A stretch of DNA of 64,000 nt. Source: Solidesulfovibrio carbinolicus. GTDB lineage: Bacteria; Desulfobacterota; Desulfovibrionia; Desulfovibrionales; Desulfovibrionaceae. This document shows positions 1 to 64,000 of the stretch, piece after piece. The DNA is taken from assembly GCF_004135975.1 (NCBI RefSeq), contig NZ_CP026538.1:930001-994000 (forward strand), given 5' to 3'. The position numbers and the translations under genes are program-made. How positions within the stretch are numbered: position 1 is the first letter of the stretch; each line of letters opens with the position of its first letter. Under the pieces are notes generated by a model, which ran no database searches, had not been told where the DNA came from, and was given only the letters and a program-made list of their open reading frames with translations.

Positions 1-2372
1 CCCAGGCCACGCTTATCCTGGTGCGTTCCTTCGCCTGGGGCTGGGCGGCCGAATGGGCCTTTTTCGCCGGCGAGATCGGGGCGCTTCTGATTTACTACTA
101 CGGCTATGACCGGCTGGACCCCAAGCGCCACATGCTGGTCGGCTGGCTCTATTTCGCCTTTGCCTTCCTGTCGCTGTTCACCATTAACGGCATTATCGGC
201 TTCATGCTCACCCCGGGCGACTGGCCGGCCACCCGCGATTTCTGGGACGGCTTTTTCAATCCGACCTTCTGGCCGTCTTTGGTGCTGCGTTTCGCTTTGG
301 GGTTGATGCTGGCCGGACTGTTCGGCTTTGCCACGGCCCTGGGCATCGGCGACGAGGAGGCCCGGGAGACCATGCTGCGGGCCTCAAGCCGCTGGGCCGT
401 GGCCGCCGCGCCGGTGCTGCTGGTGTCCGGCTGGTGGTACGTCGACGTGCTGCCCGAGTCCGTGCGCGACTTCTTCCTGCGCCGGGCCAGCGAGATGGCC
501 GCCTACCGGGCCGCCTGGCCGGCCATGCTGCTGGCCGTGGCCGTGGGCTCGTTGGCCCTGGTTTCCCGGCTGCCGCTGGCCCTTCGCCGGGTGTTGGCCG
601 TGTGTCTGCTGCTGGTCGGGCTTGGCATCGTCGGGGCCTTCGAAACCATGCGCGAGGCCGCCCGCAAGCCCTGGCTCATCGAAGGGATGCTCTGGTCCAC
701 GGACATTCGCCCGAGCCAGGCCGCGCCCTACGAAGCGCCCATCCTGCCCCGGGCCAAGTGGGCCGGGGCCCATGAGGCCACCCCGGACAACACGCTCGCC
801 GCCGGCGCGGACCTCTATACGCTTCAGTGCCTGAGCTGCCACAGCATCGACGGGCCGGTGCGCGACATCCGCAAGTTCACCCGCCATGTGGGGGCCGTGG
901 GCCTGGAAGCCTACCTCACGGGCCAGGGCAAGCTGTTCACCCACATGCCGCCATTCCTCGGCAGCCCGGCCGAGCGGGCCGCCCTGGCTGCCTACATCGC
1001 CCAGGACATCAATAAGATGCCCCCGGCCAAGGACACGCCGGCCGAGGTGACCCCGGCCGAGGTGGCCATCCCGGCCTTTGACCCGGAAAAGGCCACCCAC
1101 CTGGTGCTGGCCGTTGGCGAACTCGGCGTGGTGGCCATGGCCGGCTGCGACGGCTCGTTTTCCCTGGCCGTGCCGGGCAATGGCTTGCGAGCCGTGGTGG
1201 TCAAGCGCGACGTGCTGCCGGAAGCGGCCACCGAGGGCCTGACCGTGCGCTACGCCGCCCCGGACGGAGCCAAGGACCCGGCCGGCCGGCTGGACTTTTG
1301 GAAATACGCCAAGGCGCTTGTGGGCAAGGAACTCGCGCCCAATGTCTCGGTCACGGGCCTGTCCCCGGACGGGACCCTGGCCGCTTCGGGCAAGCTTTTC
1401 GCCGCCGCCGGCATCCCGGTCTCGCCCTACGGGGCCTCGGGCAAGGTGAACCCCTATCCGGTCTTCACGGTGACGGCCGCCGACGCCTCGGGCGCGACCG
1501 TGGCCGAAACCAAGGTCCCCCTGGCCGTGTCCACGGAAATGGGCTGCAAGACCTGCCATGGCGGGGACTGGCGCGAGGGGGGCGAAACCGGCGTCGCCAA
1601 GCCCACGGCCGCAGCGATCCTGGCCGTCCACGACAAGCGAAACGGCACCACCCTGGCCGCCCAGGCCGCCTCAGGCTCTCCCGTGGCCTGCTTCGGCTGC
1701 CATCCCGACGCCGGACCGGGCGCCGCCGGCCTGGCCGGACGCAAGGAGCTGCTGTCCTTGTCCGCCGCTGTCCACGGCTTTCACGCGTCGTACATGACCG
1801 GGCTTGGCGAGGAGGCCTGCAACCGCTGCCATCCGACCGCGCCGACCGGCGTCACCCAGGCCCAGCGCGACAACCATGCCGCCGCCGGCATCGGCTGCCC
1901 GCGTTGCCACGGCTATATGGAAGACCACGCCATCTCGCTTCTGAACTTCGAAAAAGCCGCCGGCAAGGCCGCCGCGTCGCGCCTGCTGGCCCCCCTGGCC
2001 CCAAGGCTCGTGGCGACAAGCGCCGCTGTCCAGCCCCGGGCCGCCTGGACCCAGCTGCCCGATTGCCTGACCTGCCACAAGGACTTCACCCGTCCGGCCA
2101 AGGACGCCTCGGCCTTTAACACCTGGACCAAGGACGCGGCCGGGCTTTTCCGCAACCGCACCGAGGACACCGGCAACATCCCCTGCGCCGCCTGCCACGG
2201 ACCGCCCCATGCGACCTATGTCGCGGTCAACGACTACGGGCTTGACGTCAACAACATAGCGCCTATGCAATATGTGGGCGCGCCCGGGGTGGTGGCCTCG
2301 GGCAAGCGCTGCGACGTCTGCCACACCATCGAGATGGACGGCGACGTCCACCATCCCAACATGAGCAAGTAG
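1..2372 (+). CDS. Cytochrome bd-type subunit I fused to an eight-site c-type cytochrome (5' truncated)
   Basis: The reading frame is open to the window edge, so the N-terminus is missing; residue numbers count from the codon at 21. The first 220 residues or so carry several hydrophobic helices that resemble CydA, the quinol-oxidising subunit of cytochrome bd (segments such as EIGALLIYYYG and NGIIGFMLTPGD). The rest is predicted extracytoplasmic and has eight CxxCH heme-attachment motifs, at about 270, 509, 557, 600, 626, 682, 722 and 764. The first motif sits in a short single-heme domain; a heme-free stretch of about 230 residues follows, then seven clustered motifs. Fusion of bd-superfamily subunits to c-type heme domains is known. 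The likely role is passing quinol electrons to periplasmic carriers, or the reverse, rather than simple oxygen reduction. That role is inferred. Confidence 0.8.
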   Translation, partial: QATLILVRSFAWGWAAEWAFFAGEIGALLIYYYGYDRLDPKRHMLVGWLYFAFAFLSLFTINGIIGFMLTPGDWPATRDFWDGFFNPTFWPSLVLRFALGLMLAGLFGFATALGIGDEEARETMLRASSRWAVAAAPVLLVSGWWYVDVLPESVRDFFLRRASEMAAYRAAWPAMLLAVAVGSLALVSRLPLALRRVLAVCLLLVGLGIVGAFETMREAARKPWLIEGMLWSTDIRPSQAAPYEAPILPRAKWAGAHEATPDNTLAAGADLYTLQCLSCHSIDGPVRDIRKFTRHVGAVGLEAYLTGQGKLFTHMPPFLGSPAERAALAAYIAQDINKMPPAKDTPAEVTPAEVAIPAFDPEKATHLVLAVGELGVVAMAGCDGSFSLAVPGNGLRAVVVKRDVLPEAATEGLTVRYAAPDGAKDPAGRLDFWKYAKALVGKELAPNVSVTGLSPDGTLAASGKLFAAAGIPVSPYGASGKVNPYPVFTVTAADASGATVAETKVPLAVSTEMGCKTCHGGDWREGGETGVAKPTAAAILAVHDKRNGTTLAAQAASGSPVACFGCHPDAGPGAAGLAGRKELLSLSAAVHGFHASYMTGLGEEACNRCHPTAPTGVTQAQRDNHAAAGIGCPRCHGYMEDHAISLLNFEKAAGKAAASRLLAPLAPRLVATSAAVQPRAAWTQLPDCLTCHKDFTRPAKDASAFNTWTKDAAGLFRNRTEDTGNIPCAACHGPPHATYVAVNDYGLDVNNIAPMQYVGAPGVVASGKRCDVCHTIEMDGDVHHPNMSK

Positions 2373-2480
2373 CGGCCGCGCCCCGTCGCCCGTCCGAAGT
2401 CGGGCGGCGGGGCCGTTCCCGGCTCCGGGGCGGTTCCGCCGCCCGTGGACGCCAGGAGGAACGCGAGAGGAGGAGCGGGC

Positions 2481-2834
2481 ATGAAGACGCGCGCCATGAT
2501 GCTGGCGGCGGCGTTGGCCCTGTTGACGGCGTCTCAGGCCGAGCCGGCCCGGGCGGCCGGCGGGGTGGCCGTGACCCCGGAAATGCGCCGGGCCATGCAG
2601 GGCAGCATCGAACAGGACTGTCTCAAAAAAGAGGCGGAGTTCACGCGGCAGGGCTATTCCAAGGCCCAGGTGGCGGCCATTTGCCGCTGCGCCGCCCAGC
2701 AGACGTCCGCCTTGCTCAATTCCCAGACCGTCAGCCACATCCTGACCCATGGGGCCATGCCCGAGGACATGCAGCGCAAAGTGGCCTCGGCCACGGGCGG
2801 CTGCATCAAATCCAGCCGGCAGATCAAAAAATAA
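2481..2834 (+). CDS. Small secreted protein, function unknown
   Basis: A 117-residue protein with a clear signal peptide (MKTRAMMLAAALALL, cleavage near AARA-AGG) followed by a mature part of roughly 80 residues with cysteines in DCLKK, ICRC and GGC contexts. I do not recognise the family. The start at 2481 is chosen because AGGAGGAG lies just upstream; an in-frame ATG at 2445 has no signal-peptide logic. It follows the multiheme cytochrome gene by 108 bp on the same strand and may be a periplasmic partner, but no heme motif is present. Confidence 0.6.
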   Translation: MKTRAMMLAAALALLTASQAEPARAAGGVAVTPEMRRAMQGSIEQDCLKKEAEFTRQGYSKAQVAAICRCAAQQTSALLNSQTVSHILTHGAMPEDMQRKVASATGGCIKSSRQIKK

Positions 2835-2873
2835 GGTGTTCTTGTCGTCGGCGTTTCGTGGGGAAAAATTCCA

Positions 2874-2902
2874 TTGATACGGTAGATCAGTTTATGTATA
2901 TC
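2874..2902 (+). promoter_or_regulatory. Candidate sigma-70 promoter
   Basis: TTGATA at 2874-2879, a 17-base spacer, then TATATC at 2897-2902, in a locally AT-rich stretch. The predicted transcription start lies about 14 bases before the gene at 2923, whose ribosome-binding site (GAGGAAGG) fits in that leader. Confidence 0.45.
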
Positions 2903-2922
2903 TCCTTCCGAGAGGAAGGTGC

Positions 2923-3201
2923 ATGACAGCCAACGAACTTCAGGAGGCGATCTGGAGGGTGGACGGGATTCGCGTCGTGATTTTCATGGACGCGATCACG
3001 CCATTGCCTTTTGGCCAGGCCTGGAGCGACGCGTTTCCCGGCGACAGGACCGTGGCCGAATACCGCCAGGTCCGGTTGCAAAAGCTCACCGACGCCGGCA
3101 TCGGCTACGCCATCCTCGATGGGGCGCTTGAAGCGCCGAGCAATAAAATAGTCCTGCAAGACCTTCGAGCTTCATATAAACGAAACGGAGCCTTCGGCTG
3201 A
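2923..3201 (+). CDS. Hypothetical protein, 92 aa
   Basis: A short soluble protein that I do not recognise (begins MTANELQEAIWRVDG). It has a good Shine-Dalgarno (GAGGAAGG), its own candidate promoter and an intrinsic terminator starting inside its last codons, so it looks like a real monocistronic gene. The segment from residue 16 (IRVVIFMDAITPLPFG) is hydrophobic but too short and mixed to be called a membrane helix. No cysteines or metal motifs. Confidence 0.55.
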   Translation: MTANELQEAIWRVDGIRVVIFMDAITPLPFGQAWSDAFPGDRTVAEYRQVRLQKLTDAGIGYAILDGALEAPSNKIVLQDLRASYKRNGAFG

Positions 3202-3223
3202 GACCGTCGGCTCCGTTTGTTTT
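3183..3223 (+). terminator. Intrinsic terminator
   Basis: Inverted repeat AAACGGAGCC (3183-3192) / GGCTCCGTTT (3209-3218) followed by TTTGTTTT. It overlaps the last codons of the gene ending at 3201. Confidence 0.7.
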
Positions 3224-3300
3224 GCAGTCCGCTTGCCAGTGCGTCCGGGCACGCCCTTTTTCTTGAAGTAACCCGCCGCATCCTGCAAACGCCGCGAGGC

Positions 3301-3407
3301 TGGTGTCGCGTCCACGAAAGCGCAGAGGGCATTCCGTCGGCAATGTGCTCAAATTATGATCTTTTTCTTAGCAAATACTATCGTATTTTGTCAGGAACGC
3401 CACACTA
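3301..3407 (-). repeat. TA-flanked MITE-like repeat, copy 1
   Basis: About 107 bp. Read on the minus strand it begins TAGTGTGGCGTTCC, carries the AATACGATAGTATT palindrome near that end, and finishes with GGACGCGACAC. Its terminal TAG (3407-3405) is the stop codon of the DUF362 gene. It belongs to the seven-copy family described in the findings. Confidence 0.75.
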
Positions 3408-4532
3408 GACGCGCACCAGTTCGTATTCCGGCCGGCCCAGGCCCACGGCCGCGCCGTGGACAAAGGTCATGTCGCCGCGCGTCCACTGCCACAGGGCGGT
3501 GAACTTGTCCTCGCCCGAGTGGATGCCGTGTTCGAGCTTGCACTCGGGACAGGCCGCCTGCTCGTTGACCAGATCCAGGCAGGCCTTGTCCAGGGCCACC
3601 GGATCGGACGAGGCCAGAAAGCCGATGTCCGGCACTATGGGCGCGTCGGACCAGGGCACGCAGTCGCAGTCCGGGGTGACGTTGACCAGGAAGTTGACAT
3701 AGCCCACCCGGCCGGTTTTGCCGGTCACCGCGCCCAGGGCGTATTCCACCATGCGCTCCATGAAGGGCACGATCTCGGTGCCCCAGTCGATGCTCATGGC
3801 CTTTTTGGGGCACACGGTCAGGCATTCGCCGCAGCCGATGCAGGCCGCCTTGTCGATGACCGCCTTTTTCCCTTTCATTGCGGCTGCGCCCACCGGGCAG
3901 ACGGCCACGCACTCGGCGCAGCCGATGCACTTCTTGGGTTCCACCACAAACCGTACGCAATGCTGGTCCTGCTTGCCGGCCCGGGGGGCGCAGCCCATGG
4001 CCAGGTTTTTGACCGCGCCGCCAAATCCGGCCAGCTCGTGGCCCTTGAAGTGGGACAGAACCAGCAGGGAGTCGGCCCGCACGATGTCGCCGGCGATCTT
4101 GACCTTCTGGAAATGCTTGCCGCTAATGGGCACTTCCAGGACGTTGGTGCTGTCCAGGCCGTCGGCGATGATGACCGGCGCGCCGAGCACGGCGTAGTCG
4201 AAGCCGTGTTCCACGGCCGTGAGCAGATGGTCCACGGCGTTGTGGCGGCTGCCGGAATAGAGGGTGTTGGTGTCGGTGACAAAGGGCCGCCCGCCTTGGG
4301 CCTTGACCAGCTCCACCACGGCCCGGGCGTAGGTGGGGCTGATGTGGGTGTCGCAGCCGCGCTCGCCGAAGTGGAGCTTTATGGCCGTGAGGTCGCCTTT
4401 CTGGACCACGTCGCCAAAGCCGGCGGCCTCGAAGAGTTTCTGGATCTTGGCGGTGCGGTTGCGGCCGGCGGCCCGGGCGCGCAGGTCGGCGAAATAGACC
4501 TTGGCCGGCTGGGGGGCTTCGTCTTGGGTCAT
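3405..4532 (-). CDS. DUF362 domain 4Fe-4S protein
   Basis: A 375-residue cytoplasmic protein of the DUF362 family, which is often annotated as ferredoxin-like; the reaction is unknown. Residues 1-190 form the DUF362 core (KLHFGERG, VTDTNTLY, LSHFKGHELAGFGGA). Two 4Fe-4S motifs follow, CIGCAECVAVCP at about 202-212 and CIGCGECLTVCP at about 231-241. The start is fixed by ATGA overlap with the stop of the upstream MscS gene, so the two are probably translationally coupled. Its own stop is the first triplet of a dispersed repeat. An electron-transfer role is likely from the clusters; substrate unknown. Confidence 0.85.
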   Translation of the reverse strand: MTQDEAPQPAKVYFADLRARAAGRNRTAKIQKLFEAAGFGDVVQKGDLTAIKLHFGERGCDTHISPTYARAVVELVKAQGGRPFVTDTNTLYSGSRHNAVDHLLTAVEHGFDYAVLGAPVIIADGLDSTNVLEVPISGKHFQKVKIAGDIVRADSLLVLSHFKGHELAGFGGAVKNLAMGCAPRAGKQDQHCVRFVVEPKKCIGCAECVAVCPVGAAAMKGKKAVIDKAACIGCGECLTVCPKKAMSIDWGTEIVPFMERMVEYALGAVTGKTGRVGYVNFLVNVTPDCDCVPWSDAPIVPDIGFLASSDPVALDKACLDLVNEQAACPECKLEHGIHSGEDKFTALWQWTRGDMTFVHGAAVGLGRPEYELVRV

Positions 4533-6979
4533 GGCGTGGTTCCTTTGTCGGGTTCGTCGCCCGTCCGGGCCGGGCGGCCGGCCAGGCGTTGTTCCAGGGC
4601 GCTTAAGCGCTCGTTTACGGCGGCCAGCAGCCGGGCGGTCTCGGCGAAGTGGGGCGCGGCGAGATTCTCCAGGGCCGGGGCCGTGCGCAGATGCAGGTCG
4701 GCCTGGGGAAAGGCGATCTCGATGCCGGCTTCCCGGAACAGCCGGTCGATGGCCGTGCGGATCGTGGACAGGGAGCTGACGGCGCTGTTGACGTCGGCCA
4801 GCCAGACCCGCAGCTTGAAGTCCAGGGTGCTGGCCCCGAAGTCCCAGTGGAGCACGGCGGGCGGGGGATTTTGCAGCACGGCCGGACACTGCCCGGCGGC
4901 GGCCAGAAGCAGCTCGCGCACTTTGTCCGTGTCCGAGCCGTAGGCCACGCCGATGTTGACGTCGCGGCGCACGGTCGGGTCCTTGTGGCTCCAGTTGACG
5001 ATGCGCCCGGACACCAGCTCGGAATTGGGCACGAACACCGTGGCGTTTTCCCGGGTGAGCACCTCGGTGTTGCGGATGTTGACCTCCTTGACCACGCCCT
5101 CGCCCTCGCCGATCTGGATGGTGTCTCCGGCCTGGATGGAACGGCCAAAGAGCAGGATCAGGCCGCTGACGAAGTTGTTGACCGTGGTTTGCAGGCCAAA
5201 GCCGATGCCCACCGACAGGCCGCCGGCCACCACGGCGATGCTGGTCAGCGACAGCCCCAGCACCGACAGGGCGAAGACGAGATAGAGTCCCCACCACAGA
5301 TACGTGTTGATGGTCAAAAGCGTGGCCTTGGCCCCGCGCTCCACGGCCCGCCGCCGGCCGGCGATTTCGGCGACAAAGGCCGCCGACAGGGCGATGGCGG
5401 CCCGGGCCACGTAGAAGCCCAGCAGCAACAGCACGAGCTTTTGCAGGCTGATGCCCACGGATTCGATCCGGGCCTCGGTGTTGAGGACTTCCAGGAACAC
5501 GTTTTCGCCGCCGTACTGGTTGGAGAGCAGCCACAGGAACAAAAACAGGCTGGCCATGAAAAAGAAGGGAAAGCCCGCGCCGGTGAGAATGCCGAGATAG
5601 ATGGGCGGCCGGCCATGGCTGTGGCGCATTTCCAGGATGCCGAGAAACCGGGTCAGCAGGGCGGCGCTGCGCAGGGCCAGGGCCACGTAGAAAAGCCCCG
5701 AGGCGCACAGGATGGCCGTCTGGGGCAGACCCAGCAGGGAGCAGACGGCCAGGGGCGGCAGGGCCAGGGCCAGGATGCGGGGAATGGCCCGTTCCAGGGG
5801 CATGTCCTTGGGCGTATCCCGGCAGCGCCGCCAGAAGGCCCGGGCGGAGAGAAGCAGCACCACGGCCATGATCGGGCCGGTGAGGGTCTCGGGGTAGCGG
5901 CCGGCCTCCAGCATCAGCCCCAGGGCGAAAAGCCGCCAGGTGGGCCACAACACGGCCGGCCGGCGCAGGTCCCGGTCGCGCAGGGCCAGACGCGAGAGGC
6001 AGACCAAGGCGGCGGCGTAGAGGATCTCGCCCACGGAAATAAGCTGGGTGAAAAGGAAAAACGGCGCATACTGGGCCAGCACCATGAAAAACGCCCCGCC
6101 GGCGGCGCAGGCCCCGCCCCGGGTCACATACTGCCGGCCCGTGGCCGACAAGCCGTGCTGGCCGGCGTAGCGCCGCACGGCCAGAAACGCGCCGAACACC
6201 AGGACGGCGGCCAAAAGGCCCATGGCCGCGCCGTGCAGGAGCGCGGCCGGCATCCCCGGGGTGTCCAGAAGCTCCAGACACAGGCCGGCCCAGAGCTTCC
6301 AGTCCTCCACATCCTCTTCGACGTAGCGCGGATAGGAGGAGGAAAAAATCGTCGGGTTGGCGTCGGTGTAATAGGTCTTCCAGGCCGGGGCCAGGGCGGT
6401 CTGAAGTTCGTTTTCGGCGGCGTCGAGCTGCTCGCTCAGGTCGCGCAGGGGGGCGGTTTCGGCGGCCAGGCCGTCGCGCAGGGCGAGGACTTGCTGACTG
6501 AGCTCGGCGATGGATTCCTGGATCGGGGCCAGGGCGTCGCGAAAACGCTCGGGGATTTCGTGGCGGGTGATTTCGGCCAGCTTGCCGCGATACGATTCGA
6601 GCAGGGCGACGTTCTGTTCCAGGGAGGCCCAGGTTTGCTGGGGCCGTTGGGCCAGGTGGTCAACGTCCTGGCGCAGGCGGGCGATGCCGGCCAGCACGGT
6701 CCGTATCTCCCAGGGGTCCGTGGCCGTGGCCTGCCACAGGGCGAGCCTAGCCCGGTCGCGCAGGAGGCGTTCCTGCTCGGCCGCGAAGCTGGCGGCCTCG
6801 GCGGCCCGGCGGGCGTTGAAGGCGGCCAGCCGGCCGCGCACGATCTTGTCCTGGCGGTCCAGGGCTTCGAGGACCAGACTCCAGGATTGGTCGGAGTCGC
6901 CGGAAACCGCCGGGACGGCGGCAAAAGCCCCGGCCGGGACGGCCAGCAGCAGCCAGACGGCAACCAGAATGCTTTTCAT
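4529..6979 (-). CDS. Large mechanosensitive channel protein, MscS/MscK-like
   Basis: An 816-residue inner-membrane protein. A signal-like N-terminus is followed by a charged, probably coiled-coil periplasmic region (about 30-200), then about ten hydrophobic helices (about 260-590) and a C-terminal MscS domain with the pore-lining helix and beta domain (GLSVGIGFGLQTTVNNFVSG, then GDTIQIGEGEGVV). This matches the long MscK/YbdG-type architecture that releases solutes on hypo-osmotic shock. I chose the ATG at 6979 because GGGCGG lies 8 bases upstream; 6985 is an alternative. It overlaps the DUF362 gene by 4 bases, an unusual pairing with no obvious functional link. Confidence 0.85.
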   Translation of the reverse strand: MKSILVAVWLLLAVPAGAFAAVPAVSGDSDQSWSLVLEALDRQDKIVRGRLAAFNARRAAEAASFAAEQERLLRDRARLALWQATATDPWEIRTVLAGIARLRQDVDHLAQRPQQTWASLEQNVALLESYRGKLAEITRHEIPERFRDALAPIQESIAELSQQVLALRDGLAAETAPLRDLSEQLDAAENELQTALAPAWKTYYTDANPTIFSSSYPRYVEEDVEDWKLWAGLCLELLDTPGMPAALLHGAAMGLLAAVLVFGAFLAVRRYAGQHGLSATGRQYVTRGGACAAGGAFFMVLAQYAPFFLFTQLISVGEILYAAALVCLSRLALRDRDLRRPAVLWPTWRLFALGLMLEAGRYPETLTGPIMAVVLLLSARAFWRRCRDTPKDMPLERAIPRILALALPPLAVCSLLGLPQTAILCASGLFYVALALRSAALLTRFLGILEMRHSHGRPPIYLGILTGAGFPFFFMASLFLFLWLLSNQYGGENVFLEVLNTEARIESVGISLQKLVLLLLGFYVARAAIALSAAFVAEIAGRRRAVERGAKATLLTINTYLWWGLYLVFALSVLGLSLTSIAVVAGGLSVGIGFGLQTTVNNFVSGLILLFGRSIQAGDTIQIGEGEGVVKEVNIRNTEVLTRENATVFVPNSELVSGRIVNWSHKDPTVRRDVNIGVAYGSDTDKVRELLLAAAGQCPAVLQNPPPAVLHWDFGASTLDFKLRVWLADVNSAVSSLSTIRTAIDRLFREAGIEIAFPQADLHLRTAPALENLAAPHFAETARLLAAVNERLSALEQRLAGRPARTGDEPDKGTTP

Positions 6980-7032
6980 GGGCATATCCGCCCTGATACG
7001 GATTTGCCCGGCCCCTGTCCATGGGGCCGGCG

Positions 7033-7785
7033 TCAGTCGGCCCGGGGCTTGTCCCGGCCCGGCCCCAGGGCCCATTTGATCTGGCGGCACACGCCCATGA
7101 GCAGGTTGAACTCGTGGCGTTTAAGGCCCACCCGGTCGATGAAGCGGCGTACCGGCAGCATCCAGTAGTCCGGGTTGTCGGCCTTCAAAAAATCGATGGC
7201 CAGCAGGGATTCGCGCAGGGCCGCGAAAAGCGACTCGCGTTCGGCATGGGTGGCTGCCCGGGACGGCGAAGGCTGATCGACCTCTTCTTCCAATCCCTTG
7301 GACGCCTTGAAGATCTCGTAGCACACCACGAGCACGGCCTGGGCCAGGTTCAGCGACGTGGCCTCGTCGGCGGTGGGGATGTTGACCAGCCGGGAGCACA
7401 GCTGGGTTTCCTGGTTGGACAGGCCGGCGTCCTCGGGGCCGAAAACCACGGCCACGCCGCCGCCGCCTTGCAGCGTTTTGACCGCGCCGCCGGCGGCCTG
7501 GCCCGGCGTCAGCACGCTTTTGCGCCAGCCGCCGAGCCTGGCTGTTGTGCCGTAGACGGCTTCGGCCCCGGCCACGGCCTCGGCCAATGTGCCGCATATT
7601 TCCATTCTTTCCAGCACCAGCCCGCCCTTGCTGGTGGCCATGGGCTTGGCGCGCTCCAGGTCAAACGCCGGGGGATCGACCAGCACGAGCCGGCCCACGC
7701 CCATGTTGGCGCAGGCTCGGGCGGCGGCTCCGACGTTTTCGGAGAATTTCGGGCGAAACAGGACGATAGTGAGATTTTTGAGCAT
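7033..7785 (-). CDS. trmJ: TrmJ-like SPOUT RNA 2'-O-methyltransferase
   Basis: A 250-residue protein of the TrmH/TrmJ SPOUT family, which methylates tRNA ribose (position 32 in characterised TrmJ) using S-adenosylmethionine. All three SPOUT motifs are visible: NVGAAARACANMG near residue 17, FGPEDAGLSNQE in the middle and SLNLAQAVLVVCYEI near 150. The start MLKNLTIVLF is the family start; the frame upstream crosses a repeat-rich intergenic stretch. The exact target nucleotide cannot be read from sequence, so the symbol is by family resemblance. Confidence 0.8.
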   Translation of the reverse strand: MLKNLTIVLFRPKFSENVGAAARACANMGVGRLVLVDPPAFDLERAKPMATSKGGLVLERMEICGTLAEAVAGAEAVYGTTARLGGWRKSVLTPGQAAGGAVKTLQGGGGVAVVFGPEDAGLSNQETQLCSRLVNIPTADEATSLNLAQAVLVVCYEIFKASKGLEEEVDQPSPSRAATHAERESLFAALRESLLAIDFLKADNPDYWMLPVRRFIDRVGLKRHEFNLLMGVCRQIKWALGPGRDKPRAD

Positions 7786-7878
7786 ACGCGTTTGTGGGGA
7801 GGACCTCCCCCCTTTTTTTGGCAAAACCTTTATCGGATTGGTCCGATCGCCCCGACATCCTTCCTGAACCCTTGACTT

Positions 7879-7936
7879 GGGAGCGGCGTTTTGCCGGCGG
7901 CAGGGTCTTCCCTGCCGCCGGCAAAACGCCGCTCCC
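7879..7936. repeat. Perfect 27-bp inverted repeat with 4-base loop
   Basis: The arms at 7879-7905 and 7910-7936 are exact complements around the loop TCTT; the arm begins GGGAGCGGCGTTTTGCC. It lies between two minus-strand genes, after the lipoprotein gene (7993) and before the TrmJ-like start. There is no T-tract, so it may be a cruciform or a Rho-independent-like stabiliser rather than a simple terminator. A second, shorter GC palindrome follows at about 7938-7972. Confidence 0.7.
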
Positions 7937-7992
7937 CGATCAGGGGGGCCGGCGGCCCCCCCCGGCCGCCGGCATGTCTTTCTCTGCCAGCC

Positions 7993-9531
7993 TTACGCCG
8001 CCGAGGCCACGAGCTTTTTGACGCCTTCGAGGTGGGGCAGGAATTTCTCCTCAGGCGCGATGACGATGACGAGCAGCAGATCGTTGCCCTTGGGGACCAC
8101 GGCCATGGCCATGTTGTGGTAGTGGGGGATCGAGGTGATCTTGTACTCGTCCTTTTTGTCGCGGTCGTAATCGGGCTTTTCCTGGAGTTCCTTGCGCCGC
8201 TCCACCTTGATGTATTTGAAGACTCCGATATTGCGCTGGCCGTCCTTGGCGGCCACGGCCTCAACGCCCAGGGGTTCCACGACCACGGCGTTGCGCATGT
8301 GCCCGAGGATGGCCTCGGCCAGCTTGTCGGCCGAAAATTTGCCTGCCGCCCCTTGCAGCACGAAAATGCGCCCTTCGACGCCCTCGCCGGTCAGGGCCAG
8401 GGTCTTACCCATGCCCGACAGGGGGGACTGCGGTTCGGTCAGGGTGACCAGGGGGCCGGCCGTGCGCAGGATGTCAAAGGCCACCACGGAGTCGATAAAG
8501 CCCTGCTTGCCGCCGTTGCGTTTGCTGGCTTCCAGGAGCCGGCCCAGTTCCGGTTTCTCGGCCACGGCCACTTCCACGGCCCGGGGCGGCGCGCCCGTGG
8601 ACCAGGCCACCGGCATCTGGCACACGAAGCCGCCCACGGCCTGCTGGGCGCAGGCCACCTCGGGCGCGGCCGGGGCGGGCGCGTCCTCGACGGCGGCGCG
8701 TTTGCCGGCGCGTTCGGGCTTGGCCGGTTTGCCGCCCTTGGCCTTGGGCGAGGGCTCGGGCTCGGCGGCGGCGGCGAGCTTGTGCTGCTTGTCGATGTCG
8801 GCCACGGCTCTTTGCACCAGGCGCTGGGTCACGGTGCCCAGGGTCAGGCCGCCGGCCTGGGCCGCGTCCACGCCGAGAAACCCGGTCAGTTCGCGGTTGA
8901 TGGTGGCTTGTTCGGTGAACTGGCCTTCGTGGAGCTGCCGCCCGGACACGCCGTCGAGGATGCGGTAGCGCAGGGTGACGTTCCAGGCGCGTTGCTCCTT
9001 GGCGTTGTTGATGGAGCCGATGACGCCCTGGCCAAGCGAGGCGCTGCCCAGGAAACTGCCCATGAGCGCGCCGGCGAACATGGCCGAATTCTTGTCGGTG
9101 TAGCTGAAATTCAGCGTCTGGGCCGAGACGTCGGCGATGTCGAAGACCACGAACCACTGGGGCGGGGTGATCTTGTGCTTGCTGAAGCGTTTGGCCACGG
9201 AGCCGTCGCCGAGGTTGGCGGCAATGGAAATTTCCTGGTAAATATTGGAAAGCGAGTTTTTCTCCATGACTTTGAAGTTTGCCTTGCCCAGTTCCAGTTC
9301 GCCGTACTCCCGCAAATTGTCCGCCTTTATCTGGGATAGGAACTCGTAGGTCTTGGAGGTGAGCGTGCCGCCGACGACAATGACGCTCGGCCCTGCTTGG
9401 GCCGCATTTTCGTAAGTCGCATCCTGATACATGTTGGGAGCCGCCAGGTCGCGAGCTTGTTGCATGGATTTTCCGCAGCCAACAAGCAGAAACAGTGACA
9501 GCAATAGACAGATTTTTTTCAGCAAGTGCAT
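7993..9531 (-). CDS. Lipoprotein, possibly CsgG-like
   Basis: A 512-residue predicted lipoprotein: signal MHLLKKICLLLSLFL with lipobox LVGC, cysteine at about residue 20. The N-terminal half (SVIVVGGTLTSKTYEF, FKVMEKNSLSNIYQEI, TLRYRILDGVSGRQLHEG) recalls CsgG/FlgO-type outer-membrane lipoproteins that report or form secretion pores. This is only a resemblance. A Lys/Pro/Ala-rich linker (about 275-310) joins a second domain with a VCQMPVAW motif. The start at 9531 has GGGGAG upstream. It is the only gene between two intergenic stretches, so it appears monocistronic. Confidence 0.65.
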   Translation of the reverse strand: MHLLKKICLLLSLFLLVGCGKSMQQARDLAAPNMYQDATYENAAQAGPSVIVVGGTLTSKTYEFLSQIKADNLREYGELELGKANFKVMEKNSLSNIYQEISIAANLGDGSVAKRFSKHKITPPQWFVVFDIADVSAQTLNFSYTDKNSAMFAGALMGSFLGSASLGQGVIGSINNAKEQRAWNVTLRYRILDGVSGRQLHEGQFTEQATINRELTGFLGVDAAQAGGLTLGTVTQRLVQRAVADIDKQHKLAAAAEPEPSPKAKGGKPAKPERAGKRAAVEDAPAPAAPEVACAQQAVGGFVCQMPVAWSTGAPPRAVEVAVAEKPELGRLLEASKRNGGKQGFIDSVVAFDILRTAGPLVTLTEPQSPLSGMGKTLALTGEGVEGRIFVLQGAAGKFSADKLAEAILGHMRNAVVVEPLGVEAVAAKDGQRNIGVFKYIKVERRKELQEKPDYDRDKKDEYKITSIPHYHNMAMAVVPKGNDLLLVIVIAPEEKFLPHLEGVKKLVASAA

Positions 9532-9893
9532 GGCGTCTCCCCGAGTTTTCTGCGGTTTGAAAGCTTCTTCAGTTGTAGGTGAACACGGTCTGAAAATGAT
9601 CATCTGCATCGAAATGGTTCACCTGTATTTTCAAAACCAGGGAGTCCTGTCAACGGACGAACGCTGTAGGGTGCAGGAAAACCGAAACCCGCACCGAGGA
9701 GGCCAAGGAACTCTTGCGGCGGCCAATCGAAACCGATGATGCGTTGTCTGGGCAGGACAGACCTGTGCAAAACCGCGGCCGGGACGTTTGGCGACAAGGG
9801 CGTTTGAGGGGGCGGCCGGCGCTGTTTGACGCCGCTTGCGGCGGCGGGCATCATCGCCTTGGCCAGGCGGCCAGGCCGCCCCAAGGAGCCGTC
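9532..9893. other. Intergenic region with divergent starts
   Basis: 362 bases between the lipoprotein (minus) and rhamnosyltransferase (plus) genes. A perfect -35 box on the minus strand (TTGACA, 9653-9648) with AATACA 18 bases on (9629-9624) is a weak candidate promoter for the lipoprotein. AAGGAG just before 9894 serves the plus-strand gene. I see no convincing small gene here. Confidence 0.4.
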
Positions 9894-10616
9894 ATGCCCT
9901 TTGCCCATGCCATCATCACGCGCTTTAACGTGCACATCAACGCGATCGCCTACGATTTCCGCCTCGGCTCCACCTGGCTGGTCGAGCGTTTCGAGCTTTT
10001 CCGCCGTTTCTGCCTGCCCTCGGTGCGGGGGCAGACCTGCCAGGATTTTCTGTGGTTCGTGCTCTTTGACGAGGCCACGCCGCCGCCGTTTCGCCGGCTG
10101 ATCGCCGCTTTGGAAGGCTACGCCAACTTCCGGCCGGTCTACTGCGGCGCGTTCGAAACGGTCCTGCCCCGGGCGCGCCAGGCCGTGGCCGAGGCCTTCC
10201 CGGACGCGCCGTGGCTTTTGACCACGCGCCTGGACAACGACGACGCCCTGTCACGCCACTTCGTGGCCCGGCTGCACAAGGTCGTGACGGACCTGGAGGC
10301 CGGCGGCCGCCTGCCCCAGGGCGAACTCTACATCAACTTCCCCAACGGCCTGCAATACAAGGACGGCACGATCTACGACTTTTTTGACGCCACCAACGCC
10401 TTCGTGAGCCTGCTTGAACGCAACCGCCCGCCGCATACGGTTTTCTGGGTGGACCATCCGGCCATCTACGACAAGGCTCCGGTGGCCCAGATCGAGACCC
10501 GGCCCATGTTTATGCAAAACGTCCATGCGCGCAACGTCTACAATTACGTCCGAGGCAAGCCCCTGGGCGACGCGTCCATCTTGACGGATTTCGACCTGGA
10601 ACTGGAAACATCCTGA
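9894..10616 (+). CDS. Putative rhamnosyltransferase-family glycosyltransferase
   Basis: A 240-residue soluble protein matching the putative rhamnosyl transferase family (segments FLWFVLFDEATPPPFRR and TTRLDNDDALSRHFV). The TRLDNDD stretch probably supplies the metal/nucleotide-sugar binding aspartates. Donor and acceptor sugars cannot be inferred. The start follows AAGGAG with 6-base spacing and gives a natural N-terminus (MPFAHAIITRFN). The next gene starts 41 bases later, so co-transcription is possible, but no other polysaccharide genes are nearby. Confidence 0.7.
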   Translation: MPFAHAIITRFNVHINAIAYDFRLGSTWLVERFELFRRFCLPSVRGQTCQDFLWFVLFDEATPPPFRRLIAALEGYANFRPVYCGAFETVLPRARQAVAEAFPDAPWLLTTRLDNDDALSRHFVARLHKVVTDLEAGGRLPQGELYINFPNGLQYKDGTIYDFFDATNAFVSLLERNRPPHTVFWVDHPAIYDKAPVAQIETRPMFMQNVHARNVYNYVRGKPLGDASILTDFDLELETS

Positions 10617-10657
10617 AGACGCCCGCAGCGGCGGACACGGCAACCAGGAAGAGGATT

Positions 10658-11824
10658 ATGCCCAAACAAGACGAACGCCTTTCCCCCTCGCCCGCCGTTG
10701 CGGAGCGACCGCAGCCGGCGTTGCCGGCCGACCCGGCTGATGCGGACGGCGACGAGCACGGCCCGCTTCATGCGCGGTATTACCGCCCATTTTTGCTGCT
10801 GGTTTTTCTGGCGGCGGTGGCCACGGTGGGAGGGCTTTTATGGCCGTTTCGCCATGCCGTCATCCTGGCCGCCATCCTGGCGATTTTGCTTTCGCCGCTA
10901 CGGCGGCGCATGGAGGCCGCGCTCAAGGGTTCCCGCTATCTGACCGCGGCCCTGTTGACGGCGGCCACCCTGGTTTTCATCGTTTTGCCCGCGGCCGTCC
11001 TGGCGGCCGTCTTGACCAGCAAGGCCGGGGCGCTGCTGGTCGAGGGCGTGCAGTGGTGGAGCGAGGGGGGCGTGGCCAATCTCCTGGACCGGCTCCAGGC
11101 CGTGGCCCTGCCCGACTGGGTGCAGGGGCTGCTGGACATGATTCCCATTGATTCCCAGGGCCTCAAGGGCAGCCTGCTTGGCGCGGCCGGCGCGGCCGGG
11201 CGGCAACTGTTGGCCATGGGGCGCGGGTTGGCCGGCCAGATGGCCGGCTTTGCCGCCCAGACGGTGATGCTGGTGCTGTTTTTGTTTTATTTCCTGGCCC
11301 AGGCCGACCAGGTGGTGCGGGGCTTGCGGCTGTTGTCGCCGTTGCGGCGCAGCCAGGAGCAGGAGCTCACGGAACGGCTCAAGACCGTGACCCGTTCGAT
11401 TCTGGTCGGCGGCGCGGCCGCCGGGTTGTCCCAGGGACTGGCCACCATGCTCGGCTTGTGGCTGGTGGGCATCGATCCCTTGTTCTGGGGCTTCGTGGCC
11501 TTGCTGGCGTCGTTGATCCCGGTGGTGGGCACGACGCTTATTCATGTGCCGGCCATTGTCTATTTGTTGTCCCTTGGCGCGATGGGCAAGGCGATTTTTT
11601 TGACGCTGTGGTGGCTTGTGGTGGTGAGCACGGTGGACAACTTGGTGCGTCCGTTTTTCATCCGCGAGGGCGCGCAGTTGCCGCTGCTGCTGATTTTCGT
11701 GGCCATCGTCGGCGGCGTGTTGCTCTTTGGCCCCCTGGGGCTGATTTACGGTCCGGTGTCCATGAGTCTGTGTCTGGTGGTGTTCCAACTCTTCGTGGAG
11801 GCCCAGACGCGGCCGGGCTCGTGA
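10658..11824 (+). CDS. AI-2E family transporter (PerM/YdiK type)
   Basis: A 388-residue polytopic membrane protein with about eight hydrophobic helices: an N-terminal pair (FLLLVFLAAVATVGGLLWPF, HAVILAAILAILLSPL), a soluble middle part (about 120-200), and a C-terminal bundle with WLVGIDPLFWGFVALLASLIP and FGPLGLIYGPV, hallmark segments of the AI-2E permease family. Despite the name, characterised members move diverse substrates, including sodium/proton antiport. Substrate unknown here. The start is preceded by AGGAAGAGG. Confidence 0.85.
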   Translation: MPKQDERLSPSPAVAERPQPALPADPADADGDEHGPLHARYYRPFLLLVFLAAVATVGGLLWPFRHAVILAAILAILLSPLRRRMEAALKGSRYLTAALLTAATLVFIVLPAAVLAAVLTSKAGALLVEGVQWWSEGGVANLLDRLQAVALPDWVQGLLDMIPIDSQGLKGSLLGAAGAAGRQLLAMGRGLAGQMAGFAAQTVMLVLFLFYFLAQADQVVRGLRLLSPLRRSQEQELTERLKTVTRSILVGGAAAGLSQGLATMLGLWLVGIDPLFWGFVALLASLIPVVGTTLIHVPAIVYLLSLGAMGKAIFLTLWWLVVVSTVDNLVRPFFIREGAQLPLLLIFVAIVGGVLLFGPLGLIYGPVSMSLCLVVFQLFVEAQTRPGS

Positions 11825-11867
11825 CGCAGGGGTAGCCGCCGTCCACGACGGCCGGAGGGTCAAGGCG

Positions 11868-12017
11868 ATGCCTTCTGTGAAGACGAAATTGCAGGTGACC
11901 ACGGACAGCTGGTTTCTGCCGTTGGTGCAAGGCCAGGTGCGGGCGTTGGCGGAGATCGGCAGCGCTGTTGTCCGCGGCGCGGCTGGCGATGTCGCGCGGG
12001 CAGGCGTCGTTTATTGA
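11868..12017 (+). pseudogene. Possible remnant of a small regulatory gene
   Basis: A 49-codon reading frame beginning MPSVKTKLQVTTDSWFL with a good ribosome-binding site (GGAGGG, 8-base spacing). The sequence resembles the first strand and helix of RsbW-type anti-sigma ATP-binding proteins but stops before any ATP-binding motif. It may be a decayed gene end left after a deletion, or a short real peptide. Resemblance is from memory only. Confidence 0.25.
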
Positions 12018-12127
12018 AAAAATGCAACAGTTATTGAGTCTAATATTTTTCGGGCATGACAAACCAATACGGCGGTACATTATTTGTAGAACGGCTTGCC
12101 TTGGGCCGTTCTCGTGGTGGCCTGCGC

Positions 12128-12155
12128 TTGCATGTCGCTGGCTTCAAAGTATATT
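12128..12155 (+). promoter_or_regulatory. Candidate promoter for the CheB-CheR fusion
   Basis: TTGCAT (12128-12133), a 16-base spacer, TATATT (12150-12155). The -10 is good, the -35 weak. It implies a leader of about 95 bases before 12256. Confidence 0.3.
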
Positions 12156-12255
12156 GGAGACAGTGGCCGAGCCGTGACAGGCGGCCGGCAGGCCAGGGCC
12201 GCGTACGCGGCGTTGTGGCCGGCCGTTTTGCAACGCGATGTACGCTGGGGAGTTT

Positions 12256-15200
12256 ATGGATACCGCTGACAGAGAACCAAAGTATTACGTAGGGATAGGC
12301 GCATCTGCCGGCGGGCTCGAAGCCCTGGACGCGTTTTTTTCCCAAATGGCGGTGGACAGCGATATGGCGTTTATCGTCATCCAGCATCTTTCACCGGATT
12401 ATAAAAGCCTCATGGTGGAGTTGCTGTCCAAGCGCACGGCCATGAACGTGCGCCGCGCCGAGGAAGGCATGGCCGTTACGGCCAACACCGTCTACCTCAT
12501 TCCGCCCAGGAAGCAGCTCACCATCTTCCACGGCAAACTCCTTTTAAGCGACATCGACCACGCCAAGGGCATCAATTTGCCCATCGACATCTTCTTCCGT
12601 TCCCTGGCCGAGGACCAGGGGGACAAGGCCATCGGCATCATCCTCTCGGGCACTGGCAGCGACGGGGTTCGCGGCATCCGGGCCATCAAGGAGGCCGGCG
12701 GCATGATCATGGTGCAAAGCGAGGATTCGGCCAAGTTCGACGGCATGCCCCGCGCCGCCATCGCCACGGGGCTGGCCGACATGATCCTTGCCGCCGACGC
12801 CATGCCCGGCAAGCTCATCTCCTTCGCCAAACACCCCTTCACCTCCGCCCCCGGCCATCCCCAGGCCCTGCTGTCCGACGAGGACGGCCTGACCCGCATC
12901 TTCGCCTTGCTGCGCGAGCAGACCAAGGTGGACTTCACCTACTACAAGCCCAGCACCGTGCTGCGGCGCATCGAACGGCGCATCACCGTCTGCCAGACCG
13001 CCAACCTGCGCGAATATGTCCGCCTGCTGGAGTCGAGCCCGGGCGAGGTCACGACCCTGTACCGGGAACTGCTCATCGGCGTGACCAGCTTCTTTCGCGA
13101 CCGCGACGTCTTCACGGAGCTCGGCAACGTCTATCTGCCCGCCCTGCTCAAGGCCAGCGAACAGCGCGAGGTCCGTTTCTGGGTGGCGGGCTGTTCCACC
13201 GGGGAAGAGGCCTACACCCTGGGCATCCTGGCTCTGGAGTGCATCGAGCGCCTGGACCGGCCGCTTTCGGTGAAAATCTTCGCCACCGACATCGACCGGG
13301 ACGCCATCCTCCATGCGGGCAACGGCCTTTACGCCGAATCCATCGCCGCCGACCTGCCGCCGGGCATGTTGGCCAAGCATTTTGTGCGCCGCGACGACCA
13401 CTATCAGGTGAATCGCCATCTCCGGGAGATGGTGGTGTTTGCCCAGCACAACCTGACCAAGGACCCGCCCTTCACCAACATCGATATGCTGAGCTGCCGC
13501 AACATGCTCATCTACCTGCAGCCGGTGCTGCAGCAAAAGGTCTTGGAGTTCATGAATTTCTCCCTCAATCCCCAGGGCCTGCTGCTGCTTGGCACCAGCG
13601 AGACGCCGGGGGAAATGGGGGAGTACTTCGAACCCCTGCATCACCGGTTCAAGATTTTCCGCTCGCGCGGCAAACGTCGTCACCCCGTTGAAAAACCGCT
13701 GTTCCAAGGCACGGGGGACCGACTTTCGCGTCAGTACGCCTCGCGGTTTTTCCGCAACGAGTACGCCCTGGGCCAGCGCGAGGAGGAACGCATCCAGGAC
13801 AGGCTCCTCCAATCCCTGGCCGGGGATTACGTGCCCCTGGTGGCCGTGGTCAACGAACACCACGAGCTGTTGCATCTGGTGGGCGAATCCGAGGGGCTCC
13901 TGCGCCTGCCGTCGGGCAAGCAGAGCAACGACATCACCCGCATGGCGGTCAAAGAGCTGGCCATCCCCCTGGCCACGGGCCTGCAGAAGGTCTTCCATTC
14001 GGGCCAGGAAATCAGCTACGCCAACATCCGCCTTCCTGCCCGCGACGGGGTCAGGACCATCGTCATGCGCATCCGGCCCCTGGCCGAGAAAAAAGGGCAG
14101 TTGCCGCTGGCCGCGGTCATCCTCCAGGAGTCCGCGCCCAGCAAGTCGGAAGCCCAGCCCGGCGCGGCCCAGGTACTCGACATCAGCCGCGAAGCCGAAC
14201 AGCGTATTCTCGATCTGGAACAGGACCTCCAATTCACCAAGGAAAACCTGCAGGCCACCATCGAGGAGCTGGAAACCTCCAACGAGGAACTCCAGGCCAC
14301 CAATGAGGAGCTCCTGGCCAGCAACGAGGAGCTGCAAAGCACCAACGAGGAGCTCCAGTCGGTCAACGAGGAACTGCACACGGTCAACGCGGAGTACCAA
14401 AACAAGATATTGGAACTCACCGAGATGACCAACGACCTGGACAACCTCATCTCCGCCACCCAGATCGCCACGGTGTTTCTGGACGAGAATCTGGAAATTC
14501 GGAAATTCACCCCGGCTGCAGCCAACATCTTCCGCATCCTGCAAAGCGACGTCGGGCGCCCCATCTCCCATCTGACCCACCGGCTGCACGGGGTGGACGT
14601 CATGGAGGCGCTGCACCAGGTGGAGCGTCAAGGGCAACCCGTGTCCCAGGAAGCCTGCACCCTTGAAGGCGAATGCTACCTCATGCGCGTGCTGCCTTAC
14701 GCCATCGGGTCCTCGACCTCGTCCGGGATGCTCATCACCTTCATGGACACCGGACCGCTCAAGCAAAGCCGGGACGCCCTGGCCATGCATCAGGAACTCC
14801 TGATCAAGACCCAGGAAATGGCCCGCGTCGGCAGTTGGCAGCTGGACCTTGGGACCAGACGCCTGGATTGGTCGGCCGAAGTCCACCGCATTTTCGGCAC
14901 CGATCCGGAGACGTTCTCTCCTACCTACGAGACCTTCATGGAACTGGTGCACCCCGAGGACCGGGAAACCGTCGATAAGACCTACCAGCGCGCCCTGCGG
15001 GACGGCGTCCCCTACGAGGTCGTCCACCGCATCGTGCGGCCGGGAGGCGAGGTGCGCATCGTCCAGGAGAAATCCGTGGAGACGCGCAACGAAGCCGGAC
15101 AAGCCACGATCTCCATGGGCATGGTGCTCGACGTCACCGACCTCGTCACCGTCCGCGACGCCCTGCGCCTGTCTCAGACCTATCTGCGCAGCGTCATCGA

Positions 15201-15666
15201 CGCCCTGCCGGCCCACCTGGTCATTTTGGACCAGGACGGCGTGATCGAATACGTCAACGCGGCCTGGCGGACCTTTGGCCGCGACAACGGCCTGCGCCTG
15301 CCGGCCGACGCTGTGGGAGCCAATTATCTGCGTATCTGCGAGGCGGCCACCCCCCCGTGCCACGAGGAAGCGCTGCGTACGGCCCAGGCCGTGCGGGCGG
15401 CCCTGGACGGCCGCGACGAGCCTGCGGCGATCGAGTACCCCTGCCATGAGGAAGGCCGGCAACGCTGGTTTCTGGTCCGCATCCAGCCCTTTGACACGCC
15501 CAAGGGCCGAAGGGTGCTGTTGGTGCACGAAAACATCACCGTGCTGAAAGCCGCCGAGGAACGCCTGGGCAGGGGGGGCGCGCTCCCAGGCGACGCGGCG
15601 GCCGCCGTCGAAACGCCCCAAGCATCAGCCCCGGCCAAGCCGGACAGCCAGGACAAACAGCCCTGA
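12256..15666 (+). CDS. CheB-CheR-coiled coil-PAS fusion protein
   Basis: A 1136-residue cytoplasmic signalling protein. Residues 1-195 form a CheB methylesterase domain with the catalytic triad visible as Ser17 (GASAGG), His44 (IQHLSP) and Asp136 (GTGSDG), but no receiver domain. Residues about 215-470 form a CheR methyltransferase (TSFFRD, GCSTGEEAY for AdoMet, FATDID, NMLIYL). A heptad-rich coiled coil (about 645-715, repeated NEEL) leads into three PAS-like domains (about 725-830, 850-965, 980-1105). There is no histidine-kinase domain; the signal may pass to the adjacent hybrid kinase 70 bases downstream, which has a similar PAS domain. No receptors or che genes are nearby. ATG at 12256 chosen over 12238 because of GGGGAG upstream. 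Confidence 0.85.
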   Translation: MDTADREPKYYVGIGASAGGLEALDAFFSQMAVDSDMAFIVIQHLSPDYKSLMVELLSKRTAMNVRRAEEGMAVTANTVYLIPPRKQLTIFHGKLLLSDIDHAKGINLPIDIFFRSLAEDQGDKAIGIILSGTGSDGVRGIRAIKEAGGMIMVQSEDSAKFDGMPRAAIATGLADMILAADAMPGKLISFAKHPFTSAPGHPQALLSDEDGLTRIFALLREQTKVDFTYYKPSTVLRRIERRITVCQTANLREYVRLLESSPGEVTTLYRELLIGVTSFFRDRDVFTELGNVYLPALLKASEQREVRFWVAGCSTGEEAYTLGILALECIERLDRPLSVKIFATDIDRDAILHAGNGLYAESIAADLPPGMLAKHFVRRDDHYQVNRHLREMVVFAQHNLTKDPPFTNIDMLSCRNMLIYLQPVLQQKVLEFMNFSLNPQGLLLLGTSETPGEMGEYFEPLHHRFKIFRSRGKRRHPVEKPLFQGTGDRLSRQYASRFFRNEYALGQREEERIQDRLLQSLAGDYVPLVAVVNEHHELLHLVGESEGLLRLPSGKQSNDITRMAVKELAIPLATGLQKVFHSGQEISYANIRLPARDGVRTIVMRIRPLAEKKGQLPLAAVILQESAPSKSEAQPGAAQVLDISREAEQRILDLEQDLQFTKENLQATIEELETSNEELQATNEELLASNEELQSTNEELQSVNEELHTVNAEYQNKILELTEMTNDLDNLISATQIATVFLDENLEIRKFTPAAANIFRILQSDVGRPISHLTHRLHGVDVMEALHQVERQGQPVSQEACTLEGECYLMRVLPYAIGSSTSSGMLITFMDTGPLKQSRDALAMHQELLIKTQEMARVGSWQLDLGTRRLDWSAEVHRIFGTDPETFSPTYETFMELVHPEDRETVDKTYQRALRDGVPYEVVHRIVRPGGEVRIVQEKSVETRNEAGQATISMGMVLDVTDLVTVRDALRLSQTYLRSVIDALPAHLVILDQDGVIEYVNAAWRTFGRDNGLRLPADAVGANYLRICEAATPPCHEEALRTAQAVRAALDGRDEPAAIEYPCHEEGRQRWFLVRIQPFDTPKGRRVLLVHENITVLKAAEERLGRGGALPGDAAAAVETPQASAPAKPDSQDKQP

Positions 15667-15736
15667 AACGGCTCGCGCGACGGCCCAACGCCCAAACCGC
15701 CCGGAAACCGCCTATACCGCACAGGGGTAACGTCAG

Positions 15737-17902
15737 ATGACTTCCGACAAACTTCCCGCCGCCCAGGGACTCCGGGAACGCGCCGAACAGTTGCTGCAAA
15801 AGCACGGCATCGCCGGCCAGACGCTTTCCCCGGAAGAGAACCAGGCCGTCATCCATGAACTCCAGGTCCACCAGATCGAACTGGAGCTTCAAAACGAGGA
15901 ACTCCAGCGTTCCCAGCTGGAACTGGCCCTGGCCCTGGAGCGTTTCTCCATCCTCTTCCACAAGGCCCCGGTCGGCTACGTGGTCCTGGACAAGGACGCG
16001 ATGATCCAGGAAGTCAACCACACGTTTCTGGACATGATCGGCTGGAAGGGCCGCAAACCCGTGGGACGGCCGTTTTTCGAGTGCCTCGCCCCGCAGGCGT
16101 TGCCCGTTTTCGTGGCCCGCTACCGGGCGCTTTTCAAAAGCCCCGAGGGCAAGAAGGTGGAGACGGTCCTGCATGTCCACGGGGGCATCGACAAACCCGT
16201 GCTGCTGGAGGCCTGCGTCCATGAACAGCCGGCCGGTCGGGAAAAACCGGAGCCGGTGCCCCAGCTTTTTCTCGCCGTCAGCGATATCTCGGCCCGCCGC
16301 AAGGCTGAGGAAGCCCTGATGGAATCCGAGCGCTTCGCCCGGGGCACCCTCGACGGACTTTCCGCCCACATCGCCATCGTGGACGAGGCCGGGGACATCC
16401 TGGCCGTCAACTCCGCCTGGCGCGCCTTTGCCGACCACGCCTCCTGCACGCCGGGCGCGGTGAGCGAGGGCGCCAACTATTTCCTCGCCTGCCAAGGGGC
16501 GACCGGCGACGAGGCCGACACGGCCGGGCGGATCGCCCAGGCCATCCGTGAGGTCCTGGCCGGCCGGTTGCCGTTTTTCAGCCTGGAGTATCCCTGCCAC
16601 TCGCCCACCGAGAAGCGGTGGTTCCAGGTGCGCGTCACGCGTTTTCCCGGGCAGGGGCCGGCCCGGGCCGTGGTGGCCCACGAGAACGTCACCGAACGGG
16701 TCAAGGCCACGGCCGCCCTGGCCAGCGCCAAGGAGGCGGCGGAGGCCGCCGCCAGGGCCAAGAGCGAATTCTTGGCCAACATGAGCCACGAAATCCGCAC
16801 GCCCCTCAACGGCGTCATGGGCATGCTCCAACTCCTGAAGCTGACGGGCTGCGAAAAAGAACGCAACGACTTCATCAAGCTCGCTTACGACAGCTCCGAA
16901 CGCCTCTTGCAGCTCCTCAACAATATTCTGGATATTTCCCGCATTGAAGCCGGGCGCACGGTCATGGTCCAGGAGCCGTTTTCGCCCGTCGAATTGCTGC
17001 AGGAGCCGGTGTTGCTTTTCCAAGGGATGGCCAAGGCCAAGAACGTGACGATGCACTTTTCCGCAGACGACGGCGTGCCCGAGCTGGTGACGGGCGACGC
17101 CCCGAAAATCCGCCAAGTGCTGTTCAATCTCGTCGGCAACGCCGTGAAGTTCACCCAAGACGGCGAGGTCCGGCTAACCCTCACCTACGCCCGCTCGCCG
17201 GTCTTCCCCGACAGGGCGACGCTGGCGGCGACCATAACCGACACGGGCAAGGGCATCTCGGCGGAGCTTATGCCCGAGATATTCCAACCGTTCACCCAGG
17301 GCGACAGCTCGTACAAGAAGCAATATGCCGGGACCGGGCTGGGGCTTTCCATCGTCAACCGGCTGGTCTGCCTCATGGGCGGGGCCATATGCCTGGAATC
17401 GGCCGAGGGCGAGGGCACGACTGTCTATCTCAGCGTGCCGGTGACCCGCCCGGTTTCCAAGGAAACCAGCCCTCCCCTCGCCACAGCCGAGGGCGCCCCG
17501 CCCCGGCGGTATCGCATCCTGCTGGCGGAGGACGACGCCATCAACCGCATGGTCGCCGTCGGCATGTTGAACAAGCTTGGACATCAGGTCACGGTGGCGC
17601 AAAATGGCCGCGAGGCGCTGCTCCTGCTTGACGCCCAGCCCTTCGACATCGTGCTGCTCGATGTGCAGATGCCGGTCATGAACGGGGTGGAAGTGGCCAA
17701 GGCCGTCCGGGAAGGCTGGGGCGGCCGGCCGGATATGCCCATTGTGGCGACCACGGCCTATTCCATGAACAGCCAATGCGATGATTTCCTGGCCGCCGGC
17801 ATGAACGAATGCCTGGTCAAGCCCCTGGAATACGACACCCTCAAGCAGGCCATCGGCCGGGTCATGGAGGCTTGGGAAAAGGGCCAAAACAGGATTGCCT
17901 AG
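15737..17902 (+). CDS. PAS hybrid sensor histidine kinase with receiver domain
   Basis: 721 residues, no membrane helix. A short N-terminal helical segment ([17 protein letters not shown]) precedes two PAS domains (about 70-195 and 200-330), a HisKA dimerisation helix with phospho-acceptor His351 ([11 protein letters not shown]), an HATPase domain (about 455-580; [21 protein letters not shown]) and a C-terminal receiver with Asp642 (LLDVQMP) and KPLEY. All catalytic residues are present. The second PAS domain and the last PAS domain of the upstream CheB-CheR protein share an EYPCH..WF motif, suggesting common ligand or ancestry. An output protein taking the phosphate is not in the window unless the CheY-like protein at 63.4 kb serves. 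Confidence 0.9.
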
Positions 17903-18004
17903 AGAGCTGGAAGGGCAGGCCGGAGGGCAGGCGCTCCCGGGGACGCCTTGGCCCAGGGGGAAACATGGCCGTCCATTGTGTTTTCTCGTGAATCCGCCGA
18001 TGGC

Positions 18005-18041
18005 AAACGGCCCGGCCCTCCTGATGAGGGCCGGGCCGTTT
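18005..18041. terminator. Bidirectional hairpin terminator
   Basis: AAACGGCCCGGCCCTC (18005-18020) pairs with GAGGGCCGGGCCGTTT (18026-18041) around CTGAT. It sits between convergent genes ending at 17902 and 18142; the A/T ends give short U-tracts in both directions. Confidence 0.65.
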
Positions 18042-18141
18042 GGCGTCTGGCAAGACGCAGGGGCGGGTTTCGTCCAGGGCGGCCCGCCGGCTTGTCCGGG
18101 ACAAGAGGAGGGTGGCTTGAGCCGGGGACGGCTCCGGAAGG

Positions 18142-19059
18142 CTAAGCGTCCAGTTGCTGGATGGCGTCGAGCTTCCAGGCGTCGCCGGGCACGGTTTCCT
18201 TGCGCGTGAAGTGCCAGACTTCGCGCACCTGTTCGGGCTGCCCGGCCTTGGGGTCTTCGCGCATGAGCACGTCGAAGTAGGCCGAGGCGATGGTTGCGCC
18301 GTTTTGGCTGCGCACTTCCAGGAGCTTGGCGTCAACCAGAAGCACGTCGGTGGGCGACGGAGTCGGGTCCTCGGCGGCCTGCTTGCGCACGTCGGCCATG
18401 AACGCCGGGGTGGCAAAGGCCTCGATGTCGGCCAGATCGCGCTTGCTCCAGGACTGCTGCATCCGGGCAAACAGGGCCTTGGCTCCGGCCAGGAAGTCGG
18501 CGGCGTCAAAGCCCGGCGGCAGGTCCGATCCGGCGGGCGCGGCCGGCTGGTCCGCCGCGCCGAGGTTGCTCCAGCCGCCGGCCGCCGCTTGCTTGGCCTG
18601 GGCCTGGGGTTCGGCTTCGTAAGTGCGGGACATGGGCTGGCCGTAGTCCGGCCCCTGGGCGGTGGCCGCGCGGCGCGAGCGCATGAACCGGAAAAGCAGG
18701 AACAACCCGCCGCCGATCAGCAGCATGTCGATCAGGCTGGGACCGCCCCAGCCATGGCCGCCGCCAAAAAGCATGGAGCCGACCAGGCCGCCGACAAGCA
18801 AGCCGCCGAGCATCCCGCCGAGGCCCGGGCGCGAGAACATGCCGCCGCCGGGAGCGGCCGCCGTGGGATTGGGTCGGGCCTGCTGCGAGGAAAAACTGCC
18901 TGAAGGGGAACCCGCATCGGGCCGGGGGGTGGTGGACGTGCTGAAGGACTGCCGGTTGCCCATGGAACCGCCGCCGCCCAGCCGTTTGGCCAGGCCCAGC
19001 TCCACGCTTGCAAAAAGCAAAGCAAAAACAGCCAGCAAGACACATGCGGTACGACCCAC
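18142..19059 (-). CDS. Tim44-like domain membrane protein
   Basis: 305 residues. A signal/anchor helix (ACVLLAVFALLFASVELGLA) is followed by a Ser/Gly/Pro-rich stretch, a glycine-rich hydrophobic part (GLGGMLGGLLVGGLVGSML) and a second helix (LIDMLLIGGGLFLLF), then a C-terminal Tim44-like domain (about 180-305). The family is common in proteobacteria, role unknown, perhaps membrane-protein biogenesis. I start it at GTG 19059 because AAGGAGG lies exactly 6 bases upstream; ATG 19089 has no such site. A candidate promoter lies about 165 bases further upstream. Confidence 0.75.
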   Translation of the reverse strand: MGRTACVLLAVFALLFASVELGLAKRLGGGGSMGNRQSFSTSTTPRPDAGSPSGSFSSQQARPNPTAAAPGGGMFSRPGLGGMLGGLLVGGLVGSMLFGGGHGWGGPSLIDMLLIGGGLFLLFRFMRSRRAATAQGPDYGQPMSRTYEAEPQAQAKQAAAGGWSNLGAADQPAAPAGSDLPPGFDAADFLAGAKALFARMQQSWSKRDLADIEAFATPAFMADVRKQAAEDPTPSPTDVLLVDAKLLEVRSQNGATIASAYFDVLMREDPKAGQPEQVREVWHFTRKETVPGDAWKLDAIQQLDA

Positions 19060-19230
19060 GAAAGACCTCCTTGTTACGTGTCGCGGCATTTTGGCCGGAC
19101 ACTGTGTCAGGCCCGACTGCACTCCACGGCGTGACGGCAAGGGGCCGTGCACGCCCGGATGGAAGCAAGGGCCAGCGCGCCAGCCCGGCCGTCCAACAGC
19201 GGCGACCGGGAGCGTCGGTTCTTGATGGTC

Positions 19231-19261
19231 TCTTATATCAGTCGCAAAGGGGGTCTCGTCA
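19231..19261 (-). promoter_or_regulatory. Candidate promoter for the Tim44-like gene
   Basis: On the minus strand TTGACG (19261-19256) is followed by GATATA after 17 bases, or TATAAG after 19. It would overlap the 3' side of the neighbouring gene and give a long leader of about 165 bases. Confidence 0.35.
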
Positions 19262-19273
19262 AGGAAAACCGGT

Positions 19274-20224
19274 CTACATGGAACATTGTTTAGGAACAAA
19301 GGACACGGCAAAGGCCGAGACAAAGGGCCGGGCCGTGAAGAGGGCGCCGGCTTTGGCAATGACCGCGAAGGGTTTGGCGCAGCCGTGGGCGGCGGTCACG
19401 GCGTCCGGGGAGAAGGTCAGGACCAGGGGGGTGAGTTCGTGGTCGCCGTCGCCGCAGATGCTGTCGCGCACCTTGGGGGCGAGCTCACGGCGCGAGCCGT
19501 CGGGCAGGCGCACCGCCACGGCCGTGCGCACCGTGGCCAGACGGGCGGTTTCCCCGTCCGGGGTGAAGGCCAGGGAGTTGTCGTCGCCAGCGATGCCCAC
19601 GGCGTCGGGATCAAAGGCCCAGACCGGGCCGACCGGGGTCGGCGCTTCCACGGGCCGGGCCGGTTCGACAGAACGCAAGGCACCGCCTGGATGGAAACTG
19701 AGCCCCAGGCGAACGGGCAACTGGCCGCAGGGGGTGGGCACGAGCAGTTCCTCGCCGGGCCACAGGGTCAGGCTTCGCAGGCGGCCCTCGGGGTCGAAGG
19801 CTACGGCCAGCCATTTGGCGCTAAGCCTCCCCACGGGCGTGGCCAGGGGAATGACTTCGGCCAGCCCGGCCTCGTCGGCCTCGGTCCAGTAGCCGGAGAG
19901 CTTGCCGTTTAGGGGGAACACCCGGGCCACGGCCCCGTTGTCATGGAAGGTGACCAGTTCCGCCGGCAGCGGCCCGGCCGGGGTTTCCACCACGGTGCGG
20001 GTTTCCAGCGGCAGGCTTCGGAGATGGCCGTTGTCGTGGAAGGTGACGGGCGGCTTGGTCATGCGCCGGGCGTCGTCGATGGTGTGCTGGGGCACGAGTC
20101 GGCCGAGGGAGGTGGCCAGGGAGGCCGGGGCGGCGAGAAAGGCCGCGCGCGCGCCGCCGTCCGGGCGGCGTTCCACGAGGCCTTCGATGGGCAGGGGACC
20201 GTAGCGGGTGTCGATGGTGTCCAT
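19274..20224 (-). CDS. Repeat-containing protein of unknown function
   Basis: 316 residues, no signal peptide or membrane helix. I do not recognise a named family. The protein is built of a recurring unit of roughly 45-60 residues in which a F-x-x-x-G-x-x-R-S-L type strand (FHDNGHLRSL, FHDNGAVARVF, FDPEGRLRSL, FHPGGALRSV, FTPDGETARL) alternates with a TPxGxLP segment (TPAGPLPAEL, TPVGRLSAKW, TPCGQLPVRL). This resembles MORN-variant repeats and suggests a beta-rich fold. The start MDTIDTRYGPLP contains the first such unit (YGPLP). A sigma-70-like promoter lies only 14 bases upstream. Confidence 0.6.
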   Translation of the reverse strand: MDTIDTRYGPLPIEGLVERRPDGGARAAFLAAPASLATSLGRLVPQHTIDDARRMTKPPVTFHDNGHLRSLPLETRTVVETPAGPLPAELVTFHDNGAVARVFPLNGKLSGYWTEADEAGLAEVIPLATPVGRLSAKWLAVAFDPEGRLRSLTLWPGEELLVPTPCGQLPVRLGLSFHPGGALRSVEPARPVEAPTPVGPVWAFDPDAVGIAGDDNSLAFTPDGETARLATVRTAVAVRLPDGSRRELAPKVRDSICGDGDHELTPLVLTFSPDAVTAAHGCAKPFAVIAKAGALFTARPFVSAFAVSFVPKQCSM

Positions 20225-20237
20225 GCCCGGGAAATAG

Positions 20238-20265
20238 CAAATACCGGTCCATTTTGTTTTGTCAA
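20238..20265 (-). promoter_or_regulatory. Candidate sigma-70 promoter, nearly leaderless
   Basis: Minus strand TTGACA (20265-20260), 16-base spacer, TATTTG (20243-20238). The predicted transcription start is only about 7 bases before the ATG at 20224, leaving no room for a ribosome-binding site. Confidence 0.45.
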
Positions 20266-20304
20266 GATTGTCGGTCTGTTGTCGCCGCCAGGGTGAACCG
20301 GGCC

Positions 20305-20336
20305 GACAAAAGCGTGGCTGCGGGCGACAAAAGCGT
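20305..20336. repeat. Tandem 11-bp direct repeats at 21-bp period
   Basis: GACAAAAGCGT occurs at 20305-20315 and again at 20326-20336, two helical turns apart, in the 191-base gap between divergent genes. The arrangement suggests a binding site for a dimeric regulator. Confidence 0.4.
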
Positions 20337-20415
20337 CGGTGGGGACGCGTCATACGGCCGTAACGCCGCCGGGCCATGGTGGGGGCACGTTCCACCCTTG
20401 CCAGCCGGGGCCGCC

Positions 20416-21507
20416 ATGCTCACCTTTGCCCACTCGACCTATTTCCACGACCTCCTGGAGAGTTTCTCGGCCGGCGTGGTCATCTGCAACATCCGGGGGC
20501 TGGTCTACGCCGCCAACGAAGCCGCCTGCCGGCTGCTCGGGGTCAGCCGCCGCGAACTGGCCGATCCGGCCCGTTCGGCCGCCCTCATTGCCCGGGCCGA
20601 CGCGCCCCGGCAACTGGCCCGGTTCCTGGCCGCGGCCATCAAGCACGGCCAAAAGCCCGAGCCGCTGTCCATCGCCTACACCCATCCCGACGGCCAGTTG
20701 CGGCGCTATCGCCTGTCGGGGTCGCTTCTGCTTGAAAACGAGAAAATCTTCGGCATCCTCATCGAGATCACCGACGTCACTGAAATCTACCGTCTCCACG
20801 AACGCGACCGCGACCGGCTCCTTGGCGTCCAGGCCGCCCAGAAGGAACGCATCGAGGGACTGATCCGGTTTTCCCTGGCCGTGGCCCACCAGATCCGTAA
20901 TCCGCTCATGGTCATCGGCGGCTTCACGGGCCGGCTGTTGCGTGGCAAAGGGGAGGGCGATCCCGAGGCCGAGGCGTTGTCCATGATCCTGGACGGGGCC
21001 AGGCGGCTGGAAGCCGTGGTGCGGGCGGTTGCGGACTATGCCCGGCGGGAGGAGCCGGTCATGGCCCCGTGCGACCTGGCCGGGCTGGCCGACCAGGCCT
21101 TTGCCGAGGCCCTGGCGGCTACGGGCGGCGCGGGCCGGCTGGAAACGGCGGGCCTGGACGGGCCGGATGGGCACGTCCGGGCCGACGCGGCCATGCTGAC
21201 CGCCATTCTGGCGGCGCTATGCGCCAATGCCCTGGAAGCCGCCCCGCAAGGCGGGGCGCGGGTGACCCTGGCCTGCGCCCGCCAGGGCGAAAACGTAAGG
21301 CTGACGGTTGCCGACAACGGCCCCGGGCCGGCCGACGACGTGCTGCCCTACGCTTTTGACCCCTTTTTCACCACCAAGGCCGTGGGCGTGGGCATGGGGC
21401 TGACCATCGCCCGGCGGCGGGCCGAAGAGATGGGCGGCGCGCTCACCTTGGAACGCGGCCCGGACGGCGGCGGGCTGGCCCGCCTTACGCTCCCCGGCCG
21501 GAAATGA
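20416..21507 (+). CDS. PAS-containing histidine kinase
   Basis: A 363-residue soluble kinase. One PAS domain (about 8-125, ICNIRGLVYAANEAACRLLG), then a HisKA-type helix with His158 in VAHQIRNPL, and an HATPase domain (about 240-363; NALEAA, DNGPGP, FFTTKAVGVGMGL). The start MLTFAHSTYF is preferred over upstream in-frame codons because the PAS domain begins immediately; no strong Shine-Dalgarno is visible. There is no partner response regulator next to it, so it is an orphan kinase. The ligand is unknown. Confidence 0.85.
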   Translation: MLTFAHSTYFHDLLESFSAGVVICNIRGLVYAANEAACRLLGVSRRELADPARSAALIARADAPRQLARFLAAAIKHGQKPEPLSIAYTHPDGQLRRYRLSGSLLLENEKIFGILIEITDVTEIYRLHERDRDRLLGVQAAQKERIEGLIRFSLAVAHQIRNPLMVIGGFTGRLLRGKGEGDPEAEALSMILDGARRLEAVVRAVADYARREEPVMAPCDLAGLADQAFAEALAATGGAGRLETAGLDGPDGHVRADAAMLTAILAALCANALEAAPQGGARVTLACARQGENVRLTVADNGPGPADDVLPYAFDPFFTTKAVGVGMGLTIARRRAEEMGGALTLERGPDGGGLARLTLPGRK

Positions 21508-21527
21508 AGCGGCCGGCAAAGGCCGGC

Positions 21528-21923
21528 CTATTCTTCGAGAAACGCGGAGTCGGCCCGCCCGCCCTGCATGTAGGGCCGGCCCATGTCTTCGAGCAGCGAC
21601 TTGCAGTGGACGCACAGGGTGGCCGTGGGCTGGACGCGAAGCCGGGCCAGGCCGATCTCCTCGCCGCACTCCTGGCAGATGCCGTATTCCCCGTCCTTGA
21701 CCCGGGCCAGGGCTTCATGGATTTCGCTGATGAGCTGGCGGTCGCGCTCGCCCATGATCAGCGCCATGTGGCGGTCGGACTCGGCCGCCGCCCGGTCCAC
21801 GGCGTCGGGGCAGGCCGTTTCTTCCCGGGCCATGAGTCCCAGGGAGTCCCGGGACTTGCCTTTGAGGGTTTCCAGCATGTCGCGCAGCACTTCACTGATC
21901 CGGTCCACGTCGAGATGTCCCAT
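21528..21923 (-). CDS. DksA/TraR family zinc-finger protein
   Basis: 131 residues. An N-terminal coiled-coil hairpin (about 10-75) is followed by the four-cysteine zinc finger CQEC...CVHC (about 85-110) typical of DksA/TraR proteins, which bind the secondary channel of RNA polymerase and modulate initiation, often with ppGpp. The coiled-coil tip lacks an obvious DxxDxA motif (LMAREETACPDAVD), so the mode of action may differ from E. coli DksA. It is convergent with the histidine kinase gene, 20 bases from its stop, and divergent from the sigma-54-driven gene at 22219. Confidence 0.8.
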   Translation of the reverse strand: MGHLDVDRISEVLRDMLETLKGKSRDSLGLMAREETACPDAVDRAAAESDRHMALIMGERDRQLISEIHEALARVKDGEYGICQECGEEIGLARLRVQPTATLCVHCKSLLEDMGRPYMQGGRADSAFLEE

Positions 21924-22136
21924 GGCGTCGCTCCGTTGGCGTCGGTTGGTGGAGTTTCCCGGGACGCTCCCGGGAACCGCATGGTCGCCTTTTGCCCGGG
22001 ACATTTGAAAGCGGCGTGTCGGCCGTGTGGAGACTCGGTGACGCCGGCGGCCGACCGGCCGGACGGCCGGCAAAATCTGCCGCCAGCCAAAAGAGACTTC
22101 ACGAGAGATATTAAGGCCTTGTGAGAATAAATCGGA

Positions 22137-22153
22137 TGGCAGGGGAATTGCTC
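22137..22153 (+). promoter_or_regulatory. Sigma-54 (RpoN) promoter
   Basis: TGGCAGGGGAATTGCTC. The invariant GG (22138-22139) and GC (22150-22151) are exactly 10 bases apart and both half-sites are close to consensus TGGCACG-N4-TTGCW. The predicted start is near 22163, about 56 bases before the ATG at 22219. Confidence 0.7.
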
Positions 22154-22218
22154 AATGAAGGGACAAAGGGTCCTCTCCCGGTGGAGAAGGGCCGAACTTG
22201 CCGCCCGGAGGCTTCCCC

Positions 22219-22932
22219 ATGGCCACATCAGCCGCCACCAACGACGTCGTCAATTGGGCCTACCAGTACAGCCTGGCCAGCGCCAAGCTGAGTTCCGCCC
22301 AGGCCAACGCCAGTTCCTCAGCCACGCGCAGCAAGGACATCGCCGAGGCCCAGGCGAGCTTTAACGCGACCATGAAGAGCCTTGTGCCGGAAGAGGTTCA
22401 GTCGAGCGTGCAGTTCCAGTATTTCGACGCCTATACCAATTACAATACGGCCCTGGCCGGGGCGACCACGGAAACGGAACGCCAGGAGGCCCTGGAGGGC
22501 CTTTACAGCGAACTGTCCGGGCTGACCTTGCCCACAGCCACCTCGACCACCCTCGACAGTCTGGCTTCGGACACCCTGGCCGCACAGAAGACCAATATCT
22601 CCAATGCTGCCGCCAATATCAAATCCATGCTTGCCAGCGCCGCCAAGATGGCCTCCAACGCCTCGGCCGCCTGGATGTCGGCCATCACCAGCGGAGCCAA
22701 CGCCCTCAATGCCCAGGCGGCCAGCCTCACCGACTCCATGAAGACCCTCATGGCCTCGCTTGGGCTGGACACCTCGGGCGTCACCGCGCCCACCGTTTCG
22801 ACCACGCCGACCTCGGCCTTTGCCGCCGGCTCGGCCACGGCCGCCGCCAACGGCACGCCGGGAAGCATCCTCAACTCGGCGCTCATCGGCTATCTCGTGG
22901 CCAGCCAGGCCACGACCACCGACAGTTCCTGA
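22219..22932 (+). CDS. Ala/Ser/Thr-rich helical protein of unknown function
   Basis: 237 residues with strongly biased composition (alanine, serine, threonine, asparagine), no signal peptide and no cysteine. Predicted mainly helical (ASAKLSSAQANASSSATRSK, then NAAANIKSMLASAAKMASNA), with a low-complexity tail rich in Thr/Ala/Gly from about 190. I do not recognise a family. Such composition resembles filament-, phasin- or secreted-type structural proteins, but that is conjecture. The start has GGAGG 7 bases upstream, and a sigma-54 promoter controls it, so expression probably depends on an enhancer-binding activator and a specific condition. Confidence 0.55.
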   Translation: MATSAATNDVVNWAYQYSLASAKLSSAQANASSSATRSKDIAEAQASFNATMKSLVPEEVQSSVQFQYFDAYTNYNTALAGATTETERQEALEGLYSELSGLTLPTATSTTLDSLASDTLAAQKTNISNAAANIKSMLASAAKMASNASAAWMSAITSGANALNAQAASLTDSMKTLMASLGLDTSGVTAPTVSTTPTSAFAAGSATAAANGTPGSILNSALIGYLVASQATTTDSS

Positions 22933-23043
22933 TGCATTCGGGGCCGGGGCGGCCCCGCACCGCTTGGGGCTTTACATTCGGGTCGGACTTCTGAATGATG
23001 CAGGGCGCACCAGTCCCACCGTCCCATCGTCAGGAGCCGTCCC

Positions 23044-24198
23044 ATGGCTGATGCCAAAGACCCCACCTGCTTCGCGCCGTCCGAGCGGGCCTGCCCGGAA
23101 GATATCGACCGGCAGTTCGCGGTGCTGTCCCAGCACGCCATCCCTCTGGTCTTAAACGCCATGCCCATCATCGCCATGGTGCTCAACCGCCAGCGCCAGG
23201 TGGTGCACGGCAACCGCAAGTTCGCCGACGTGCTGGGCATCGCCGACATCCGGGAGGCCCTGGGCAAGCGGCCGGGCGAGGCCTTTCGCTGCGTCCACGC
23301 CGACGAGCATCCGGGCGGCTGCGGCACCAGCGAATTTTGCGCCCACTGCGGCGCGGTGCGTTCCATACTGCTTGGCCTGGCCGGCACGGACAACGTCCAG
23401 GAGTGCGCCATCAACCGCGACACCGGCTCGGGCATTGAGGCGCTGGACCTGCGCGTTTCCTCGGCCTCGGTCCACCTCGACGCCGAACCCTACCTCATCT
23501 TTTCCATCAACGACGTGAGCCACGAAAAGCGCCGCCGCACCCTGGAGCGCCTGTTTTTTCACGACATGCTCAACACCGTGGGCGGCGTTCAGGGGCTTTT
23601 GGAGTTTCTGGCCGAGGAGGTTCCGGAAGAGTTGCAGTCCGACGCCAGGCTGATCCACCGGGCCGTGTCCCAGCTCACCGACGAGATCATCTACCAAAAA
23701 CAGCTGCTGGCCGCCGAAACCAACGAGCTGGAGACCAATTGCACGCCGCTTCGCAGCGACGACATTCTCGACGTGGTGGCGGCCACCTTCCAGGGCGGCG
23801 AGCAGGCCCGGGACCGGCGCATCGTGGTGGAAAACGCCTGTTCCGAGGTGGTGTTCCATTCCGACCCGGTGCTGTTGCGGCGGGTGGTCGGCAACATGGT
23901 GAAAAACGCCCTGGAGGCCACGCCGGCCGGCGGCGAGATCCGTCTGGGCAGCCGCGCCCTGGCTGACGCCGTGGAATTTTCCGTGCAAAACGCCGGGGTC
24001 ATTCCCCGCAGCGTGCAGATGCGGATATTTAGCCGCTCGTTTTCCACCAAGGGCGTGGGCCGGGGCCTTGGCACCTACTCCATCAAGCTCTTGACCGAGC
24101 GCTACCTGGGCGGCCGGGCGGATTTTGTCTCCACCCGCGAGGACGGCACGATCTTCAGGGTGCGCCTGCCCCTGACCCTGCCGGCGGACCTGGTTTAA
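23044..24198 (+). CDS. PAS-type histidine kinase with cysteine-rich sensor
   Basis: 384 residues, soluble. A PAS-like sensor (about 30-165) contains clustered cysteines and histidines (FRCVHADEHPGGCG, EFCAHCGAV), which could bind a metal, heme or Fe-S cofactor or act as a redox switch. The dimerisation helix is atypical, with His173 in FFHDMLNTVGG, followed by an HATPase domain (NMVKNALEATP, FSRSFSTKGVGRGLGTYSI). This HDxxN variant occurs in a known subfamily of sensor kinases. AGGAG lies 7 bases before the start. No regulator partner is adjacent; the MBL/ComF operon converges from the other side. Confidence 0.8.
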   Translation: MADAKDPTCFAPSERACPEDIDRQFAVLSQHAIPLVLNAMPIIAMVLNRQRQVVHGNRKFADVLGIADIREALGKRPGEAFRCVHADEHPGGCGTSEFCAHCGAVRSILLGLAGTDNVQECAINRDTGSGIEALDLRVSSASVHLDAEPYLIFSINDVSHEKRRRTLERLFFHDMLNTVGGVQGLLEFLAEEVPEELQSDARLIHRAVSQLTDEIIYQKQLLAAETNELETNCTPLRSDDILDVVAATFQGGEQARDRRIVVENACSEVVFHSDPVLLRRVVGNMVKNALEATPAGGEIRLGSRALADAVEFSVQNAGVIPRSVQMRIFSRSFSTKGVGRGLGTYSIKLLTERYLGGRADFVSTREDGTIFRVRLPLTLPADLV

Positions 24199-24210
24199 GC
24201 CTTCCCTTCA

Positions 24211-24248
24211 GGGGGACCGGGGGGATTATCCCCCCGGCCGCCGGAGGC
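24211..24248 (+). repeat. GC-palindrome repeat, copy 1
   Basis: GGGGGACCGGGGGGATTATC followed by CCCCCGG and CCGCCGGAGGC. It lies between the convergent ends of the kinase (24198) and ComF (24272) genes and may terminate both. Confidence 0.7.
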
Positions 24249-24271
24249 ATTCTTCTTCTTTCCCTTACCCC

Positions 24272-25042
24272 TCACCGCGCCGCCACGGCCACGTCCACCC
24301 GCACCGCGCCGGCCCGGCGCAGGGCCTGGGCGGCGGTTTCCACCGTTGCTCCGGTGGTCATGACGTCGTCGATGAGCAGCACGCGGCGTCCGGCCACCTG
24401 GGCCGGGTCGGCGGCGAAGGCGCCGGTCAGGTTGGTGCGCCGCTCCCGGCCCGGCAGCGAGCTTTGGGGCACGGTGTCGCGCAGGCGGACCAGGGCCTGG
24501 GGAGCCAGCGGCGCGCCGATTTCCCGGCCAAGCAGCCGGGCCAGCTCCAGGCTCTGGTTGAAGCCGCGCCAGGCCAGGCGGCGGGGATGCAGGGGCGTGG
24601 GCACGAGGAGGTCGGGCGTCGCGTCCGGGCTGCCTGGACCATTGCTGGCGGCGGCCCGCCGCCAGGCAACGGCCAGGAAACCGGCCAGCAGCCGGCCCTG
24701 GCCCAGGCGGCCGTGGAATTTGAACCCCAGCACGAGTTGGCGCAGGAGCCCCTCGTAGCGGCCGTGGAAGGCGAACCCGTCCCAGGGCCGGCCGCCCTGC
24801 CGGCAGTCCAGGCACAGTCCGGGCGCGGCGTCGGCGTCCTGGCCCATGGCCCCGCAGCGCGGGCAAAATCCGCCCAGGCGCGGGGCCAGGCGGTCCCGGC
24901 AGGCCGGGCACAGGGGCAGGGCGGTGTGGGCGGGCAACAGCCCCTGGCAGGCCTGGCAGCGGTCGCAGGCGGCCAGGAGACACCGGCCGAAGCGACGCAG
25001 CAGGGCGGCCAGGCCGGGCAACGGGCCGGTCCCGTCGGTCAC
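24272..25042 (-). CDS. ComF family phosphoribosyltransferase-like protein
   Basis: 256 residues. An N-terminal zinc-ribbon-like part with CxxC pairs (CDRCQAC, CPAC, CPRCGA, CLDC) is followed by a phosphoribosyltransferase fold with the PRPP-binding loop VLLIDDVMTTGATV near the C-terminus. ComF proteins act in DNA uptake/recombination in competent bacteria; outside these their role is unclear. The GTG start at 25042 is fixed by a GTGA overlap with the stop of the upstream flavoprotein gene, implying coupled translation. It is slightly longer than the usual 220-240 residues. Confidence 0.85.
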   Translation of the reverse strand: MTDGTGPLPGLAALLRRFGRCLLAACDRCQACQGLLPAHTALPLCPACRDRLAPRLGGFCPRCGAMGQDADAAPGLCLDCRQGGRPWDGFAFHGRYEGLLRQLVLGFKFHGRLGQGRLLAGFLAVAWRRAAASNGPGSPDATPDLLVPTPLHPRRLAWRGFNQSLELARLLGREIGAPLAPQALVRLRDTVPQSSLPGRERRTNLTGAFAADPAQVAGRRVLLIDDVMTTGATVETAAQALRRAGAVRVDVAVAAR

Positions 25043-25653
25043 GGCTGGTCGCCCAGGAAAACGGCCGCTGCTTCGCCGGCCGCTTCGCCGGCGGCCTCGA
25101 TGGCGGCCAGGGCCTGGGCGTCGCCGGCCAGATCGCCCGGGGCGTCCAGGCCCCGCAGCAGGGTGGCCGGGCCGGGCAGAAAGCCAAAGGGCCACAGGAA
25201 GTATTTGAGCGTAAGAAGCGCGCCCTCGAAAAGCCGCTCGCCGCGCGGCCGGCCGGCCACAAGCAGGGGATAGGCCAGCCGGTCCGGGACCTCGCCCGCG
25301 CCCTGGGCCTGCCGGACCTCATAGCGGCGCTGGGCCCGGTCGATGAAGGCTTTAAACAGCGCCGGCACATGGTAAAAGTAGATGGGCGCGGCAAAGGCGG
25401 CCACGGGCGCGGCGTCCAGGGCGGCGAACAGCCCGGCTGCGGCGTCGCCGGGCCGGTCCAGAACGCAGCGATGGCCCGGCCCGGCGCAGGCCCCGCAGCC
25501 CCGGCAGGGGGCGAAGGCGTGGTCGCGCAGGGCGATAATCCGGGGCGCGTACCCGGCCCGGGCCAGACCGGCGGCAAAGGCCCGGCCGGCGGCGTCGGAA
25601 TTGCCGCCGGCCCGGGGGCCGCACAGAAAGACCACCGGCGGTCCGGCCGTCAC
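25039..25653 (-). CDS. Flavodoxin-fold NAD(P)H oxidoreductase (iron-sulfur flavoprotein type)
   Basis: 204 residues of the NADPH-dependent FMN reductase superfamily. The FMN phosphate loop is GPRAGGNSDAAG (about 12-23); CRGCGACAGPGHRC (about 50-63) resembles the compact cysteine motif of iron-sulfur flavoproteins; APIYFYHVPALFKAFIDR (about 90-107) is the family's conserved isoalloxazine-binding segment. It probably transfers electrons from a reduced carrier to an unknown substrate. It overlaps both neighbours by four bases (ATGA with the MBL hydrolase upstream, GTGA with ComF downstream), so the three form one operon. Confidence 0.8.
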   Translation of the reverse strand: MTAGPPVVFLCGPRAGGNSDAAGRAFAAGLARAGYAPRIIALRDHAFAPCRGCGACAGPGHRCVLDRPGDAAAGLFAALDAAPVAAFAAPIYFYHVPALFKAFIDRAQRRYEVRQAQGAGEVPDRLAYPLLVAGRPRGERLFEGALLTLKYFLWPFGFLPGPATLLRGLDAPGDLAGDAQALAAIEAAGEAAGEAAAVFLGDQP

Positions 25654-26276
25654 CGGGCGAACTCCGAGAAAAACGGGTTGTGGCGCTTTTCGTCGCCGAC
25701 CGTGGTGGCCGGGCCGTGGCCGGGGTAGACCAGGGTCTTTTCGGGCAGGGCAAAGATCTCGGTGACCACGGACTTGATGAGCACGTCGTAGTCGCCGCCG
25801 GCAAAGTCGGTGCGGCCAATGGAGCGGTAAAAGAGCAGGTCGCCGACGAAAACCGCCCCGGCTCCGGGGAAATAAAACGACCGGCTGCCCGGGGAATGGC
25901 CCGGGGTGGCCAGCACCCGGCAGGGCTCCCCGGCGATGGTCGCCTCGCCGGGCGCAACCGGCGCCCAGTCGAAGCCGTCGACCATGGGCAGGCCCATAAG
26001 CCCGCCCCGGCCCAGTTCGGTTTCCATGAGCATGGCGTCCTCGGCCCCGGCCCAGACCTTGGCCCCGGTGGCCCTTGCCAGGGCGGCCACGCCGTAGAGG
26101 TGGTCGCAGTGCAGGTGGGTCAGGCAGATGGCTTCGAGGGTCAGGCCGCGTTGTTCGATCTCGTTTAGAACGACGCCGGGATTGCCGCCCGGGTCCACGG
26201 CCAGGGCGGCCGTGCCGGCCATGGCCAGATAGCAGTTGGTTTCCAGGGGACCGAGGGGAAAGGCGAGAATATCCAT
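25650..26276 (-). CDS. MBL-fold hydrolase, glyoxalase II-like
   Basis: 208 residues with the metallo-beta-lactamase signature HLHCDH (about 54-59), a downstream metal-binding His in ATPGHSPGS, Asp in VGDLLFYRSIGRTDF and a final PGHGPAT. The sequence groups with YcbL/GloB-like single-domain hydrolases acting on glutathione or other thioesters; the true substrate is unknown. It heads the minus-strand operon with the flavoprotein and ComF genes. The start MDILAFPLGPLETNCYL is typical of the family. Confidence 0.85.
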   Translation of the reverse strand: MDILAFPLGPLETNCYLAMAGTAALAVDPGGNPGVVLNEIEQRGLTLEAICLTHLHCDHLYGVAALARATGAKVWAGAEDAMLMETELGRGGLMGLPMVDGFDWAPVAPGEATIAGEPCRVLATPGHSPGSRSFYFPGAGAVFVGDLLFYRSIGRTDFAGGDYDVLIKSVVTEIFALPEKTLVYPGHGPATTVGDEKRHNPFFSEFAR

Positions 26277-26422
26277 GGGAAGCCTCCGGTGGCGCTTGGC
26301 GGGTTTGGCCCGCCCTTGGGGATGCCGCGCCCGGCGGCTGCCGTCAAGGGGCCGGCCGGCCTTGTTTTCCCGGGCCGGGGGCGCTACAGGTGGCCGGCCT
26401 ATTTCATATACGGGAGAACGCC

Positions 26423-28822
26423 ATGGCCGCGCCTGCCTTGACCCAACGAGAGCTTATCGCCCACGAGCACGCCCTGCGCGACGTGTTCTCCCGGTTTCTG
26501 GCCTTTAAAACCCACAGCCTCTATTTTCCCAAGCCCGGCGACGCCCTGGCCGAGGCCTTCGGGCCGGACCTGGGGCTGGCGGCGCATTTGCCGACCGAGC
26601 GCAAGATCATGATCCCCCTGGCCGAGGACGGCCGGCTGCTGGGCGTCTTCGTGGCCCGTGGGGCCAGCCTTGGCGGGCGGCGGGCGCTTTTATCCCTGCT
26701 CCCCCGCATCGCCGCCATGGCGCTCGACCAGTTGCACCTGCGTCTGGCCGCCGCGTCCGACCCGGTCACCGGGCTGGCCACCGGGGAGGCGCTGTTGGCG
26801 ACGCTTTCCCGGGAGATCGAGGCCGTGCAGCAGCGCATCCTGCCTGGCGGCGACAGTCTGGGCGATTTGCCCCTGTCCGCCTGCCGGGGCGGTTTCGGCC
26901 TCATCGTGGCCGACCTCGACCGGTTCAGCCGGGTGGCCGGCCGGTACGGGTTTCTCATGGCCGAGGACGTGCTGGCCCGGGCCGGGGCGGCCGTGACCGG
27001 GGCTACGCCGGAAGGCGGGCTGGCCGCCCGGCTCCACGACGATCTTTTCGCGGTCTTTTTGCCGGGTGCTTCGGCCGCGCGCTGCCGGGAAGCGGCCGAG
27101 GCCTTGCTGGCCGAACTGGGGCGCACGCCGTTTCCCATTCCGGCCACGGGCGAATCGCTGTCGCTGACCGCCAGCGCCGGCTGCGTGAGCTATCCCCAGG
27201 ACGTGCGCGGCGGCCAGTTCGCGGCCTCGCCGGCCGAGCAGGCCAGGCTGCTTGTCCACAAGGCCAAAAAGGGTCTGGCCGTGGCCAAGGACCTGGGCCG
27301 CGACCAGGCCATGGCCTACAGCCGCATCCTGGCCGAGGGCGGGGTGGTGCTCGAAACCCTGCCGCTCGCCCGGGCGGCCGTGAGCCTTGGCCGCTGGGTG
27401 GACGCCGAGCCGGGCCAGCGGTTTCTGGTCTGGTCGCCGCGCCTGGAGCGCGAGGTGGACGTGCGCGGGGCTGACGGCGGACGCCTCAGCGGCCGCAGCC
27501 CGGCGGCGGTCAAGGGCGAGATCGTCCTGGCCGAGGTGGTGGAGGACATGGCCTTTGCCGAGGTCCTCCATCTGGCCGACCCTCATCTGCCCCTGGAGCC
27601 CGGCGACCGACTGGCCCTTATTCCCGAGGCCGAGGAGGGCGGCGATGCCGCCGCCACCGGCGCGCCCCGGCGCGATCCGGCCTCGGGCCTGTATCCCTTC
27701 CGTGATTTTCAACGCGCCATCGCCCAGGCACGGGAGAAAAATCCCGTTTTTTCGCAAGTTCTCGTACAATTGGCCGATCCGCCGGCCAGGCGTCGGGCCG
27801 GCCGGCCGGCCGAGGCAGACATGGCCGAAGCGGCCGGGCTGTGCCGCCGGGTGTTTGGCCACGAGGCCGTAGGCGGGCGCTTTAGCGCTTCCAAACTGGT
27901 CTTTTTCGTGCCCGGGATCGACCCCGCCGCCCTGGCCGAACCGGCCGGCCGGCTCCTGGCGGCCCTGCGGGCCGAGCTGGAGCTCGACGCCGCCGTGGGC
28001 GTGGCCGGCCATCCCTGCCTGGACCATGCCCGAAGCGATGTGGCCGAGAACTGCCGCAAGGCCCTGGACCATGCCCTGTTGTTGCCGACCGGCCCGCGTC
28101 TGGCCGTGTTCGACTCCCTGTCGCTCACCGTCAGCGGCGACCGCCATTTCGCCATCGGCGACGTCTACGCCGCCATGGAAGAATACAAGCAGGCCTTACT
28201 CGCTGACGAAAAAAACGCCCTGGCCCGCAATTCGCTGGGCATCTGCCTGGCCCGGCTGGGCCGGCTGCCCCAGGCCCGGGCCGAATTCGAGGGGGTCATC
28301 CGGGGCGAACCCAAAAACGCCATGGCCCTGTATAACCTTGGCTGCGTGCTGATGCGCCAGGGCGAGGCCGCCGCCGCCCGGGCCGCGTTTCAGAAGTGCC
28401 TGCGGGCTGACCCGGCCCATGTGTCGAGTCTGCTGCGCCTGGGCCGCATGGCCGAGGAGAACCGACGTTTTGCCGAGGCCCTCAAATATTACCGCCGGGC
28501 CTTGGCCGCTGGCGGCCCGGCCGCCCCGACCCTGCGCCATCTGGCCCGGCTGGCATTTGCTCGCGGCCAGCTCGACGAGGCCCGGGAACACCTGCATCAG
28601 GCCCTTTTGCGCGATCCCAAGGACGCCTTTGCCTTGCAGCTCATGGCCCGGGTCTACCTGACCGAGGGCGAGGACCCGGCCATTGCCGAGGCCATGGCCC
28701 GGCAGGCCGTGGCCCTGCGGCCCGAACGCCGGGAATTCTGGGTGGAGCTGTCCCGGGCCCTGGCCGCCCAGGGCCGCCACGAGGAAGCCCGCGACGCCGC
28801 CGCCCGGGCCGAAGGCGTCTAG
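26423..28822 (+). CDS. Degenerate GGDEF protein with C-terminal TPR repeats
   Basis: 799 residues, no membrane helix. An N-terminal domain (1-110) leads into a GGDEF-like domain (about 113-290; DPVTGLATGEALL, GLIVADLDRF) in which the active-site loop is HDDLF (205-209), so cyclase activity is not expected. A second, more degraded copy spans about 415-565 (RRDPASGLYPFRDF, VGGRFSASKLVFF). The rest (about 575-795) is at least six TPR units (NSLGICLARLGRLPQARAEF, YNLGCVLMRQGEAAAARAAF). It probably acts as a c-di-GMP-independent scaffold. The start has GGGAG upstream. Its TAG stop is the first triplet of a dispersed repeat. Confidence 0.75.
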   Translation: MAAPALTQRELIAHEHALRDVFSRFLAFKTHSLYFPKPGDALAEAFGPDLGLAAHLPTERKIMIPLAEDGRLLGVFVARGASLGGRRALLSLLPRIAAMALDQLHLRLAAASDPVTGLATGEALLATLSREIEAVQQRILPGGDSLGDLPLSACRGGFGLIVADLDRFSRVAGRYGFLMAEDVLARAGAAVTGATPEGGLAARLHDDLFAVFLPGASAARCREAAEALLAELGRTPFPIPATGESLSLTASAGCVSYPQDVRGGQFAASPAEQARLLVHKAKKGLAVAKDLGRDQAMAYSRILAEGGVVLETLPLARAAVSLGRWVDAEPGQRFLVWSPRLEREVDVRGADGGRLSGRSPAAVKGEIVLAEVVEDMAFAEVLHLADPHLPLEPGDRLALIPEAEEGGDAAATGAPRRDPASGLYPFRDFQRAIAQAREKNPVFSQVLVQLADPPARRRAGRPAEADMAEAAGLCRRVFGHEAVGGRFSASKLVFFVPGIDPAALAEPAGRLLAALRAELELDAAVGVAGHPCLDHARSDVAENCRKALDHALLLPTGPRLAVFDSLSLTVSGDRHFAIGDVYAAMEEYKQALLADEKNALARNSLGICLARLGRLPQARAEFEGVIRGEPKNAMALYNLGCVLMRQGEAAAARAAFQKCLRADPAHVSSLLRLGRMAEENRRFAEALKYYRRALAAGGPAAPTLRHLARLAFARGQLDEAREHLHQALLRDPKDAFALQLMARVYLTEGEDPAIAEAMARQAVALRPERREFWVELSRALAAQGRHEEARDAAARAEGV

Positions 28823-28869
28823 TGTCGCGTCCGCAATACGGTCGTATTTTTTAAAGGGACGCGACACGA
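28820..28869. repeat. TA-flanked MITE-like repeat, copy 2 (short form)
   Basis: Only 50 bp: TAGTGTCGCGTCC, the AATACGGTCGTATT palindrome, then GGACGCGACAC. The right flank is GA instead of TA. The left TAG is the stop codon of the TPR protein gene. The internal 50-55 bp of longer copies are absent. Confidence 0.75.
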
Positions 28870-29236
28870 GATTCGCCGAGCTTGCGCTTGCGGCGAATGC
28901 GCGCACGACGTTGCGAGGTTGAGGGGCATGACGTCGCTGGCCGTAACGCCGCGCGGCCCACGCAGGGCGTTGCGTCCTGACCCTGCCCGCCCATTTTCGC
29001 CTGGCCGGCGTATCCTTCCCGCGCCAACGCGCGACGTCTCCCTGTGCGCCGCATCCTTGGGTCGGCCCTGGCCGGCTCTCCGGCGCGCCACGGCCCCGAC
29101 CGCCAAGCGGCTTGCCAGAGTTGATTTTAGTGGCCTTCTCGCAAAAAAGCCCTTACGGATAGCATCGTGCCGGGACGCCTCCACGTCGTGCCCTGGCTCG
29201 CCCCTTTACCTCGCACTGGGAGATAACAGAACCGGC
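28823..29236. other. Intergenic region between TPR protein and acyltransferase
   Basis: 414 bases. The first 47 are the short MITE-like repeat. The rest is GC-rich with many short inverted repeats. A frame open from 28919 into the acyltransferase has an Arg/Pro-rich translation typical of non-coding GC-rich DNA, so I do not count it. No clear promoter. Confidence 0.4.
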
Positions 29237-30250
29237 ATGCGCTACTATTCCATTCAGATTCTCCGCATTGTTTTCATGTCCATGGTCCTCTATCTGCATG
29301 TGAGGGCGTATCTCTTCATTTATGGCGGGCAGACGGACACCTTTTTCAACCTGGTCCCAGACGCGTTTATGGCTGTTGCCTTGCCGTTTTTCAGCATCTC
29401 CGGCTTCATCATGGCCTTCCTCATCGACATCGGCTACCGCAACTTTCTGCCTCGGCGGTTGTTGCGCGTCTATCCGACTTACTGGTGCGGCGTGGCCATA
29501 TCGGTCATTGTCGGCTATCTCCTGTGGGGCAAGCTGCCCGGCAAGGAGCTTTTCGCCGCCGCCTCCCTGCTGCCGGTGGGGCCGGCCGATCTGCCGCTTC
29601 GGGTGGAGTGGACCCTCATTTATGAGATCGTCTATTATATCGTCATCGCGCCCTTTGCCACGCCCCGGCTGCGACGCTATTTCCCGGCTTTCCTCGTTAT
29701 ATGGGGCTTGGCCGTGATCGTCGCCTATCTGGCTTTCGGCCTGCGCGAGGGCTATGTCTTCAACACCTGGCGCACGGTGCTTTTCGCCGGCTACAACCTC
29801 TATTTCATCACCGGCGCCCTGGTCTATTATCTGCAAAAGCGTACCGGCCCGATGCATCCGGCCCTGGCCGTGGGCATTCTCGTGGCCTGCTCCGTCTTTA
29901 CCGTGGCCTGGGGCTGGAACCGGCCCCTGGGCGTCATCAAGTCCCTAAGCGAAATCGGCCCCTGGAGCCTGTGCACGGCGGCGACCCTGTTCGCCGTGGT
30001 CAAGCTTGAAGACTATGTGCGCCATCCCTTCTTCATCGCCGTGTCCAATTTCGGCGACTATGCCTATGCCTATTATTTGATCCACGCCGTCATCCTTTCG
30101 GCGGTCTTTTCCATCATGGTCTACACCCTGGGCTGGCCCCTGGATAATGCCCGGGCGTTTTTGGGTTTGGGCGCGGTGGCGGTCGGCGGGTGGTTTTTTG
30201 CCCGGTTGGATCTGGCGTTGCACAACTTTTTCAAAAGCCGTCTGCGCTAG
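29237..30250 (+). CDS. Acyltransferase family 3 membrane protein
   Basis: 337 residues with about ten hydrophobic helices, matching the acyltransferase-3 (OafA/NodX) family that O-acylates extracellular sugars. The N-terminal RIVFMSMVLYLHVRAYLF carries the conserved His of helix 1, and RRLLRVYPTYWCG holds the R-x10-ish catalytic arginines. The start MRYYSIQILRIVF is the family start. It is followed 12 bases later by a secreted SGNH-like hydrolase gene, reproducing as two genes the AT3-SGNH pairing often found as one fused protein in polysaccharide O-acetylation. Confidence 0.8.
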   Translation: MRYYSIQILRIVFMSMVLYLHVRAYLFIYGGQTDTFFNLVPDAFMAVALPFFSISGFIMAFLIDIGYRNFLPRRLLRVYPTYWCGVAISVIVGYLLWGKLPGKELFAAASLLPVGPADLPLRVEWTLIYEIVYYIVIAPFATPRLRRYFPAFLVIWGLAVIVAYLAFGLREGYVFNTWRTVLFAGYNLYFITGALVYYLQKRTGPMHPALAVGILVACSVFTVAWGWNRPLGVIKSLSEIGPWSLCTAATLFAVVKLEDYVRHPFFIAVSNFGDYAYAYYLIHAVILSAVFSIMVYTLGWPLDNARAFLGLGAVAVGGWFFARLDLALHNFFKSRLR

Positions 30251-30262
30251 GGGGGGTGCCCC

Positions 30263-31354
30263 ATGCTCCAGTCCATCCGATCTTTGCCGCGCCTTCTCCT
30301 GCTGGGGCTGGCCGCCCTGTTGTTGGGGACGGCCAGCGGCCGGGCCGAGGAATTTCCACCCGATCCGGTGTTTCAGCAAATCGCCGCCAACCGCGACGCC
30401 TATGGCCAAGTGGTTTTTATCTTCGGCGACTCGGTGGTCATGCTGTGCAACCTCACCGAGGTCGATTTCTCAGCCATCAAGGAAAACGCCAACGATCAGG
30501 CCTACATGGTCTCGGCCATGGCCGACCTCATGCGCGACCAGGAAAAAATCAAGGGCAAGGGGAGCGATCCGCTGTGGCCCATGCATTCCCTGGCCTCGTC
30601 CATGAATTTCCAGTTCGCGGCCGCCGGCCTGCTCGACACGCCCGACGGCGGCGACACCGTGCCCGCCGCCCGGCTGGTCGCCGCCTACGGCGGGGCGCTG
30701 GGGCAGCCTTTTCCCAAGGAAGTGGAAGCCCGGGCCGCCAAACTGGCCGCGCTGGCCAAGGACGGCGTCATTCGCGACGGCGATGTGGTCATCCTCGAAG
30801 ACGCCGGTTTCCACGGCCAGGACCCTGACGTCTACGAAGCCAACTGGCTGGCCCTTGGCCGGGCGGTGCTGGAAAACGTCGGGGCCGCCGTCATCCTGTG
30901 CGACATGTTCGACGCCATCCCGGACGGCTCCATCATGGGCGTGCCGGCCGAGGCGTTTCGTTTCGAGGCGCTTTTCCCCTCGAAGGTTCCCGAGGGAAAG
31001 CGCAGCCATAACCAGGCCCTGCGCGCCGCCGCCGCCAAGCTGGCCGCCTTGCCGAACAGCAAGGGCAAGGTGACGCTGCTCGACCTGCGCCCGCGCATGG
31101 ACGCCTTCAAGGCCGCCTTGACCGCGGCGCTTGGCGGCGAGGCCATCATGCCCGAAGGCATCCATCCCAGCCCCTGGGGCATGGCCTTCATGGGCCGCGA
31201 ATACCTGCGCGCCGCCGGGCTGGCCCCGCAACTGACCAATCCCGCGCCCTACGTGGACATGCTGGCGGTCAACGCCGACCGTCTGTCCCAGCCCAGCCGT
31301 CCGGCCCCGGCCGACAAGGCCCGGCCGTTTATCGAAGCCTGGATCGTGCCCTAG
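30263..31354 (+). CDS. Secreted SGNH/GDSL-like hydrolase
   Basis: 363 residues. A signal peptide (LPRLLLLGLAALLLGTASGRA) precedes a domain with FIFGDSVVML (block I nucleophile Ser in GDS) at about 52-61 and EGIHPSPWG near 295, which looks like the C-terminal D-x-x-H block with Glu replacing Asp. The middle resembles SGNH proteins that act on cell-envelope polysaccharides. With the acyltransferase-3 gene just upstream, a joint role in O-acylating or de-acylating a surface glycan is likely, but only inferred. Confidence 0.6.
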   Translation: MLQSIRSLPRLLLLGLAALLLGTASGRAEEFPPDPVFQQIAANRDAYGQVVFIFGDSVVMLCNLTEVDFSAIKENANDQAYMVSAMADLMRDQEKIKGKGSDPLWPMHSLASSMNFQFAAAGLLDTPDGGDTVPAARLVAAYGGALGQPFPKEVEARAAKLAALAKDGVIRDGDVVILEDAGFHGQDPDVYEANWLALGRAVLENVGAAVILCDMFDAIPDGSIMGVPAEAFRFEALFPSKVPEGKRSHNQALRAAAAKLAALPNSKGKVTLLDLRPRMDAFKAALTAALGGEAIMPEGIHPSPWGMAFMGREYLRAAGLAPQLTNPAPYVDMLAVNADRLSQPSRPAPADKARPFIEAWIVP

Positions 31355-31473
31355 GCCTCCCGGGGAAAAACGGGACGCGGCCGTCTCCCGGCCGGCGGGT
31401 TGACCGCCGCCGTCGTCGGCCCTGGGAATGGGCATGGGAAAAGTCGAGAAGAGGATGGAACGGATTTCGTGCA

Positions 31474-31505
31474 ACACGCCGGGAGGGAACCCCCTCCCGG
31501 CGTGT
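31474..31505. terminator. Hairpin between convergent genes
   Basis: Perfect 14-bp arms ACACGCCGGGAGGG (31474-31487) and CCCTCCCGGCGTGT (31492-31505) with an AACC loop. Located between genes ending at 31354 (plus) and 31512 (minus); T-tract poor. Confidence 0.55.
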
Positions 31506-31511
31506 TCATGT

Positions 31512-32066
31512 TTACGCCTCGGGGGCCGCGTCCATGGGGCCGCCGCACTGGGGGCAACGGGGATCGGCAATGGGATCGTCGGCGGCCACGGAAATGCGTC
31601 GGCCGCACATCCGGCAGGCATAGGCGGCCATGGCCACGGCCCGCACTTCGATGGTCTCGACGACGTTCTCGGGCTGGGCGGCCTGCAGGCTCAAGGTCGT
31701 GGGTGGGGACGTTTCCAGGGCGGGTTGTTCCTCGGCCGCCAGGGCCGGCGCGCTTTGGCCGGCGTTGCGTTCGGCCAGGCGTTTGGCCACCAGCTCCACA
31801 ATCTTCACCAGCTGTTCGCTGGTCTCCCCTTGTCCGCCGCCCTGGCCGCAACCGCAACGGCCCTGTCCGCCGCCTTGTCCGCCGCTCTGGCCGCGTCCTT
31901 TGCCGCCGCCCATGCCGCCTTTGCCGCCGGCAAGCCCTCGGGCGGCCGAACCCATAAGTCCCTTGGCCAGGCCCTGCCCGGCCATGCGTCCCAGACCCGA
32001 GCCCATGCCGGCGCCCCCGGCGGCCGCGCCGGTCAGCAGTTTAACAAGCATCATGAAACCGGCCAT
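31512..32066 (-). CDS. Glycine-rich zinc-ribbon protein
   Basis: 184 residues. The N-terminal half is glycine-rich and partly hydrophobic (LVKLLTGAAAGGAGMGSGLG), with a Gly/Gln/Lys stretch containing CGCGQ. The C-terminal part (about 145-180) has a zinc ribbon, CRMCG...CPQCGG. No known family. The start at 32066 has AAGGAG 7 bases upstream. It may be membrane-associated through the Gly/Ala segment. It lies downstream of the MBL gene, separated by 137 bases. Confidence 0.5.
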   Translation of the reverse strand: MAGFMMLVKLLTGAAAGGAGMGSGLGRMAGQGLAKGLMGSAARGLAGGKGGMGGGKGRGQSGGQGGGQGRCGCGQGGGQGETSEQLVKIVELVAKRLAERNAGQSAPALAAEEQPALETSPPTTLSLQAAQPENVVETIEVRAVAMAAYACRMCGRRISVAADDPIADPRCPQCGGPMDAAPEA

Positions 32067-32203
32067 CTGTCGTCTCCTTGGCCCGTTTGCCGGGACCGCT
32101 TTCAGGGTTGGGGCGGGCATGGAGCCTCTCGCCCTGCCAACGTCCGCGTTTGCCTCGTATGCTGCTTGCGCTTGAAAGCCTCGGGCGTTTCCAGGGCCCG
32201 AAG

Positions 32204-33025
32204 CTAGACGGTCAGGCTTTGACCGCAGCCCGTGGGGGCGAGCCTGCCGGGAAACCGGTCGGCCAGGGCCTTGAGGGCGTCCTGCCCGGTGCAGTGGCCG
32301 GGGTGGACGGCGCTGACGCCGGCCGTCGCCAGGGCGGCGGCCGTTTCGGCCACGGCCTCTTGCGGCGCTCCGGCCAAATGCAGGCCGCCAATCACGGTCG
32401 CAATGGTGTCGAGTTCAAGGACCTGGCGCACATGGGCCAGGGTGTTGGCCAGGCCGGCATGGCAGCAGCCCAGCAGCACCGCCGGCCCTTTTTTACCCTC
32501 GATGACCAGGCAGGCGTCGTCGGGCACGGCGTCGGGCTGCTGGCCGGCCGTGTCGCGAAACAGGTGCTCCGTGGCCTGGTAATTGCCGGGCCGGCGCGGG
32601 ATGCCGGCGACGAAGGTCAGGCCCGGGGCCAGGACGCGGACGCCGGTTTCCGGGACGAAGCCGGGCAGGGGGTCGGGCAGCCGGCCGTCGCCCATGCCCA
32701 CGGAGCGGAAGGTCGTGCCGCCGCGCCGGCTGTAGCGTCGGGTCAATATGCCCGGATGGCCGACAACCGGGCCGGCGTAGCCCAGGGACAGCAGCGTCGG
32801 CAGTCCGCCGGCATGGTCATGATGGCCGTGGCTCAGGGCCACGCCGATGGCCCGGGTCGGGTCGATGCCCAGAACCCCGGCGTTTTGGGCGAACAATTCG
32901 GTTTGGCCGGCGTCCCATAACCAAGCCTGTTGGCGGCCAAGCTCCACCCAGACCGACCAGCCGTGCTCGAAAGGCATGTCGGCCCGGGCGCTTTGATTGT
33001 CCACGAGGATGCGCAACACGGCCAT
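32204..33025 (-). CDS. MBL-fold hydrolase (dihydropterin synthase-like group)
   Basis: 273 residues. The metal motif is HGHHDHAGG (about 67-75) with later HPGHCTGQD. The overall pattern (WDAGQTELFAQNA, GIDPTRAIGVALSHGHHDHAGG, GCCHAGLANTL) matches the MBL group annotated as 7,8-dihydropterin-6-yl-methyl-4-(beta-D-ribofuranosyl)aminobenzene-5'-phosphate synthase in methanogens. In bacteria such genes often lie near MinD-type Fe-S ATPases, as here. The start has AAAGGA upstream. A copy of the MITE-like repeat separates it from the ORP-like cluster. Confidence 0.75.
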   Translation of the reverse strand: MAVLRILVDNQSARADMPFEHGWSVWVELGRQQAWLWDAGQTELFAQNAGVLGIDPTRAIGVALSHGHHDHAGGLPTLLSLGYAGPVVGHPGILTRRYSRRGGTTFRSVGMGDGRLPDPLPGFVPETGVRVLAPGLTFVAGIPRRPGNYQATEHLFRDTAGQQPDAVPDDACLVIEGKKGPAVLLGCCHAGLANTLAHVRQVLELDTIATVIGGLHLAGAPQEAVAETAAALATAGVSAVHPGHCTGQDALKALADRFPGRLAPTGCGQSLTV

Positions 33026-33053
33026 GGCAACGTCCTTTGGCGGCTGGCGGCCC

Positions 33054-33157
33054 GAGTGTCGCGTCCACGGAAACGCATGCGATTTTCGTGGACGACAGGC
33101 TAAGGCCATAAAGTGATCTTAACCAATACGCTCGTATTATTAAGTGACGCGGCCCTA
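33054..33157 (-). repeat. TA-flanked MITE-like repeat, copy 3
   Basis: 104 bp; on the minus strand TAGGGCCGCGTCACTTAATA, AATACGAGCGTATT, and GGACGCGACACT at the far end. The first TAG (33157-33155) is the stop of the receiver-like gene. It sits between the last gene of the ORP-like cluster and the MBL gene. Confidence 0.7.
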
Positions 33158-33520
33158 GCCGATGGCGTCCAGGGCCGCCAGCAGTCGGGCGGCTTCGGCC
33201 GGTCCCGGGGCCGGGGGCAGGCGCAGGAGGATGCCCAGGCCCTCGCCGATGTCGTGAAAGGCTTCGTCGGACAGGGACGAGATCACGGCCGAGGTGACCC
33301 GGGCGTCGATCTCCAGCAGTGCGGCCACCAGGGCAAAGGCGTCGCTGTCGGGCAGGTCGCTGTCGACCACGCACAGGTCCGGGGCTTTCTCCCGCACGGC
33401 CGAGGCAGTGGCGGCGGCCGTGGGCAGGCAGTCCACGGCGCAGCCGGCCTGGGCAAGGGCGGCGATGAACGGGGCCAGGGTCTCGGGATCGGCGGAAGCC
33501 ACGCAGATATGGCGCATCAT
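33155..33520 (-). CDS. Receiver-like single-domain protein
   Basis: 121 residues resembling a response-regulator receiver domain: strand ICVASADPE, phospho-acceptor-like Asp in LCVVDSDLPDSD (about 53), Ser in AVISSLSD. The usual acidic pair is reduced to one Asp, and the conserved Lys after strand 5 is replaced by Arg (LLRLPPAP), so normal phosphorylation is doubtful. It overlaps the stop of the FmdB-type gene by ATGA and so belongs to the ORP-like cluster's end. Its TAG stop is supplied by a repeat element. It may serve as a dedicated regulator or adaptor of the cluster. Confidence 0.6.
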   Translation of the reverse strand: MMRHICVASADPETLAPFIAALAQAGCAVDCLPTAAATASAVREKAPDLCVVDSDLPDSDAFALVAALLEIDARVTSAVISSLSDEAFHDIGEGLGILLRLPPAPGPAEAARLLAALDAIG

Positions 33521-33771
33521 GCTCCCGCCTTGCCGCAGCAGGAGCCGGGACCGGCGCAACCGCTGGCCTGGCCGGGCCGTGAGCCGCAGCAGCCGTGATC
33601 CGAAGGACCGGGCAGGGACGGACCGGCCTTGCCGGTCAGGCTGCTGGTGGCCGCCATGAGCTTTCGGGCCGGCGCGCCGCAGACGGGGCAGGTCGGCGTA
33701 TCGGTGGCCCCCGGCGCGATGGTTTCGCCGGCATAGGAACAAGCGTCGCAAACAATCTCATAAATCGGCAT
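33517..33771 (-). CDS. FmdB-type zinc-ribbon protein
   Basis: 84 residues. The N-terminal MPIYEIVCDACSYAGE and CPVCGAPARKLM form the FmdB/putative regulatory zinc ribbon; the C-terminal tail is rich in cysteine and glycine (HGCCGSRPG, GSCCGKAGA), which could bind a second metal or cluster. FmdB-like proteins are small regulators or metal chaperones of uncertain function. GGAG lies 7 bases before the start. It overlaps the receiver-like gene downstream and lies behind a GC-palindrome repeat, 157 bases after the NifX-like gene. Confidence 0.75.
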   Translation of the reverse strand: MPIYEIVCDACSYAGETIAPGATDTPTCPVCGAPARKLMAATSSLTGKAGPSLPGPSDHGCCGSRPGQASGCAGPGSCCGKAGA

Positions 33772-33851
33772 TTTTTTCTCCAGGAACAGCCGCCGGCCGT
33801 GTTTTTCCACGCACCCGCCGACGCTGTAACATGCCTTCCCATACACCATTT

Positions 33852-33926
33852 TGGGGGTCCGGGGGCCTAAGGCCCCCGGCGGAGAGGTCCAGGAGAGGCA
33901 GCGCCTCTCCTGGCCGCCGGAGGCAT
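33852..33926 (+). repeat. GC-palindrome repeat, copy 2 (compound form)
   Basis: GGGGGTCCGGGGGCCTAAGG core, then an extra hairpin (CCAGGAGAGGC / GCCTCTCCTGG) inserted before the final CCGCCGGAGGC. It directly follows the stop of the NifX-like gene at 33929 on the minus strand. Confidence 0.7.
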
Positions 33927-33928
33927 TC

Positions 33929-34312
33929 CTAATTCTCGCAACCGCCGCCGCAGGTTTGGTTGCGGCTAAAGGGGGTGAGCGAGCCGGCCAGGAAGGCTTC
34001 CACGGCCTGGCCCACCGAGGCGGCCGTGCCCCCGTGGTAGACGGTGATGCCGACCTGGGCAAAGCCCATGAGCGGCCGCAGCCCCATGCCGCCAGCGACC
34101 AGGGCGCCCACGCCATGGCCGGCCAGATGCTCCACCGGGGCCATGCAGCCGCCGTGGACGTGGGGGACATTGGGCAGGGTATTGACGGCGGCCACGCGGC
34201 CGTCGGCCACGTCCACCACGGTGTAGCAGTCGCAGTGGCCGAAATGCGCGCCGAGTTCGCAGTCGAGGCCGCCGGGGGCGGCGGAGGGGATGGCGAGGCG
34301 GATGGTTTCCAT
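33929..34312 (-). CDS. NifX/NifB-domain protein (dinitrogenase cofactor family)
   Basis: 127 residues of the NifB-C/NifX/MTH1175-like family, which binds metal-sulfur clusters such as FeMo-co precursors or the Mo-Cu cluster of the orange protein. The core (LGAHFGHCDCYTVVDV, then GVGALVAGGMGLRPL) is typical; the C-terminus has CGGGCEN. Two extra Cys (HCDC) near residue 27 are candidate ligands. It is downstream of two Fe-S MinD-type ATPases in the same direction, with AAAGGA before the start. Confidence 0.8.
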   Translation of the reverse strand: METIRLAIPSAAPGGLDCELGAHFGHCDCYTVVDVADGRVAAVNTLPNVPHVHGGCMAPVEHLAGHGVGALVAGGMGLRPLMGFAQVGITVYHGGTAASVGQAVEAFLAGSLTPFSRNQTCGGGCEN

Positions 34313-34330
34313 GAGGGCTGTTCCTTTGGG

Positions 34331-35227
34331 TTAGAAGGGGTTTCGTTGGGGTTTGGGGGCGGCGGCCAGATTAAGGACATTGGCCCAGGCTTCGGCCAGG
34401 GCTTCGGCCAAGGGGCCGCCGTATTCCGGGAGCGTTTGCCGGGCGGCCATGGCGGCGGTCACGTCCGGGCTGTAGGGCAGCCGGCCGACGATGGGCCGGC
34501 CGGCGTCGCGGCAGGCGTCCTCGATGCGGGCGGCCTCGTCGGCGTTGAGGTCGGCCTTGTTGAGGAGCACGGCCGTTGGCAGCTTGAAGTGGTCGCAAAG
34601 CGTGGCCACCCGGCCGAGGTCGTGGCTGCCCGAGGGCGTGGGCTCGGTGACCAGCACGGCCAGGCTCGCGCCGGTGATGGAACTGACTACGGGGCAGGCA
34701 ATGCCCGGCGCGCCGTCGGCCAGGATGAGGTCGCGGCCTTGCTCCTTGGCCAGGGCCTTGGCCTTTTGGCGCAGCAGGGCGACCAGGCGGCCGGAATTCT
34801 CCGCGCCGGGATCGAGCCTGGCGTGGACAAAGGGGCCAAAGCGGGTGTCGGACACGGCCGAGACGCCGCAGGTGCGGGGGGTGAACAGGATGGCCTGGCG
34901 TGGGCACAGAACGACGCAGACCTTGCAGCCTTCGCAGTGGGCCGGGTTTATGACGAACCGGTCCCGATCGGCGGCGGACACGGCCCCGTAGCGGCAGCGG
35001 GCGGCGCATTCGCCGCAGCCGTCGCAGCGCGCCGGGTCGATGGCGGCCAGATGGCCGGCCACGAAGGGTTCGCGCCGGGAATTACGCGGGGCCAGCAGGA
35101 TGTGCAGGTCCGGGGCGTCCACGTCGAGGTCGCACAGGACGGCATTGCGGCTCATGGCGGCAAAGGCGGCCGTCACGGACGTTTTGCCGGCCCCTCCCTT
35201 GCCGCTTAAGACCACGATCTCAGGCAT
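34331..35227 (-). CDS. MinD-type ATPase with inserted ferredoxin domain (second)
   Basis: 298 residues. Deviant Walker A LSGKGGAGKTS (about 6-16); an inserted two-cluster ferredoxin module CDGCGECAARC and CEGCKVCVVLCP (about 65-105); then DGAPGIACPV and LVTEPTPSGSHDL of the MinD/ParA fold. This matches the paired ATPases of Desulfovibrio ORP complexes and of archaeal Nbp-like systems, proposed to load or move metal-sulfur clusters. It overlaps the stop of the paralogous upstream gene by eight bases, so translation is coupled. Confidence 0.85.
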   Translation of the reverse strand: MPEIVVLSGKGGAGKTSVTAAFAAMSRNAVLCDLDVDAPDLHILLAPRNSRREPFVAGHLAAIDPARCDGCGECAARCRYGAVSAADRDRFVINPAHCEGCKVCVVLCPRQAILFTPRTCGVSAVSDTRFGPFVHARLDPGAENSGRLVALLRQKAKALAKEQGRDLILADGAPGIACPVVSSITGASLAVLVTEPTPSGSHDLGRVATLCDHFKLPTAVLLNKADLNADEAARIEDACRDAGRPIVGRLPYSPDVTAAMAARQTLPEYGGPLAEALAEAWANVLNLAAAPKPQRNPF

Positions 35228-36137
35228 GGGCGGCCTCCCGGGCGGTTTGGGGCAGCTCGGCCAGGGATCGAGCCAGGGCGAAGCACGCGGCCCGGTAGTG
35301 GGCTCCGGCTTCGTGGAGCAGGCCGCCCCGGGCGTAGGTTTCGGCCACGACGCGGTCGTTGGCGATCTCGGCCAGAACGGGCAGGTTGTGCCCCCGGCAC
35401 AGGGCCAGCAGTTCGGGCGTACCCGGTCCGGAGCGGTTGATGGCCACGGCCATGGGTTTGCCCAGCGGCGTGAACGCCTCCACGGCCAGTTCGAAATCGT
35501 GGATGCCAAAGGGCGTGGGTTCGGCCACCAGCAGCACGGCGTCGGCCCCGGACACGGTGGTCACGGCCGGGCAGCTCACCCCGGGCGGGGCGTCGATGAG
35601 CACGTCGGCGGCTGGCTCGGCGATCCGGGCCAGCCGGGCCAACACAGCGCGAATGAGCGGCGGGCTTTGGGCCTCGCCGATGCGCAGCCGCCCGGCCAGA
35701 TAACCGGCCGTCTCGGTGGCGCCTTCCTCAATGCGGCCAAGCTCGCGGGAGCCGGCGACCAGCGCGCCAGTGGGGCACACGGCCAGACAGCCCCCGCAGC
35801 CGTGGCACATCTCTGGGAAAACCAGCGGCTTGCCGGCCATGACCGTGACCGCGCCGAACTGGCATAGCTCCCGGCAGGCCCCGCAGTCGGCGCACAGGGC
35901 GGCCTCGGCCACCATGGGGACTTCGAGCTTGGCCGTCTCGGCCCGGCGGATGACCGGGCGCAAAAACAGGTGGAGGTTGGGTTCCTCGACGTCGCAGTCC
36001 ACGGCCAACACCGGCCGGCACAGGGCCTGGCTCCAGATGCTGGCCAGGGCGGCCGTGACGGTGGTCTTGCCTGTGCCGCCCTTGCCGCTGGCAATGGCCA
36101 GACGCAGGCCTTTTTTCCCGGCACGCGTTATGACCAT
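35220..36137 (-). CDS. MinD-type ATPase with inserted ferredoxin domain (first)
   Basis: 305 residues, paralogous to the next gene. Walker A ASGKGGTGKTT (about 17-27), DVEEPNLH, ferredoxin insert CADCGACRELC and CHGCGGCLAVCP (about 82-122), and IDAPPGVSCPAVTT plus VAEPTPFGIHDF. The tandem pair probably forms a heterodimer in which ATP hydrolysis is coupled to Fe-S electron transfer or cluster delivery. The start ATG 36137 is preferred because AAAGGA lies 6 bases upstream; ATG 36155 lacks one. It is part of the minus-strand ORP-like cluster. Confidence 0.85.
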   Translation of the reverse strand: MVITRAGKKGLRLAIASGKGGTGKTTVTAALASIWSQALCRPVLAVDCDVEEPNLHLFLRPVIRRAETAKLEVPMVAEAALCADCGACRELCQFGAVTVMAGKPLVFPEMCHGCGGCLAVCPTGALVAGSRELGRIEEGATETAGYLAGRLRIGEAQSPPLIRAVLARLARIAEPAADVLIDAPPGVSCPAVTTVSGADAVLLVAEPTPFGIHDFELAVEAFTPLGKPMAVAINRSGPGTPELLALCRGHNLPVLAEIANDRVVAETYARGGLLHEAGAHYRAACFALARSLAELPQTAREAAHA

Positions 36138-36185
36138 GGCCGGTCCTTTGGCCATGGGGGCAGCATGTTCGTTGCTTTCACGGCC

Positions 36186-36518
36186 TTAGCCCGCCTGGCC
36201 GGCGCGGTAGGCGGCCACGGCTTCGCCCACGGTGCGGCCGTCGAAGCCTTCGACGGCCGTCAGCCCGGCGGCCTTGAGGGCGGCGGCGGCCTTGGGGCCG
36301 ACCACGCCCGAGAGCACGACGGAGGCTCCGGCGTCGGCCAGGCGGCGGGCGGCTTCCAGCCCGGCCCCGTGGGCCATGGCCTGGGAGGAGCCGTTGTCGA
36401 GATAGGTGACGTTGCCGGCGGGGTCCACGAGGACGAAGCCGGCGGCCCGGCCGAAGCGCGGGTCCACGGCGTCGGCCAGGGTGGGGCCTTCGCTGCTGAC
36501 GGCGATGATGGTGTGCAT
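36186..36518 (-). CDS. NifX/ORP-like cofactor-binding protein
   Basis: 110 residues: HTIIAVSSEGPTLADAVDPR, FGRAAGFVLVD, then a GAGLEAARRLADAGASVVLSG segment typical of NifX/ORP (orange protein) domains. The Desulfovibrio orange protein holds a unique Mo-Cu-sulfide cluster with few or no cysteine ligands, and this protein has no cysteine at all, compatible with that binding mode but not proof. I start it at ATG 36518 because GGAG lies 6 bases upstream; ATG 36530 is possible. Of the three NifX-like genes in the cluster it is the best ORP candidate. Confidence 0.7.
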   Translation of the reverse strand: MHTIIAVSSEGPTLADAVDPRFGRAAGFVLVDPAGNVTYLDNGSSQAMAHGAGLEAARRLADAGASVVLSGVVGPKAAAALKAAGLTAVEGFDGRTVGEAVAAYRAGQAG

Positions 36519-36533
36519 ATTGTTCTCCATGGT

Positions 36534-37028
36534 TCAGGCCTGGGCGTTTTGGCCGGTTTCCTGGCTCTGGGCCGCAGCCAACGCGCCGCCGGCGATCATC
36601 CAGCGGTGGACGGCCTCGCGCACGGCGGCGGCGGCCAGATAGGCGCAGTGGCGGTCGTCGTCGGGAAACCGGCCGACAGCCGCGACCACGGCCGCTTCAT
36701 CAATGTCCACGGCTTCGTCCAGGGTCTTGCCCACGGCCAGGGACGCGGCGGTGGCGGCGGCGATGAGGCTTGAGGCGCAGCCGTCGGTGTCGAAGTCGGT
36801 GGCCGTGACGCGCTCGCCGGAAACGAGCAGGGCGATGGTGATGGTGTCGCCGCAGGAGCCCTTGACCGTGCCGAAAGTGGTCGGCGCTTCCAGGCGCGCC
36901 CGGTTTGGCGCGTCGCGCCAGACGGCAAAGCCTTTTTCGCCGAAGCGGGCGATGAGGTCGTCGCGCTGCTCCTGCTCGAAGACGTCGAGCAGCATGTCGA
37001 GGGTGTCCTTGTCGGGGCTAGCCGGCAT
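36534..37028 (-). CDS. NifU/IscU-like scaffold protein
   Basis: 164 residues resembling the NifU N-terminal/IscU Fe-S scaffold. The three conserved cysteines are visible in GSCGDTI (about 59), DGCASSLI (about 83) and RHCAYLA (about 126), with the family's spacing. An extra N-terminal helix (DTLDMLLDVFEQEQRDDLI) precedes the core. It likely assembles or holds an Fe-S or mixed-metal cluster for the ATPases around it. It overlaps the Mrp gene stop by 11 bases and precedes the NifX/ORP-like gene by 15 bases. Confidence 0.8.
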   Translation of the reverse strand: MPASPDKDTLDMLLDVFEQEQRDDLIARFGEKGFAVWRDAPNRARLEAPTTFGTVKGSCGDTITIALLVSGERVTATDFDTDGCASSLIAAATAASLAVGKTLDEAVDIDEAAVVAAVGRFPDDDRHCAYLAAAAVREAVHRWMIAGGALAAAQSQETGQNAQA

Positions 37029-37896
37029 GGGCGGCCTCCTGGGCGTCCTTGGCCTGCGGGGCGGCGGCCGGTCCCACGGCCTGGACGGCGGCGGCCAGGA
37101 TGGGCTTAAAGGCGGCGGCCGCCGGTCCCTGGCCGGCCACGGCTAGGTAGACGTCGCCGTCGTCGCCGGAGCGGGCCACTTCCGGGTCGATGGGCAGCCG
37201 GCCCAAAAACGGCACGCCGGCTTCTTCGGCCAGGCGCTCGCCGCCGCCGGTGCTGAAGATATGGTGGGTCGCGCCGCAGTCCGGGCAGACAAACCCGCTC
37301 AAGTTTTCGACAATGCCGAGGATGGGGTTGCCGAGCTGGCGGCAGAAGGTGATGGAGCGGCGCACGTCGTCCACGGCCACGTCCTGGGGCGAGGTGACGA
37401 TGAGTCCCAGGGCCTTTTGGCCGAAAATCTGGAGCACGGACAGGGGTTCGTCCCCGGTGCCCGGGGGGCAGTCAACCACCAGCACGTCGCGCGTGCCCCA
37501 GTCAACCTGCTCGGCCAGCTGGGCGATGACCCCGGCCTTGGCCGGCCCGCGCCAGATGACGGCGTCGTCGCGGCTGGGCAGAAGCAGGCCGATGGACATG
37601 ACGCCGAGGTTCCAGTGCCACTCCACGGGCAACATGCCGCGCGCGGACATGCCGGGCTTGAAACCGGTGAGCTTGAGCAGGCGCGGGATGCTCGGGCCGT
37701 GGACGTCCACGTCGAGCAATCCCGTGCGCAGGCCCTCCATGGCCAATCCGGCGGCCAGATTGGCGGCCACGGTGGACTTGCCCACGCCGCCCTTGCCCGA
37801 GAGCACGACAATGACGGATCGGACCTGGTCCAGGCCGGTGGCTTTGGGCTTGCCGCCGATTTCTTCGTTGAGGTCGCGAAGGCCTTGTTCATTCAT
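37018..37896 (-). CDS. mrp: Mrp/NBP35 family Fe-S carrier ATPase
   Basis: 292 residues. Deviant Walker A LSGKGGVGKST (about 32-42), DVHGPSIPRLL, VDCPPGTGDEPL, VTSPQDVAVDDVRRS, and the CPDCG motif (about 210) that binds a bridging 4Fe-4S cluster in Mrp/Nbp35 dimers. It donates clusters to apo-proteins; in Desulfovibrio an Mrp-type ATPase belongs to the ORP complex and inserts its Mo-Cu cluster. Its start overlaps the preceding gene by eight bases with GGAG upstream. Confidence 0.9.
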   Translation of the reverse strand: MNEQGLRDLNEEIGGKPKATGLDQVRSVIVVLSGKGGVGKSTVAANLAAGLAMEGLRTGLLDVDVHGPSIPRLLKLTGFKPGMSARGMLPVEWHWNLGVMSIGLLLPSRDDAVIWRGPAKAGVIAQLAEQVDWGTRDVLVVDCPPGTGDEPLSVLQIFGQKALGLIVTSPQDVAVDDVRRSITFCRQLGNPILGIVENLSGFVCPDCGATHHIFSTGGGERLAEEAGVPFLGRLPIDPEVARSGDDGDVYLAVAGQGPAAAAFKPILAAAVQAVGPAAAPQAKDAQEAAHAG

Positions 37897-38338
37897 GGCG
37901 AAGCAACTCCGTCAGGTTGTCCCGTCGGCCCGGTCGGCCCGGACGGCCCGGGCCGGAGGCGATCCGGCCCGGGCGAGCGCCAGGGGCGAGCAGGGCGTCG
38001 AGGCGGTTATGCGCGATGGCGGCCAGCACGTCGGTCACGTCGCCGTTTATCCAGGCGGACACGGTGATGCCGCGCCGGGCAAAGGGGGCCAGGCAGCAGC
38101 AGGTGGCCCCGCCGCAGACCAGATGGCCGACGTCGGCGGCGGCGAGCAGGGTGGCCAGAGCCGGCAGCCCGCCCGGCGGCATGGGCCAGGAGACCAGGGC
38201 GGCCACGCCGTCCGTGCCCAGGGCAAAGCAGCAAAACGTGGATGCCGTCTCCAGCAGGGTGGCGAGCCTGGGACCGTGGCAGGCCAGACATACCCGGCAG
38301 GGCGGCGTGGGAAAGGGATGGCGTGGTTTTGGCGGCAT
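37889..38338 (-). CDS. Cysteine-rich NifX-like protein, first gene of the ORP-like cluster
   Basis: 149 residues. The core (LPALATLLAAADVGHLVCGG, then ARRGITVSAWINGDVTDVLA) follows the NifX/dinitrogenase-cofactor fold, but the protein has an unusual number of cysteines: CRVCLACHG near the N-terminus, FCCFALG, and CGGATCCCLAPF in the middle. These could bind Fe-S or Mo-type clusters. The GC-rich Arg/Gly/Pro tail (about 120-140) looks disordered. AAGAG lies before the start and a sigma-54-type promoter only about 26 bases upstream, so this gene probably opens the operon. Confidence 0.65.
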   Translation of the reverse strand: MPPKPRHPFPTPPCRVCLACHGPRLATLLETASTFCCFALGTDGVAALVSWPMPPGGLPALATLLAAADVGHLVCGGATCCCLAPFARRGITVSAWINGDVTDVLAAIAHNRLDALLAPGARPGRIASGPGRPGRPGRRDNLTELLRHE

Positions 38339-38362
38339 GGCGGTGCTCTTGGATGCGCCAGA

Positions 38363-38378
38363 GGCAGGAACCGTGCCG
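38363..38378 (-). promoter_or_regulatory. Sigma-54-type promoter of the ORP-like cluster
   Basis: On the minus strand CGGCACGGTTCCTGCC. GG (38377-38376) and GC (38365-38364) are 10 bases apart, and GGCACG matches the -24 half. The predicted start is near 38353, leaving a leader of about 15 bases that still contains the ribosome-binding site. Desulfovibrio vulgaris orp operons are known to be sigma-54 controlled, which supports the call. Confidence 0.6.
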
Positions 38379-38575
38379 AAAATGAGAAGTTTGTTATTTT
38401 AGATGGTTACTGGCGAGACATCAGCGGAGGCCAGGAAGCTGGGGGCTTTCTGGCGAATAATTAGCCCATATTGTGTAATACGGGATTGTAATTCGCCTAT
38501 TTCGTGAAGCGACAGTTGGCTACACTAGATGTAACATGCTGTAATCAAATATGCTCTTGGTCATGGTTTCGGGCG

Positions 38576-38634
38576 AAAAAAGCGCCGACGGCAGGTTGCG
38601 CCGACGCGAGGGGAGGGAGGCGCAGCCTGCCGTC
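38576..38634 (-). terminator. Strong intrinsic terminator (minus strand)
   Basis: A 16-bp stem (one T-G wobble) between 38587-38602 (GACGGCAGGTTGCGCC) and 38619-38634, followed on the minus strand by GGCGCTTTTTT. It insulates the ORP-like promoter from transcription arriving from the NYN gene, or acts as the switch of a leader RNA. Confidence 0.6.
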
Positions 38635-38790
38635 TTATCCAGGTTCCGGGCGAGCCGGGAAGGAACACGTCTCTCAGGCAGCCTGACACCCAGGTGCTCG
38701 GACCGGGAAAGCCTGAACGCCGAGGGCTATTGACCAACCCGGCGAAGGCCGAAAAACAAACGGCCGGAACATTTGTCCCGGCCGCATGGC
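38635..38790. ncRNA. Possible structured RNA or leader
   Basis: Several short stems lie in a row: GTTCC...GGAAC (about 38643-38665), TCAGG-CAG-CCTGA (about 38674-38686), CACCCAGGTG, and CTCGG...CCGAG (about 38697-38724), next to the terminator. A plus-strand promoter candidate (TTGGCT 38516, TGTAAT 38540) would start at about 38552. I could not match it to a known RNA family. Confidence 0.25.
38755..38790 (-). terminator. Hairpin behind the NYN gene
   Basis: CGGCCGGGACAAATGTTCCGG-type stem (about 38761-38784, with CGGCCG ends) followed on the minus strand by TTTGTTTTT. It lies after the NYN gene and its repeat element. Confidence 0.6.
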
Positions 38791-38823
38791 GTCAAAACTG
38801 GCAGGCCCGAAGCGGGGCGGCTG

Positions 38824-38924
38824 TAGCGTTCCTTAACAAATACGGTAGTATTTAGAAGAAAAACCTCTGGTTCTCATGTCTTGTCTACGCAATGCCTTAT
38901 GCGCTTTTCGCGGACGCGCCACTA
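38824..38924 (+). repeat. TA-flanked MITE-like repeat, copy 4
   Basis: 101 bp: left end degraded (TAGCGTTCC), AATACGGTAGTATT, right end CTTTTCGCGGACGCG then CCACTA. Unlike most copies, it is the right end whose TAG (38924-38922, minus) is the neighbouring gene's stop codon. Confidence 0.7.
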
Positions 38925-39521
38925 GGACATGACCCGGGCTTCGCGGGCCACTTCGTGGGCAAACTCGTCGATCCACCAGATGCGGTCGGCCCGGCACTGG
39001 AGGTCGGTGGAGACGCCGTTTTTAAAGACGAGCAGCTCAAAGCGCTTGTTTTTCTCGGTGATGTACTCCACGGCGTCGAGGAGGTCGCTGTCGCCGGAAG
39101 AGAGAATGAGCGTGTCGTAGTTCTCGATATGGGTCAGCGCCAGGGTGGCCAGGCCCACATCGACGCCCTTTTGCTGTTCGCGGCTCAAACGGTGGGCCCG
39201 GTCGTTGGGGCAGGTGACGGGCACCTTGCGGCGGCACTGCTCGCAGTAGAGTTCGTTGATTTCGCTGGTGCGCAGTTCGTAGAGCTTGGTGATGATTTTC
39301 GGTCCCTGGGGCGGGGCGGAGCGCATCCAGTTGTAGAAGGCGATCTGGGATTCCGGGGTGGGATGGGGGATGGAATTGAGATAATAGGCGCGCCAGATGG
39401 GGGTTTCGGCTTCCAGTTTGTTGCGCAGTTTGACATAGTCAATACTATATTCCCTACTGAAATAGGATTGCCCCCGGTACATGTAGCCAGCGTCAATGAG
39501 CCACAATCGGCGATTGGTCAT
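38922..39521 (-). CDS. NYN-domain (LabA/DUF88) nuclease-like protein
   Basis: 199 residues. The PIN-like NYN fold shows acidic residues in LIDAGYMYR (about 7-15), KGVDVGLATLAL (about 119-130) and LSSGDSDLLDAVEYI (about 142-156), the expected metal-binding set of single-strand ribonucleases. A zinc ribbon-like insert CEQCRRKVPVTC lies at about 93-104. Likely acts in RNA metabolism; targets unknown. The start follows AGGA. Its stop codon lies in a repeat element. It is divergent from the Csd4-like gene. Confidence 0.8.
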   Translation of the reverse strand: MTNRRLWLIDAGYMYRGQSYFSREYSIDYVKLRNKLEAETPIWRAYYLNSIPHPTPESQIAFYNWMRSAPPQGPKIITKLYELRTSEINELYCEQCRRKVPVTCPNDRAHRLSREQQKGVDVGLATLALTHIENYDTLILSSGDSDLLDAVEYITEKNKRFELLVFKNGVSTDLQCRADRIWWIDEFAHEVAREARVMS

Positions 39522-40015
39522 CGGTACGTCCTGTTTTTTGGGATTTTTAAGCGACAAAAAAGCCAGCTTTAAAAGGTGAGACAGCGGAACTATACAGGAA
39601 CCAGCGGACCTGGGAAGAGGCTTTGCAAAAAAATAATCTACTGTAAAATTAGCGGCTTGTGACTTTATGGAAAGCCAGTGACGGGAAGCTCGCGACGGCT
39701 TGGCCGTGTGACGGCAAACTGGCCATAGGGCATGCGCGCCGGGGCGTGTCGCCTGCACGGCGTGCCGGGACAGGAGGCGCGGCTCGGGGCAGGGCCGTGT
39801 CCGGGACAGCTGTGCAGAGCTGTCCGCGAAAGCGGCGGGCGGTGATGGTCCGCAAGGCAGCCGGGGCGTCGCGGCAGCCGTTTGCCGTCGTGTCGGGCGT
39901 GCTGGGCGTGCTGGGCAGCCCGTCCGGCACGGCGCGTGGGCAAGGTGACTTTTGGGCTGGATTGGCATAGGCTGGCCCCGTCCTGCCACTTCTAACCGCG
40001 CCGCGCCGAGGTCCC
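39522..40015. other. Intergenic region between NYN and Csd4-like genes
   Basis: 494 bases between divergent genes. The first 140 bases are AT-rich (TTTTTT and TAATC tracts at 39625-39660), the probable promoter area for the NYN gene. A perfect 8-bp hairpin GGACAGCT/AGCTGTCC lies at 39804-39825, and a GGCGTGCT direct repeat near 39905. No gene is supported. Confidence 0.4.
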
Positions 40016-41407
40016 ATGCGTTTGCTCACGGCTCTGCTTGTCCTACTTTTCGCCGCCACGGCCGCGCCCTGCGGCAACCTCGACTTTACCCTGCACAAGC
40101 TCGACTCCGGCCGCCCCGGACCGACCATCCTGGTCATCGGCGGCATCCAGGGCGACGAGCCAGGCGGGTTTTCGGCGGCGGCCCTGCTGGTTTCCCATTA
40201 TAAGATCAATTCCGGCGCGGTCTGGGTGGTGCCCAACCTCAATTTCTTAAGCATCATCCGCAGTTCGCGCGGCGTGTACGGCGACATGAACCGCAAGTTC
40301 GCCGACCTTGATCCGGGCGACCCGGAATACGCCGCCGTACAGAAGATCAAGGCCATCATCCGCGACGAGAAGGTCGATGCGGTACTGCATCTGCACGACG
40401 GCTGGGGCTACTACAGCCCGACCGTGGTCAGCGAATGGCAAAATCCCCTGCGCTGGGGCCAGTCGGTCATCATCGACCAGGACAGCGCCGCCGCGCCGCG
40501 CTTCGGCAATCTCCTGGAGCTGGCCGGCCGGGCCGTGGCCGCTGCCAACGAACATCTCTACGAGCCGTTGCATGCCTACCACGTCAAAAACACCCACACC
40601 AAGGACTTAAGCAGCGAGACGGCCAAGGAAATGGCCAAGACGCTGACCTATTTCGCCATCGGCCAGGGCAAGCCGGCCTTTGGCATCGAAGGCAGCAAGA
40701 ATCTGCCGCCGCCCATGCGGTCGTATTACCATCTGCGGGTCATCGAGTCGTTTTTCAAGTCCTTTGGCCTGGATTTCGAACGCACCTTCGAACTGGGCGC
40801 GCCGCAGGTGGCCGAGGCCCTGCAACAAAACATGGCTGTGTCGTTTTTTGGCGACAAGGTGTTTCTCGATCTGCGAAACGCCCGGGAGCGGCTGCGCTTT
40901 ATTCCCCTCAAAAAGGACAGCGCCGTGGAGTACCGGCCGTCCAGCCCCATCCTGGCCCTGGTTTCTGCCGACAAAAGCCTCAAGGTGTATTTCGGCAACA
41001 CCAACGTCACCGAACTCGACCCGCAGTTCGTGGAGTTTGACGCGAGCCTGGCCGCCGTGCCCATGGACATCGACGGCGCGCGCCGGGAGGTGCCCTTCGG
41101 CCGGGTGGTGGACGTGCGGCAGGGCTTTTCCGTGGGCAAGGGCGCGGACTACCGGGTCAACGTCATCGGCTTTTCCAAGCCGGGCCTGACCGACGAAGCC
41201 GATACGGTCATCGGCCGGGGGGAGCTGAAAAAGGAATTTTCCGTGGACAAGGCCGGCCTCGTCTACCGGGTGGAAGTCTACCGGGGCGAGAAGTTTTGCG
41301 GCATGATCCTGGCCAATTTCGTGGCTGATGCGCCGCGCCTGGCCGCGACTGACGACAAGCTCTTGCGAAAGCTCAAAAAGACCGGCGAAATCACCCTCGG
41401 CCGGTAG
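40016..41407 (+). CDS. Csd4/Pgp1-like peptidoglycan DL-carboxypeptidase
   Basis: 463 residues. A signal peptide (LLTALLVLLFAATAAPCG) precedes an M14-type peptidase domain and a C-terminal region of beta character. The zinc site is IGGIQGDEPGG with Gln45 and Glu48 and HLHDGWGYY with His127. The unusual Gln in place of the standard His is the hallmark of Helicobacter Csd4, whose ligands are Gln46, Glu49 and His128. Csd4/Pgp1 trim tripeptides in the cell wall and set helical or vibrioid cell shape, which suits a vibrioid Desulfovibrio-type cell. It probably acts in the periplasm. Its TAG stop is the first triplet of a MITE-like repeat. Confidence 0.8.
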   Translation: MRLLTALLVLLFAATAAPCGNLDFTLHKLDSGRPGPTILVIGGIQGDEPGGFSAAALLVSHYKINSGAVWVVPNLNFLSIIRSSRGVYGDMNRKFADLDPGDPEYAAVQKIKAIIRDEKVDAVLHLHDGWGYYSPTVVSEWQNPLRWGQSVIIDQDSAAAPRFGNLLELAGRAVAAANEHLYEPLHAYHVKNTHTKDLSSETAKEMAKTLTYFAIGQGKPAFGIEGSKNLPPPMRSYYHLRVIESFFKSFGLDFERTFELGAPQVAEALQQNMAVSFFGDKVFLDLRNARERLRFIPLKKDSAVEYRPSSPILALVSADKSLKVYFGNTNVTELDPQFVEFDASLAAVPMDIDGARREVPFGRVVDVRQGFSVGKGADYRVNVIGFSKPGLTDEADTVIGRGELKKEFSVDKAGLVYRVEVYRGEKFCGMILANFVADAPRLAATDDKLLRKLKKTGEITLGR

Positions 41408-41512
41408 TGTCGCATCCCTTGAAAAAAAGCGATAGTATTTTTTAAGAAAAACAAATGGTTTTAGCTCGTTGACTACAAAATACCATATGCGCTTTTCGCG
41501 GACGCGACACTA
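41405..41512 (+). repeat. TA-flanked MITE-like repeat, copy 5 (best preserved)
   Basis: 108 bp from TAGTGTCGCATCC to GGACGCGACACTA, with both TA flanks intact. Internal GATAGTATTTTTTAAG near the left and GCGCTTTTCGCGGACGCG at the right. The left TAG is the stop of the Csd4-like gene. Confidence 0.8.
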
Positions 41513-41573
41513 GCCGGCCGGCCATGCCCAGGCGGTGGCCGGAAAAACACCCGCCGCTTTTGCCAAAAACGAC

Positions 41574-41612
41574 AAACGGCCCGGGAATCGTCGGATTCCC
41601 GGGCCGTTTTTT
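41574..41612. terminator. Bidirectional intrinsic terminator
   Basis: AAACGGCCCGGGAATC (41574-41589) pairs with GATTCCCGGGCCGTTT (41594-41609), loop GTCG, TTTTTT on the plus side and an A-rich flank on the other. It serves the Csd4-like gene and the convergent phenylacetate-CoA ligase. Confidence 0.8.
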
Positions 41613-41659
41613 CAATAGGGTTTGGCTGTCCCCTCGGCGCAGTGCAGGAACGGGACCGT

Positions 41660-42979
41660 CTACTTGGCCGGCGTCAGCCCCCGGCGATCGGCCACGCGGA
41701 TGGTCTTGCCTTCCTCGCCCCGGGCCAGGCTGCCCGGTTCCACCAGCCGCACCCCGAACCCCACGCCAAGCTCCGAACCCAGCCGGCGCTCCAGCTTGTC
41801 CAAAAGCGCCTGATGCTCGCCCACCCGGTCGAAAAGCAGCTCCTCGGCGGGTTCCACCTCCACCAGCGCCTCGTCCAGCGCGCCCTTGCGGTCGAGCACG
41901 ATGCGGTAGTTGGGCGTGACCCCTTCCACTTCCAGCAGCAGCGACTCCACTCGGGACGGGAAGACGTTGACGCCTCTAATAATAAGCATGTCGTCGCAGC
42001 GCCCGAGGATGCGGCCGATGCGGCGCATGGTGCGGCCGCACGGGCAGGGTTCGGGGATGATCCGGGTGAGGTCGCCGGTGCGGTAGCGGATCATGGGGAA
42101 GGCTTCCTTGGCCAGGGTGGTGATGACGAGCTCCCCTTCCTCGCCGTCGGCAAGGGGTTCGCCCGTGGCCGGGTCGATGATCTCGATGAGGAAGTAGTCT
42201 TCGCTGACGTGCATGCCGGCTTTTTCCAGGCATTCGCCGGCCACGCCCGGCCCCATGATTTCGCTTAAGCCATAGTTGTCCGTGGCCGTGAGCTTCAGGC
42301 GATCCTCAATGGCCTCGCGCATGGCCTCGGTCCAGGTCTCGGCCCCGAACAGGCCGTAGCGCAGGGACAGGGCGTTGACGTTGACGTCCATGGCGGCCAA
42401 CGTCTCGGCCACATGCAGGGCGTAGCTTGGGGTGGCCACGAAAACCGAGGTGCGGTAGTCCTGCATGATGGTGACCTGGCGGCGGGTGCCGCCGCTGGAG
42501 GCCGGGATGACGGCCGCGCCCACGGTTTCGGCCCCGTAGTGGAAGCCCATGCCGCCGGTGAAAAGCCCGTAACCAAGGGCGATCTGCACGATGTCGTCGC
42601 GGGAGACGCCGGCGGCCACCATCACCCGGGCGACCAGGCGCGACCAGGCCCGGACGTCGTTTCGGGTATAGCCGGCGACCACGGGCTTGCCCGAGGTGCC
42701 CGACGAGGCGTGCAGGCGCACCACGTCGCGCAAGGGCACGGCGAAAAGCCCGTAGGGGTAGGCTTCGCGCAGGTCGGCTTTGGTGGTAAAGGGCAGTCGG
42801 CGCACGTCGGCCAGATCGGCGAAACTTTCGGGATCGATGCCCTGTTCGGCGAAGCGTTTGCGGTAGAGCGGCACGTTTCTGGCGACGCGGGCAAGGGTCT
42901 CCTGGAGCCGCTCCAGCTGAAGCTGGGCCAGATCCTTGCGGTCCATGGTCTCGAATTTCGGCTCAAAACACTCGCGCAT
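41660..42979 (-). CDS. paaK: Phenylacetate-CoA ligase
   Basis: 439 residues, close to the family's usual 430-440. The adenylate-forming motif HASSGTSGKPVV (about 84-95), DNYGLSEIMGPG (about 237-248), YRTGDL and RSGRVDDM-like IGRILGRCDDMLIIRG are present. It activates phenylacetate or other arylacetates with ATP and CoA. Placed at the 3' end of the branched-chain/aromatic ABC transporter genes, it probably activates the imported acid, for example from phenylalanine or tryptophan fermentation, or works backward on acyl-CoAs from ferredoxin-dependent indolepyruvate oxidation. The GC palindrome between it and LivF may uncouple its expression. Confidence 0.85.
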   Translation of the reverse strand: MRECFEPKFETMDRKDLAQLQLERLQETLARVARNVPLYRKRFAEQGIDPESFADLADVRRLPFTTKADLREAYPYGLFAVPLRDVVRLHASSGTSGKPVVAGYTRNDVRAWSRLVARVMVAAGVSRDDIVQIALGYGLFTGGMGFHYGAETVGAAVIPASSGGTRRQVTIMQDYRTSVFVATPSYALHVAETLAAMDVNVNALSLRYGLFGAETWTEAMREAIEDRLKLTATDNYGLSEIMGPGVAGECLEKAGMHVSEDYFLIEIIDPATGEPLADGEEGELVITTLAKEAFPMIRYRTGDLTRIIPEPCPCGRTMRRIGRILGRCDDMLIIRGVNVFPSRVESLLLEVEGVTPNYRIVLDRKGALDEALVEVEPAEELLFDRVGEHQALLDKLERRLGSELGVGFGVRLVEPGSLARGEEGKTIRVADRRGLTPAK

Positions 42980-43032
42980 GGCAATAGCCCCCGTTACGTT
43001 CTCGATCCCTCGCCTCCCTTTACCCCCCATTC

Positions 43033-43072
43033 AGGGGGTCCGGGGGGCTTAGCCCCCCGGCCGCCGGAGGCA
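43033..43072 (+). repeat. GC-palindrome repeat, copy 3
   Basis: GGGGGTCCGGGGGGCTTAG, CCCCCCGG, CCGCCGGAGGC. It lies in the 109-base gap between the LivF stop and the PaaK start. Confidence 0.75.
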
Positions 43073-43088
43073 TCTTCTCTTAATCTCT

Positions 43089-43808
43089 CTAATTATCCTT
43101 CTCGCGCCCAAGGTAGGCGCGGCGGACGTCGTGGTTGGCGAGCAGCTCCTCGGAGGTGCCGGAGAGCAGCACGCGGCCGGTTTCGAGGACGTAGCCCCGG
43201 TCGGCCACGGCCAGGGCGCTTTTGGCGTTTTGCTCGACGAGCAGCACGGTCAGCCCTTTGTCGCGGCGCAGGGTGGAGACGTGGCGGAAGATTTCCTTGC
43301 AGACTTGCGGGGCCAGCCCCATGCCGGGTTCGTCCAGGAGCAGGCAGCGCGGCCGGGCCATGAGCGCGCGGCCGATGGCCAGCATCTGCTGTTCGCCGCC
43401 GGACAGGGCGGCGGCCTGCTGGTCGCGGCGTTCGCGCAACACCGGAAACATGGCGTAGATTTCGTCAAGGTCGGCGGCCACCTCGCGGTGGCGAAACTTG
43501 GTGTAGGCCCCTAAAAGCAGATTGTCGGCCACGGACAAGGGGCCAAAGACGAGCCGGCGCTCGGGCACATGGGACAGGCCCAGGCGCACGATGCGCTCGG
43601 GTTTTTCAGCCTCGATGCGCTTGCCGTCGAATTCGATCTCGCCGCCCGAGACGCGCTCGACGCCGGAAATGGCGGAGAGCAGCGTGGTTTTGCCCGCGCC
43701 GTTGGCCCCGATAAGGGCGACGATCTCGCCCGAGGCCACGTGCAAGGACACCCGACGCACGGCGTGCACCCGGCCATAGTGAATATCAACGTTACGCAGG
43801 GTCAGCAT
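43089..43808 (-). CDS. livF: Branched-chain amino acid-type ABC transporter ATPase LivF
   Basis: 239 residues, the usual LivF length. Walker A GANGAGKTTLLSA (about 34-46), signature LSGGEQQMLAIGRAL (about 135-149), Walker B CLLLDEPGMGLAP (about 156-168). It powers uptake together with LivG, LivH, LivM and a periplasmic binding protein. Directly before its ATG lies a GC-palindrome copy whose GGAGGC may double as its ribosome-binding site (10-base spacing). About 231 bases, filled with two repeats, separate it from LivG, which is unusual for this tight operon. Confidence 0.9.
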   Translation of the reverse strand: MLTLRNVDIHYGRVHAVRRVSLHVASGEIVALIGANGAGKTTLLSAISGVERVSGGEIEFDGKRIEAEKPERIVRLGLSHVPERRLVFGPLSVADNLLLGAYTKFRHREVAADLDEIYAMFPVLRERRDQQAAALSGGEQQMLAIGRALMARPRCLLLDEPGMGLAPQVCKEIFRHVSTLRRDKGLTVLLVEQNAKSALAVADRGYVLETGRVLLSGTSEELLANHDVRRAYLGREKDN

Positions 43809-43817
43809 AGGAAGAGT

Positions 43818-43891
43818 GCCTCCGGCGGCCAGGAGAGGCGCTGCCTCTCCTGGACCTCTCCGCCGGGGGCCTCAGGCCCCCGGACCCCCGA
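43818..43891 (-). repeat. GC-palindrome repeat, copy 4 (compound form)
   Basis: Reverse orientation of the family, with the same extra CCAGGAGAGGC/GCCTCTCCTGG hairpin as copy 2. It lies 9 bases upstream of LivF. Confidence 0.7.
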
Positions 43892-43941
43892 TATGGGGTA
43901 TGGTGTCCTGCCTGGGGATGGCCCAGGACAGGGGGTCGTTT

Positions 43942-44042
43942 TCCTGTCGCGTCCGCGAAAAGCGTGTGCGTTGTTCGCGGGGAATGCGATGAAACCAGTA
44001 ATTTCTAAAAAAATACTATCGTATTTTTCAGGGGTGACGCTA
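43942..44042 (-). repeat. TA-flanked MITE-like repeat, copy 6
   Basis: About 101 bp; minus strand TAGCGTCACC, AATACGATAGTATT with flanking T/A runs, far end CTTTTCGCGGACGCGACAGG. The TAG (44042-44040) is the stop of livG. It separates livG from livF. Confidence 0.75.
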
Positions 44043-44810
44043 GTCGTCCTCGCCGAGGTAGGCCTTGATGACTTCGGGATTGGCCTGGATTTCCTCGGGC
44101 GTGCCGGCGGCCAGGGGATGGCCGAAATGCAGCACCGTCACATAGTCGCTCACGCTCATGACCAGCTCCATGTCGTGTTCGACCAGGCCCACGGCCACGC
44201 CGCGGCGGTCGCGGATGGCCCGGATGAGGACGCCCAGTTCGGCGGTTTCCTTGGAATTGAGCCCGGCGGCCGGTTCGTCGAGAAGCAGGAGCTTGGGCGA
44301 GGCGGCCAAGGCCCGGGCCATTTCCAGCAGCCGCTGCTTGCCGTAGGGCAGATCCCCGGCCGGGGCGTTGGCGAGGTCGGCCAGCCCGACGAACTCCAGG
44401 CAGTCCAGGGCCGCCTCCCGGCATTCCCGCTCGGCCCGGCGGAAACCGGGCGTGCGCAACAGGCTTGCGGCCACGGAATAGCGCGTGAGCGCATGCCGGC
44501 CGGCCATGACGTTTTCCAGCACCGACATGGAGGTGAAGACTTCGAGGTTCTGGAAGGTGCGCACCACGCCGGCTTCGGCCCGCTTGTGGGGCGGCAGGCC
44601 CGAGATGTCGGCTCCGCCGAGCAGCACCGCGCCGGAGGTCAGGGGCACCATGCCGGTGATGGCGTTTAGAAGCGTGGTCTTGCCCGCGCCGTTGGGGCCA
44701 ATCAGTGCCGTCACCGTGCCCGGGGCGATGGCGAAGTCGGCGTCGGTGAGGGCATGGATGCCGCCGAAACGGACGGTGGCGGCCGTAACGTCCAGCAGGG
44801 CGGCGGTCAT
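44040..44810 (-). CDS. livG: Branched-chain amino acid-type ABC transporter ATPase LivG
   Basis: 256 residues. Walker A GPNGAGKTTLLNA (about 37-49), signature LPYGKQRLLEMARAL (about 156-170), Walker B LLLLDEPAAGLNS (about 176-188), and the extra LivG insert before the signature. It overlaps the stop of LivM by four bases (ATGA), so translation is coupled. Its TAG stop lies at the boundary of a repeat element that splits it from LivF. Confidence 0.9.
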   Translation of the reverse strand: MTAALLDVTAATVRFGGIHALTDADFAIAPGTVTALIGPNGAGKTTLLNAITGMVPLTSGAVLLGGADISGLPPHKRAEAGVVRTFQNLEVFTSMSVLENVMAGRHALTRYSVAASLLRTPGFRRAERECREAALDCLEFVGLADLANAPAGDLPYGKQRLLEMARALAASPKLLLLDEPAAGLNSKETAELGVLIRAIRDRRGVAVGLVEHDMELVMSVSDYVTVLHFGHPLAAGTPEEIQANPEVIKAYLGEDD

Positions 44811-45772
44811 GACGCGCCTGCCTTGCGGCGAAGCCGTCTGGTCAGGCGCGACAGGCCCCCGGCCAGGCCGTCGGGCAAAAACATGATGGTGAGCACCAAA
44901 ATGGCTCCGTAAACAAGGATGTCGATGTCCTCGAATTCCCGCAGCGCCTCGGGCAGGGCGGTCAAAAAGAGCGCGCCGGCAACCGAGCCCCAGACGCTGG
45001 CCATGCCGCCGAGCACCACCATGACCACAAGCTGCACGGAAAAGCCGAAACCAAACGAGGCAGGGGCGATGAAGCTTAAGTAGTGGGCGTAGAGCACGCC
45101 GGCCAGTCCGGCCAGGGCGGCGGACAGGACAAAGACGAAGCGTTTGTGGGCGGCGATGTCCACGCCCAGGCTCGCGGCCGCTTTCTCAGACACGTGCAAG
45201 GCCCGAAGCGCCCGGCCGGTGCGGGATTTCATGAGGTTAAGCGAGAGCAGCACCACAAAGGTCAGCACCACGGCCATGAGGTTGTAGTAGCTGTGGTCGG
45301 AGGTGAATTCGTAGCCGAAAAGCGCCAGACGCGGGATGCCGACATAGCCCGACGGGCCGCCGGTGGCGTCCACGGCTTCGTTGAAGACGATGGAGACGAT
45401 GATGCCAAAGCCCAGGGTGGCCATGGCCAGGTAATGGCCCTTGAGCTTGAGGGTTGGCGCGGCCACGATCCAGGCCACGACGGTGGCCAGGGACACGCCG
45501 ATGGCCATGCCGGCCGGGATGGGCAGGCCGAAGCGGGAGGTGGCGATGGCCGTGGCGTAGGCCCCCAGGCCATAAAAGGCGGCGTGGCCCAGGGACACCT
45601 GGCCGGCATACCCCATAAGGAGATTGAGGCCCACGGCGATGACGGCGTTAAGCGCCCCCAGGATGCAGATGCTCAAGTAGTATTCGTTGGGCAGCGTGTA
45701 GGGCAGGGCCAGGAGCAGCAACAGGAAAAGGGCCGCCTGGGCGGCGTTTTGGCCAAGGACGGGCAGCTTCAT
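44807..45772 (-). CDS. livM: ABC transporter permease LivM
   Basis: 321 residues with about ten hydrophobic helices and the family motif LNLLMGYAGQVSLGHAAFYGLGAY (positions about 50-73; Gly/His core GQVSLGHA). The cytoplasmic EAA-like loop LRALHVSEKAAASLGVDI is present (about 192-210). It forms the transmembrane channel with LivH. It overlaps LivH by four bases and LivG by four bases, giving a tightly coupled block. Confidence 0.9.
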   Translation of the reverse strand: MKLPVLGQNAAQAALFLLLLLALPYTLPNEYYLSICILGALNAVIAVGLNLLMGYAGQVSLGHAAFYGLGAYATAIATSRFGLPIPAGMAIGVSLATVVAWIVAAPTLKLKGHYLAMATLGFGIIVSIVFNEAVDATGGPSGYVGIPRLALFGYEFTSDHSYYNLMAVVLTFVVLLSLNLMKSRTGRALRALHVSEKAAASLGVDIAAHKRFVFVLSAALAGLAGVLYAHYLSFIAPASFGFGFSVQLVVMVVLGGMASVWGSVAGALFLTALPEALREFEDIDILVYGAILVLTIMFLPDGLAGGLSRLTRRLRRKAGAS

Positions 45773-46644
45773 ACGCGCTCCACGCCGGCCTTGCCGAAAA
45801 GTCCCGAAGGCCGCACGAAAAGGAGCAGCAGCAACACCACGAAGGCGAACGCGTCCTTGTAGCCCGAGGCGATGTAGCCCGCGCCAAAGGATTCGAGCAC
45901 GCCCAGCACCAGCCCGCCGGCGGCCGCGCCAAAGGGATTGCCCAGGCCGCCCAGGATGCAGGCGGCAAAGCCCTTGAGGCCAAGCATCATGCCGACGTCA
46001 TAGGCGGTCATGGTGATGGGGGCCAGGATGGCCCCGGCCGTGGCCCCGATGAGTCCGCTTATGGCAAAGGAGAGGAGCGCCATGCGGGCCACGGAGATGC
46101 CCACTAAGCTGGCGGCCTTTTTCTGGCAGGAGCAGGCCAGCATGGCCTTGCCCTGGATGGTGGCGGTGAAAAAGAGCTTGAGCGCCGCGAGCAGGGCCAG
46201 GGTCACGGCCAGCACCCACAGGCTCTGGGGCTGGATGGCCGCGCCCAGGGCCAGGATGGGGGCCGTGCCGCTAAAGGCCGGCAGGGCGTGGGTGTCCTTG
46301 CCAAAGGCCAGCATGGCCCCGCCGCGCAGCAGGATGGAGACGCCGATGGTGATGATGACGGCGTTAATGGCCGGCGCGCCGGCGATGGGCCGGATGGCCA
46401 GGCGTTCCATGAGGCCGCCGATGGCGGCCGTGGCCAGACAGGCCAGCACGATGGCCAGGGGCAGGGGCAGCCCCACCCCCAGCAAACACACCGAGAGCAT
46501 TCCGCCGAGCATCACGAACTCGCCCTGGGCGAAGTTGATGATGCCGGTGGTGTTGAAGATCATCGTAAACCCGAGCCCGATCAGGCCATAGGCGGCCCCC
46601 TGGGTGAGTCCGGAAACGAGGTATTGGGGCGCGCCGGCAAACAT
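45769..46644 (-). CDS. livH: ABC transporter permease LivH
   Basis: 291 residues, about eight hydrophobic helices. The N-terminal SGLTQGAAYGLIGLGFTMIF and IINFAQGEFVMLGG are the classic LivH motif; a cytoplasmic EAA-like loop ends in the SCQKKAASLVGISV region. It is the partner permease of LivM. Its stop lies 2 bases after the start of the block shared with the first binding-protein gene, so all four transport subunits form one transcription unit. Confidence 0.9.
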   Translation of the reverse strand: MFAGAPQYLVSGLTQGAAYGLIGLGFTMIFNTTGIINFAQGEFVMLGGMLSVCLLGVGLPLPLAIVLACLATAAIGGLMERLAIRPIAGAPAINAVIITIGVSILLRGGAMLAFGKDTHALPAFSGTAPILALGAAIQPQSLWVLAVTLALLAALKLFFTATIQGKAMLACSCQKKAASLVGISVARMALLSFAISGLIGATAGAILAPITMTAYDVGMMLGLKGFAACILGGLGNPFGAAAGGLVLGVLESFGAGYIASGYKDAFAFVVLLLLLFVRPSGLFGKAGVERV

Positions 46645-46646
46645 CG

Positions 46647-47786
46647 TTACTGACCGACAATAACCCAGTCGCCCTTGTCGATGCCGAGCATGATGAAGGC
46701 GTCGGGGCCAAGACCGGCATGGTCCTCGGGGGTGAAGCTGAAAATGCCGCCGATGCCGGGGAAGTTTTGGATCTTCTCCAGGGCGTCGCGGATGGCCTCG
46801 GGTTTGTCGGAGCCGGCGTTGGCGATGGCTTTGACGGCCAGATGCAGCGAATCGTAGCCATGCCCGCCAAAGGTGGATACCGGGGCCTTGAAGCGCTCGT
46901 CATAGGCCTTGGCGTAGCCCACGAGCAGGGCCTTTTCTTTGTCCGTGTCGGGCAGCTTGTCGGCGGCGGTGATCTTGCCGGCCGGCAGCAGCAGGCCCTC
47001 GGCGGCCTCGCCGGCCAGCTCGATGAACTTCTTGGAGGCCACGCCGTGGCTCATGTACAGCGGGGTCTTGATGCCGAGCTGGACGCGGTTCTTGGCGACA
47101 ACGGCCGGTCCGGGGTTGGTGCCCCAGCAGATGACGGCGTCCGGGGACGCGCCCTGGATCTTGGTCAGCTGGGCGGTCATGTCCGTGTCCTTGGGACCAA
47201 AAACCTCGTCGGCCACCAGCTCGAAGCCCTCGGCCGGGACGAGTTCTTTCAGCACCTCGCGGCCGGCCTGGCCGAAGCCGTCGGACACGGTGAGGATGGC
47301 GAGCTTTTTGTAGCCCTTGGCCTTGGCGTGGGTGAGGATGCGGGCCACGGCCAGGCGGTCGGACGGGGCGACCTTGAAAATATACGGACTCACCGGCTTG
47401 GTGATCTTCTCGGCGGCCGAGCAGGAGATGAGCGGGATTTTGGCGGCGGCGGCCTTGCCCATGACGGCCAGCGAATTGCCCGAGGTGGTGGGGCCGAGGA
47501 TGGCGGCCACGTTTTCCTTCTTGATCAGGCGATCCACGGCCAGCACGGCCTTGTTGACGTCGGTCTCGTCGTCGAGGATGACCACTTCCACCGGCCGGCC
47601 GAGCACGCCGCCGGCGGCGTTAATTTTATCGACTTCCATGAGGATGGTGTTTTTCTCGGGTTCGCCGAGAAACGAGGCCGGGCCGGTGACGGACAGCACC
47701 GCGCCCAGGCGCACGGGTTCGGCGGCAAAGGCGCAGGTCGCGGCGCACAGGGCGCATAGGGCGGTGAGGATCGCTTTGACTCGCAT
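46647..47786 (-). CDS. livK: ABC transporter substrate-binding protein (LivK-like), first paralogue
   Basis: 379 residues. A signal peptide (MRVKAILTALCALCAATCAFAA) and a two-lobed Peripla_BP_6 domain (RLGAVLSVTGPASFLGEPE at the N-terminus). The ligand-contact region TTSGNSLAV and the FGGHGYDSLH segment are family-typical. It captures branched-chain or aromatic acids in the periplasm for LivHMGF. GAAGGAG lies 6 bases before the start. It is a clear paralogue of the next upstream gene. The adjacent CoA ligase suggests an aryl-acid ligand. Confidence 0.85.
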   Translation of the reverse strand: MRVKAILTALCALCAATCAFAAEPVRLGAVLSVTGPASFLGEPEKNTILMEVDKINAAGGVLGRPVEVVILDDETDVNKAVLAVDRLIKKENVAAILGPTTSGNSLAVMGKAAAAKIPLISCSAAEKITKPVSPYIFKVAPSDRLAVARILTHAKAKGYKKLAILTVSDGFGQAGREVLKELVPAEGFELVADEVFGPKDTDMTAQLTKIQGASPDAVICWGTNPGPAVVAKNRVQLGIKTPLYMSHGVASKKFIELAGEAAEGLLLPAGKITAADKLPDTDKEKALLVGYAKAYDERFKAPVSTFGGHGYDSLHLAVKAIANAGSDKPEAIRDALEKIQNFPGIGGIFSFTPEDHAGLGPDAFIMLGIDKGDWVIVGQ

Positions 47787-47808
47787 GGTTCGCTCCTTCA
47801 AGCGCGCT

Positions 47809-47840
47809 GCCGCGCCGCAGGGAATTCCCTACGGCGCGGC
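47809..47840. repeat. Intergenic hairpin between the two binding-protein genes
   Basis: GCCGCGCCG (47809-47817) pairs with CGGCGCGGC (47832-47840) around an internal GGAATTCC. Such hairpins often stabilise mRNA of binding-protein genes or attenuate read-through. A second small stem (TTCCGTC/GACGGAA) lies at about 47864-47883. Confidence 0.5.
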
Positions 47841-47924
47841 GGCGTCGGCTGTGTCGATTCGCGTTCCGTCCTTGTAGACGGAATCGGGCGGGAAGGAAAC
47901 CGGGAAAGCCTGCTGTATGACGGT

Positions 47925-49067
47925 CTAGTCGGCCAGCAGCTTGAAATCGCCGCCGGCGATGGTGACCATGACAAAGGCGGTTTCGTCAAGGCCGTTGTGG
48001 TCCTCGGGCGAGAAGCGGAACACGCCGGTGATGCCGGGGAAGCCGTTGATCTTTTCCAGGGTGGCCCGGATGCCGGCCGGGCTGGCGTCGCCGCCGGCCT
48101 TGATGGCTTCGGCCACGAGCATGAGGCCGTCGTAGGCGTAGCCGCCAAAGGCCGAAGCCGGGGTCTTGAAGCGGTCCTCGTAGGCCTTGGCGTAGGCGGC
48201 CAGGGGCGCTTTCTGGGGATCGCCGTCGGGCAGCTGGCCGGCCACGGTGAGCTTGCCGGCCGGCAAGAGCAGGCCTTCGGCCGCGTCGCCGGCCAGTTCG
48301 ATGAATTTCTTGGAGGCCACGCCGTGGCTCATGTAGAGCGGGGTGGCGATGCCGAGCTGGACACGGTTTTTGGCCACCACGGCCGGGCCGGGGTTGGTGC
48401 CCCAGCAGATGACGGCGTCGGGGCTGGTTCCCTTGAGCTTGGTCAGCTGGGCGGTCATGTCCGTGTCCTTGGGGCCGTAGACCTCGTCGCCGACGAGTTC
48501 GAAGCCGCCGGCCGGGATCAGTTCTTTCAGCACCTCGCGCCCGGCCTGGCCGTAGCCGTCGGACACGGTGAGGATGGCGAGCTTTTTGTAACCCTGCTTC
48601 TTGGCGTGGGCCAGGATGCGGGCCACGGCCAGCCGGTCGGACTGGGCGGTCTTGAAGACGAAGGGGTTGACCGGCTTGACGATCTTTTCGGCAGCGGCCA
48701 TGGACACCATGGGCGTCTTGGCGGCCTCGACCTTGGGGGCCACGGCCAGGGAGTTGCCGGAAACCGTGGGGCCGACCACGGCCACGACGTTTTCCTTTTT
48801 GAGCAGCCTGTCCACGGCCAGCACGCCCTTGTTCACGTCGGTCTCGTCGTCGAGGATAATGACTTCCACCGGCCGGCCGAGCAGACCGCCGGCGGCGTTA
48901 ATGGCGTCGGCCTGCATCTGCAGGGTGTTTTTCTCGGGTTCGCCCAAAAACGAGGCCGGGCCGGTGGCGGAGACCACCGCGCCGATGCGGATGGGGTCGG
49001 CGGCCTGGGCCGGCAGAGTGACGGACAGGGCGGCAAGAAGGAGAATCGTCAAGGATGCAAGGCGCAT
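47925..49067 (-). CDS. livK: ABC transporter substrate-binding protein (LivK-like), second paralogue
   Basis: 380 residues, with a signal peptide (MRLASLTILLLAALSVTLPAQAA) and the same fold and segment order as its neighbour (IRIGAVVSATGPASFLGEPE, then PTVSGNSLAV, FGGYAYDGLM). Many stretches are identical between the two, so the pair is a tandem duplication. Differences in the SMAAAEKIVKPVNPFVF versus SCSAAEKITKPVSPYIF region may shift ligand range. It is the first gene of the unit, preceded by an AT-rich promoter region (49140-49185). Confidence 0.85.
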   Translation of the reverse strand: MRLASLTILLLAALSVTLPAQAADPIRIGAVVSATGPASFLGEPEKNTLQMQADAINAAGGLLGRPVEVIILDDETDVNKGVLAVDRLLKKENVVAVVGPTVSGNSLAVAPKVEAAKTPMVSMAAAEKIVKPVNPFVFKTAQSDRLAVARILAHAKKQGYKKLAILTVSDGYGQAGREVLKELIPAGGFELVGDEVYGPKDTDMTAQLTKLKGTSPDAVICWGTNPGPAVVAKNRVQLGIATPLYMSHGVASKKFIELAGDAAEGLLLPAGKLTVAGQLPDGDPQKAPLAAYAKAYEDRFKTPASAFGGYAYDGLMLVAEAIKAGGDASPAGIRATLEKINGFPGITGVFRFSPEDHNGLDETAFVMVTIAGGDFKLLAD

Positions 49068-49435
49068 GGAACCTCCAGGCTGCTATGGGGCAACGAATCT
49101 TCGGCTATTGGGCCACTTCCATACCGGCGAGGCGGGTTTTTGGCAATTAGGTCATGATAACTATTTTTATTTTTAACTTTTTGTTCGGCCGAAGAAGATG
49201 CAGTCGCGAAGCATTGCGGGGGTGGTTGCGTCTTTTATCGGTGTGGTTCGGGCGACTTTCGTGCGCAAATCCGCAAAAACGTCGTTTTGGGGTCTCTAGG
49301 CGGAGCATTTTGCGCAAAAAGTCGGGAAGGCCGGTCCCTTGGCGGGGCCGCTTCGGAGCCGGCGGCTTGCCTCGGCAGGCGCGGCTTTGTATGGGATGGG
49401 CAAGAACGTGAAATGTCGAACTCAAGGAGTGCGCC
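49068..49435. other. Divergent promoter region of the Liv operon
   Basis: 368 bases. Position 49140-49190 is strikingly AT-rich (runs of T/A such as ATTTTTATTTTTAAC), the probable promoter and upstream element of the transporter operon. The rest is mixed, ending in AAGGAG before 49436. No small gene is supported. Confidence 0.4.
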
Positions 49436-49960
49436 ATGCCCGCCCTTTGCCGCGCCGCTGTTGCGGCATTTTGCCTGCTGATCCTGTCCGCGTCCCTGGC
49501 CCTGGCCCAAACGCCCGGCCCATCTTCCGCCCAGGACGCCAAGCCCAAACCGGCCCCGGCCCAGGCCGCGCCGGCCCCGGAGCCGGCCGCCAAAAAGGGC
49601 GACGAGGCGGCGGTCAAAAAAACGCCCGTGGCCGTGGACCACGACGACGCCGATCCGGTGGGGGCGCGCCTGGCCTACCGCCTCAAGGAGCTGCTGGGCC
49701 GTTCCTCCCTCATGACGCCCACCAACAAGGACGAAAAAAAGCTGGTCATCGTGCTGAAGACCAAGGAAGAGTTCCCGGGCCGGCCCAATCTGTGTTCCAT
49801 CTATTCGGTCTCGTGGCTCTTTTCCTCCCGCGAGGGGGCGCTCAAGTACTTCCTGGCCTCCGAGGCCGGCATCGTGGACGCTTCCGGCGTGGACCAGACG
49901 GCCGAGGCGCTGCTGGGCCGCACCGACAAGCTGGCCTCCACCTACGGCTACCTCTTCTAA
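49436..49960 (+). CDS. Secreted protein of unknown function
   Basis: 174 residues. A signal peptide (AAVAAFCLLILSASLALA) is followed by a Pro/Ala/Lys-rich linker (about 25-65) and a globular C-terminal part (about 70-174; RLAYRLKELLGRSSLM, LVIVLKTKEEFPGRPNL). I do not recognise the family. The linker suggests it is held away from the membrane or binds the wall. AAGGAG precedes the start. The zinc-transporter gene starts 24 bases after it, so the two are probably co-transcribed. Confidence 0.55.
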   Translation: MPALCRAAVAAFCLLILSASLALAQTPGPSSAQDAKPKPAPAQAAPAPEPAAKKGDEAAVKKTPVAVDHDDADPVGARLAYRLKELLGRSSLMTPTNKDEKKLVIVLKTKEEFPGRPNLCSIYSVSWLFSSREGALKYFLASEAGIVDASGVDQTAEALLGRTDKLASTYGYLF

Positions 49961-49984
49961 CGGCGCGCCAAGGACCGACACCCC

Positions 49985-50821
49985 ATGGACATCACCGCCT
50001 CAGCCGTCTGGTACGCCTTCGGCCTGACCCTTTTCGCCGGCCTGGCCACGGGCCTGGGTTCGGCCCTGGCCTTCGTGGCTCGCCAAACCAACACCAAGTT
50101 CCTGTCCGTCGTGCTCGGTTTTTCCGCCGGCGTGATGGTCTACGTGTCCTTTGTGGAGATCTTCGCCGAGGCCCGCCATTCCCTGACCGAGGCTCTGGGC
50201 GAGGCCGGCGGTTCCTGGGCGGCGGCGGCCGCCTTTTTCGGCGGCATCGCCTTTATCGCCCTCATCGACAAGTTCGTGCCGGACTACGAAAACCCCCACG
50301 AAATGCACTCCATCGAAGAGATGGACGCCGGCGAGGCCACACTTCCCAAAAACGAGGCCCACGACTTCGCCAAGCTGCGCCGCACCGGCATCTTCGCCGC
50401 CCTGGCCATCGCCATCCACAATTTCCCCGAAGGGCTGGCCACCTTCACCGCCGCCCTGGCCGATCCCAAACTCGGGCTGGCCATCGCCGTGGCCATCGCC
50501 ATTCACAACATCCCCGAAGGCATAGCCGTCTCCATTCCGCTCTACTACGCCACCGGCAACCGCAAAAAAGCCTTTCTCTATTCCTTCCTGTCCGGCCTGT
50601 CCGAACCGGTGGGGGCGCTGGTCGGCTACCTGCTCCTTATGCCCTTTTTCACCCCCGCCACCTTCGGCATCCTCATGGCCGCCGTGGCCGGCATCATGGT
50701 GTTCATTTCCCTGGACCAGCTGCTGCCGGCGGCCGAGGAATACGGCGAACACCACCACAGCATCTTCGGCTTGGTCGCCGGCATGGCCGTCATGGCCTTG
50801 TCGTTGCTGCTGTTTTTGTGA
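49985..50821 (+). CDS. zupT: ZIP family zinc transporter (ZupT-like)
   Basis: 278 residues with eight hydrophobic helices. The two helix IV/V metal-site motifs [11 protein letters not shown] (about 141-151) and [11 protein letters not shown] (about 172-182) are intact, and helix VI-VII follow the family. A hydrophilic loop with His/Glu ([12 protein letters not shown], about 101-112) may regulate uptake. ZupT imports zinc and other divalent metals. AAGGA precedes the start. It is downstream of a secreted protein gene on the same strand. Confidence 0.9.
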
Positions 50822-50862
50822 GGGGAGGGCAGAGGGGCAGAGGGGAAGAGAGGAAGAGAAGA

Positions 50863-50902
50863 GGCCTCCGGCGGCCGGGGGGCTAAGCCCCCCGGACCCC
50901 TT
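50863..50902 (-). repeat. GC-palindrome repeat, copy 5
   Basis: GCCTCCGGCGG, CCGGGGGGCTAAG, CCCCCCGGACCCC. It lies between the convergent ends of zupT (50821) and the DedA gene (50918). Confidence 0.7.
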
Positions 50903-50917
50903 GCATGGAGAAAGGTT

Positions 50918-51622
50918 TTACGGGGTTTTGGGGCTGGATTGGTTCTCTGGCCGGCCGCGCCGGTCCAGCAGATGCATGAGCAAGTGGCGTGCTGCGGCGA
51001 TGAGTAAGGGAAAAAGCGCCGCCGCCACCACCACCGCGCCGAAATGGCGGGCGAACCAGGGGATGGCCCCCAGCCCGTAGCCGCCGCCCACAAAGACCAG
51101 CGCCCAGACGATCTTGCCCAGGGCGTTGAGCCAACCAAACCGTTTCCAGGACATCCCGGCCATGGCTACGGCCATGGGAAAAGCCGCCCGCAGGATGGGC
51201 ACGAACCGCGACAGCAACACCGTGGCCGCGCCGTGCCGGGCAAAGGCCCGGCGGGCCGCTTCCAGCTGCTGCTGCGGCAACAGGCGTTTGCGAAGCGTCC
51301 CGGCGAGTCCCCCGCCGGCTCCCCGGGCGGTTCCTCGGCGCAAGGCCCGGCCGATGGCGAAGTTGGTCATGTCGCCCAGCGTCGCGGCGGCGTAGCAGCC
51401 CAGGGCCACCGGCCAGACGTCAAGCGTCCCCCGGGCGGCCAGGGCGGCGGCCGCGAAAACCAGCGTTCCCCCCGGCAAAAACACCGTCACCACAAAGGCC
51501 GTTTCGGCATAGATGGTCAGCCAGATCAGGGCGTAGACAAGGTCGCCGTGGTCGGCCACGGCCTGGATCAGGGCGGCGTCGAGACCGGCGAGCAGGGCGA
51601 ATAGAGCGGCAAGGGTTTCCAT
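50918..51622 (-). CDS. DedA family membrane protein
   Basis: 234 residues with about five hydrophobic helices and the SNARE-associated/DedA signature (ETAFVVTVFLPGGTLVFAAA, GRALRRGTARGAGGG-like loop, LSRFVPILRAAFPMAVAMAG with the conserved Arg, Pro and Gly). DedA proteins act as lipid (undecaprenyl phosphate or phosphatidylethanolamine) flippase-like carriers in several bacteria. The C-terminal tail (DRRGRPENQSSPKTP) is charged and likely cytoplasmic. No operon partner on the same strand. Confidence 0.8.
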   Translation of the reverse strand: METLAALFALLAGLDAALIQAVADHGDLVYALIWLTIYAETAFVVTVFLPGGTLVFAAAALAARGTLDVWPVALGCYAAATLGDMTNFAIGRALRRGTARGAGGGLAGTLRKRLLPQQQLEAARRAFARHGAATVLLSRFVPILRAAFPMAVAMAGMSWKRFGWLNALGKIVWALVFVGGGYGLGAIPWFARHFGAVVVAAALFPLLIAAARHLLMHLLDRRGRPENQSSPKTP

Positions 51623-51874
51623 GGCTGATCAACTACGGTTTCATGGACGGCGCGTCCAGGGAGAACGCCCGGGCTGGGAAGGCGCGAAGGCTTGGCCGGG
51701 GACAACGGAAACGATCCGTCGTCATGGTTGTCGGCCAGGCGTGACAGGCCAGAACATTGGGCCTCTCGGCCAAGATAGGCGGACCGGCGGTTTCGCGCCC
51801 GGCCGCCATGGGCAAAGCCGGCGGGTCAGCCCGGAGAGCGGCATCGACATCGGCATCCACAGCCCCCCGGGGGA

Positions 51875-52849
<975 letters not shown>

Positions 52850-53019
52850 GGCTGCCCCGCGCGTTTCCGCATCCGATCCATCAACCGCCTCGCGGCCGGG
52901 ACGTCTGTATGGATGCCGTTGCTCCAGATCCCGTGACGACAGGGATGGAATCCCAGCCTACACCACATGCGCCGCGCAAGGGAAGAATGAATCCTTGTCC
53001 AGTGCGTCGTCCGGGACAG

Positions 53020-53054
53020 GAAACAAAGCGGGCCGGGGATCGCTCCCCGGCCCG
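53020..53054 (-). terminator. Intrinsic terminator of htpG
   Basis: CGGGCCGGGGA (53029-53039) and TCCCCGGCCCG (53044-53054) with a TCGC loop; on the minus strand CTTTGTTT follows. Confidence 0.75.
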
Positions 53055-53080
53055 TTGACGTGGTTTTGGCGAGTGCCCGC

Positions 53081-55000
53081 CTATTTGGCGTGCAGGGCGC
53101 TGGCGTCGGCCAGCAGATCGTTGATGCGGGCCACCATCTGGTGCGGGTCGGACAGGTAGCCGTCCAGCAGCAGGGCCGAGTCGTAGAGCTGCTCGACGGC
53201 CTTGCCGATGAAGGGATCGGCGGCGTCGCGGCGGTAGATGGAAAGCAGATTGCGGATGAGCGCATGGTCGCGGTTGAGCTCCAGCGCCTTCTTGGGAGGC
53301 GTGGCGTCCTTGCTCATGAGCCGGATGATCTTCTGCATGCTCGAGGTCATGTGTTCGTCGGGCGAGACCAGACACGAGGGGCTCTGGGTCAGGCGGGTGG
53401 ACAGGCGCACGTCGGTGATGCGCTCGCCGAGCAGGTCCTTGATGGCCTTCAGGAAATCGTCCAGGGAGCCGGACTCTTCCGGGGTCAGTTCCGGGGCCTT
53501 GTTCTCGGCTGGCTGGCCCTCGAAGGGGTCCAGTTCGGCCGCGTCGGCCAGCTCCGCCGACTTGAGCTTCAAGTCCTTGAACGTGCCGATGGAATCCATG
53601 ATGAATTCGTCGATGGGCTCATAGAGGTAGAGCACTTCCAGGCCCTTGGCCCGGAAGACTTCCAGGTGCGGATTGAGGTCGAGCGCCGCCCGGGACGGGC
53701 CGGACAGATAGTAGATGGCCTTCTGGCCGTCCCTGGCCCGGGTGACGTAATCGGCCAGCGAGGTGAGCCGGACCTTTTCGGCCTCCTCGTCGTCGCCGTC
53801 CTTGGCCGCCAGCGCCGAGGAGTCGAAGCGCACCAGCTCGGCAAAGGCCTCGCGGTGGGCGTAGTCGCCGTAGCCGAGCTTGAAGCCTTGGCCGTGGGCG
53901 GCGAAAAAGGCGTTGTACTTCTCGGGGTCTTCCTTGGCCATGGCCTTGAGCTTGTCCAAAATCTGCTTGACCAGCACGGACTGGATCTTGCGCAGGACCA
54001 CGTTTTCCTGAAGCGTCTCGCGGGAGATGTTGAGCGGCAGGTCCTCGGTGTCCACCACGCCGCGCACGAAGCCCAGAAATTCCGGGATGAGCTCTTTGGT
54101 TTCCTTGGAGATGAGCACCCGGCGCACGTACAGGTCCAGCCCGTGGTGGAGCTGATCGCGCATGGGCATGGGGCCCAGGCCGTGCTTGGGGATAAAGAGC
54201 AAAGCCGTGAACTGCACCGGCGCGTCCACGCTGACGTGGATGGTGGCCAGGGGGTCGTCGGAATCGTAGGTGAGGAACTGGTAGAATTCCTTGTACTGCT
54301 CCGGGGTCACCGAGAACTTGGATTCGCGCCACAGGGCCGGGGTGGTGTTGGTCTTCTCGCCGTCCAAGAGAATGGGGAAGGCGATGAAATTGGAGTGCTT
54401 GCGCAGCACGTCCTTGATGCGGGCCGGGTCGGCGTATTCCTTGGCCTCTTCCTTGAGGGTGATCTCAATCACCGTGCCGCGCGAAACCTCGCCGTCCACG
54501 TCCTCGATGGTGAAGCTGCCCGAGCCGTCGGAGATCCAGCGGGCCGGGGCGGCCTCCGGGGCGGCCGAGCGGGAGGTGACCACCACCTGGTCGGCCACCA
54601 TGAACACGGAATAAAAGCCCACGCCGAACCGGCCGATCAGGTTGGAGGCGGCGTCCTTGTTTTCGGACACCGACTTCATGAAAGCCTCGGTGCCGGATTT
54701 GGCGATGGTGCCGAGGTGGTCGACAAGTTCGTCGCGGGTCATGCCGCAGCCGGTGTCGGCGATGGTCAGGCGGCCGGCGTCCTTGTCGGCGGTGATGCGG
54801 ATTTCGAGCGCCTCGTCGGGATCGACCACAGCCCTGCCCCGGCTTTGCTCGAAGCGCAGCTTGTCCAGGGCGTCGGAAGCGTTGGACACCAGTTCGCGCA
54901 GAAAAATCTCGCGATTGGTGTAGATGGAGTGGGTGATGATATCGAGGAGCTTGCGGATCTCGGCGCGAAATTCATGGGTTTCGCCGTGGCTGGCGGACAT
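53081..55000 (-). CDS. htpG: Molecular chaperone HtpG (Hsp90)
   Basis: 639 residues, full length for bacterial Hsp90. The N-terminal ATPase domain shows [25 protein letters not shown] and [11 protein letters not shown]; the middle domain has the [12 protein letters not shown] segment with the catalytic Arg (about 320-331); the C-terminal dimerisation domain ends in [13 protein letters not shown]. It is divergent from two Hsp20 genes across a 226-base region that contains a perfect TTGACA box, so the three heat-shock genes probably share inducible control. Confidence 0.97.
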
Positions 55001-55162
55001 GGGCGGTCTCCTTTCTCCGTGATGTCGTGGGAAGCGGCAAAAGCGGCCGGCTCCGTCTGTTCGGGCACAGCCGCGCGCTGTCGCATCCTCGGGAAATCTG
55101 TCGGGAAAACAGATAAGCCGGCCGGGCGGACTGTCAAGGCCGCATGTGTTGTCCGTCAGCCA

Positions 55163-55190
55163 TTGACAGTGCCGGTCATTGGCTTATTTT
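55163..55190 (+). promoter_or_regulatory. Candidate promoter of the hsp20 genes
   Basis: TTGACA (55163-55168), 16-base spacer, TATTTT (55185-55190), about 40 bases before the ATG at 55227. No clear CIRCE element or sigma-32 box is visible. Confidence 0.45.
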
Positions 55191-55226
55191 TCGCTCAGAA
55201 GTGTCCAAATGTCAGGAGGAGCACCC

Positions 55227-55640
55227 ATGGTCATTGATTTAAGCCCTTTTTATGGCGCAACGACCCCGTTTGACCGGCTTTTCGAGACGCTTTGGCCTTC
55301 CATGGCCATTAGTCAGCGCGGCACGGCCTATCCGCCCGTCAACATCGGCGAGGACGACGAGAACCTCTACGTCCGGTGCGAGATTCCGGGCATGGCCATT
55401 GCCGACCTCGACCTGACGCTGACCGACTCCAGTCTGGTCATCAAGGGCGAGCGCAAGGCGGAGCGCGGCAAGTATTACCGGCAGGAACGCCCCACCGGCG
55501 TGTTCCAGCGGGTGGTCAACATTTCGGGCGGGGTCAGTCGCGACAAGGTCACGGCCACCATGCGCGACGGCCTGCTCGAAGTCGTGCTGCCCAAGTCGGA
55601 CGAGAGCAAACCCAAAAAGATCAGCATCGTGACGGTCTAA
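55227..55640 (+). CDS. Hsp20/alpha-crystallin family protein (first)
   Basis: 137 residues with a short N-terminal arm (MVIDLSPFYGATTPFDRLFE) and a complete alpha-crystallin domain (NIGEDDENLYVRCEIPGM to RDGLLEVVLPKSD), ending with a lysine-rich tail containing KKISIV, the usual I-x-I/V oligomer contact. It holds unfolding proteins in an ATP-independent way. AGGAGGA is 6 bases before the start at 55227. It is followed 33 bases later by a second Hsp20 gene, as in many delta-proteobacterial heat-shock pairs. Confidence 0.9.
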   Translation: MVIDLSPFYGATTPFDRLFETLWPSMAISQRGTAYPPVNIGEDDENLYVRCEIPGMAIADLDLTLTDSSLVIKGERKAERGKYYRQERPTGVFQRVVNISGGVSRDKVTATMRDGLLEVVLPKSDESKPKKISIVTV

Positions 55641-55673
55641 CCCGGGAGCCCCCCGGCAAAGGAGGACGAAGCC

Positions 55674-56042
55674 ATGGCCGATACCGTCGCCAAGGCAGAA
55701 GAACGCCGGCTGCCCAGGGTCAAGCCGGCCACGGACATCATCGAAAAGGAAGACGGCTTCTACATCTATCTGGACATGCCCGGCGTGTCCAAGGAGCACC
55801 TCGTCATCGACCTCAACGAGGACGAGCTCAAGGTTTCGGGCAAGGCCGAATACGCCCTGGCCGAGGGCCAGAAGCTTGGCCATGTGGAGTTCGGCGGCGG
55901 CGAATACTTCCGCAGCTTCACCGTGTCGCACATCGTGGACAAGGAACGCATCAAGGCGTCGCTGCGTGACGGCGTGCTGGAACTGCATCTGCCCCGCCAG
56001 GAAAAGGCCCAGCCTCGCAAGATCGAGATTCAGGCCGGCTAA
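55674..56042 (+). CDS. Hsp20/alpha-crystallin family protein (second)
   Basis: 122 residues. The alpha-crystallin domain runs from about 19 to 118 (DIIEKEDGFYIYLDMPGVSK ... RDGVLELHLPRQE), with a C-terminal RKIEIQAG. The N-terminal arm is short and charged, so it probably co-assembles with the upstream paralogue. GGAGG lies 8 bases before the start. It is the last gene before a strong terminator. Confidence 0.9.
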   Translation: MADTVAKAEERRLPRVKPATDIIEKEDGFYIYLDMPGVSKEHLVIDLNEDELKVSGKAEYALAEGQKLGHVEFGGGEYFRSFTVSHIVDKERIKASLRDGVLELHLPRQEKAQPRKIEIQAG

Positions 56043-56081
56043 TCGGCAGACCGGCCGGTTGGCCGGACGCAGGGCGAACAA

Positions 56082-56113
56082 GCCGGGACGCGAACAGGCG
56101 TCCCGGCTTTTTT
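56082..56113 (+). terminator. Intrinsic terminator of the hsp20 pair
   Basis: GCCGGGACGC / GCGTCCCGGC with GAACAG loop, then TTTTTT. Confidence 0.85.
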
Positions 56114-56310
56114 GGTGTTTCGCCTGGCCTTGGGAAGAAGGAGCCGCAGGGGTGGTCAGAGGCGTTTGGGAACGGCCTGGGTGCATAGAAAAAGGGAGTT
56201 GGCAGAAGTTCGGAATATTTCAAAAATGTAATAGACCGTATGGCAAGGCCTAGAAGAAGGTTTTCAGGAGGGTTATCAATGCTTCAAAATAGAAACAATC
56301 GTCATTTCCG

Positions 56311-56338
56311 TTGACAGGGCGAAGAAACTCTATGCAAT
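56311..56338 (+). promoter_or_regulatory. Candidate promoter of the MucR-like gene
   Basis: TTGACA (56311-56316), 16-base spacer, TGCAAT (56333-56338). AT-rich DNA directly upstream fits autoregulation by a MucR/Ros-type protein, which binds AT-rich targets. Confidence 0.4.
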
Positions 56339-56375
56339 GTCTGGCGTCATGCCGATTTCACTACAAGGAGAAACC

Positions 56376-56774
56376 ATGGAAGACCATGTGAAGAGCGCCC
56401 TGGAGATCGTCAAAGCCCAGGCCTCGGTGCGCAGCATGAGCGATGAGGAGATTTCCTCCATGGTGCGCCGGTTGGCCGCCGGCATCCTCGAAATCAGTCT
56501 CGGCCTGTGCCCCCAGAACGACGAGGACGCCGTGGAGATGGAGCCTAAAAAGGCGGTCAAAGAGAAATCCATCACCTGCCTGGAGTGCGGCAAATCCTTC
56601 AAGGTGATCACCCGCAAGCATCTGGCCACCCACGGGCTTACCCCCGAGGAGTACAAGGTCAAGCACGGCTACAAGAAGACCATGCCCTTGGTGTGCAAGG
56701 GCTTGCAGCGGGAACGCCGCAAAAAGATGAAGGATATGCGCCTGTGGGAGAAGAAGGTGAAAATAGTGGCCTAA
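56376..56774 (+). CDS. MucR/Ros-type transcriptional regulator
   Basis: 132 residues. The C-terminal two-thirds are the MucR/Ros domain with one zinc finger: CLECGKSFKVITRKHLATHG (about 67-86) followed by LTPEEYKVKHGYKKTMPLVC. The N-terminal 60 residues form helices for oligomerisation. In alpha-proteobacteria these proteins regulate surface polysaccharide and motility; homologues are also seen in Desulfovibrio. The start at 56376 follows AAGGAG; an earlier ATG at 56337 lacks one. It is followed by the HU gene 119 bases later. Confidence 0.85.
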   Translation: MEDHVKSALEIVKAQASVRSMSDEEISSMVRRLAAGILEISLGLCPQNDEDAVEMEPKKAVKEKSITCLECGKSFKVITRKHLATHGLTPEEYKVKHGYKKTMPLVCKGLQRERRKKMKDMRLWEKKVKIVA

Positions 56775-56893
56775 GGCGGGCGATTTCGCTATAGGAAGGT
56801 ACCATTTCGGGAAATGGCCGCGGGGTTTTCGCGGGCGGCTCGCCGCCCCTGGGAAAACCGGGCGGTTCCCAACGATAAGGAGATCGCACGCAC

Positions 56894-57169
56894 ATGGCTA
56901 AAACAGACATCATCGCCAAGATCCAGGCCAATGCCGGCATTGCCACCAAGGCCGAGGCCGGCAAGGTCCTCGACGCCGTTCTGGGCGCCATCCAAGAGTC
57001 CCTGGTCGGCGGCGAGGCCCTGACCCTGACGGGTTTTGGCACCTTCAAGGTGTCGGAGCGGGCGGCGCGCACCGGGCGCGACCCCCGTACCGGCAACCCC
57101 ATCGACATCCCCGCTTCCAAGGCCGTGCGCTTCACCCCGGGCAAGACCCTCAAGGACGCCGTGAAGTAG
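56894..57169 (+). CDS. HU family DNA-binding protein
   Basis: 91 residues, typical length. Begins MAKTDIIAKIQANAGIATKA, with the DNA-binding beta-arm tip ARTGRDPRTGNPIDIPASKA (about 58-77; RTGxNPxTG-type core) and C-terminal VRFTPGKTLKDAVK. It bends and compacts DNA. AAGGAG lies 11 bases before the ATG, a little far. A strong terminator follows. Confidence 0.92.
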   Translation: MAKTDIIAKIQANAGIATKAEAGKVLDAVLGAIQESLVGGEALTLTGFGTFKVSERAARTGRDPRTGNPIDIPASKAVRFTPGKTLKDAVK

Positions 57170-57252
57170 TTTGGCGAACCGGCGTCTCGACGCGCCGGCC
57201 TTGCCGCCCTCCGCGCCTGCCGGGCGACGGATTGGGAACAGGCGAGTCCTTC

Positions 57253-57295
57253 AGGCCCCTTCCCGGTTTCCGGGCAGGGGCCTGCTTTTTGGCCG
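57253..57295 (+). terminator. Intrinsic terminator of the HU gene
   Basis: AGGCCCCTTCCCGG / CCGGGCAGGGGCCT (57253-57283), then GCTTTTT. Confidence 0.85.
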
Positions 57296-57299
57296 GGTC

Positions 57300-57402
57300 T
57301 CGTGTCGCGTCCGCCAAACGCGCCTGGGCGATTGGCAGGCAACAGCGTGAAGCCTTGTGTTGTCCCAGCAATGCTCTCGTCTTGCTTGGGAGCGCGAGCC
57401 TA
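57300..57402 (-). repeat. TA-flanked MITE-like repeat, copy 7 (diverged)
   Basis: About 103 bp. The plus-strand left end is GTGTCGCGTCC; the right end is diverged (TAGGCTCGCGCTCC on the minus strand). The TAG (57402-57400) is the stop of the CBS gene. The AT-rich palindrome is largely lost. Confidence 0.55.
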
Positions 57403-57861
57403 AAGATTTTTCACCAGAAATTGCAAAATCATGCGCCGGCTGATCTCGCCCATCAGCACCCCGTTGGGATCGATGACCGGCACGGCCGGAATGCCGCGCT
57501 CCACAATGAGTTCCCCGGCCATGACGAAGAGATCCTCGGGATGGGCAAAAGGATAGTCGGTGTCCATGAGTTCGCCCACCGGCGTGTCCGAACTGGCGGC
57601 CATGTTGCGGCGCAGCGCGTCCAAAAGCGCCTCCCGGCCGTCGAGATGGCCGGCCCGGGCCTGGGACGACACCTCGGGCGAGACGATAAGCGAGAGAAAC
57701 CTGTGGATGGTCACCACCCCGAGCAACCGGTCGCAGTGGTCCACTACGTACGTGTTGCGAAAGGTGTTGTTCATGCCGCCGTACCAGATGAGCACGTGCC
57801 CGACCGGCGCTTCGGGCCGTACCTTGATGACCGTGGTGCGCATGATGTCGGCGATCTGCAT
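57400..57861 (-). CDS. CBS-domain pair protein
   Basis: 153 residues forming two CBS domains: about 1-60 (IADIMRTTVIKVRPEAPVGH, then RNTYVVDHCDRLLGVVTIHR) and about 95-150 (GELMDTDYPFAHPEDLFVMA, then GIPAVPVIDPNGVLMGEISR). CBS pairs bind adenine nucleotides such as AMP, ATP or SAM and regulate a partner. No catalytic domain is attached, so it is a stand-alone sensor. The start MQIADIMRTT has GAGG just upstream. Its stop abuts a repeat element. Confidence 0.85.
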   Translation of the reverse strand: MQIADIMRTTVIKVRPEAPVGHVLIWYGGMNNTFRNTYVVDHCDRLLGVVTIHRFLSLIVSPEVSSQARAGHLDGREALLDALRRNMAASSDTPVGELMDTDYPFAHPEDLFVMAGELIVERGIPAVPVIDPNGVLMGEISRRMILQFLVKNL

Positions 57862-58012
57862 GGAAGCCTCGGACGTGGATTGTGAAAAAAAGTACTTAAC
57901 TTGTATCAGCCCGAACCCGGCCCGTAAAGGGATCGCTTGGCCTTTGGGGCAGGATCGTCCAAGATGGTCGCGGGGTTTTCCGGCATCACCCGAAAAAACG
58001 GAGTGAACCGCC

Positions 58013-58405
58013 ATGCAAGACACTGCTGCTTCCATCCTGACCAAGGGCCGCGCCGTCCATACCCTGACCAACGTCCGCGACGCCGAAGCCCTGCCCTGGC
58101 AGGACCATCCGGCCTTTGCCGGCGTGCGTCTGCGCCATCTGGTCACCGCCGCCGACACCGAAGGCCGGCTCAGTTGCCACATCGTGCGTCTGGACCCTGG
58201 GGCCAGCCTGGCCGGCCATGTCCATGACAGGCAATGGGAGCTTCACGAGGTCGTCTGCGGATCGGGCACGGCCGATCTGGCCGGCCGGCAAACCGACTAC
58301 GCGCCGGGCGTCACGGCCGTCATCCCCCGGGGCACGCCCCACGCCGTCACAGCCGGCGACCAGGGCTTGTGCTTGCTCGCCAAATTTTTCCCGGCCTTGC
58401 TGTAA
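58013..58405 (+). CDS. Cupin-domain protein
   Basis: 130 residues with one cupin barrel: SCHIVRLDPGASLAGHVHDR (His, His metal ligands at about 68 and 70), QWELHEVVCGSGTADL and TAVIPRGTPHAV (His at about 110). Such single-domain proteins bind a metal and small anions or sugars. The AraC-type gene starts 23 bases downstream and also has a cupin-like N-terminus, so the pair probably senses a shared ligand. The ligand is unknown. Confidence 0.8.
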   Translation: MQDTAASILTKGRAVHTLTNVRDAEALPWQDHPAFAGVRLRHLVTAADTEGRLSCHIVRLDPGASLAGHVHDRQWELHEVVCGSGTADLAGRQTDYAPGVTAVIPRGTPHAVTAGDQGLCLLAKFFPALL

Positions 58406-58428
58406 CGCTGGTTTCCAAGGAAGCGGCC

Positions 58429-59307
58429 ATGTCCCAAGCGCCCCGACTCGATGTGCTCCGCCGCCCCGACCTGCCGGGCCTTGCCGTCGTTAAGGGCTGG
58501 GACGTGGCCGCTGAAATCGCCCCCCATGCCCACGGCGCGGTGATTGTCGGGCTGCTCCTGGAGGGCGGTCGCGAACTGCGCTGTGGCGGCGGAAAGCTGC
58601 GCCTTGAGGCCGGGGAGGGCTTTATCGTGCCCGACGGTGTGCGCCACAGCTGCGCGCCCCTGTCCCGGAACGGCCACAGCTATGTCGTCGTGACCGTGGC
58701 CCCGCCACTGCTGGCCGAGGTCGGCCGGACCGACGCCGCGCCCGAGGACTGGGTGCGGCCCTGGCGCGACGCCGAGGCCTCGGCCCGGCTGCTGGCCCTG
58801 GCCGAAGCCCTGGGCCAGGACGCCGACACGGCCCTGGAGGCCCTTTGCGCTCTGGCCCATGTCCTGCGGCTGCGCCCCGGCCCCCCAAAGCCCCGTCATC
58901 CGGCCGTGGCCCTGGTCCGGGCGGCCATTGAGGCCGATCCCGCAGTACCCCATGACCTGGCCTCCCTGGCCGCCCTGGCCGGGGTCGGCCCGACCTACCT
59001 GCAGCGCCTTTTCGTGCGCGAAACCGGCATGGCCGTGGGCCAATACCTGCTCGCCCGGCGGGTGGCCCACGGGGTAGGGCAAGCCGCCGCCGGCGAGGGG
59101 CTGGCCCAGGCCGCCCTAAACGCCGGGTTTTGCGACCAAAGCCACTTCACCCGCCAATGCAAACGCCGCCTGGGCGTGCCGCCCGGGGCGTATCGGGAGT
59201 GGACGGGGGTGAGGGGAGAGATGAGGGAAGGAGAGAGAAAGAGGAAGATGCCTCCGGCGGCTGGGGGCCTGAGGCCCCCAGACCCCCCGAATGAAAAACA
59301 GTTTTAA
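58429..59307 (+). CDS. AraC family transcriptional regulator
   Basis: 292 residues. An N-terminal cupin-like sensing domain (about 15-115; AAEIAPHAHGAVIVGLLLEG, PDGVRHSC) and a C-terminal pair of helix-turn-helix motifs (about 180-260; LASLAALAGVGPTYLQRLFV, then LAQAALNAGFCDQSHFTRQC). The start at 58429 follows CCAAGGAAG. The last 27 residues (from MREGERKRK) read through a GC-palindrome repeat, so the protein's tail is encoded by a repeat and the ancestral stop was probably earlier. It likely regulates the cupin gene or a nearby catabolic gene. Confidence 0.8.
   Translation: MSQAPRLDVLRRPDLPGLAVVKGWDVAAEIAPHAHGAVIVGLLLEGGRELRCGGGKLRLEAGEGFIVPDGVRHSCAPLSRNGHSYVVVTVAPPLLAEVGRTDAAPEDWVRPWRDAEASARLLALAEALGQDADTALEALCALAHVLRLRPGPPKPRHPAVALVRAAIEADPAVPHDLASLAALAGVGPTYLQRLFVRETGMAVGQYLLARRVAHGVGQAAAGEGLAQAALNAGFCDQSHFTRQCKRRLGVPPGAYREWTGVRGEMREGERKRKMPPAAGGLRPPDPPNEKQF
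59250..59290 (-). repeat. GC-palindrome repeat, copy 6, inside a coding end
   Basis: GCCTCCGGCGG, CTGGGGGCCTGAGG, CCCCCAGACCCCCC. It is translated as the C-terminal tail of the AraC-type protein. Confidence 0.75.
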
Positions 59308-59342
59308 GGGGATTGCGGTTGCGGGGTGAGGGTAGGGCGTGC

Positions 59343-60044
59343 TTACGGGGCCGGCTTGGCGGCCACGGGAGCGGCGGCCGGGTCGCACCAGGCGCTGCTG
59401 CGGGCGTCGATGAGGCTCGACAGCGGCAGCAACAGCACGAAGACCAGCGCCAGCACCGACAGCCAGGTTTCCAGGGAACGCTTGCCGTGAGGCGCGGCCG
59501 AGGCGCAGATGATGCCCACGGCGGCGCAGCCGATGCCGACGTCGAGGCAGGCGTTTAAGGGCGACAGCTTGGGCACGGCAATAAGCGGCACGAAAAGCGC
59601 CCCGGCCGCAGCGCCGCCGGCCATGGCCCACAGGAGTCGGCCCGGCGAGACCCCGGCTTCCCTTCCGGCGGCCCGGGCCACGGCCAGTCCCGCGCCGCCG
59701 ACCAGGCCCGTCAGCCCCGCAGCCAGCCCCAGCCCGGCCAGTCCGCCGGCCAGGAATGTCGTCAGCCGTTCGGCCAAAAGAGCCGTCGGCAGGCACACGG
59801 CCATGGCCCCCATGGCCGGAGCCGTCAGTGAAGCCGGAGGGTTGTTGGAAAGGTACGGCCGGATCAGACGCGCGCCAAGGGCTGCCAGAACGAGCAGGGT
59901 TGCGGCGGCAACGGCGGTGACGGCAGCCAGGGGGGCGGCGGCCAGGGCCTCGCGGCCGACGAGCAGGACAAGGGCCGCGCCGGAAAAGGCCAGGGCGGCG
60001 GCGGCGGCCAAGGGGCGACCGTGGACGGGACGGACTTCGGTCAT
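59343..60044 (-). CDS. Small polytopic membrane protein of unknown function
   Basis: 233 residues with about seven hydrophobic helices and few charged residues (ALAFSGAALVLLVGREAL, AAPLAAVTAVAAATLLVL, LIRPYLSNNPPASLTAP, VGIICASAAPHG, LALVFVLLLPLSSLID). I do not recognise a family; a multidrug- or spermidine synthase-type membrane domain is possible. Its start overlaps the stop of the MscS-CNBD gene by ATGA, so the two are probably co-translated and may act together. Confidence 0.5.
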   Translation of the reverse strand: MTEVRPVHGRPLAAAAALAFSGAALVLLVGREALAAAPLAAVTAVAAATLLVLAALGARLIRPYLSNNPPASLTAPAMGAMAVCLPTALLAERLTTFLAGGLAGLGLAAGLTGLVGGAGLAVARAAGREAGVSPGRLLWAMAGGAAAGALFVPLIAVPKLSPLNACLDVGIGCAAVGIICASAAPHGKRSLETWLSVLALVFVLLLPLSSLIDARSSAWCDPAAAPVAAKPAP

Positions 60045-61537
60045 GTGAAAAGACTCCTGAACCGGGCAAAAAGGCTTAAGGCCTCGGCCTGGGCATCGGG
60101 TTTGGAAGCGGCGTGGTTGGCGGCGGCCCGGGCCTCGAAGATGGCCCGCACCCGCTCGACCACGGCCGGGTGGCGCGACAGCACCAGCCGGAAGCCTTCG
60201 CGGTCAACCACCAGACACTCGGTGGGTTCCACGGCGCGCACGTCGGCCTGCCGCGGTTCGCCGGTCAAAAGGGCCATCTCGCCGACGATCTGGCCGGCCC
60301 CCAGCCGGGCCACCTCCCGGTCGCCCACGGTCACGGCCGTGAGGCCGGACAAAATGACGTTCATGGTGCTGCCGGTCTCGCCCTTGGCCATGATCACCTG
60401 GCCCGGGGCGAAGGTCCGCCGGGTCGAGGCCCGCACCAGCAGATCAAGGTCGGCCTGGCCCAGGCCGGCCAGAAGCGCCACCCCGGCCAGGGAGGCGAGC
60501 TGCTCGGGCGTGGCCCCGGCCTGGGCCGATTCCTCGGCCATGACGATGCGCCGGCCAGGCGGAGGCAGGCTCACGCCCTGTTCCATGAACTGGTACCAGA
60601 TGGCCGCCAGCACGGCATCGGCCACGGCCAGCCGGCTGTTGAAGGCGGCGATGTAATAGACGGCGGCGTAGACGATGCGGTCGCCCTGGATGTCCATGAG
60701 CCGCGCCGCCGGGGCCGGGTCGGCCAGCACCCCCTCGGCCCGGCGCAGGGCGGCCAGGATGGCCGAACGCACGGCCACGGGCGGCGCGTGGACCGGAGCC
60801 GGCACGTTGACGATCTGGCGCAGGTGGGAGGCCGGCCGGTCATAGTTGACCAGCCGTTCCTTGGCCACGAGGTTATTGGGGAGAAGCACGGCGTTGGCCT
60901 CGATGGTCACCACCTTGGTGTAGCGCCAGGTGACTTCCGTCACCTGCCCCTCCACGTCGCCCACCTTGATCCAGTCGCCTTCGCTGAAAGGCTTTTCGAT
61001 CTGCAGCAGCAGGCCCGAAAACAGACTGCCGATGGTGTCCTGCATGGACAGGCCGATGACGGCGGTGAGGATGGCCGAGGAGGTTAAAAGCGGCCCGAGC
61101 TGGATGTCCAGGATGTCGCGCAGCCCCCAGCCGGCCAGCACGGCCAGGATGAGGAATTTGCTCAGGTCCTGGAGGATATGGCGCGTGGGCCGCACGTCGC
61201 CCCGGCTCGGGGAAAACTTCTGGAAAAAGAAGTCCACGGCATAGCGGGCCACCATCCACAAGGCGACCAGGCTGGCCAGGGACACGGCCTTGTCCCCGGC
61301 GGCGGCGTCGGCCGGCGGCAGGGTGGCGGCCAGACCCCAGACAAGCCCCAGGCCGCACAGCCACTTGACGAGGCCCCCCAAGGGACGGCTAATGGCCCCC
61401 CGGCGGGCGAGCAGGGACAGGGCCAGGGACACGGCCGCGAAAATCGCCAGCCCAAGGGCGAGGCGCGCCCCCACGTCAACGGCGGACGCGGACAAGCCGG
61501 TGGCGCTGCTGATGAAGGCAAGGGGTCCCTGGATCAA
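60041..61537 (-). CDS. MscS-type channel with cyclic nucleotide-binding domain
   Basis: 498 residues. Four N-terminal hydrophobic helices are followed by the MscS pore helix and beta domain (about 130-300; TAVIGLSMQDTIGSLFSGLL, GDWIKVGDVEGQVTEVTWRY) and a C-terminal cyclic nucleotide-binding domain (about 355-475; TFAPGQVIMAKGETGSTMNV, GAGQIVGEMALLTGEPRQAD). MscS-CNBD channels (bCNG type) open on cyclic nucleotide binding. I propose a TTG start at 61537, since AGGAG lies 8 bases upstream and no ATG fits. It is coupled to the small membrane protein. Confidence 0.8.
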   Translation of the reverse strand: MIQGPLAFISSATGLSASAVDVGARLALGLAIFAAVSLALSLLARRGAISRPLGGLVKWLCGLGLVWGLAATLPPADAAAGDKAVSLASLVALWMVARYAVDFFFQKFSPSRGDVRPTRHILQDLSKFLILAVLAGWGLRDILDIQLGPLLTSSAILTAVIGLSMQDTIGSLFSGLLLQIEKPFSEGDWIKVGDVEGQVTEVTWRYTKVVTIEANAVLLPNNLVAKERLVNYDRPASHLRQIVNVPAPVHAPPVAVRSAILAALRRAEGVLADPAPAARLMDIQGDRIVYAAVYYIAAFNSRLAVADAVLAAIWYQFMEQGVSLPPPGRRIVMAEESAQAGATPEQLASLAGVALLAGLGQADLDLLVRASTRRTFAPGQVIMAKGETGSTMNVILSGLTAVTVGDREVARLGAGQIVGEMALLTGEPRQADVRAVEPTECLVVDREGFRLVLSRHPAVVERVRAIFEARAAANHAASKPDAQAEALSLFARFRSLFT

Positions 61538-61640
61538 GGGCGGGGCTCCTGTGGCGTTTTTGTGACGGCAAGGCGCAACCGTCCTACGTGTCCGGCCGGG
61601 CGGCGTCAACGCGCCGACTTTTTTCAAGGAGTATAGAGCG

Positions 61641-62480
61641 ATGGCAAAAAGGAAAACCGAGCGGCCGGACCCGTCGAGCCTGGGGCTGCCGCGGGTCGGG
61701 GTGGACAGCCATGCCCATCTCGACGGCGCGGGCGAGGATCGGGCCATGGCCACGCCCGAGGCCATGGGGGCGGTGCTCGACCGGGCGGCGGCGGCCGGAG
61801 TGGCCCAAGTCGGCCACGTGTTCCTGGGGCCGGCCGCCCACGCCGCCGGGCGGGAGCTGTTCGCCGGCCGGGGCGAGGTCTTTTTCCTGCTCGGCATCCA
61901 TCCTTGCGACGCGGCCAAGGCCGCGCCCGGGGACGTGGCCGCCATGGAAACGGCCTTCCGGGCTGATGCGGGCCTGAGGGCCGTGGGCGAGATCGGCCTG
62001 GACTACTACTGGGACGCCGGCACGGCCGAAGTTCAAAAGGCGCTTTTTCGCGACCAGCTGGCCCTGGCCCGGCAGCTCGACCTGCCCGTGGCCGTTCACA
62101 GCCGCGACGCCGCCGCCGACACCCTGGCCATCCTCGACGACCTGGGCTTTGCCGGCCGGCCGCTGGTCTGGCACTGCTTCGGCGGCGACGCCGCCCTGGC
62201 CGCCGAGATATCCCGGCGCGGCTTTCATCTCTCCGTGCCCGGACCGGTGACCTACGCCAAGAACACGGCTCTGGCCGAGGCCGTGGCCGGCTGCGACCCC
62301 TCGCGGCTTTTGCTGGAAACCGACGCCCCCTATCTCGCGCCCGAGCCCTGGCGCGGCAAGCGCAACGAACCGGCCCTGCTGGCCTTCACGGCCGTGCGCG
62401 TGGCCGGGCTGCTGGGCCTGGAGCCGGCCGAGCTGTGGCAAACCACCGGCGACAACGCCCGGGCGTTTTTTCGGCTGTAG
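61641..62480 (+). CDS. TatD family metal-dependent DNase
   Basis: 279 residues, TIM-barrel amidohydrolase fold. Metal-binding motifs DSHAHLD (about 22-28), GEIGLDYYW (about 115-123), VHSRDAA (about 151-157), WHCFGG and ETDAPYL (about 228-234) are all present. TatD-family enzymes have 3'-5' exonuclease/deaminase-type activity on DNA and D-amino acid-type substrates. It has AAGGAG 9 bases before the start and stands alone. Confidence 0.85.
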   Translation: MAKRKTERPDPSSLGLPRVGVDSHAHLDGAGEDRAMATPEAMGAVLDRAAAAGVAQVGHVFLGPAAHAAGRELFAGRGEVFFLLGIHPCDAAKAAPGDVAAMETAFRADAGLRAVGEIGLDYYWDAGTAEVQKALFRDQLALARQLDLPVAVHSRDAAADTLAILDDLGFAGRPLVWHCFGGDAALAAEISRRGFHLSVPGPVTYAKNTALAEAVAGCDPSRLLLETDAPYLAPEPWRGKRNEPALLAFTAVRVAGLLGLEPAELWQTTGDNARAFFRL

Positions 62481-62585
62481 GCTCTCCTTTTCGAGCCCGT
62501 CCGTTGGCCGGCCGTCTTGCCCAAAGCCGGCCGGCGCGGTAAGGTCGGCCGTGAAGTCTGACGCACAACCGGGAGACCTGCCGCC

Positions 62586-63224
62586 ATGACCCTTGAAATC
62601 GCGACCCAGGGCGACATCGATCAGATCGTCGTATCCTCGCTGTCCCGCGCCTTTGTCCAGAAAATCTACCGCCACTGCTGGGGCAAGAACAACACCCCCT
62701 ATTTCGCCGGCAACTGCTTCAAGGGCGTGCTCTATTTCGATGAGCGCCTGGCCATCAAGTACGCCGACGACGTGGGCTTTCCCTGGCGCGGCTGGCTGTC
62801 GACCCCCAAGTTCCACCACCGCACCGGAGCCAGCCTGCACGGACTTTCGCTCTCCGTGCGCGACGCCGCCGGCCAGCGCGAAACCTCGGCCCTGGGGCTG
62901 GCCGTGGCCGAGCAGCGGCCCCGGCTCGACGGCTTCCTGGAAGGCCTTGGCGACGACGAGGTGCTGGCCGTGCTCGGGGCCGTGGACAAGGGCGAGATGC
63001 TGTTCACTCTGGCCGATTTCGACGGAACCTTTGACGCCGACAAGCTGGTCATCGAAGTGGAGCGGTTTTCCGACCTCTACTGCGAGGAAGCCGTGGTCAC
63101 CGGGATGCGCTACGACGGCCGGGTCATGAGCATGGAGACCGGCGAATCCCGGGGCAAGAGCATGGTCGATCCCCTGCTGATTGGCCGCGACGGCAAGCTG
63201 CTGGACATGTACGACTTCGCCTGA
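62586..63224 (+). CDS. Conserved hypothetical protein
   Basis: 212 residues, soluble, no signal peptide. Begins MTLEIATQGDIDQIVV and contains WGKNNTPYFAGNCFKG and FADFDGTFDADK-like acidic stretches (TLADFDGTFD, about 140-149). No motif I can assign. The GGGAG 10 bases before the start and its codon use suggest a real gene. It lies between TatD and a CheY-like gene on the same strand, 165 bases before the latter. Confidence 0.55.
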   Translation: MTLEIATQGDIDQIVVSSLSRAFVQKIYRHCWGKNNTPYFAGNCFKGVLYFDERLAIKYADDVGFPWRGWLSTPKFHHRTGASLHGLSLSVRDAAGQRETSALGLAVAEQRPRLDGFLEGLGDDEVLAVLGAVDKGEMLFTLADFDGTFDADKLVIEVERFSDLYCEEAVVTGMRYDGRVMSMETGESRGKSMVDPLLIGRDGKLLDMYDFA

Positions 63225-63291
63225 TTCGGGCTTGGCCAATGCGCCGCCCGGACGGCAGCCTGGACCGTCGTCCGACGTCTGGCTTCAGGGT

Positions 63292-63318
63292 CCGGGGCGT
63301 CTTTTCTTGACGCCCCGG
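63292..63318. terminator. Hairpin after the conserved hypothetical gene
   Basis: CCGGGGCGTC (63292-63301) / GACGCCCCGG (63309-63318) with a TTTTCTT loop. There is no T-tract, so termination is uncertain. Confidence 0.35.
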
Positions 63319-63389
63319 GCCAACCCTCCTATAACCTACACTGTGACGATTCCCGCGATAACGCCGCGTCAACCGCTGCGGAGGCAGAC

Positions 63390-63767
63390 GTGAAATCCGT
63401 ATTGGTCGTGGACGACGATCCCAGCATTCGTGCCCTGATCCGGCTCTATCTGGAGAGCGCCGGTTATGCCGTCATTGAGGCGGCCGACGGCAAGCGGGCC
63501 ATGGCCGCCCTGGACGGGCAGCCGGTGGATCTGGTGATTCTCGACATCTTCATGCCGGAGATGGACGGGCTGGAAGTGTTGCAGGTGTTGCGGGGCCACT
63601 GCCAGACCTGCCGGGTGATGGCCATTTCCGGCGGTTCGGCCAAGATCGGCATGGATTTGCTGGGCCACGCCACCATTTTCGGGGCCGACGCGGTGCTCGA
63701 AAAACCCTTTGGCGAAGCCACCCTGCTGGATAAGGTGACCGCCCTTATCGGCCCCGCCGCCGACTGA
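63390..63767 (+). CDS. CheY-like single-domain response regulator
   Basis: 125 residues consisting of a receiver domain only. The acidic pocket is VVDDDPS (Asp8-Asp10), the phospho-acceptor Asp52 (LDIFMPEMDG), the signalling Ser80 (AISGG) and Lys105 (LEKPFG) are intact. It should be phosphorylated by an unlinked kinase; the orphan kinases and the hybrid kinase in the window are candidates but unproven. The start is GTG at 63390, with GGAGG 5 bases upstream. Confidence 0.85.
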   Translation: MKSVLVVDDDPSIRALIRLYLESAGYAVIEAADGKRAMAALDGQPVDLVILDIFMPEMDGLEVLQVLRGHCQTCRVMAISGGSAKIGMDLLGHATIFGADAVLEKPFGEATLLDKVTALIGPAAD

Positions 63768-63960
63768 TCGTTTTTTTTTCCACGCGCCGCCCGTTTTTTG
63801 TCCCAGGCCTGTCCTCGGGCTTCCTCGACTGCCATGTAGGGCGTCTTCCCGTTTCGCCGGAGCAATGGTGTTTTCCGTCAAGCTCTGCCCAAAGCCTCTT
63901 TGGCTCCCCAACCGGCTGCGCACGCATCCTCGCCGTCCCCCTTGAAACCTTTCCTCCATA

Positions 63961-64000
63961 TGGGGGGTCCGGGGGCCTCAGGCCCCCGGCCGCCGGAGGC
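63961..64000 (+). repeat. GC-palindrome repeat, copy 7 (window edge)
   Basis: GGGGGGTCCGGGGGCCTCAGG, split here as GGGGGTCC and GGGGGCCTCAGG, then CCCCCGG and CCGCCGGAGGC. The copy touches the end of the window; what follows is not visible. Confidence 0.75.

Follow-up and report, generated by a model that had tools for sequence, protein, structure and literature searches.

The DNA analysed here, 64 kb in all and referred to as the window, carries a short repeat at 41405..41512 whose first three letters are the stop codon of the gene beside it, and six more repeats of the same kind that also end on stops. Why should an interspersed element finish so precisely where a gene finishes? We put a probability of about 0.9 on the reading that these repeats form a MITE family that an IS630-family transposase moves in trans into the TA of CTAG, often at stop codons.

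Seven copies in the window

The claim of the original prediction that every copy ends on a TAG stop was borne out in the window: all seven copies were found at the places given for them, and one end of each was the TAG stop of a predicted gene. The central copy consists of TA (41405-41406), a 104-bp element running from GTGTCGC to GCGACAC (41407-41510) and a second TA (41511-41512), its left end being the TAG stop at 41405-41407. The features are as follows.

41405..41512, + strand: MITE copy of the finding, whole-length profile match, 124.7 bits
40016..41407, + strand: predicted gene of 463 aa whose stop is the left end of copy 41405
3300..3408, - strand: MITE copy, 95.5 bits; right end is stop 3405-3407 of gene 3405-4532 (- strand)
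28819..28870, + strand: short derivative, perfect 11-bp ends; left end is stop 28820-28822 of gene 26390-28822 (+ strand)
33053..33158, - strand: MITE copy, 79.5 bits; right end is stop 33155-33157 of gene 33155-33742 (- strand)
38818..38925, + strand: MITE copy, 94.7 bits; right end is stop 38922-38924 of gene 38922-39521 (- strand)
43941..44043, - strand: MITE copy, 70.6 bits; right end is stop 44040-44042 of gene 44040-44810 (- strand)
57299..57403, - strand: old MITE copy, 61.2 bits; right end is stop 57400-57402 of gene 57400-57861 (- strand)

Six of the seven were whole-length matches to the family profile (61-125 bits), several of these six having themselves contributed to the alignment behind the profile. 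Copy 28820-28869, the seventh, is a short form in which both 11-bp ends are perfect; within 28819-28870 it measures 46 bp from GTGTCGC to GCGACAC and is an almost perfect palindrome, and its pattern had no other match in 14 genomes of the genus. A common architecture had been proposed for all seven copies, and it held only in part: the short form has the palindrome without the CTTTTCGCGG segment, and several copies, such as 38824 and 57300, do not have GTGTCGCGTCC at both ends. The proposed TA at both ends was present in the window in copy 41405 alone, and genome-wide in 13 of 100 copies, including one truncated match. CTAG occurs 17 times in the 64-kb window, against about 70 in dinucleotide shuffles, and six of the 17 are ends of the MITE.

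A MITE family across the genome and the genus

A profile built from 31 copies returned 116 matches at E <= 1 in the same genome and 100 at E <= 1e-3; the latter form the genomic set of 100 used below, with weaker matches and the 28820 short form left out. The consensus runs from CTAGTGTCGCGTCC through the palindrome CTTAAAAAATACGATAGTATTTTTTAAG (one C is common to both) and a spacer to GCGCTTTTCGCGGACGCGACACTAG. With a length of 104 bp, no transposase, 11-bp inverted ends and 100 copies at E <= 1e-3, the family has the features of a MITE. By BLAST (E <= 1e-6) it occurred in 13 of the 14 genus genomes, and in none of 45 from outside the genus. The exact end motif was found in two genomes listed as Solidesulfovibrio magneticus, in Desulfovibrio sp. 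DV and in one Desulfovibrionaceae MAG, among the genomes that can be named.

Genome G007 also holds, at the site of copy 1549080 (locus L167), a second type of MITE with the same outer ends and a different interior (GTGTCGCGTTCGGGAAATGCC...), lying between the stop and a copy shared with our genome. At the site of copy 3620973 (loci L042, L138 and L148) the insertion is common to Desulfovibrio sp. DV / G013, with the gene flank 98% identical, and G005 is empty there, though it is the closer genome at most other sites compared. Either horizontal transfer or precise loss would account for this patchy insertion.

A likely parent element

A DDE_3 search of the 14 genus genomes gave matches in four, and the complete insertion sequences (ISs) among these matches were those of G009 and G011. 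This IS is about 1.1 kb long, has GTGTYGCGTCC ends as in the MITE and reads TA-GTGTTGCGTCC...GGACGCGACAC-TA; in G009 and G011 the left end is GTGTTGCGTCC and the right end GTGTCGCGTCC or GTGTTGCGTCC, with TA at both ends of both complete copies. Its transposase, of 346 aa, matched the IS630 model NF033545 with 236.7 bits (cut-off 100) and PF13358 with 90.1 (cut-off 28.6). Thus, an IS with the same ends, as the original prediction anticipated, does exist in the genus: it belongs to the IS630 family and is flanked by TA. On its sequence, it is likely to be the parent of the MITE, and a transposase of this family (Tc1/mariner-like, DDE) would mobilise the MITE in trans via the shared ends.

Identical IS ends occur at many contig ends of G009 (L032, L185 and L191-L204), a sign of recent multicopy activity. 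C preceded TA at 13 of the 13 distinct G009 junctions fetched, a count that leaves out three further listed G009 fragments; four of the 13 coincide with predicted stops, and the gene behind one of those stops is short and weak. For the G011 copy, a predicted stop coincides with one end, and at one junction the C is absent (ATA). One G009 copy has itself inserted in the end of a MITE-like sequence. In the genome of the window, DDE_3 and IS-protein searches found no intact transposase; the IS protein had only a 26-aa relic (77%) and a distant 31% DDE_3 fragment there, so mobilisation within that genome is something that we infer.

Most copies end exactly on a predicted stop codon

We tabulated stops over 80 fetched genome regions plus the window, 602 kb in total, using genes predicted by a codon-usage script rather than curated annotation, on which all stop counts depend. 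A predicted stop lay exactly at an end of 69 of the 100 genomic copies, 68 at one end and one at both; this last copy was kept apart from the 68 single-stop copies, whose stops were TAG in 64 cases, TAA in three and TGA in one. Where a gene stop lay no more than 30 bp from a copy end, its offset was 0 for 70 ends and non-zero 16 times. The 31 copies without an exact stop end comprised two with a stop at most 3 bp away, one wholly within a predicted gene, and a remainder that was intergenic or overlapped a gene end. The association proposed from seven copies therefore extends genome-wide, with most copies abutting stops, and the excess at stops over a random-TA expectation was large (odds ratio ~14).

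Other genomes gave a similar picture with the same gene caller. An exact stop end was found at 11 of 20 loci chosen by the exact end motif, locus L044 being a twelfth on inspection, its ends having been misplaced by the script. In G005 and G007 together, 14 of 27 copies were on a stop (10/17 and 4/10, respectively). These counts are not fully independent, because some of the copies are orthologues of those in our genome or of each other.

The target is CTAG

The target of insertion is CTAG, which is narrower than any TA. With copies excluded, TA occurred in the background at 6050 coding, 1672 intergenic and 270 stop positions, and CTAG at 48 coding, 47 intergenic and 46 stop positions (46/141 at stops). 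Outside coding sequence, stops thus made up 14% of TA sites (270/1942) versus 49% of CTAG sites (46/93). CTAG was the least frequent N-free tetranucleotide in the 589-kb background of this GC-rich genome. Stop codons are a main landing place because CTAG is this rare and because one third of the CTAGs in that background are C-TAG stops. C stood before 25% of background TA sites and before 47 of 141 background TAG stops; the tetranucleotide at the stop end was CTAG in 51 of the 68 single-stop copies.

Measured against CTAG outside coding sequence, the excess at stops was only modest (69/99 versus 46/93, Fisher p = 0.005), so the coincidence with stops is mostly explained by CTAG targeting. In the G005 and G007 regions, which had CTAG at 9 stop, 14 coding and 15 intergenic positions, the corresponding excess was not significant (14/27 versus 9/24, p = 0.40); against every CTAG it was (14/27 versus 9/38, p = 0.03). 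Insertions inside genes were presumably purged, adding to the bias and probably supplying the remaining excess.

Could the elements instead enter any TA, with selection alone removing the copies that damage genes? IS630/Tc1 elements do use TA, according to the available text of PMC2170065, and most element-free sites contain it. However, C preceded TA at all 13 distinct G009 IS junctions fetched versus 25% in the background, and of the 1942 TA sites that are not in coding sequence only 270 are stops, a far smaller share than 69 of 100 copies. On the background counts and these junctions we rejected a plain TA model against the CTAG model, and we regard insertion without a CTAG preference as very unlikely. 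Of the mechanism first proposed, TA insertion with duplication by an IS630/Tc1-type element stands, and CTAG replaces any TA as its target. The idea that TAG is regenerated from TAA or TAG is likewise right as to the rebuilding, but the stop would normally have been TAG already, since the target is CTAG. We also considered a 4-bp duplication of CTAG, giving CTAG...CTAG flanks as described for MITEPsy1 in the accessible part of PMC3189936; the IS630 parent and the CTA/TAT junctions of the G011 copy favour TA.

No sign of a host role

Elements at gene ends might be kept there because they serve the host as transcription terminators, 3'-UTR structures or insulators between convergent genes. Their location at 3' ends fits such roles, and for one copy the single-stranded DNA is strongly folded (z -6.7). 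For the stems formed by the inverted repeat and the palindrome, three of five covariation measures exceeded nearly all shuffles, the observed value being reached by 0 of 500 shuffles for further pair types, 18 of 500 for changes on both sides and 20 of 500 for the covariation score; relatedness alone can produce such values, and slid controls were equal in pairs changed on both sides. Against a host role, RNAalifold returned four pairs, none with double changes, paired cells made up 89.5% versus 89.0% in shuffles, and Rfam gave no match in the window. A functional RNA is so far unsupported, though some covariation measures exceed most shuffles.

Occupied and unoccupied C-TAG stops were alike in the share that were convergent (25/70 versus 15/43) and in the gap to the next gene (p = 0.25), and 16 of the 70 occupied stops lay in gaps shorter than 20 bp. 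With no measurable difference in gene context from unoccupied C-TAG stops, a terminator or convergent-gene insulator is also unsupported. Thus, we found no sign of a host role in gene context or RNA fold, and we give retention for such a role very little credence.

Element-free sites in relatives

If CTAG is the target, relatives without the element should keep a single TA at the site. We sought relatives for 14 young stop copies, and 12 of these had a relative spanning the site. In nine of the 12 the relative has CTAG at the stop (341048, 313953, 3812082, 3422529, 2731670, 2564462, 3620973, 4135422 and 2911360), and it reads TTAG at 3256495 and ATAA at 971404. The last is the copy at 41405 in the window; in relative G012 the element-free counterpart of gene 40016..41407 terminates at the same codon (TAA). 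For 2564462 and 2731670, further relatives have TTAG or ATAG, and some of the relatives' matches at 3256495 and 313953 are shared insertions rather than element-free sites. At the twelfth site, 1549080, both element-free relatives read CAAG, with no stop at that codon. The readable copies that are not on stops gave mixed results: the relative has CTAA at the site of 2875003, the element-free relatives have no TA at that of 1548153, contrary to the model, and 2911465 is the outer copy of a stack. The predicted empty site, having one TA and a stop at the matching codon, was therefore recovered for 11 of the 12 stop copies that could be tested; the prediction failed at 1549080 (CAAG) and at the non-stop copy 1548153 (no TA).

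These sites make it scarcely credible that elements landed within genes and cut the reading frame short with their terminal TAG: a gene that ran into the element in the right frame would indeed end on that TAG, and 1549080 fits (its two relatives have CAAG there and TGA two codons on, as read from the alignment), but a stop was at the same codon in an element-free relative at 11 of 12 testable sites, and genes entering in the other frames would stop inside the element, yet only six stops lay at +1 to +30 versus 70 at 0.

Insertion into the TA of CTAG with TA duplication is consistent with the single TA seen at element-free sites, and its course would be cut-and-paste, as in the rest of the IS630 family. 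Because both ends of the element start with G, TA plus G rebuilds TAG and the end of the protein is kept, as the element-free sites show.

The far end decays

On the gene side the stop would be maintained by selection; the far-side CTAG decays, most often to CTCG. The far-end tetranucleotide of the 68 single-stop copies was CTCG in 19, CTAG in nine, CTGG in five and CGAG in four, with others in the rest. Far-end CTAG was present in 7 of 20 copies in the youngest age band, 2 of 21 in the next and 0 of 27 in the oldest.

In most cases the change turned A into C at the base that adjoins the element (an example is window positions 28868-28869, GA), and it was asymmetric, with CTCG in 19 of the 68 copies versus CGAG in four. 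Over the element itself, in the 30 youngest copies of at least 95 bp, A-to-C was common, at 0.05 per A/T site versus 0.063 for A-to-G. The TA base touching the element was altered in 10 and 13 of the 30 youngest copies at the two ends, stop ends included, and is a substitution hot spot. The far-end change probably arose after insertion, because recent IS copies keep an intact TA at the junctions read. At three shared sites (2564462, 3620973 and 3845907) the altered far end is common to the species.

The same stop is hit again

Four stacks of copies occur at stops, and the younger copy is on the gene side in all four, one case being weak. At 3256495 and 2911360, a relative (G012 and G005, respectively) has an older, decayed element alone at the stop, and in our genome a young copy separates the stop from the old one. 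At 1549080 it is G007 that has a different, same-ended element between the stop and the shared element. In the weak case, 3420812, an old copy of 23.2 bits (E 0.022) adjoins the far side of the younger copy. A possible stack at L095 (E 0.85) was left out of the count. A further stack in G007 (L225) is not on a predicted stop.

In these four cases, one of them weak, the stop-side CTAG stayed usable and was hit again, building stacks with the younger element beside the gene. This raises the possibility, to which we lean slightly, that stop codons give a CTAG-directed transposon lineage a safe harbour that renews itself, the same stop being reused and layered tails forming without change to the protein. 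Each insertion would rebuild the C-TAG stop because the element starts with G, and selection would keep that one CTAG while the genome otherwise loses CTAG, so that the same stop could be used again.

Implications and comparison with known systems

A known CTAG preference and the word usage of the genome would together aim the transposon at a near-neutral stop codon without any protein that recognises genes. This offers a clear, testable case of transposon niche formation in bacteria. It is also a warning for annotation, as many gene ends in the genus would be built from transposon ends.

By the title of a 1991 paper of Tenzen and Ohtsubo, IS630 and an IS630-associated transposon reportedly prefer the TA in 5'-CTAG-3'. 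The present family resembles IS630 of Shigella in its IS630-family transposase, TA duplication and CTAG target, and differs in being a 104-bp element without a transposase, present in about 100 copies that are mostly on gene stops.

RUP of Streptococcus pneumoniae is, in the available text of PMC3049150 and PMC2229807, a 107-bp MITE with IS630-Spn1-like ends, TA sites and about 110 copies. The same text places its insertions near or in IS elements and gives it stops in all six frames, and does not describe a seat on host stops. A literature search found no report of a bacterial MITE on host stop codons, including in the accessible parts of PMC2170065, PMC3049150, PMC2229807 and PMC3189936. ISY100 of Synechocystis, a Tc1/mariner/IS630 element, moves in vitro by cut-and-paste into TA with TA duplication, and the portion of PMC2170065 that describes this does not mention a CTAG or stop-codon bias. 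MITEPsy1 of Pseudomonas syringae, as set out in the available portion of PMC3189936, is a 100-bp MITE with CTAG among its targets; unlike the family described here, it is ISPsy2-like (marked 'IS5?'), makes a 4-nt duplication of CTAG or YTAA and has other ends.
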